Shown here one piece after another: positions 1-23,556 of a stretch of DNA of 23,556 bases. The translations under genes were made by a program, and so were the position numbers. The stretch comes from a virus. Within the stretch, counting starts at the first letter, position 1. Each line of letters opens with the position of its first letter. The notes beneath the pieces were generated by a model. It was not told the DNA's origin. It saw only the letters and a program-made list of their open reading frames with translations, and did not search any database. The stretch lies in the IMG/VR virus record IMGVR_UViG_3300032224_000012, positions 1-23,556 of that record; one strand, written 5' to 3'.

Positions 1-1
1 A

Positions 2-856
2 AGCAATCAAGTATCAAGCGTAGCGGTAAGTTCAGACCCTGCCGCCCCATCTGCGGGTAACTTAAAGACATTTGCTAGAACTATTGCGGGTGGATATACA
101 GCACCAGCGTTTTTAAATGCTACGCAAAGCATTGCAATGGTGCAACCAGCGTTTGCTAATAAACGTATTGGTATCTTATTCCCGTTAAACAACGCAAACC
201 CTACTCTTACTGGTTTAAATACTTTCAATGGAACGCCAGTTTTAGTAACAACTACAACAACATCAATGTTTACAAGGGCTAATAGAGTTTTAGTTCAAAG
301 TACAGCAGTCGCTGGCACTGTTGGAAATTATCAGCAAGCGACTGCGTCATTTACCCTTGGTTCTGCTACAACTCCAGCATACGGCGGGTTTTATTATGTT
401 ATTCGTTTTGGTATAGGTGACACTGTTGCATCACCAAGAACATTTGTTGGGCTATCAAGTGCAGTAAATACACCAACAAACGTAGACCCATCTACATTAA
501 CAAACGTGATTGGCGTGGGACAAGGGGCATCAAATACAAATTTGTTTGTTTACTATGGCGGTTCTGCGGCTCAAACAGCGATTGACCTTGGCGCAAATTT
601 TCCAACAGGAACATCAAATACAGATTGGTACGAACTAACTTTATTTTCACCGCCAACATCAGCAAACACAGTGTATTACCAAGTTGTTAGATTGAACACA
701 GGCAACGTGGCATCTGGCACTTTGACAGGTACAGCGGGAACTGCTTTGCCATCAAATACAACTTATTTGGCAATTAGAAATTGGCGAACAAACAACGCTA
801 CTGCATCTGCGGTTACTTTGGCTATTGGCGGTATTTACATGGAAACGGATTACTGA
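2..856 (+). CDS. Partial phage fibre/structural protein (5' end cut by window edge)
   Basis: The reading frame is open from the first bases of the window to a TGA at 854-856, giving 284 visible residues without the true start. The first in-frame ATG, at 137, is internal because coding continues upstream of it with the same composition. The protein is rich in Thr, Ser, Asn, Gly and Ala, has no charged clusters, and alternates short hydrophobic strands with turns, as expected for a beta-rich virion fibre or baseplate-like protein. The C-terminal half, around RFGIGD, NLFVYYGG and WYELTLF, looks like a jelly-roll or lectin-like domain, but I do not recognise a named family. The gene sits at the head of an adsorption module and its stop codon overlaps the next start. 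A receptor-binding or tail-surface role is inferred from composition and context. Confidence 0.7.
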   Translation, partial: SNQVSSVAVSSDPAAPSAGNLKTFARTIAGGYTAPAFLNATQSIAMVQPAFANKRIGILFPLNNANPTLTGLNTFNGTPVLVTTTTTSMFTRANRVLVQSTAVAGTVGNYQQATASFTLGSATTPAYGGFYYVIRFGIGDTVASPRTFVGLSSAVNTPTNVDPSTLTNVIGVGQGASNTNLFVYYGGSAAQTAIDLGANFPTGTSNTDWYELTLFSPPTSANTVYYQVVRLNTGNVASGTLTGTAGTALPSNTTYLAIRNWRTNNATASAVTLAIGGIYMETDY

Positions 857-1017
857 TGTACACAATAATTCTTGACCAAGGAACAGTAACAAGGAATGAA
901 GATGGTAAGGTGGTTGCACCTTGCCAATCAGACCAAGACCCTGATTTTCGTGCTTATATTGATTGGGTAGAGGCAGGAAATCAGCCTACCATTTTGGAAA
1001 CATCAAATGACTCCTGA
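856..1017 (+). CDS. Small hypothetical phage protein, 53 aa
   Basis: ATG at 856 overlaps the TGA of the preceding gene by one base, a translational coupling arrangement; a longer reading from 781 would lie inside the upstream coding region and is unlikely. The 53-residue product is acidic, begins MYTIILDQG and contains no membrane segment or cysteine motif (one Cys only). Its middle, around DPDFRAYIDWVEAGNQP, looks like an amphipathic helix. I do not recognise a function. Its position between a fibre-like gene and other small structural genes suggests a small virion-associated or assembly protein, but this is context only. Confidence 0.6.
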   Translation: MYTIILDQGTVTRNEDGKVVAPCQSDQDPDFRAYIDWVEAGNQPTILETSNDS

Positions 1018-1072
1018 ACTACAAAAGTATTACAAAGACCGTTTTTCCATGATGGAAATAACTGATGAATGA
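1007..1072 (+). pseudogene. Possible remnant or very short ORF, 21 aa (MTPELQKYY...)
   Basis: A frame starting at ATG 1007, which overlaps the previous stop, reads MTPELQKYYKDRFSMM and then stops at 1070-1072 after five more residues. The N-terminal sequence has the look of a small helical phage protein that I recall being several times longer in related phages; that recollection is unverified. If correct, this copy has been truncated by deletion or frameshift. It may equally be a tiny functional peptide or a chance reading frame. The GGAAA at 996-1000 could serve as a weak ribosome binding site. Confidence 0.3.
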
Positions 1073-1181
1073 TTTCTACAACGGCGCGTTCTTTTCTGGC
1101 AGTTTCTTTTCTGCTATTATCAACACCATTGAGCAGATTTTGGTCAAACTTCGGTCATTCACCGAAAGAAGGAGATTTTAA
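1065..1181 (+). CDS. Possible small hydrophobic protein, 38 aa
   Basis: ATG at 1065 overlaps the end of the 21-codon frame, and the TAA at 1179-1181 directly abuts the ATG of the next gene at 1182. The product starts MNDFYNGAFFSGSFFSAII, a Phe-rich hydrophobic start, and ends in a basic tail TERRRF. The last codons also carry the GAAGGAG ribosome binding site of the following gene. The seamless fit between neighbours supports a real gene, but the size and lack of a clear binding site of its own keep confidence low. Function unknown. Confidence 0.4.
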   Translation: MNDFYNGAFFSGSFFSAIINTIEQILVKLRSFTERRRF

Positions 1182-1487
1182 ATGGCGATTAACCTTAAAG
1201 CTATTACTTCGGTAATGGGGTATCAGCAGATCACAAGTCTTAGCTCAGCCACTAAATTAACAGTACCACCCCGCGATTTGAGCGGTTTGGTGGGCACCCC
1301 CCGCATCGCCATTATCACCCCTGAAACGCAAGGTGTTCGTTGGCGTGATGACAACGTGGCTCCAACGGCTTCTGTTGGTATGCCTTTGGCTGCTGGCGTC
1401 ACTTTGCAATATGACGGCGACTTGTCGCAAATTCAGTTTATTGAGCAAACTGCAAGCGCCAAACTAAACATCACCTACTATTCCTAA
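1182..1487 (+). CDS. Hypothetical small virion-associated protein, 101 aa
   Basis: The start at 1182 follows a strong GAAGGAG site about 8 bases upstream. The 101-residue product begins MAINLKAITSVMGYQQITSL and is largely beta-prone, with the conserved-looking core GTPRIAIITPETQGVRWRDDN and a C-terminal strand LNITYYS. It has no Cys, no signal peptide and no membrane segment. Proteins of this shape are common beside tail-fibre genes in short-tailed phages, but I cannot name a Pfam family with confidence. It lies between the fibre-like genes and a coiled-coil protein, so a small structural role is likely. Confidence 0.65.
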   Translation: MAINLKAITSVMGYQQITSLSSATKLTVPPRDLSGLVGTPRIAIITPETQGVRWRDDNVAPTASVGMPLAAGVTLQYDGDLSQIQFIEQTASAKLNITYYS

Positions 1488-1496
1488 GAGGTCAAA

Positions 1497-1985
1497 ATGC
1501 AAGTCTCCAATGACATCCCCGCGTTGAATTACGTTGAATATTTCACCAAGCAATTGCCAGTTGATTTGGCCAACATGGCTGCTTTGCGCGATGAATTGGC
1601 TGTACGCCAAGGCGCCTTGTCTGCGGCCCAAGACGCAATTGCTGACCGCGCCACGGCAGCCGCTGAACTGGCCACTGCTCGCGAACAAGCAGACGCCATG
1701 ATTGCTGCAGCTAAAGAAAAAGATGACAAGTCCAAAGCCAAAGCCGCAGAGCTTAAAGCACGCGAAGAATCTTTGTCTGACCAGGTTAAGACTTTTGAAG
1801 CATCAAGCGCCGCTTGTGAAGCCGCGTTGGTTGCCCGTGAAAAAACATCTGACACCCGCGAAATGCACCAGCAACAGACTCAAGATAGTCTTGATGCTCA
1901 AGAAGCTAAATTATTTGCAGATACCGCTGCCCTTGACGCACGCATCAAAGCATTTCAAGATAAAGTCGCCGCTTTAAAAGCGTAA
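1497..1985 (+). CDS. Coiled-coil phage protein, 162 aa
   Basis: The start at 1497 has a GAGGT site 5-9 bases upstream. From about residue 25 to the end the sequence is almost uninterrupted helix rich in Ala, Glu, Lys, Asp and Gln (for example ELAVRQGALSAAQDAIADR and AAKEKDDKSKAKAAELKAR), with heptad-like spacing. This predicts a long alpha-helical coiled coil, probably an oligomer. Only residues 1-25 look different and could form a small docking segment. The gene lies between small structural genes and the tailspike-anchor gene. It may be a fibre-shaft or chaperone-like partner of the adsorption module. No family is recognised and the function is inferred only from shape and place. Confidence 0.6.
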   Translation: MQVSNDIPALNYVEYFTKQLPVDLANMAALRDELAVRQGALSAAQDAIADRATAAAELATAREQADAMIAAAKEKDDKSKAKAAELKAREESLSDQVKTFEASSAACEAALVAREKTSDTREMHQQQTQDSLDAQEAKLFADTAALDARIKAFQDKVAALKA

Positions 1986-1996
1986 AGGATAAAAAT

Positions 1997-2473
1997 ATGG
2001 CCGTATTCCTCTCACCCGTGGGCGGCGTTGCGGCCCAGTTTTTTACCAATACCGGCGCAGTTTTGACTGGCGGTAAACTGTACACCTATGCGGCGGGAAC
2101 AACCACACCACAAGCTACGTACACTACTAATTCAGGCACAGTTGCTCACACTAACCCAATTATTTTAGATTCTGCTGGACGCGTGCCTGGGGGCGAAATT
2201 TGGATAACAAATTTACGATACAAATTTGCGCTTTATACGTCTGTTGACGTTCTTATTGCAACATATGACAATATTGCAGGCAACGGTGCATTATTTGCCA
2301 CTAATTTTACAGGTGATGGAACAACAACTGCATATTCAATTTCAGGTAGCGTAAGTTCCGTTTATATTAATGGTGTTTATCAGAATAAAAATACTTATTC
2401 TGTTTCGGGTTCAACACTTACGTTTACACAAGCCCCGCCGTATACCTCAATAGTTGAAATGTTATTGACGTAA
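1997..2473 (+). CDS. Tailspike/tail-fibre anchor protein with P22-tailspike-like head-binding domain, 158 aa
   Basis: An AAAGGAT site precedes the ATG. Residues about 8-95 follow the pattern of the head-binding domain of P22-like tailspikes: AAQFFTNTGAVLTGGKLYTY, a TTTPQATYT segment, then a PIILDSAGRV-like turn, followed by RYKFALY and ATYDNIAGN. In that family the domain trimerises and attaches the spike to the tail hub. After residue 95 there is a short domain (TAYSISGSVSSVYINGVYQ and onward) resembling small beta fibre domains. The protein ends at residue 158 with no enzymatic domain. The receptor-interacting parts appear to lie in the next two genes, so this looks like a stand-alone adapter. 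Assignment to the domain is by pattern recognition and fairly secure; the adapter role is inference. Confidence 0.75.
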   Translation: MAVFLSPVGGVAAQFFTNTGAVLTGGKLYTYAAGTTTPQATYTTNSGTVAHTNPIILDSAGRVPGGEIWITNLRYKFALYTSVDVLIATYDNIAGNGALFATNFTGDGTTTAYSISGSVSSVYINGVYQNKNTYSVSGSTLTFTQAPPYTSIVEMLLT

Positions 2474-2475
2474 TT

Positions 2476-3021
2476 ATGTCAAATAGTAAAATATCAGCAC
2501 TTACCTCTGCTACCACGCCACTGGCGGGTACAGAGGTTTTGCCGATTGTGCAAAGCAGCACAACTAAACAGGTATCTGTTGCTAACTTGACCGCTGGACG
2601 CACACAAACATCAAACGGTATTGTGCAAGGTGCTGCGGCAACTGGTTACAACTTCACCGCCAACACCCCCGCAGCGGGTATGACAAGTCAGTTACTGAAC
2701 TGGTATGAGGAAGGTACTTGGACGCCGACACAAGGTGCAGGACTCGTTGTTGTTGGTGCGTTTACTTCATCTGGTAGGTACACTCGTATTGGTCGGCAAG
2801 TAACTATTTCTGCTCGTCTTGCAGGGGCTACGAGTATCGCGTGTACTGCTGGCGGTGTTTTTACATCTGGACTGCCTTATGCTCCCAACGCTGTAGCTGC
2901 TGGTTCTGCAACAAGTAGCAATATTGGTGGAACAATTCTTTATGTAGATGCAACAACTTATTCTGTTAGTGCAATGGCTGCTTCTGGCGCTTTGTATATG
3001 ACCGCAACTTATTCTGTTTAA
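2476..3021 (+). CDS. Tail-fibre-like protein, 181 aa
   Basis: This gene starts two bases after the stop of the anchor gene, so the two are probably co-translated; there is no convincing separate ribosome binding site. The N-terminus, MSNSKISALTSATTPLAGTE followed by VLPIVQSSTTKQVSVANLTAG, is a motif often seen at the base of phage tail fibres and adhesins. Residues about 70-181 hold a beta-rich region with GTWTPTQGAG and SGRYTRIGRQVTISARL, which resembles small C-terminal fibre modules. It has one Cys, no membrane segment and no catalytic motif. The likely role is a trimeric fibre or spike accessory in receptor contact. The exact fold is not identified. Confidence 0.65.
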   Translation: MSNSKISALTSATTPLAGTEVLPIVQSSTTKQVSVANLTAGRTQTSNGIVQGAAATGYNFTANTPAAGMTSQLLNWYEEGTWTPTQGAGLVVVGAFTSSGRYTRIGRQVTISARLAGATSIACTAGGVFTSGLPYAPNAVAAGSATSSNIGGTILYVDATTYSVSAMAASGALYMTATYSV

Positions 3022-3030
3022 GGAAACGAA

Positions 3031-4881
3031 ATGTCTTTGACCAAAACCTCTTTTTCAATGATTACTGGAACGTACACCAACGTCAAAGATTTTGGCGCAA
3101 CTGGTGATGGGTCAACCAACGACACCGTGGCTATTCAAGCGGCTATTGACAGCTTGTCGGCAACTGGCGGCGTGCTTTACTTTCCGTTTGGTACGTACAA
3201 GATTGCTCGAACTGTTGGTACAAACGACCATTGGGGTTTAAAAGTAACGGGCAGCAACATCACTATTATTGGTGACGGAGTTTCTTTTTCTAGGTTTAAT
3301 TCAGACATTAGCACGTATGCACTGGCCTATCCGTTGCTGTTTATTGGCACACCAGACAGCAACGTAGCGGCTGCAACTCAAAACGTCAGAGTGACTGGCG
3401 TTACTTTTGTCGGAAATGATACACGTCATGCCATTTCCGGATCATCTATAAATGATTTCCGTTGTGGTGTTTACATGAAAAACACCAAAAACACAGTTGT
3501 GCAAGATTGTGTTTTTACAGCCATTGACAGCGGGTCAATTTATTACCAAGCGCCTGTTGCGTATGATTATGTAAATTCTGTTTACTACAACACCACAAAA
3601 AACTACAACAGCAGAATTACCAATTGTCAATTTTTGGCAACTGCTCATTCAACCGTTGACCGTGCTTTGATCCATGCAATTGAAGCGGCTGGAATTGATT
3701 ATTTAAGCATTGAAAACAACTATTTTGAATGGTGTGATGATTGTTTCTCGGCAGAAACAACTTACAACATTGCGTCTAACGTAGAAACAAATACCTATAC
3801 GCCAAGCGCAGCGGGTTGGTCTTTAGGTGCGGTTAAGCGTTGCGGTAGAGGCCACAACATTGTTGGCAACACAATGATCAATTCGTCTGAGCATTGTGTT
3901 TATGCAGCTTCAATGGACGTAGTAGTTTCTGGAAACAATTGCCGCATTGAAAGCGCAACAATATGCCAAGGCGACATTAAGATCAAGTCTAAATACACAA
4001 CTGTTAGTGGAAACACAGTTATTGCCAGGATTACTTGCGTCAACATTGGAGAGCCTGCTTTTGATGTAGCTGTTACTGGCAATACATTGACACCAATTTC
4101 TGAAGGTGCTGGTGGGGTTATTGGAATTCAATCAAATGGCTTGTCTTCGTATATTGCTGCTAGGTCTGCGTATTTAACGTACATTCCTATGCAAAACTTT
4201 ACGATTGCTGTTAACACAATTGATTTTCCCACTGCTGCGGCTTCTGATGTTCTCAACGCTACTGCAGTTCGTTTGTACGCAGCAAGCAGTAGCGACGCAA
4301 ACTTTCCAAACGGCACATTGTTAAGCACGACAATTTCCAACAACGTAATCAACAACCACACAATTGGTATTTATTTAATTGGTAGTTTGGCAAACATTAA
4401 ATACGTTAACGTAACTGGAAACACTTTTTACGGTAAAAGTTACGCAGGCTCATTTGGCCCAAGCGCAACAATGAACACATATTCAACAATTGCGGCAAAT
4501 TATTCAGACACTGAAGTAATGTCATCAATTAATTTTACCGGCAACATTGTGACTATCACTAAATACTTGGTTGCGACAAACACAGGCGCAGGAACTTCTG
4601 TTTACGGCCCTAACCAAATTCAAAGTAACGAACTACGTTATGTTCAAAACTATGGTTCGGCAGACATGAGAGCGCCAGCCAATGATTTGACTCAGTTTTG
4701 CAACAACAACGGTCAATATTTTCTTGACCGCACAGGATGGGTTGGGGCAGCATCGTTGAACAATGCTTTAGGTGATCTGACAAACACTGCCAACTCATTT
4801 AGAAAATATCGTATTCAATACAACGGCACAAATGTATTGTTTTACACAAACGACACTGGAACATCAATCACTTTGGGGTAA
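3031..4881 (+). CDS. Tailspike with pectate-lyase-3 type beta-helix, 616 aa
   Basis: An AAGGA site precedes the ATG. Residues about 17-58 carry the hallmark opening of the Pectate_lyase_3/end-rhamnosidase group (NVKDFGATGDGSTNDTVAIQ followed by AAIDSLSATGGVLYFPFGTY). The remainder is a long series of short Asn- and Gly-rich turns alternating with beta strands (repeated forms such as NNYFEW, GNTMINS, GNTVIAR, GNTLTP, GNTFYG), as expected for a right-handed beta-helix that binds or cuts surface polysaccharide. The C-terminus (FRKYRIQYNGTNVLFYTND) may form a trimerisation cap. Such spikes usually carry their own virion-anchoring domain; here the N-terminus before the beta-helix is only about 16 residues. 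Catalytic residues cannot be fixed by eye, so the substrate is unknown. Confidence 0.85.
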   Translation: MSLTKTSFSMITGTYTNVKDFGATGDGSTNDTVAIQAAIDSLSATGGVLYFPFGTYKIARTVGTNDHWGLKVTGSNITIIGDGVSFSRFNSDISTYALAYPLLFIGTPDSNVAAATQNVRVTGVTFVGNDTRHAISGSSINDFRCGVYMKNTKNTVVQDCVFTAIDSGSIYYQAPVAYDYVNSVYYNTTKNYNSRITNCQFLATAHSTVDRALIHAIEAAGIDYLSIENNYFEWCDDCFSAETTYNIASNVETNTYTPSAAGWSLGAVKRCGRGHNIVGNTMINSSEHCVYAASMDVVVSGNNCRIESATICQGDIKIKSKYTTVSGNTVIARITCVNIGEPAFDVAVTGNTLTPISEGAGGVIGIQSNGLSSYIAARSAYLTYIPMQNFTIAVNTIDFPTAAASDVLNATAVRLYAASSSDANFPNGTLLSTTISNNVINNHTIGIYLIGSLANIKYVNVTGNTFYGKSYAGSFGPSATMNTYSTIAANYSDTEVMSSINFTGNIVTITKYLVATNTGAGTSVYGPNQIQSNELRYVQNYGSADMRAPANDLTQFCNNNGQYFLDRTGWVGAASLNNALGDLTNTANSFRKYRIQYNGTNVLFYTNDTGTSITLG

Positions 4882-4884
4882 TCT

Positions 4885-5127
4885 ATGTTTGAAAAACAAA
4901 CCGTTGTTGACCGCATCGAAGTGCTGGCTGACCAGACTGTCGCCGTGCGTTATGTGGTGACTGTCACTGAAAATGGCCAACCTTTTGCAGAACAGATCAA
5001 AGGCAACTACTTTAAACCTGGCGACGATTACAGCGCAGAAGATGCCAAGGTGCAATCTGTTTGTGCTTTGATACATACTGCTGAGGTAATTGAAGCGTAT
5101 AGACTTGCACAACAAATTCAAGCATAA
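4885..5127 (+). CDS. Hypothetical protein, 80 aa
   Basis: The start is three bases after the tailspike stop, with only a weak GGGG as possible ribosome site. The 80-residue product begins MFEKQTVVDRIEVLADQTVA and pairs a small beta segment (residues 1-45) with a C-terminal helix (AEVIEAYRLAQQIQA). It is soluble and slightly acidic, with one Cys. I do not recognise a family. It ends the adsorption module, just before the structured leader of the scaffold gene, and could be a small assembly or virion protein. Confidence 0.6.
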   Translation: MFEKQTVVDRIEVLADQTVAVRYVVTVTENGQPFAEQIKGNYFKPGDDYSAEDAKVQSVCALIHTAEVIEAYRLAQQIQA

Positions 5128-5142
5128 TGCTGAAAACCTGTA

Positions 5143-5174
5143 TCGGCCCAGTAGACCGAGGAATCTTAGGATTC
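5143..5174 (+). promoter_or_regulatory. Structured leader upstream of the scaffold gene
   Basis: The 54-base gap before the scaffold gene contains two possible hairpins: TCGG (5143-5146) with CCGA (5156-5159), and GAATC (5161-5165) with GATTC (5170-5174) closing a four-base loop. The second ends 7 bases before the ATG at 5182, so it would overlap or crowd the GAGA ribosome site. There is no U-run, so a terminator is unlikely. A role in setting scaffold translation, or RNA processing, is an inference. Confidence 0.35.
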
Positions 5175-5181
5175 GAGAAAC

Positions 5182-5958
5182 ATGACTGAAGAAGTCCAAC
5201 AAAACCTAGCGGAAGTTGACTCCGCGCCAGTTCCTGAAGTGACGGCCACTTCTGAGACTGAAGTTCAAACGTCGGAAACGCCAGAAGTAGTATCTAAGAC
5301 CTTCACACAAGAAGAGTTAGACGCTGCCATAGGCAAACGCCTCGCAAGAGAGCAACGTAAGTGGGAAAGAGAACAAGCAAATCGCCAGTCTGAACAACAG
5401 GTGATGAAAGCTGCGCCAACTGCATCCGTTGATCAGTATGAAAGCCCAGAAGCCTATGCGGAAGCATTGGCCTATCAAAAGGCTGAAGAACTGATTGCTA
5501 AACGTGAATCAGCCAAACAGCAATCTGCCGTTCTTGAAAGTTATCACGATCTTGAAGAAGAAGCTCGGACTAAGTACAGCGATTTTGAACAAGTTGCGTA
5601 TAACCCCAAGCTACCAATTACAAACGTGATGGCAGAAACGATCCAGTCTTCGGACATTGGACCTGAGTTAGCATACTACTTAGGTTCTAATCCCAAAGAA
5701 GCAGATCGCATCTCACGCATGACGCCACTTGTACAGGCGAAAGAAATTGGGAAGATTGAGGCTAAATTAGCATCTGATCCACCAGTTAAAAGAACAACGT
5801 CAGCGCCAGCACCTATTTCGCCTGTCACTGCTCGATCTACAGGATCGCCAGCTTATGACACTACGGACCCACGGTCTACCAAGACTATGACGGACTCGCA
5901 GTGGATTGAAGCTGAACGCAAACGACAGATGAAAAAGTGGGAATCGCAGACTCGCTAA
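5182..5958 (+). CDS. Putative capsid scaffolding protein, 258 aa
   Basis: The gene lies directly upstream of the coat protein, the usual scaffold position. The protein is acidic and low-complexity at the N-terminus (Glu, Val, Thr, Ser, Pro, residues 1-38). It is then strongly helical with the frequent scaffold motif FTQEELDAAIGKRLAREQRK around residues 41-60. A central helical segment follows, with a Pro/Ser/Thr linker around 195-225 and a basic C-terminal helix (WIEAERKRQMKKWESQTR). In P22 a basic C-terminal helical segment binds coat protein, which fits this layout. It has no cysteine and no catalytic motif. Scaffold proteins co-assemble with coat into procapsids and exit before DNA packaging. 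Identity rests on composition, length and position. Confidence 0.8.
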   Translation: MTEEVQQNLAEVDSAPVPEVTATSETEVQTSETPEVVSKTFTQEELDAAIGKRLAREQRKWEREQANRQSEQQVMKAAPTASVDQYESPEAYAEALAYQKAEELIAKRESAKQQSAVLESYHDLEEEARTKYSDFEQVAYNPKLPITNVMAETIQSSDIGPELAYYLGSNPKEADRISRMTPLVQAKEIGKIEAKLASDPPVKRTTSAPAPISPVTARSTGSPAYDTTDPRSTKTMTDSQWIEAERKRQMKKWESQTR

Positions 5959-5982
5959 ATCAATTTTTAAAGGACTTTTTCC

Positions 5983-7191
5983 ATGTCTAACAGTATTCTG
6001 ACCATTGACATGATCACTAGAAAAGCTCTCGAAATCCTCGAGAACAACCTAGTGCTCACCCGTAACGTGAACCGCCAGTACGACGATAGCTTTGCTGTCG
6101 AAGGTGCAAAGATCGGTTCAACCCTTCGTATCCGTTTACCTGACCGCGCTTTGGTGACTGACGGTGCAGCCTTGCAAGTGCAAGATGACAACGAGCAGTA
6201 CACCACTTTGTCTGTAGCTAGCCAAAAGCACATTGGTGTCAATTTCACATCTGCTGAATTGACCATGCAATTGGATGACTTTGCAGAACGTGTGTTAAAG
6301 CCTCGTATCAGCCAGTTGGCCTCCAGCATTGATGCTGACGTTGCTAACTGCTTCAAGACTATTGGCAACTCGGTCGGCACGCCTGGCACCACCCCAGCCA
6401 CTTCTTTGGTTCTGTTGCAAGCTCAACAAAAACTGAACGAAAACGCTGCTGTGATGAGCCCACGCTACGCTACCGTCAACCCAGCTGCTAACGCTGGTTT
6501 GGTCGAAGGCATGAAAGGCTTGTTCAATCCCACCGACACCATCAGCAAGCAGTTCAAGAACGGCATGATGGGCACCGGCGTGTTGGGCTTTGACGAAATC
6601 AACATGTCTCAGTCGATCAAGCAGTTCACCACTGGTTCGCGCGATGCTTCCGCTTCCACAACCACCAGCGCTGCTGTGACCGCTGAAGGTTCGTCTACCC
6701 TGACCTTGGCTCAAGGTTCGGTGACTACAACCATCAAAGCTGGTGACGTTTTCACAATCGCAAGCTGCTTCTCTGTGAACCCACAAACCCGTGAAACCAC
6801 TGGTTCGTTGTTCCAGTTCGTGGCCTTGGTTGATGCTACTGCTGTGTCCGGCACTTGGACTGTAACTGTTGCTCCTATGTATTCCGCTGCTCACGCATTG
6901 GCTACTATGGACACATTGCCAGCAACCAGCAAAGCTGTGACCTTCTTGGGCACTGCTTCTACTGCTTACCCACAAAACTTGGTTTACCACAAGGATGCAA
7001 TCACATTTGCTACTGCTGACTTGTTGTTGCCACAAGGTGTTGACATGGCTGCCCGTGCCGTTCATAACGGTATCAGCTTGCGCGTTGTTCGTCAGTACGA
7101 TATTAACAATGACCGTATGCCTTGCCGTATTGACGTACTGTATGGCTACAGCGCAATCCGTCCACAAATGGCTTGCCGCCTTTGGGGCTAA
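5983..7191 (+). CDS. Major capsid (coat) protein, P22 gp5-like, 402 aa
   Basis: AAAGGA precedes the ATG. The sequence opens MSNSILTIDMITRKALEILE and continues NNLVLTRNVNRQYDDSFA, then GAKIGSTLRIRLPDRALV, the pattern of the P22 coat protein family (HK97 fold). Its length of 402 is close to the 430 of P22 coat. A Thr/Ser-rich segment about residues 212-315 (TTSAAVTAEGSSTLTLAQGS) sits where P22 coat carries its inserted I-domain and strongly resembles small beta domains. The C-terminus has CRIDVLYGYSAIRPQMACRL, also typical. The coding sequence uses more C-ending codons than the fibre genes, consistent with high expression. A hairpin follows the stop codon at once. Confidence 0.92.
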   Translation: MSNSILTIDMITRKALEILENNLVLTRNVNRQYDDSFAVEGAKIGSTLRIRLPDRALVTDGAALQVQDDNEQYTTLSVASQKHIGVNFTSAELTMQLDDFAERVLKPRISQLASSIDADVANCFKTIGNSVGTPGTTPATSLVLLQAQQKLNENAAVMSPRYATVNPAANAGLVEGMKGLFNPTDTISKQFKNGMMGTGVLGFDEINMSQSIKQFTTGSRDASASTTTSAAVTAEGSSTLTLAQGSVTTTIKAGDVFTIASCFSVNPQTRETTGSLFQFVALVDATAVSGTWTVTVAPMYSAAHALATMDTLPATSKAVTFLGTASTAYPQNLVYHKDAITFATADLLLPQGVDMAARAVHNGISLRVVRQYDINNDRMPCRIDVLYGYSAIRPQMACRLWG

Positions 7192-7194
7192 ATT

Positions 7195-7215
7195 GAATGC
7201 CCTTTCGGGGGCTTC
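7195..7215 (+). terminator. Hairpin after the coat gene
   Basis: GAA-T-GCCC (7195-7202) pairs with GGGC-TTC (7209-7215), leaving a one-base bulge and a six-base loop. No U-run follows, so it is more likely a partial terminator, pause site or mRNA 3'-end protector than a strong terminator. Confidence 0.45.
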
Positions 7216-7245
7216 ATTGCGTAACATTTTTAAAGGAAAAATATC

Positions 7246-7671
7246 ATGGCTTTACCTAATGGCTCTGGCGGTTATCAAGTTGGTGACGGCAATACAGGCG
7301 AAATTCAGTTCAATATACAACCTACACCTAGCGCGATTGCCGCTGGTGCAGCAACTTTGACTGTGACTCAACTGGCTACTAAGATTATTCTTGGCTCGCC
7401 TGGTACGTCTGCTGCTGCTTACACACTGCCCACTGCTGCTTTGATGGACGCTGCTTTCCCAAGTATGCCCGTCAACTCAGCATTTGACTTCAATGTGATC
7501 AACGTGGACGGCTCTAGTTCTGGTGTTATCACCATGACTGCTGGCACAGGTTGGACAGTTGGAACTTCTGGCTCACTGGGTCTGATGACCATTGCTGCTA
7601 CTGCTGGTACATCGGTTGCATTCCGCGCCCGTAAGACTGGTGATGCTGCTTGGTCTTTGTATCGTTTGTAA
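7246..7671 (+). CDS. Small structural protein next to coat (possible decoration protein), 141 aa
   Basis: An AAAGGA site 11-16 bases upstream supports the ATG. The protein begins MALPNGSGGYQVGDGNTGE and is rich in Gly, Ala, Thr and Ser with alternating hydrophobic strands (FDFNVINVDGSSSGVITMTA, TSVAFRARKTGDAAWSLYRL), so it should be a compact beta protein. It has no Cys, charged patches or membrane segment. It is flanked on both sides by hairpins and lies immediately after the coat gene, the place of head decoration or stabilising proteins in many phages. The family is not recognised by name; a head-surface role is inferred. Confidence 0.7.
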   Translation: MALPNGSGGYQVGDGNTGEIQFNIQPTPSAIAAGAATLTVTQLATKIILGSPGTSAAAYTLPTAALMDAAFPSMPVNSAFDFNVINVDGSSSGVITMTAGTGWTVGTSGSLGLMTIAATAGTSVAFRARKTGDAAWSLYRL

Positions 7672-7675
7672 TTTA

Positions 7676-7699
7676 AACGGGGGCTTTGGCCCCTGTTTT
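7676..7699 (+). terminator. Rho-independent-like terminator after the 141-aa structural gene
   Basis: A nine-base-pair stem runs from 7676-7684 (AACGGGGGC) to 7689-7697 (GCCCCTGTT), with one G-U pair and a four-base loop TTTG. The descending arm ends in TTTT at 7696-7699. This is a plausible intrinsic terminator or attenuator between two virion genes. Confidence 0.65.
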
Positions 7700-7712
7700 A
7701 AAGGAAACAATC

Positions 7713-8204
7713 ATGGCAAACTCAAAATCTGTCGGCGTTGCATTTAGCGATCCCGAATTGACTTCTGGCACTACTGTAAGTGGTGCGGTAATTGACGGCA
7801 GCACAATTGGTGCAACAACGCCATCTACAGTTGTTGGAACTACCGTTTACGCTACAACCGAAATTGGTTATGCGGCAGCGGCTGAAGGTACTGTGACGCA
7901 GTTGACAGACAAAAGCACAGGGGTAACTCTGAACAAGTCTGCTGGCCGCATCACAATGAGCAACGCAGCGTTGGCGGGTAGCACTGCTGTGTCGTTCATC
8001 TTGACCAATAGCTTAATCTCCACCAATGACACAATCATTGTGAACGTTTCTAGTAACACAACTGGTAGCGTTGCGGGGGCTTACACCACTTACGTTTCGT
8101 ATTTGGCTGCTGGTTCTGCTTTGATTACGTTGCGAAACTTGACTACTGCAACTTCATACTCTGAAGCTGTCATTATCAACTACGCAATCATCCACGGCGC
8201 TTAA
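7713..8204 (+). CDS. Small structural protein, 163 aa
   Basis: I chose the ATG at 7713 because an AAAGGAAA site lies just upstream; the longer reading from 7686 would start in the loop of the preceding terminator hairpin. The protein begins MANSKSVGVAFSDPELTSGT and is Ala/Thr/Ser/Gly-rich with strands such as TAVSFILTNSLISTNDTIIV and a C-terminal AVIINYAIIHGA. This suggests a beta-sandwich domain. It is again bracketed by hairpins. It may be a second decoration or head-fibre protein; the family is not recognised. Confidence 0.65.
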   Translation: MANSKSVGVAFSDPELTSGTTVSGAVIDGSTIGATTPSTVVGTTVYATTEIGYAAAAEGTVTQLTDKSTGVTLNKSAGRITMSNAALAGSTAVSFILTNSLISTNDTIIVNVSSNTTGSVAGAYTTYVSYLAAGSALITLRNLTTATSYSEAVIINYAIIHGA

Positions 8205-8207
8205 ACA

Positions 8208-8230
8208 AACGGGGCTTCGGCCCCGTTCTT
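8208..8230 (+). terminator. Rho-independent-like terminator with UUCG tetraloop
   Basis: AACGGGGC (8208-8215) pairs perfectly with GCCCCGTT (8220-8227), eight base pairs around the loop TTCG (8216-8219), an especially stable C(UUCG)G tetraloop. The U-tract after it is short (CTT), so termination may be partial, which would fit the need to transcribe the downstream tail genes. Confidence 0.7.
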
Positions 8231-8235
8231 AAATC

Positions 8236-8433
8236 ATGGTTATTTATCTTTCTCATCCTGTTCACGGTCGCAAAGTAGCCACTATGGAAGAAGAAGCCAT
8301 ATTTGATGAACAAAATGGATGGACAAGGTATACTTTGGATACACCAGAAGAGGTGGCTCCTGTTGTGAATACATTGGAAGTTAAGCGTAGGCGTGGCCGC
8401 CCTGCTGTAGAGGTGGTCGAACAAGGAGCGTAA
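8236..8433 (+). CDS. Hypothetical protein with AT-hook-like tail, 65 aa
   Basis: The ATG at 8236 lies only nine bases after the terminator hairpin and has no recognisable Shine-Dalgarno site. The start is therefore uncertain; an internal ATG at 8284 is also poorly served. The 65-residue product begins MVIYLSHPVHGRKVATMEEE and contains KRRRGRPAVEV near the C-terminus. RGRP flanked by basic residues is the core of an AT-hook DNA-binding motif, although short motifs of this sort occur by chance. It precedes the gp4-like gene closely (two bases) and may be a small head-completion accessory. Function unknown. Confidence 0.55.
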   Translation: MVIYLSHPVHGRKVATMEEEAIFDEQNGWTRYTLDTPEEVAPVVNTLEVKRRRGRPAVEVVEQGA

Positions 8434-8435
8434 TC

Positions 8436-9152
8436 ATGGCCACATATTCGGCTGGCGATCAAATCAATAGGGCATTGCGATTGCTTGGCGTGTTAGCTGA
8501 AGGTGAAACCCCATCGGCATCGGTTTCGCAAGACTCACTCATGGCTTTAAACCAGATGATTGACTCTTGGAATACAGAGAGACTTTCTACTTTTGTAACT
8601 CAAGATCAAGTGTTTACTTGGCCTGCTGGTTACATTTCTCGTGATCTTGGACCAACTGGTGACTTTGTTGGCTTGCGTCCTATTTTGATGGATGACGCAA
8701 CTTATTACAGAGACCCTGGCACGAATGTGTCGTTTGGCATTAAATTTATTAATCAACAGCAATATGATGGCATTGCTGTTAAGACAGTAACTTCCACATA
8801 CCCACAAGTTTGTTGGGTAAACATGGGGTTTCCTGACATTACTTTGACCATTTATCCAAAGCCCACACGAGACTTGGAATGGCATTTTATTTCGGTGCAA
8901 GAACTAGATCGCCCTGCTGACTTGTCCACAGTCATGTATTACCCACCAGGCTATTTGAGAGCTTTCACCTACAACTTGGCAATGGAAATTGCACCTGAGT
9001 TTGGCGTAGAACCAAGTTCACAAGTGCAACGCATAGCCATGACATCTAAGCGCAATCTCAAGCGCATCAACAACCCTGATGACGTAATGTCGATGCCTTA
9101 CGCACTAGTTGCAACTCGTCAACGCTTTAACGTCTACGCAGGCAATTACTGA
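8436..9152 (+). CDS. Head-tail adaptor, P22 gp4-like tail accessory factor, 238 aa
   Basis: AAGGAG precedes the ATG. The opening AGDQINRALRLLGVLAEGET followed by SQDSLMALNQMIDSWNTERL matches the start of the P22 gp4 / tail-accessory adaptor group. The segment YYPPGYLRAFTYNLAMEIAP corresponds to the later conserved helix of that family. P22 gp4 is about 166 residues, so this protein is longer; the extra is a beta-rich middle part (residues 45-150). In P22, gp4 binds the portal ring first and prepares it for gp10. The next gene here is the gp10-like hub, joined by a one-base stop/start overlap, which supports the assignment. Confidence 0.8.
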   Translation: MATYSAGDQINRALRLLGVLAEGETPSASVSQDSLMALNQMIDSWNTERLSTFVTQDQVFTWPAGYISRDLGPTGDFVGLRPILMDDATYYRDPGTNVSFGIKFINQQQYDGIAVKTVTSTYPQVCWVNMGFPDITLTIYPKPTRDLEWHFISVQELDRPADLSTVMYYPPGYLRAFTYNLAMEIAPEFGVEPSSQVQRIAMTSKRNLKRINNPDDVMSMPYALVATRQRFNVYAGNY

Positions 9153-10618
9153 TGAAAACGCCAATTCTGGGATCAGCGTATGTGGCACGCAGTGTGAACG
9201 TTGCGGATGCCCAGATGATCAACTTGTTTCCAGAAATCATTCCAGAAGGCGGTACAGAACCTGCGTTTCTAAACCGTGCCCCAGGGCTAAACTTTTTGCA
9301 AACTGTGGGCACTGGCCCTATTCGCGGTTTGTGGGCGCATCAGACTAATGGCTCGGATTTTTATGTTGTATCTGGCGTTGAAGTTTACAAATTAACAGAT
9401 TTGACCAGCACGCCAGTCAAAATCGGCAATGTATCGGGCACGGGTCCAGTAAGTATTGCTGACAACGGCGCAGTCATTTTCTTTGCTTGTAATGGTCCAA
9501 GTTATACCTATTACGAACCGACAGGCGCGTTTGATCAAATTACAGACGCTAACTTCCCTGGCGCTGTCACGGTTAGTTACATTGACACCTTGTTTGTGTT
9601 TAACGAACCGAACAGCCAACGCATCTGGAGCGTGGACACCATTAACCCTGCCAACGGTGACTACATTTACCCATTGGTGTTTAACGCCTTGGACTTCTCA
9701 TCTGCTGACGGATCGCCTGATGGTGTGGTGGCGGTCAACGCTGACCACCGTCAGCTATGGGTTTTTGGTACTGACTCCACTGAGGTTTGGTACAACGCAG
9801 GGCTTGCCAACTTTCCGTTAACGCCCATTCAAGGCGCGTTTAACGAGATTGGATGTGTGGCTTCTTACTCGGTTGCCAAGCTCGACAACACCTTATTCTG
9901 GCTAGGCACAGATGCCCGTGGCCAAGGTATTGTTTATCGGGCTAATGGATACAACGCAGCTCGTGTATCTACACACGCTGTGGAATATGCAATTGCCCAA
10001 TACGGCAACATTTCTGATGCTTTGGCATATACCTATCAAGAAGAAGGCCATTCTTTCTACATGCTGACCTTCCCAAGTGCTAATGCAACTTGGTGCTATG
10101 ACGTAGCGACACAGGCATGGCATGTTCGAGCAGGATGGGTGAATGGCAGTTTTACCCGTCACCGTAGCAACTGCCAATGTAACTTTGGTGGAAACATCGT
10201 TGTTGGTGACTTTGAGAATGGCAACATTTATACATTAAATCTTGGTGTGTATGCCGACAATAATCAACCACAAAAGTGGCTGCGCTCTTGGCGTGCATTG
10301 CCAACAGGCACCAACAATTTGAAGCGCACTGCCCAACACAGCCTACAACTTAATTGTGAGTCTGGAACAGGGCTAAATGATGGACAAGGCAGTGACCCAC
10401 AGGTCATGTTGCGTTGGTCAGATGATGGCGGTCACACTTGGTCAAACGAGCATTGGTCACCAATGGGCAAGATTGGCGAGTATTACAGGCGCGTCTTTTG
10501 GAGGCGTTTGGGCATGAGTTTAAAGTTGCGTGATCGGGTCTATGAGCTTTCAGGTACTGACCCCATCAAGATTGACATTGTAGGCGCTGAACTTATTCTT
10601 TCACCAACGAATGCGTAA
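9152..10618 (+). CDS. Tail hub / packaged-DNA stabilisation protein, P22 gp10-like, 488 aa
   Basis: The ATG at 9152 overlaps the preceding TGA by one base. The beginning, SAYVARSVNVADAQMINLFP followed by EIIPEGGTEPAFLNRAPGL, is the typical start of the P22 gp10 family, and 488 residues is close to the 472 of P22 gp10. The body repeats beta-propeller-like blades (for example FVVSG/DFYVVSGVEVYKLTD, RQLWVFGTDSTEVWYN, HSFYMLTFPSANATWCYD). The C-terminus RRVFWRRLGMSLKLRDRVYE is also characteristic. In P22, gp10 forms the hexameric tail hub that plugs the filled head and carries the tailspikes. It should interact with the gp4-like product upstream and with the spike anchor at 1997-2473. Confidence 0.85.
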   Translation: MKTPILGSAYVARSVNVADAQMINLFPEIIPEGGTEPAFLNRAPGLNFLQTVGTGPIRGLWAHQTNGSDFYVVSGVEVYKLTDLTSTPVKIGNVSGTGPVSIADNGAVIFFACNGPSYTYYEPTGAFDQITDANFPGAVTVSYIDTLFVFNEPNSQRIWSVDTINPANGDYIYPLVFNALDFSSADGSPDGVVAVNADHRQLWVFGTDSTEVWYNAGLANFPLTPIQGAFNEIGCVASYSVAKLDNTLFWLGTDARGQGIVYRANGYNAARVSTHAVEYAIAQYGNISDALAYTYQEEGHSFYMLTFPSANATWCYDVATQAWHVRAGWVNGSFTRHRSNCQCNFGGNIVVGDFENGNIYTLNLGVYADNNQPQKWLRSWRALPTGTNNLKRTAQHSLQLNCESGTGLNDGQGSDPQVMLRWSDDGGHTWSNEHWSPMGKIGEYYRRVFWRRLGMSLKLRDRVYELSGTDPIKIDIVGAELILSPTNA

Positions 10619-11706
10619 TGGGCGTACAAAACAATCAAATTACTGCACCTCGTGTTGACCTCATTGATGAGAACACGGGGAAGATTAGGCGCGAGTGGTA
10701 CATGTTTCTGTACAACCTGTACACCATTACAGGATCAGGATCAGGGATTATTGCGGTTGTTAACGGTGGCACAGGCTTAGGAACGATTCCTACCAATGGC
10801 CAACTGCTAATTGGTAATGGCACAGGCTACGCTTTAAACACGCTCGGCACTGGTGCGGGCATCTCAGTTACCAATGGCGCTGGAACAATAGTTGTTGCCA
10901 ACACTGGCGTATTGTCAAACATAGCTGGTACAGGCATTTCTGTATCTGGCGCAACTGGCAATGTCACCATTTCCAATACAGGCGTATTGAGCTGGTCCGG
11001 CGGCTCAACTGGTCTAACTCCAGCTACAGCCACCACAGGCGCAATTACTTTGGGCGGTTTGTTGGCAATTGGGTATGGAGGCACAAATGGAATAGCTACT
11101 CCTACGGCTGGTGCTATCGCTTACGGTACTGGCACTGCGTATGGATTTACTTCCGCAGGCAGTTCTGGGCAAGTATTAACGTCTGCGGGTGCTGGCACTC
11201 CAACTTGGACAACGCCAACAACAGGTACAGTAACTAGCGTTTCGGTTGTTTCTGCTAATGGCTTTGCAGGGACAGTAGCCACAGCGACAACAACGCCTGC
11301 TATTACGCTGACAACCAGCATTACTGGCGTGCTTAAAGGCAATGGCACAGCAATTTCGGCAGCGGTGGCTAATACCGATTACGTACCTCTTTCCACGGTT
11401 TTAACTAAAACAGCCGATTACACAATTACAGGCACAGACACTTGGATTATCAACAACAAGACTGGATCGGCGTTGACGTTGACGTTTCCAGCGGCTTCAT
11501 CTTGGACTGGTCGGTCAATCACGGTCAAAAACATGCAGGCGCAGGCAGTCAATTCAGCGTCTAGCAATATTGTGCCAATTGACAGCACAACGGCTGGAAC
11601 TGCTATCCTATTGGGGGTTGTGGGAAATTGGGCGACAATGGTATCTGACGGTACTAATTGGGTGATCATGCAAGCAGCGTCCAACAACAACTTGCTATTG
11701 GAGTAA
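10618..11706 (+). CDS. Gly/Thr-rich tail fibre or needle-position protein, 362 aa
   Basis: The ATG overlaps the TAA of the gp10-like gene by one base. The first 40 residues are unlike the rest (APRVDLIDENTGKIRREWYM followed by FLYNLYTITGSGSG) and probably dock to the virion. They are followed by about 215 residues of imperfect Gly/Thr/Asn repeats (VNGGTGLGTIPTNGQLLIGN, TGAGISVTNGAGTIVVANTG, TGISVSGATGNVTISNTGVL) suggesting a beta-structured fibre shaft. A C-terminal globular segment from about 260 includes DTWIINNKTGSALTLTFPAA and WATMVSDGTNWVIMQAASNN. The gene occupies the position of P22 gene 26 (tail needle), but the sequence is not the coiled-coil needle of P22; a fibre or needle replacement is inferred. 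Confidence 0.65.
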   Translation: MGVQNNQITAPRVDLIDENTGKIRREWYMFLYNLYTITGSGSGIIAVVNGGTGLGTIPTNGQLLIGNGTGYALNTLGTGAGISVTNGAGTIVVANTGVLSNIAGTGISVSGATGNVTISNTGVLSWSGGSTGLTPATATTGAITLGGLLAIGYGGTNGIATPTAGAIAYGTGTAYGFTSAGSSGQVLTSAGAGTPTWTTPTTGTVTSVSVVSANGFAGTVATATTTPAITLTTSITGVLKGNGTAISAAVANTDYVPLSTVLTKTADYTITGTDTWIINNKTGSALTLTFPAASSWTGRSITVKNMQAQAVNSASSNIVPIDSTTAGTAILLGVVGNWATMVSDGTNWVIMQAASNNNLLLE

Positions 11707-11709
11707 CTA

Positions 11710-12174
11710 ATGCAAGTAACTTATGGCAAAGAATTTGAAATTGAAAAAACCGAGTCTATGAAAGATAAGGTGGATTTACTTCAGACTGAATTGATGAAAT
11801 TGCCACAGTATCAGCCAGAGACAAAGCATTATTTTCATGGTGGTATGTATTGCCGTGAAGTTTTTCGCCATGCAGGGGTATTGGTTGTAGGCGCAGTCCA
11901 CAAAAAAGAACATTTGTATTTGATTGTGTCTGGTACGGTATCAATCACGACCGATGATGGCGCTCAGAAGATTACAGGTCCACATTTGTTTTTGAGTAAA
12001 CCAGGCACAAAAAGGGCTGTTTACGCTGAAACAGACGCAGTTTGCATGACTTTTCATGTAATGGACAAGAAATCGGTTGAAGAAGCTGAAGCCGAATTAG
12101 TAGAAATAGAGGAAAATACGATGTATCTTTCTGGCAATGTAATTAAGCAAGAAGTTTTGGAGGTGTCACCATGA
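11710..12174 (+). CDS. Cupin-like protein in the virion gene cluster, 154 aa
   Basis: TTGGAG precedes the ATG. Residues 61-79 (GAVHKKEHLYLIVSGTVSI) fit cupin motif 1 with His64, Glu67, His68 and Gly75. Residues 90-116 resemble motif 2 with Pro98-Gly99, but the usual metal-binding His after PxG is absent (Arg102-Ala103). Additional His at 40, 43 and 54 could contribute. Cupins are small beta-barrels, often metal enzymes or sugar binders. The C-terminal 30 residues are helical and acidic (KKSVEEAEAELVEIEEN). It sits between the fibre protein and the first ejection protein, the location of gene 14 in P22, and overlaps the next start by four bases. A structural or assembly use of the fold is as likely as catalysis. 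Confidence 0.65.
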   Translation: MQVTYGKEFEIEKTESMKDKVDLLQTELMKLPQYQPETKHYFHGGMYCREVFRHAGVLVVGAVHKKEHLYLIVSGTVSITTDDGAQKITGPHLFLSKPGTKRAVYAETDAVCMTFHVMDKKSVEEAEAELVEIEENTMYLSGNVIKQEVLEVSP

Positions 12175-12878
12175 CATTCTGGGTCGCAGGAGCTGTTGTA
12201 GGCTCATCACTTATTGGTTCAAATGCGGCTAGTCAAGCCGCTAGTACGCAAGCCGACGCGGCAAACCGTGCGGCGGATTTGCAATATAAGATGTTTCAAG
12301 AGCAACAAACTGCTCAGGCACCGTTTAGGGCGGCGGGTGAAACTGCGTTAAACAAACTAATTCCAGAAGCCACAAATTACACGCCTTTTAGCTATAGTTC
12401 TATGACAGCTGACCCTGGCTATCAATTCCGATTATCAGAAGGAATGAAAGCCTTAAGGCACAAAGCAGGTGCTGGTGGCGGTTTAGTTTCTGGTCAAACG
12501 TTAAAAGGTTTGCAAGACTACGCACAAAGTTCCGCGTCTAATGAATATACAAATGCATTTAATCGTTACCAAACTGAACGCGCAGCTCGACTAAACCCGT
12601 TGCAATCTTTGGCAGGCGTGGGTCAAAGCGCAGCCAACACAATTGGCGCAAATGCAGGAACTTATGGAACAAACGTAGGTAATCTGATGACTGGCGGCGC
12701 GGCGGCGCAAGCGGCTGGTCAAGTTGGAACAGCCAATGCTTTGACTGGAGGTTTGGGTACATATTTAAATTACAACCAAGGCAATAACTTAGTTGCGGCT
12801 TTGCGTGGCGGTAGTGGGTATCAAATGCCACAAGGGTATGGTAATGTCGTAAGCGATCCTTACGCAAACATGGGTTAA
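12171..12878 (+). CDS. DNA ejection/transfer protein, P22 gp7-like by position, 235 aa
   Basis: ATG is inside an ATGA overlap with the previous stop and has GGAGGTG upstream. The N-terminus is hydrophobic (WVAGAVVGSSLIGSNAASQA) followed by an Ala/Gln-rich helix (STQADAANRAADLQYKMFQE), a well-known arrangement in small phage ejection proteins annotated as DNA transfer proteins. The middle contains PFRAAGETALNKL and the motif YQFRLSEGMKALRHKAGAGG, also typical of this group. The rest is Gly/Ala/Asn-rich and flexible. Such proteins leave the virion and line or seed a channel across the cell envelope. The call rests on motifs plus position as first of three ejection genes. Confidence 0.75.
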   Translation: MTFWVAGAVVGSSLIGSNAASQAASTQADAANRAADLQYKMFQEQQTAQAPFRAAGETALNKLIPEATNYTPFSYSSMTADPGYQFRLSEGMKALRHKAGAGGGLVSGQTLKGLQDYAQSSASNEYTNAFNRYQTERAARLNPLQSLAGVGQSAANTIGANAGTYGTNVGNLMTGGAAAQAAGQVGTANALTGGLGTYLNYNQGNNLVAALRGGSGYQMPQGYGNVVSDPYANMG

Positions 12879-12887
12879 GGAATAAAT

Positions 12888-14375
12888 ATGGCACTTGAAC
12901 CTTCTATAGCACTTGGCGTAAAGCCAATACAAATCGCCGATCCTTTGGCCCAGTATGGCCAAATTTCAGCTATTCAAAACGCGCAAAATCAAAACGCATT
13001 AGCGCAATTTCAACTCAGCTCTGCACAACGCCAAGAAGCGGCGCAAAACGCTTTATCTGAATCGTATAAATCCGCGTTTAATCCTGAAACAGGCAAAATT
13101 AACGAGCCTATGCTATTAAGAAGTTTGGCCGAAAGAGGCGCAGGGCATATGATTCCTGATGTACAAGCTAAATTGTTAGCTACTCAAAAGGAACAAGGGT
13201 TAATTAAAAAGACTGGCCTTGAAGCATCTGGCCTTGAATTTAAACAAAAAGTTGACAAAGCTAATAAAGCCATATCAGACATTGCGTCATTAAATAGCCC
13301 TCAAGAAGCGATTGCCAGTATTGACGCGCATTTGGCTAATGGCGACATTGATCAACAAAAAGCAGATATGCTTAAAACGCAAGTAACGCGCGCGCCTTCG
13401 TTTGTTGATTGGCAAAAAGGTATGCTGGTTAATATTTTGGACGCTAAAGACAAGTTGACAATGACAGCGCCAAAAATCAGTCGTCAAGAGGCTGGCGGCG
13501 CTATTATCAACATTCAAGACAACCCATTGTTGCCTGGCTATGGTAAACCTGTTGAAGGCATGGCAAACATTGCTAAGACCGCCACCCCAGGCGAAATGCT
13601 GGTAGATGCCCGCGCGCGCGAACGCCTTGCCGCTGAACAAGCTACTGGTGTATTGACGCCCGCGTCTATTGACACCGCCGCTGAAATTTATCGCCAAACT
13701 GGCCAAATGCCTATCGGTGGTATTGGCAAAGGCGTGGCTAACATGCGCGCGCAGATTATGAACCGTGCTACTGAAATGGCGGCGGGCAAAGGCATCACGC
13801 CTGCCGATACGGCAGCGAACATGATTGTGGCCAAGCAAGATGTTGGCTCGCAAACTAAAGCGCTTAAAGATTTCAGCACCGGCATTCAAGGTCGTCAAGT
13901 CAACGCGTTTAACACCGCTATTGATCACTTGGGCACGATGGACAAACTGTCTGATGCTTTGGCCAATAACGATATTAAAGCGTTTAACGCGCTAGGCAAT
14001 ATTGTTGCGCGTCAAACAGGCAGTCCAGCACCTACTAACTTTGACGCGGCCAAACAGATTGTTACTGCTGAGGTTATTAAAGCTGTGGTGGCCAGTGGCG
14101 GTGGCGTGACTGAGCGTCAAGAAGCCGAACGTAACTTTGCTGCGGCTAACAGCCCAGAACAGCTTAAAGGCATTATTGGCACTTACAAGCAATTGCTTGG
14201 TGGTCAATTAAACAGCTTGAATTTGCAATATGAAAACACAACAGGTCGCAAAGATTTTGACAAGAAATTAACTGATGAAGCCAAAAACGTAGTTAAACAA
14301 TTGCGCGGGTCGGCTGGCGGCGGCGCGGCGCCAGCAGGCGGCGTTGACACAAGCAATCCATTGTTAGCAAAGTAA
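12888..14375 (+). CDS. DNA ejection protein, P22 gp20-like by position, 495 aa
   Basis: AAGGAAT precedes the ATG. The protein is nearly all helix, Ala/Gln/Asn/Lys-rich, and starts with the recognisable internal-protein pattern ADPLAQYGQISAIQNAQNQN followed by ALAQFQLSSAQRQEAAQN. No membrane segment stands out and there is no Cys. A linker rich in Gly and Ala ends the protein (GSAGGGAAPAGGVDTSNPLL). P22 gp20 is 471 residues, similar in size. It belongs with the neighbours on both sides as a set of internal head proteins that are injected ahead of the DNA. Sequence-level homology to P22 gp20 is not claimed. Confidence 0.7.
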   Translation: MALEPSIALGVKPIQIADPLAQYGQISAIQNAQNQNALAQFQLSSAQRQEAAQNALSESYKSAFNPETGKINEPMLLRSLAERGAGHMIPDVQAKLLATQKEQGLIKKTGLEASGLEFKQKVDKANKAISDIASLNSPQEAIASIDAHLANGDIDQQKADMLKTQVTRAPSFVDWQKGMLVNILDAKDKLTMTAPKISRQEAGGAIINIQDNPLLPGYGKPVEGMANIAKTATPGEMLVDARARERLAAEQATGVLTPASIDTAAEIYRQTGQMPIGGIGKGVANMRAQIMNRATEMAAGKGITPADTAANMIVAKQDVGSQTKALKDFSTGIQGRQVNAFNTAIDHLGTMDKLSDALANNDIKAFNALGNIVARQTGSPAPTNFDAAKQIVTAEVIKAVVASGGGVTERQEAERNFAAANSPEQLKGIIGTYKQLLGGQLNSLNLQYENTTGRKDFDKKLTDEAKNVVKQLRGSAGGGAAPAGGVDTSNPLLAK

Positions 14376-14384
14376 GGAATCAAA

Positions 14385-16856
14385 ATGGCTGACTTATCCA
14401 GCATCCTGACTGATCCTAACTACGTCAACGCAAACGCTGCTACCAAGCAAGCGATCTTTGATAAGTTTTCAGCAAACGATACAAACTTTACCGGCGCTAA
14501 TCCTGCGACGCAGGATGCCATCCGTGTAAAGTTTGGTGTTGCGGGTATGCCTGCGCCGGCAGTTACCGGCGTTGACGCCATCCCTGGACAACGGTCTATA
14601 TCTAGGGCTGAAGCGCCTTTGTCTACATCTGAAAAGATTCGCGGCGCCATTGAAACGCCGTTTGCTGTTGGTGCCAATTTGATTTCGGGGCCAGTTACTT
14701 ATCTGGCTGGCGCGTTGGGCCCAGAAGCCCAACAAGCAGTTGCGCGCAATATTCAATACCAACCCCGCACACGTGTGGCACAAGACGTGTTAGAAGGCAT
14801 TGGAAGAACCGCTGAAGGTCTACCACCTTTTATGCCTACTATGGGTGTAACAAATGCGTTGCGTACAGCAACTCGGCCATCAGTAAATGTTTTGGCTGAA
14901 GAAGGCCAAATGATTAAGAGCGCAGTTGGCGCGCCGTTTGAGCAACGCGCAAATGCCTTGCAACAAGAACGCGTCGCGCAAAGCGTACGCAACGCACCTC
15001 AGATTGAAGCCGCGCAAAAAGCGGCTGAGTTGGGCATTGTGCTAAACCCTGCGGCATCTAACCCCACCAAGATGAACAAAATCAAAGGTGTGGTCATAGG
15101 CAACAAAGCCGTTGACACCAAGGCCGCCGCGTTGAACGACACGCGCTGGGGCGAGTTGGCCAAAGAAGAAATGGGCTTATCTGCTGACACAGTGCTAGAT
15201 AAAAAAGCATTTGAGACTGCACGCGATAACGTCAGCGCCCCGTATCGTGTCATTGAAAAAATGCCTGCTTTAACGCCAACGCAAGAAATTGGGATTGCGC
15301 TAGACAAATTACGCCAAAGTGAAGAATTGATTGGCGGTGCTAAAACTAAAGCAGCGATTGATCTATTGGTAGACGACGCCATGAACAAAATTGGCGGCGG
15401 TATGTCTGGCAATCAAGTTATTAAAAACATTCGCCAAATGCGAAACGAAGCGCAAGACATTTATCGGTCCAAAAAAGCAGGCGCAGCTTTGTCACCTGAA
15501 GAAATTGCAACTGCTGACACTAAGCTAGGTATTGCTAATAGCCTTGAAGCGTTGATTGAATCAAACATTCAAGACCCTAAAGCGCTAGATGACTTTAAAA
15601 AAGCGCGTGTTGCTATGGCCAAAACGTATGCGTACGAAGCTGCCACAGACATGAATACGGGCAAACTTGACCCTATGGCTATCGCTAAGATAACCGCAGG
15701 CGATAACAATTTGACAGGAACCATCGCTGACATTGGCAAGATCGCGGGTAACTTCCCCGAAATTGCTAAGGCAGGCACTGTTGCAGATCGCTACTTGCCT
15801 ACCCTAAGTCGTTCGGGCATAGGCGGTTCAGCCGGATATGCTATCGGTAGCTTGTTTGGCGCGCCGTTGACAGGCAGTATTGCAGGTGCTGCGATAGGTG
15901 GTTTGGTAAGTGCTGGCGGCGCTAAAGGCATGACTAGCCCCGCGTATCAATTAGCGCGTGCTGTGCCGACTGACTATCGCCCCCCAGTCAACATGTTGCG
16001 TCCAGCTAATATCAACTATGGGCCTAACCAGTTGACGCCGTACGATTACGGTCAGACTGCCGAAACACCATACCGTCCAAATTGGACGCCTGGTCAACCC
16101 GAAGTTAATTTCCCGCCATCCGCGCAGTACGCGGGGCCTGCACCAACGCCGCCACAACTTTCTGCGCCGTCAGCAGAAGGCACTATGGCTTCTATAGCTG
16201 CAGAGCGCGCGCGTCGCTACAACGTAGAAAAAGCAATGAATGAAGCGCCTATCGGAACGCCCCCTACGGCGATAAACCAAATGGCGTCTGTGCTTGAACA
16301 ACAAAACAAACCTCGCGGTGGTGGTTCAGTTATTGAAATTGACCCCGTAACCGGCAAAATGAGCGTCGGTGCTGAAGCCACCAAAGGTATGACACCTAAC
16401 ATTCAAGTAATTGAAAGTACAGGCGCTAATTTACAATCGGCGTCGCAAAAAGTTTCTGCAGGCAAATTGTTTGATTTAACTGCTGCAGAAAAAGTGGCGC
16501 TAGAAAAAACCAAAATTGATTTGGCCAACGCTGGCCCTGAGTTTGCCAAACTGACCGACAAAGCCATATCGGCTAAAATGATGGACCGCGAATGGGTTGA
16601 TGGCGCAATTGTTAAAGCGCGCCAGCAAGCCAACGCATTTGAAGCTATTGCCGCCCGCGCGGCTGATGAGCGCTCTCGTCAGGCCGCGCTGGTAAAGCGC
16701 GAGCAGATGATGGATTTGCTTGATACGCTTGAACAACAGTTCAGCAAAGAACGCCCAGCAACCAAAGGCGCGCAAGGTCCTAAGACCCGCGCCGCCCAGC
16801 GCAACGCTTTGCGTCCCACTGAAGCTGAAATTAAAAATAAGTTGAATGAACCATGA
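14385..16856 (+). CDS. Large DNA ejection protein, P22 gp16-like by position, 823 aa
   Basis: AAGGAA precedes the ATG. The N-terminus holds two tandem copies of a short helical motif (NYVNANAATKQAIFDKF and NFTGANPATQDAIRVKF, residues about 12-50). Long Ala/Lys/Glu helices follow. A glycine-zipper hydrophobic stretch at about residues 475-510 (GIGGSAGYAIGSLFGAPLTG followed by SIAGAAIGGLVSAGG) could insert into a membrane. A Pro/Tyr/Asn-rich region about 520-600 looks extended. The C-terminal third is again helical and basic. This design fits the largest ejection protein that helps form the trans-envelope conduit. It is longer than P22 gp16 (609 residues). No lysozyme or transglycosylase motif was seen. 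Its stop overlaps the next start by four bases. Confidence 0.75.
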   Translation: MADLSSILTDPNYVNANAATKQAIFDKFSANDTNFTGANPATQDAIRVKFGVAGMPAPAVTGVDAIPGQRSISRAEAPLSTSEKIRGAIETPFAVGANLISGPVTYLAGALGPEAQQAVARNIQYQPRTRVAQDVLEGIGRTAEGLPPFMPTMGVTNALRTATRPSVNVLAEEGQMIKSAVGAPFEQRANALQQERVAQSVRNAPQIEAAQKAAELGIVLNPAASNPTKMNKIKGVVIGNKAVDTKAAALNDTRWGELAKEEMGLSADTVLDKKAFETARDNVSAPYRVIEKMPALTPTQEIGIALDKLRQSEELIGGAKTKAAIDLLVDDAMNKIGGGMSGNQVIKNIRQMRNEAQDIYRSKKAGAALSPEEIATADTKLGIANSLEALIESNIQDPKALDDFKKARVAMAKTYAYEAATDMNTGKLDPMAIAKITAGDNNLTGTIADIGKIAGNFPEIAKAGTVADRYLPTLSRSGIGGSAGYAIGSLFGAPLTGSIAGAAIGGLVSAGGAKGMTSPAYQLARAVPTDYRPPVNMLRPANINYGPNQLTPYDYGQTAETPYRPNWTPGQPEVNFPPSAQYAGPAPTPPQLSAPSAEGTMASIAAERARRYNVEKAMNEAPIGTPPTAINQMASVLEQQNKPRGGGSVIEIDPVTGKMSVGAEATKGMTPNIQVIESTGANLQSASQKVSAGKLFDLTAAEKVALEKTKIDLANAGPEFAKLTDKAISAKMMDREWVDGAIVKARQQANAFEAIAARAADERSRQAALVKREQMMDLLDTLEQQFSKERPATKGAQGPKTRAAQRNALRPTEAEIKNKLNEP

Positions 16857-17047
16857 GCGATGTAGAAAAGGATTTTGCTGTGCATGAAGCTATCTGCGCT
16901 GAACGCTATCGGGTGATCTCAGATCGCTTGGAGACAGGCAAAGAGCGTATGCAACGCATTGAGTACATCTTATTTGCCCTGCTGTTGGCGGTCTTGTTTG
17001 GCCCAGGCGTGGCTGCCGAGTTTGTAAAAAAACTGATAGGTGTTTGA
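16853..17047 (+). CDS. Small single-TM protein, XhlA/holin-accessory-like, 64 aa
   Basis: The ATG overlaps the preceding TGA (ATGA). Residues 1-38 form a charged amphipathic helix (HEAICAERYRVISDRLETGK) and residues about 41-57 a single membrane segment (YILFALLLAVLFGPGVAAEF), followed by a short Lys-containing tail. A coiled helix followed by one C-terminal membrane span is the pattern of the haemolysin XhlA group that assists phage holins. The position at the start of the lysis region agrees. Assignment is by architecture, not by a specific motif. Confidence 0.6.
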   Translation: MSDVEKDFAVHEAICAERYRVISDRLETGKERMQRIEYILFALLLAVLFGPGVAAEFVKKLIGV

Positions 17048-17750
17048 CCCACTAACCATTGGCGCGGCTTTTAAGGCCATGCAATTGGCTTACGATGGAA
17101 TTACGTATTGTTGCGATGCCTTAAACCAAGGCAAAGTGGCCGTACAAAAAGTAAAAAAGGCAACAGATGACGCAACAGCAATTGTTAAAGAAGTCAAAGG
17201 AATCTGGGGGTTCTTTGCTGGGCTATTTAGTAAGCCAGAATCTAAGCCAGCCGCAGAAACCAAGTCTGTGGTCAAAAAGAAGGAAACCTACACAACGCAC
17301 ATTCCTAACGAGTCCGAAATTGTCCAACAGTTTATTGGACACTTAGGGGCATTTTTTAGACACCATAAGGAGTTAACCGAATATGTTGAAATTAAATATG
17401 AAGAAGTATTTAGAAGCGCTGATCCAGACCCTGAAACGATTCTGGAACTCTCTGTTTACAAAAACGAACTAGATCAGTCCTACGTCAGACTAAGTGGGAT
17501 GATGCGTGGGGCTAGTGTGCCTTACCAATTAGGACCGCTCTGGGATAACTATAATCAAATCTATAGTAAGGTACAAGCAGAACAACAAAAAAGAAAAGAA
17601 CAGATCAGAATCCGAAGGCAAATTGAAACCTACAAACGGGAAAGGTTTAGACAAGAAAAAATTGAACTCAGCATGGGATTGTTCTTGGTGCTAATCATAG
17701 TTTCTTGGCTTTATGCCGTATGGATAAATTCATTTACCGAGGGATTTTGA
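17040..17750 (+). CDS. Hypothetical membrane-anchored protein, 236 aa
   Basis: The start is GTG at 17040, overlapping the end of the previous gene by eight bases. The N-terminal 65 residues are helical (FDPLTIGAAFKAMQLAYDGI, then ATAIVKEVKGIWGFFAGLFS). A Lys/Glu linker follows, then a central helical domain (residues about 85-185: EIVQQFIGHLGAFFRHHKEL), a highly basic helix (QKRKEQIRIRRQIETYKRER) and one membrane span at about 212-231 (LSMGLFLVLIIVSWLYAVWI). The bulk is therefore probably cytoplasmic with a C-terminal tail anchor. I do not know a function. Its place between two small membrane proteins and before the holin suggests a role in lysis timing or membrane remodelling, which is inference only. 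Confidence 0.65.
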   Translation: MFDPLTIGAAFKAMQLAYDGITYCCDALNQGKVAVQKVKKATDDATAIVKEVKGIWGFFAGLFSKPESKPAAETKSVVKKKETYTTHIPNESEIVQQFIGHLGAFFRHHKELTEYVEIKYEEVFRSADPDPETILELSVYKNELDQSYVRLSGMMRGASVPYQLGPLWDNYNQIYSKVQAEQQKRKEQIRIRRQIETYKRERFRQEKIELSMGLFLVLIIVSWLYAVWINSFTEGF

Positions 17751-17896
17751 TTTTTGTGTGCGTGATTTTGTCCATCATCCTAATCATCACACCTGTGCTA
17801 ATTTCAATGTGGATCAAAATTCAAAAGGCAGAAATACGGGTTGAAAAGAAAGAGCGCCAGATCAACCGATTGATACAACAATTAAGGGAAAAATAA
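17720..17896 (+). CDS. Small single-TM protein with charged helix, 58 aa (possible inner-membrane spanin-like)
   Basis: I chose ATG 17720 over a TTG at 17705; both lie inside the end of the upstream gene and neither has a clear ribosome site, so coupling to upstream translation is likely. Residues about 8-33 form one strong membrane span (ILIFVCVILSIILIITPVLI). It is followed by a basic/acidic helix to the C-terminus (KIQKAEIRVEKKERQINRLI) with coiled-coil character. An N-terminal span plus coiled coil is the layout of an i-spanin, but 58 residues is short for bridging the periplasm and no outer-membrane lipoprotein partner was found. Its stop overlaps the holin start by one base. Confidence 0.55.
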   Translation: MDKFIYRGILIFVCVILSIILIITPVLISMWIKIQKAEIRVEKKERQINRLIQQLREK

Positions 17897-18372
17897 TGAA
17901 TGATTTATTCACTCTTCTTAAAGGCATTGCGCCTACTCTTGCTACTGCTGTTGCTGGGCCTTTGGGCGGTGCCGCTGTTAGCGCTATTGCTAGTCGCTTG
18001 GGTGTTGGTGACTCTGTTGAGGCGGTAGCCAAGGCTATTGCTGGTGACCCTGCCGCTGCTCAGAAAATTGCAGAGTTAGAGTTAGAGATGACAAAAGTGG
18101 CTATGGATGCCCAGAAGAACGAAGACAACAATGTCACTGCACGCTGGCAATCTGATAACCAGTCTGAAGGCTGGCTCAATAAAAACATTCGCCCAGCAAC
18201 CCTTGTGTATCTCCTGACTACCTACAACGTATTTGCCCTCATGTCAGCGTTTGGGCATCAAGTCAATGAGGCATATGTCAATTTGCTGGGACAATGGGGT
18301 ATGCTTGTTATGACCGCCTATTTTGGTGGCAAGACAATTGAAAATATTATGAAAATTAAGGGTGGCAAATGA
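17896..18372 (+). CDS. Holin of the 3TM (gene-transfer-agent type) superfamily, 158 aa
   Basis: The ATG overlaps the previous TAA by one base. The sequence follows the pattern of the 3TM holin family: an N-terminal hydrophobic Ala/Gly segment (TLATAVAGPLGGAAVSAIAS, residues about 14-33), a central helix ending in QSDNQSEGWLNKNIRPATLV, and two C-terminal hydrophobic stretches (about 96-118 and 128-146). The segment W-L-N-K-N-I-R-P before the second span is the most telling feature. Such proteins release endolysin or permeabilise the inner membrane. The endolysin gene follows with a four-base overlap. Confidence 0.85.
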   Translation: MNDLFTLLKGIAPTLATAVAGPLGGAAVSAIASRLGVGDSVEAVAKAIAGDPAAAQKIAELELEMTKVAMDAQKNEDNNVTARWQSDNQSEGWLNKNIRPATLVYLLTTYNVFALMSAFGHQVNEAYVNLLGQWGMLVMTAYFGGKTIENIMKIKGGK

Positions 18373-18818
18373 ACCTCTCCGAACACTTTACTCTTGACGA
18401 AGCAACGTACAGCGAGACTGCTATTCGTCTAAATATTGACAATTTGCCTAATCCCCAACAGTTTGAGAACATGAAAATGGCTGCTGGACATTTGGAGGAG
18501 GTTCGTAATGTCACAGGCGCTCTTCGTGTTAATTCTTGGCTACGCTTGCCCGATGTTAATGTGGCTGTTGGTGGCTCTAAAGTATCCAGTCACATGGACG
18601 GGTGGGCTATTGACTGCTCTTCTTCTGCTCATACTCCTTACGAACTATGTCAGCTTGTTCTAAAAACTGGTATCAAATTTGACCAGCTCATACACGAATA
18701 CGGTCACTGGATGCATGTGTCTTTTGCGCCTGAGATGCGCCAGCAAGAACTGACAATCTTCAAGCCAGAGGGTAAGTACAAGCCTGGTATCTTGACCGAG
18801 GCTGAGTACCACGCCTAA
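18369..18818 (+). CDS. Endolysin, M15-type D-Ala-D-Ala peptidase, 149 aa
   Basis: ATG at 18369 overlaps the holin stop (ATGA). The sequence contains the zinc-site pattern of peptidase family M15_3: SSHMDGWAID with His75 and Asp82, then EYGHWMHVSF with Glu110 and His116, giving the expected H...D...H ligands. The N-terminal NLSEHFTLDEATYSETA is also typical of this phage group. Such enzymes cut peptide cross-links in peptidoglycan. At 149 residues it is a normal single-domain length with no cell-wall-binding domain, as expected for a phage of a Gram-negative host. There is no signal peptide, so export depends on the holin. Confidence 0.9.
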   Translation: MNLSEHFTLDEATYSETAIRLNIDNLPNPQQFENMKMAAGHLEEVRNVTGALRVNSWLRLPDVNVAVGGSKVSSHMDGWAIDCSSSAHTPYELCQLVLKTGIKFDQLIHEYGHWMHVSFAPEMRQQELTIFKPEGKYKPGILTEAEYHA

Positions 18819-18919
18819 TCTTTGTCTACGCTGAACCAGAAGACGGCGATGATCACGCCGACGCCAACGACAGCGCCAGACAACAATAGAGCGATGATGG
18901 TTAAGATACTTTCAAGCAT
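18815..18919 (-). CDS. Tiny single-TM protein, 34 aa
   Basis: I start at the ATG at 18917-18919 rather than further upstream, because GAGGG lies five bases before it and the upstream part of the longer frame is covered by a better gene. The product is almost one membrane helix (ILTIIALLLSGAVVGVGVII) followed by AVFWFSVDKD. It overlaps the end of the preceding minus-strand gene by 19 bases. Its stop codon overlaps that of the endolysin gene on the other strand. A small membrane protein at the end of the early operon could modulate the host membrane or superinfection; no family is recognised. Confidence 0.5.
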   Translation of the reverse strand: MLESILTIIALLLSGAVVGVGVIIAVFWFSVDKD

Positions 18920-19080
18920 ACGGCCCTCGCAAGTATAAAGAAGTCTTTGGGTTTTAATCTGGCAGCGCGTTTGCTCTTGCGCTCGGCTGTCGCGGCCTGT
19001 GGGCTCTTGGACGCGGCGATCTGCAAGCGCCAAAAGTCTGGGTAATAAGTGGCCATGAATTGTGGGTGAAATGCGTTCAT
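18901..19080 (-). CDS. Small hypothetical protein, 59 aa
   Basis: The ATG (19078-19080) overlaps the TGA of the upstream minus-strand gene in the ATGA form and has GGGAG eight bases before it. The frame ends at TAA (18901-18903). The product begins MNAFHPQFMATYYPDFWRLQ. It then turns basic (ATAERKSKRAARLKPKDFFI) and ends in a hydrophobic ILARAVCLKVS. The aromatic N-terminus and basic middle might contact nucleic acid or membrane. No family is recognised. The interlocked start and the good ribosome site are the reasons for calling it a gene. Confidence 0.6.
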   Translation of the reverse strand: MNAFHPQFMATYYPDFWRLQIAASKSPQAATAERKSKRAARLKPKDFFILARAVCLKVS

Positions 19081-19289
19081 GTGTTGCGCTCCCTTAGTTG
19101 TTTCTCAGCCCATCTCGCGCCGTGCAAGAAGTCTTCGGATTTGGTTTTGTCTTCAGGCACTTCGCCCCAGTTCAACGGCTGCCAGGGCTTCTTGTAATCT
19201 TGAATGTCATCGTCATCTTCATGTCTTGGCTTACGCAAGATAACCTTGTCAGGGTCTGTTGGGTGTTCTTCAAAGGTTGCACTAGCCAT
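19077..19289 (-). CDS. Hypothetical acidic protein, 70 aa
   Basis: I use the ATG at 19287-19289 because GAGGAG lies seven bases upstream; a start 15 bases earlier is possible but has no such site. The product begins MASATFEEHPTDPDKVILRK, has an acidic patch HEDDDDIQDY, then a Trp-rich stretch KPWQPLNWGEVPEDK and a C-terminal helix FLHGARWAEKQLRERN. It has no Cys and is soluble. It overlaps the upstream gene by eight bases and the downstream one by four. Function unknown. Confidence 0.65.
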   Translation of the reverse strand: MASATFEEHPTDPDKVILRKPRHEDDDDIQDYKKPWQPLNWGEVPEDKTKSEDFLHGARWAEKQLRERNT

Positions 19290-19551
19290 TGTTCTTCTCC
19301 TCATCCGTCAGACCAGCCCATTTACTTGGCAATGGTCGTTTGTTTGGTTTACTCATGCGGTCAAGGTTATCCACGGGCTTCTCCAACTTAGCCAGTCGGT
19401 CGCCCAACTCGCGTATCAACATCCGAGCAATTGCTAGTTCTTCCATGATTGACTGGTATTTGTCCATCTGGCGGATGCCTTCTTTCCGCACATAGCTTTG
19501 TTCCATTGCGCTAAAGACTTCGCGTTCTTCTGGTGTTTCTATTTGCGTCAT
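19282..19551 (-). CDS. Hypothetical helical protein, 89 aa
   Basis: The ATG at 19549-19551 overlaps the stop of the upstream 49-aa gene (ATGA). The product begins MTQIETPEEREVFSAMEQSY and contains a long amphipathic helix, roughly residues 26-58 (MDKYQSIMEELAIARMLIRE), then a Pro/Lys/Arg-rich segment (SKPNKRPLPSKWAGLTDEEK). It probably forms a helical oligomer. No recognised family; part of the block of small early genes. Confidence 0.65.
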   Translation of the reverse strand: MTQIETPEEREVFSAMEQSYVRKEGIRQMDKYQSIMEELAIARMLIRELGDRLAKLEKPVDNLDRMSKPNKRPLPSKWAGLTDEEKNNG

Positions 19552-19697
19552 TTGACTAAACTCCTATAAGCGTTGATTGCGTCTTTCAAATCGTTTTGCA
19601 ATTGCTGAATATAGTCCTGCTGCTCTTGCATCTTGACGTATGCTTCTGCGGCAAACTTCGCTAAATTCTCATGGCTCCATGTCTCAAAGGTCGGCAT
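19548..19697 (-). CDS. Small helical protein, 49 aa
   Basis: The frame runs from ATG (19695-19697) to TGA (19548-19550), which overlaps the next start in ATGA form. The upstream end overlaps the zinc-ribbon gene by 14 bases. The product is MPTFETWSHENLAKFAAEAY followed by a coiled-coil-like helix (KMQEQQDYIQQLQNDLKDAI). It is short, but the interlocking with both neighbours and the coding character (no low-complexity artefact) support it. Function unknown; perhaps a small partner protein. Confidence 0.6.
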   Translation of the reverse strand: MPTFETWSHENLAKFAAEAYVKMQEQQDYIQQLQNDLKDAINAYRSLVK

Positions 19698-19881
19698 TTT
19701 TAGTCCTCATAGTTTTGCAATGATTCTGACGTTCTTCTTTAATATCTTCTGGCGGTATTACTACTTCTCGCGTAGTAAATCTATGCTCATTGGCGCATTC
19801 GCGTCTGCGGGTATACCCGAAAGTAGGTGACTTTTTCGTCTGTTTGACGATTGACCATGTGTCGCAGATCGGGCACTTCAC
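19684..19881 (-). CDS. NrdR-like zinc-ribbon protein, 65 aa
   Basis: The start is GTG (19879-19881), overlapping the upstream stop as GTGA. The first 39 residues match the zinc-ribbon part of NrdR: Cys3-Pro-Ile-Cys6, then RRRECANEHRFTTRE (25-39) with Cys29. In NrdR the second pair is CxxC; here position 32 is Glu and His33 may serve as the fourth ligand. The ATP-cone domain of NrdR is absent, replaced by 26 residues of charged helix (PPEDIKEERQNHCKTMRTKN). It is probably a small DNA-binding or transcription-modulating protein of the phage early operon; the target is unknown. Confidence 0.7.
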   Translation of the reverse strand: MKCPICDTWSIVKQTKKSPTFGYTRRRECANEHRFTTREVVIPPEDIKEERQNHCKTMRTKNADL

Positions 19882-20069
19882 GGTTGGCGTGCCTCTTGTA
19901 GTATCTCGATGCGCTCGCGTGCAGCGCGCAAGGTCGTGTAGCGCTGATGTAAGCGTTCCAGCACCGCCACGCGCTTGGCGTCTGCTCGTTCTTCGGTCAA
20001 CATTTCTAGCACCTTGGCCTCATCCAAGGTCCTAAGTTCAGCGTTTAATTTTCGCCATGTAAGTGCCAA
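19878..20069 (-). CDS. Small helical phage protein, 63 aa
   Basis: The start is TTG (20067-20069), supported by a perfect GGAGGT six bases upstream. The product begins MALTWRKLNAELRTLDEAKV and contains ERLHQRYTTLRAARERIEIL, a dense Arg/Leu amphipathic helix pattern that I associate with a small conserved protein of proteobacterial phages, function unknown. It overlaps both the 55-aa gene upstream and the zinc-ribbon gene downstream. The basic helix could contact nucleic acid. Confidence 0.65.
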   Translation of the reverse strand: MALTWRKLNAELRTLDEAKVLEMLTEERADAKRVAVLERLHQRYTTLRAARERIEILQEARQP

Positions 20070-20205
20070 TTTTTACCTCCAGTTTAGTAATTGTTGCTAA
20101 TGTTTTCAATAACGTGCGTCTTGCCGCGTTAGAGTCTTTTTGGTGTATTTTTAAAATGGATCGCGCGGCTTTGAGCTGCGCTTTCCATAGGTTTATGCGT
20201 GTCAT
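20038..20205 (-). CDS. Small basic protein, 55 aa
   Basis: The ATG (20203-20205) overlaps the helicase stop as ATGA and has GGAGGAA just upstream; the TGA is at 20038-20040. The product begins MTRINLWKAQLKAARSILKI and is Lys/Arg-rich and helical (RRTLLKTLATITKLEVKIGT) with almost no acidic residues. The 3' part overlaps the next gene by 32 bases in another frame and contains that gene's ribosome site. A nucleic-acid-binding role is plausible from charge alone. No family recognised. Confidence 0.55.
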   Translation of the reverse strand: MTRINLWKAQLKAARSILKIHQKDSNAARRTLLKTLATITKLEVKIGTYMAKIKR

Positions 20206-21554
20206 TTAAGTTCCTCCATTGCAATATCAGATATGGCGCGCTTGTCGTGTAGCGCAGCCCAAATTTTTTCATCTATAGTTTTGTTTGTCATCATCACGTA
20301 GCACCATACGTCATGCCGCTGGCCGCTACGATGCAGGCGCCCGACGGTTTGTTCATACAGTTCGAGCGACCAGGGCAAGGACACAAAGACGATTCGACAG
20401 CCGCCGTGCTGCAGGTTGAGCCCGTGGCCGGCAGACTTTGGGTGAACCAAGAGGAGCTCGATCTCGCCCGCATTCCAGCGTTCAATGGCGCGGTCATCGT
20501 CGAGCGTCTGGGCTTTAGGATAGCGTCGTTTGAGCTCGGCGAGCTCGCCTTGGTATGTGTACGCCACCAAAGTATTGGCATGTTGGTTCTCCTCCAGCAG
20601 TTCATCAAGTCGATCAAATTTGTGCGAGCTAAACCACACAGGTGTCTGTGTGACAATGAACGTACCGGCTTTTTCGGAGGCAGTTCTACGTGTGTCATAG
20701 ACAAAACCGCTGGCCATTTGTTGCAGTTTTCCGGTCACCACACCGCCGTTGGCCGCTATGGCTTTGGCGTCTGGAAACTCCACCATAAAATCTTTTTTCA
20801 TCTTCTCGTAAGGCGCGCGGTCCACTAGATCGCACCGCACCTCGACAACGTGCAACGGCGGCAGTTTGTCTTTGTATTCGCCAGCCTCTAGGACATACGT
20901 CGCCGGCTTGATGCGCTCCATAACTTGACCCAGCGCGCCTACACGCGGCGCCCATTCGCCGAAGTCTTTATTGATCAGCACAAAGTATTGCTGCATGAAC
21001 GCGCCCTTAGCGCGGCCTAGCAGGTTCTGGTCAACGATCTTGCATTGACCAAACACATCTTCTAAACCGTTGCTGGTGAATGATCCTGTCAAGCCCCAGC
21101 GGATAGACACATCTTTGATGATCTTCTCAAATGCTTTAAAACGCGCGCCTGATGGATTCTTGAGCTTGGTGAGCTCGTCAAAGACTAGCCCATCCACCGG
21201 CAAACCTTTGCCCATCGTTTCGCAAATGCCGGCAAGCCATTGCAGGTTGTCGTAGTTGATAACGATCACGTTGGCGTCGCTACTGAAGACTGCATTGCGT
21301 TGCTTAGGCGTGCCAATTGCAATAGCTATCTTGAGGTGCTTGCTCCACTTAGGCATCTCAATTGGCCACACGTCTGTGCAGACGCGCTTAGGCGCAACGA
21401 CCAGCCAACGCTTGACATGCCCACTCGCAACCATCGCGTCCATAGCGGTCAGCGTAATGGCCGTCTTACCCGCGCCCACAGGCGCCAAGATCATGGCTCT
21501 GTCGCGCTCAAATAAGAAGTCAGCGGCTTCTTCTTGGTATGGTCTAAGTTGCAC
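20202..21554 (-). CDS. SNF2-type (DEAD-like) helicase/translocase, 450 aa
   Basis: The start is GTG (21552-21554), overlapping the nuclease gene by 11 bases. Superfamily 2 motifs appear in order: RPYQEEAADFL (Q-like, 4-14), APVGAGKT (Walker A, 24-31), VVAPKRV (Ia, 52-58), FDELTKLKNP (Walker B DE-L-T, 125-134), WGLTGSFTSN (III, 153-162), VHPKSAGHGLNLQ (V) and QTVGRLHRSGQ (VI, about 402-412). The last is the SNF2-like form Q..GR.HR.GQ. The length is that of a compact phage SNF2 enzyme without accessory domains. It probably translocates on double-stranded DNA for replication, recombination or displacement of host proteins. Pairing with a VRR-NUC nuclease upstream is common in phages. Confidence 0.92.
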   Translation of the reverse strand: MQLRPYQEEAADFLFERDRAMILAPVGAGKTAITLTAMDAMVASGHVKRWLVVAPKRVCTDVWPIEMPKWSKHLKIAIAIGTPKQRNAVFSSDANVIVINYDNLQWLAGICETMGKGLPVDGLVFDELTKLKNPSGARFKAFEKIIKDVSIRWGLTGSFTSNGLEDVFGQCKIVDQNLLGRAKGAFMQQYFVLINKDFGEWAPRVGALGQVMERIKPATYVLEAGEYKDKLPPLHVVEVRCDLVDRAPYEKMKKDFMVEFPDAKAIAANGGVVTGKLQQMASGFVYDTRRTASEKAGTFIVTQTPVWFSSHKFDRLDELLEENQHANTLVAYTYQGELAELKRRYPKAQTLDDDRAIERWNAGEIELLLVHPKSAGHGLNLQHGGCRIVFVSLPWSLELYEQTVGRLHRSGQRHDVWCYVMMTNKTIDEKIWAALHDKRAISDIAMEELK

Positions 21555-21819
21555 TCTTAATCCATTCGTCTATTTGTTCTATGGTCCACAAGCACGCATA
21601 GTTCTGTTTCAGTAGCGCCATGTCTGACATAAACATTTTTTGCAGTTCAGACAATCTGCCGCCTTTTGTTTTCAACTCCACAAACCATGTAGCGCCATCG
21701 GGTAAACATGCAATCCTGTCAGCGACGCCTTTGCGCCCTGGTGACGTGAATTTCCATGTTTTGCCGCCTATGCGCTCCACAGCCCATACAAAATGATTTT
21801 CAACTATTTTTTCTTTCAT
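21544..21819 (-). CDS. VRR-NUC domain nuclease, 91 aa
   Basis: The product shows the stand-alone VRR-NUC pattern of the PD-(D/E)XK superfamily: Glu7 in the first helix, SPGRKGVADRI with Asp34, WFVELKTKGG with Glu48 and Lys50, and LSELQKMF with Gln60. Length is normal for phage single-domain forms, which often act as structure-specific nucleases (for example Holliday-junction-like cleavage). It is first in the minus-strand operon, followed by the SNF2 helicase with an 11-base overlap. The ribosome site before its ATG is weak (GGA only one base away), so a leader or alternate start is possible. Confidence 0.9.
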   Translation of the reverse strand: MKEKIVENHFVWAVERIGGKTWKFTSPGRKGVADRIACLPDGATWFVELKTKGGRLSELQKMFMSDMALLKQNYACLWTIEQIDEWIKSAT

Positions 21820-21888
21820 GTCCGAAAGTTTAGCACACTTTTATTTTTTGTGATATAGTTCAGTCTCAATTAATTAAAGGAGAGTTCA
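21820..21888. promoter_or_regulatory. Divergent promoter region between nuclease operon and DUF2800-type gene
   Basis: This 69-base AT-rich gap separates two divergent gene blocks. On the plus strand TATAGT (21854-21859) is a good -10 candidate, with only a poor -35 about 17 bases upstream. On the minus strand TGCTAAACT, spanning about 21827-21835, reads as an extended -10. AAAGGAGAG at about 21877-21885 is the ribosome site of the plus-strand gene. Promoter activity is inferred from position and composition. Confidence 0.5.
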
Positions 21889-23016
21889 ATGCAACACAGT
21901 AATATCGTCGGCGGCTCAACCGCCAAGCGCGTCATCAACTGCCCAGGCTCTGTAGTCTTGGTGCAAAAGATGCCACCTAAGCCCAGCAACAAATATGCTG
22001 ACGAAGGCACGCTCTTACACAACGTCATCGCTGAGATCGTGATGACAGACAACCCACCAGAGCACTATCTTGGCACCAAGTACGAAGATCAAGTGCTTAC
22101 CCAAGAACTGATCGACAACAAACTCAAGCCTGCTTTGGCCGCGCTTGACGAGCTTGATCCAAACAAGGAGATGGAAATTGAAGCTGAAACTCGCGTTGGC
22201 TTTGGCGATCTGTTGCCTGACGTATTCGGGAGCACTGACCTCATTGGGCGTATCGGCAACCGCGCAATTGTTTTGGATTGGAAGTTTGGTGATGGTGTCG
22301 CTGTTGATGTAGAAGAAAACCCACAACTCATGTTCTACGCCGCCGCGTCTATGCGTACCGAAGCCGCCAAATGGGCGTTTGAAGGCGTTGATGAGATCGA
22401 GATGGTGATCGTACAACCGCCAGCAGTTAAGCGCTGGGTGACCACACCTAAGCGCATCGCTGAGTTTGAAAAGCAGTTAGTCAACGCAGTCAAAGAAGCC
22501 CAAAAGCCAGACGCTAAACTGCAAACAGGCGATCACTGCCGCTGGTGTGCTGCAAAGCCAATCTGCCCTCAAATGACAGGCGCCGTAGACCGCGCATTGA
22601 AAACCAGCATCGACAATTTGGACGCGCCGACCATTAGTGCGTACCTTAAAAATGCTGATATGCTGGAGCAGTGGATTACTGATCTACGCGCGCTTGCGCT
22701 CCAGATGCTTGACTCTGGTGCCAAGCTCCCCGACTACAAACTGGTGGCCAAACGTGCCATCCGTCAATGGACCGATGAAGACAAAGCCAAGGTCGCTTTG
22801 TTTGCTTTCGGTCTTACAGAATCTGAAGTGATGGAGTCGTCTGTGATCTCCCCTGCGAAGGCCGAGAAGGTGCTCAAAAAGCGCAAGCTCGGCCTACCAG
22901 ACGATCTAGTCGTCGCCATTAGTTCAGGTAACACTTTGGCCAGCGTGGATGACCCACGCCCCGAAGTTGTTCAAATCGGGAAGCAGTTAACTGCAGCCCT
23001 TTCTAAAATCATGTAA
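21889..23016 (+). CDS. PD-(D/E)XK nuclease-like protein, Cas4/AddB-like (DUF2800 type), 375 aa
   Basis: A strong AAAGGAGAG site precedes the ATG. The protein shows the RecB/Cas4 nuclease order: GTLLHNVIAE with His44, GSTDLIG with Asp117, VLDWKFG with Asp130 and Lys132, and QLMFY with Gln146 and Tyr150. Four cysteines, Cys18 near the N-terminus and Cys217, Cys220 and Cys226 (HCRWCAAKPICP), match the split iron-sulfur cluster of Cas4 and AddB. About 150 further C-terminal residues (from 228) are helical and not part of that core. In phages such proteins are found among replication and recombination genes, probably as exonucleases for end processing. All key residues appear intact. Confidence 0.88.
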   Translation: MQHSNIVGGSTAKRVINCPGSVVLVQKMPPKPSNKYADEGTLLHNVIAEIVMTDNPPEHYLGTKYEDQVLTQELIDNKLKPALAALDELDPNKEMEIEAETRVGFGDLLPDVFGSTDLIGRIGNRAIVLDWKFGDGVAVDVEENPQLMFYAAASMRTEAAKWAFEGVDEIEMVIVQPPAVKRWVTTPKRIAEFEKQLVNAVKEAQKPDAKLQTGDHCRWCAAKPICPQMTGAVDRALKTSIDNLDAPTISAYLKNADMLEQWITDLRALALQMLDSGAKLPDYKLVAKRAIRQWTDEDKAKVALFAFGLTESEVMESSVISPAKAEKVLKKRKLGLPDDLVVAISSGNTLASVDDPRPEVVQIGKQLTAALSKIM

Positions 23017-23027
23017 AGGAAACAGAA

Positions 23028-23555
23028 ATGTCCAATCTAGTAGCGTTCTCCCAAGCTGGCTTGCCAGCAGTCTCCACCCTGTCATCCGCTTTGCGCGCGA
23101 TTCAAGCCGATGTTGGCCCAGCAGGCACAGTCATCCTGAAAATGGATAAAACTGGCCATTGGGTTTTCGGCGCAGATCAAACCGAAGCTGAAGAAGATTC
23201 GACTTGGGCCATCAATCCTTTCTCTTTTGTCCATGGCTTTATTGCTTGGGGCGATGGTGAAGTATTGGCCGAGAAGATGGCGAGCGTAAGCCAGCCATTG
23301 CCTGAGCTCGACGAAGCGCCCCCAGGCGCCAAAAAGGGTTGGGAAACCCAAGTCGGTATGTCTTTAAAGTGCATCAGCGGCGAAGACAAAGGCATGGAAG
23401 CACGTTTCACCACTACGTCAGTAGGCGGTAAGCGTGCGGTTCAGACCTTGGCCGTGGCCTTGGCAGAGCAGGTAGAAAAAGATCAGTCTAAGCCTGTGGC
23501 AATCGTGCGTCTGAAGAAAGACCACTACGCCCACAAGTCTTACGGCAAGATTTAG
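23028..23555 (+). CDS. Hypothetical early protein, 175 aa (possible ssDNA-binding-type role)
   Basis: AAAGGAAA precedes the ATG and the TAG at 23553-23555 lies one base before the window edge, so the gene is complete. The product begins MSNLVAFSQAGLPAVSTLSS and contains beta-prone stretches (GTVILKMDKTGHWVFGADQT, WAINPFSFVHGFIAWGDGEV), a Pro-rich linker (QPLPELDEAPPGAKKG) and a basic end (VRLKKDHYAHKSYGKI). Tandem placement after a Cas4/AddB-like nuclease is the slot often used for single-strand-binding or annealing proteins, and the small beta-rich fold is compatible. I do not recognise a specific family, so function stays open. Confidence 0.65.
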   Translation: MSNLVAFSQAGLPAVSTLSSALRAIQADVGPAGTVILKMDKTGHWVFGADQTEAEEDSTWAINPFSFVHGFIAWGDGEVLAEKMASVSQPLPELDEAPPGAKKGWETQVGMSLKCISGEDKGMEARFTTTSVGGKRAVQTLAVALAEQVEKDQSKPVAIVRLKKDHYAHKSYGKI

Positions 23556-23556
23556 A

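Follow-up and report, generated by a model that had tools for sequence, protein, structure and literature searches.

In phage P22, the late genes run in the order gp10-gp26-gp14-gp7-gp20-gp16, and gene 14 fills the slot between the needle gene and the first ejection gene. P22 gp14 is a 151-residue DUF2824 protein (PF11039; positions 8911–9366 of the P22 locus, L098). T7 gene 13 occupies the same slot before T7_gp14, and its product (PF11090) is annotated as a 'probable scaffold protein'. The parts of the literature that were searched do not say what either P22 gene 14 or T7 gene 13 does. A separate line of annotation concerns the protein family catalogued as PHROG 12032 and NCBI PHA00672, whose members include bbp23 of BPP-1, gene 4 of VvAW1 and proteins of VPMS1, Shewanella phage X14 and Alteromonas phage H4/4. 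In the available text of the VvAW1 genome paper, the member carries no name beyond 'hypothetical phage protein, PHA00672' (PMC3558961). The portions of the literature covered by the search listed no paper that connects a phage cupin with DNA ejection. The protein described here belongs to the same sequence family as these members and mostly shares their gene neighborhood.

The window, which is the whole stretch of DNA analyzed, spans a 23,556-base virus record and contains a P22-like late morphogenetic operon. All of the genes described lie on the plus strand. The operon encodes a scaffolding protein (5182–5958; phrog_8865, E 3.8e-29), a P22-type coat protein (5983–7191; PF11651, E 4.1e-39), a gp4-like tail accessory factor (8436–9152; phrog_637, E 1.3e-9, with PF11650 below its cut-off), a gp10-like nozzle or head closure Hc3 protein (9152–10618; phrog_578, E 2.3e-120) and a fibre-like protein at the position of the gp26 needle (10618–11706; phrog_31660 tail fiber, E 3e-6). 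These genes are followed by a 154-residue cupin-fold protein with an ATG start (11710–12174) and a gp7-like DNA ejection protein (12171–12878; phrog_598, E 1.8e-36). The next two proteins, at 12888–14375 and 14385–16856, are assigned to the gp20 and gp16 positions by their location, and neither has a convincing PHROG or Pfam family match. The window order of gp10-like, fibre-like, cupin, gp7-like, gp20-position and gp16-position genes agrees with that of P22. Thus, the cupin ORF occupies the slot of P22 gene 14 directly before the gp7-like gene, as a sequence-only reading of the window had proposed.

The cupin gene is closely interlocked with its neighbors. A GGAG stretch at the end of the preceding gene (11700–11703), 6 nucleotides 5' of the ATG, is its likely ribosome-binding site. 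The likely ribosome-binding site of the gp7-like gene, GGAGG, lies within the cupin gene (12159–12163), 7 nucleotides 5' of the gp7-like start codon. The cupin stop codon overlaps that start codon in an ATGA sequence (12171–12174), which likely reflects translational coupling of the two genes. The same gap of −4 is the commonest spacing between cupin and next ORF in the family, observed in 21 of the 55 representatives whose next ORF is directly adjacent.

The ORF at 11710–12174 is confirmed as a real gene and is not a chance reading frame, because it has relatives in IMG/VR and in phage records, matches a PHROG and exhibits a low pN/pS (median of 0.20 in 32 comparisons). Cupin relatives are encoded in 163 IMG/VR stretches, and the family is carried by 64 INPHARED phage records (E <= 0.01). 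A search of genome contigs with the cupin yielded one relative, on a contig of a Rhodoferax MAG. Residues 7–138 of the 154 match PHROG 12032, 'short tail fiber protein', with an E value of 3.1e-38 (131.7 bits), and further matches are found to PHROG 24280, 'tail fiber adhesin', and PHROG 34170. The window cupin is a new member of an already catalogued family, from which it does not differ in any essential respect.

The sequence-only reading had described the product as a cupin-like barrel, and structure prediction bears this out. Fifty-two aligned sequences, taken from the window and from viral contigs, yielded an AlphaFold2 model with a mean pLDDT of 85 and a pTM of 0.74. Foldseek matched the model to 480 PDB chains at E <= 0.001, with a best E value of 6.5e-7 and with 3d82, 3fjs and TM1459 as the leading entries; the best 50 matches are mostly annotated cupins, RmlC-like proteins and cupin-fold enzymes. 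A second structural aligner returned HP0902 with a Z score of 10.2 (rmsd 2.3 over 86 residues) and DddK, Sthe2323 and KdgF with Z scores of 9.4–9.6, and D-lyxose isomerase is also among its matches. The product is thus predicted to be a single-domain RmlC-like cupin barrel, that is, a double-stranded β-helix. The window protein reaches no curated cut-off of the Pfam cupin families (AraC_binding, 16.9 bits vs. the 21.1 needed), does not match Cupin_2 and matches cNMP_binding below threshold. Cupin_2 is touched by 24 of the 52 alignment members (best E 0.00069, irrespective of the curated cut-off). Among solved structures, phmmer identified no entry with sequence similarity, and a profile search produced a weak match to 1sfn (E 0.045). 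The predicted fold is shared with TM1459, KdgF, DddK and HP0902, which are small metal cupins or cupin-fold proteins, at sequence identities of 5–18% among the structure matches listed.

The window cupin differs from the small metal cupins in its putative metal site, where two of the usual four ligands are missing and, at a third position, His stands in place of Glu. The canonical site comprises a motif 1 of the form HxH...E and a motif-2 His, and its register on the window sequence was assigned in this analysis. In this register, Ala62 replaces the first His of motif 1, His64 is the second, His68 occupies the Glu position and Arg102 stands at the motif-2 His (A/H/H/R at positions 62/64/68/102). 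The earlier description of a partly kept metal motif, with His64 and His68 in place and the motif-2 His absent, thus holds. Conservation was assessed in 71 cupin representatives below 82% identity (62 of the main type and 9 of the BPP type), a set that excludes the window itself (L081) and a fusion locus (L007); the cupin HMM matched nothing in loci L098 (P22), L261-L264 and L276. Position 62 is His in 2 of the 71 and position 102 in none; instead, the motif-2 position holds R or K in all 62 main-type proteins and Q, R or A in all 9 of the BPP type. Arg49 and Gly75 are invariant. His64, His68 and His116 are kept in 50, 55 and 57 of the 62 main-type proteins and in 1, 0 and 0 of the 9 BPP-type proteins, respectively. 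By this alignment, the canonical metal tetrad is complete in no representative, the main type could have a three-His site, and the BPP-1 type would have lost it.

These residues bear on whether the cupin is a catalyst. One explanation, which we consider doubtful, is that the cupin enzymatically modifies the ejection protein or another virion protein and is thus a counterpart of the GNAT, SET and Asp/Asn hydroxylase proteins that occupy the same slot elsewhere. The joint retention of His64, His68 and His116 in 43 of the 71 representatives may mean that a metal or ligand site persists, which would point to catalysis. The tetrad that is never complete and the 8 of 71 proteins with none of the three His residues argue against it.

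The association of the cupin gene with the ejection module was evaluated at two distances. Of 343 relatives retrieved with the gp7-like protein of the window, the best 80 were kept. These are close relatives, and in all 80 loci a cupin ORF immediately precedes the gp7-like gene, so that co-occurrence with gp7-like genes, which the sequence-only reading had named as a check, holds among them. Among the 71 more diverse representatives, 55 have a directly adjacent downstream ORF, 11 have none adjacent and 5 have no downstream ORF found. The gp7-like protein of the window, P22 gp7 and 54 of the 55 downstream ORFs (all but that of L260) were scanned against PHROG. In counts per family, not a union, these 56 proteins matched phrog_598 'DNA ejection' 47 times, phrog_21132 'DNA ejection' 4 times, two internal-virion-protein families 2 times each and a virion structural family once. 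In most of the 71 representatives, the gene that directly follows the cupin encodes an ejection or internal-virion protein. VPMS1, Dickeya phage Amaethon and PH1, whose gene orders are not P22-like, show the same arrangement. Two T7-like phages encode the cupin between tubular protein B and the T7_gp14 gene (PF24072), which is the slot of T7 gene 13. In a separate observation at L007:2827-3873, a cupin and a gp7-like protein are joined in one continuous frame, apparently through a deletion at the junction; because it comes from one metagenomic contig, this fusion may be an artefact. The slot can also be empty or filled otherwise. In seven prophage loci with phrog_598 and a readable upstream region, the upstream gene is a cupin in two (one of which, G001, is a genome found through the cupin search itself), a hydroxylase in one and a gp10-like gene, a fibre-like gene or nothing clear in four.

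This tie bears on the family label. The cupin could instead be a structural component of the virion, such as a short tail fibre or an adhesin, in keeping with its name in PHROG and in several GenBank records; we regard this as quite unlikely. The names of PHROG 12032 and 24280 point to such a role, as do the phage X14 record, which reads 'Unknown function structural gene', and the position of the cupin after fibre-like genes in some phages. Against it, the cupin gene travels with the ejection genes and is well conserved. In loci chosen by cupin similarity, which biases the comparison, its median identity is 74.7% over the full length (29 of 29 loci), vs. 56.4% over one third of the length for the fibre-like gene (25 of 29 loci); the corresponding values for the gp7-like, gp10-like and gp4-like proteins in these loci are 57.9%, 66.7% and 79.6%. 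Moreover, the accessible part of one paper notes that the recent annotation of an RmlC-like cupin in Ralstonia phage phiAP1 as a short tail fibre was made without experimental validation (PMC8703784). An experimental basis for the label 'short tail fiber protein' was not found in the sections of the literature searched. The fibre label is poorly supported and finds no support in this analysis. The link of the gene to the first ejection gene makes it more likely that the cupin helps to prepare injected proteins than that it forms a fibre.

A minority of the family is found elsewhere. In 9 of the 71 representatives (BPP-1, Foturvirus and seven prophage loci that resemble the BPP-1 arrangement), the cupin gene is near the portal gene and not before an ejection gene, so contact with gp7 is no family-wide rule. 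BPP-1 has the order terminase, GNAT, cupin, bbp22 and portal, the last of which is annotated as a head-tail adaptor, and Foturvirus H4/4 carries the cupin between RNA polymerase and portal. A profile of bbp24-type GNATs matches 7 of the 9 portal-side loci, six of which belong to its training set. In the accessible portion of the JG068 paper, the HHpred table lists a GNAT at gp29 (PMC3765740). By gene number, RNA polymerase (gp27) and portal (gp32) flank this GNAT, as they flank the cupin of Foturvirus.

Many cupins are sugar isomerases or dioxygenases. The occurrence of KdgF and D-lyxose isomerase among the fold matches, together with the relatives near the portal beside a GNAT gene, would fit a cupin that acts on a host metabolite, a surface sugar or a host protein and merely sits in the late operon. 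Such a role is improbable. The cupin gene overlaps tightly with the gp7-like gene in most relatives, its position recurs across different architectures, and its metal site is degenerate. A surface-sugar substrate, which the sequence-only reading had offered as one option, receives no support from this analysis.

The other occupants of the slot were compared with the cupin. An AlphaFold2 model of P22 gp14 (20 sequences, pLDDT 87) was assigned to the GNAT fold by Foldseek (probability 1.00, best E 4.4e-9 vs. SpeG) and aligned with an aminoglycoside acetyltransferase at a Z score of 16.3 (rmsd 2.3 over 144 residues). P22 gp14 is thus predicted to be a GNAT. It resembles the window cupin in its slot between the gp26 position and gp7 and in its length but differs in its predicted fold, and since gp14 is a predicted GNAT, the cupin would be a replacement and not a homologue of gp14. 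Homology between the two proteins was considered and rejected: hhalign gave a probability of 1.2, no PF11039 match is found in the window, the gp14 profile matches 0 of 245 cupin loci, and the cupin profile matches 0 of 160 gp14 loci (plus strand only for the gp14 loci). With shallow alignments, gp14 exhibits no profile similarity to T7 gp13 or to bbp24-type GNATs. T7 gp13 appears GNAT-like by eye only, and no sequence relation between it and the window cupin was shown.

The CoA motif of GNATs, [RQ]xxGx[GA], is absent from 20 of 20 P22 gp14 sequences and 14 of 16 T7 gp13 sequences in a plain regex search; because 3 of the 6 GNAT matches of this pattern fell outside the expected place, it was relied on only for its absence in gp14. 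The missing motif makes these occupants look non-catalytic, which weighs against the cupin as a catalytic modifier. The available part of a virion proteome of the T7-like phage phiPsa17 names gp6.7, 7.3, 8-12 and 14-17 as detected and does not name gp13 (PMC4517105), which fits a factor that stays outside the particle.

Other slot proteins favor modification. An Asp/Asn β-hydroxylase lies directly before the gp7-like gene in prophage L520 (2126–2857; PF05118, 30.5 bits) and directly before an ejection gene (phrog_21132, E 9.5e-49) in MW202665 (40.2 bits). Pseudomonas phage PfAn1 has the order hydroxylase, acetyltransferase (GNAT) and gp7-like gene. In Limnohabitans phage DC33, a terminase-like gene (weak PF03237) and the portal gene flank a hydroxylase and GNAT pair, which mirrors the GNAT and cupin pair of BPP-1. 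In a clade of fusions, a cupin and a C-terminal SET domain form one ORF of approximately 280 residues (Pfam SET, E 3.4e-8 in L093 and 2.5e-7 in L306); these fusions (L306-L309, L314, L317, L319-L322, L324, L093 and L094, some cut by contig ends, with SET judged by eye except in L093 and L306) are mostly still placed directly before an ejection gene where the order is readable.

Several observations on these records stand apart from the slot. Asp/Asn β-hydroxylase genes occur in phage morphogenetic operons at L520:2126-2857, L525:3989-4543, L526:3989-4615 and L527:4001-4597. They either immediately precede an ejection gene, stand two genes ahead of one, or lie close to the portal with a GNAT as neighbor. 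A stretch at 1613–1807 near the VP1/VP2 genes of gokushoviruses (KM589511, KT264815 and NC_027645) matches residues 179–241 of the hydroxylase ORF in L520 (47.7%). The DC33 record (PQ492659, L526) is filed under Inoviridae and encodes a podovirus-type portal (PF12236, E 5.4e-187), so its taxonomy looks wrong. OR850267, a 1,889-base 'Staphylococcus phage' record, contains an 88% match to P22 gp14 over 42 residues and is likely a contamination.

A broader proposal would unite these proteins. Podoviruses may have a companion slot before the first ejection gene, with another close to the portal, where the unrelated folds of GNAT, cupin, cupin-SET and Asp/Asn hydroxylase proteins, alone or paired, interchange because all of them modify, or descend from modifiers of, the same virion protein. 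The window cupin would then provide a post-translational modification step in ejectosome assembly. We consider this proposal rather unlikely.

The explanation that we favor, tentatively, is that the cupin is a binding or assembly factor that serves the ejection module in a P22-like podovirus. It is preferred because of where the gene lies, its coupling to the gp7-like gene and the way the cupin stands in for P22 gp14 and T7 gp13. The cupin would be made together with the gp7-like protein and bind it, and could either keep it soluble or competent for loading around the portal in the procapsid or modify it. Afterwards, the cupin would probably be left out of the particle, much as T7 gp13 seems to be. 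The corresponding task in P22 probably falls to gp14, which would make the two proteins analogous occupants of the slot. The lost ligands speak for binding, and the three kept His residues and the real enzymes in the slot speak for modification. Adjacency of genes is common in operons and is no proof of contact, and this role is assigned from sequence, position and predicted folds. The earlier suggestion of a capsid or tail assembly factor built on a cupin fold survives in its first part, in that an assembly factor is the better-supported alternative; its assignment to capsid or tail does not, since the tie is to the ejection module.

The best reading of the cupin is that it assembles or modifies the first ejection protein and occupies a slot in which unrelated enzyme folds replace each other. 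The cupin itself belongs to a known family, and the exchange in the slot is the more interesting part. For the family, the result would correct the label 'short tail fiber protein' that has been spread by automatic annotation. For podoviruses, the slot holds a predicted GNAT in P22 and an unrelated cupin here, which raises the question of whether ejection proteins must undergo an enzymatic or chaperone step prior to loading into the head.
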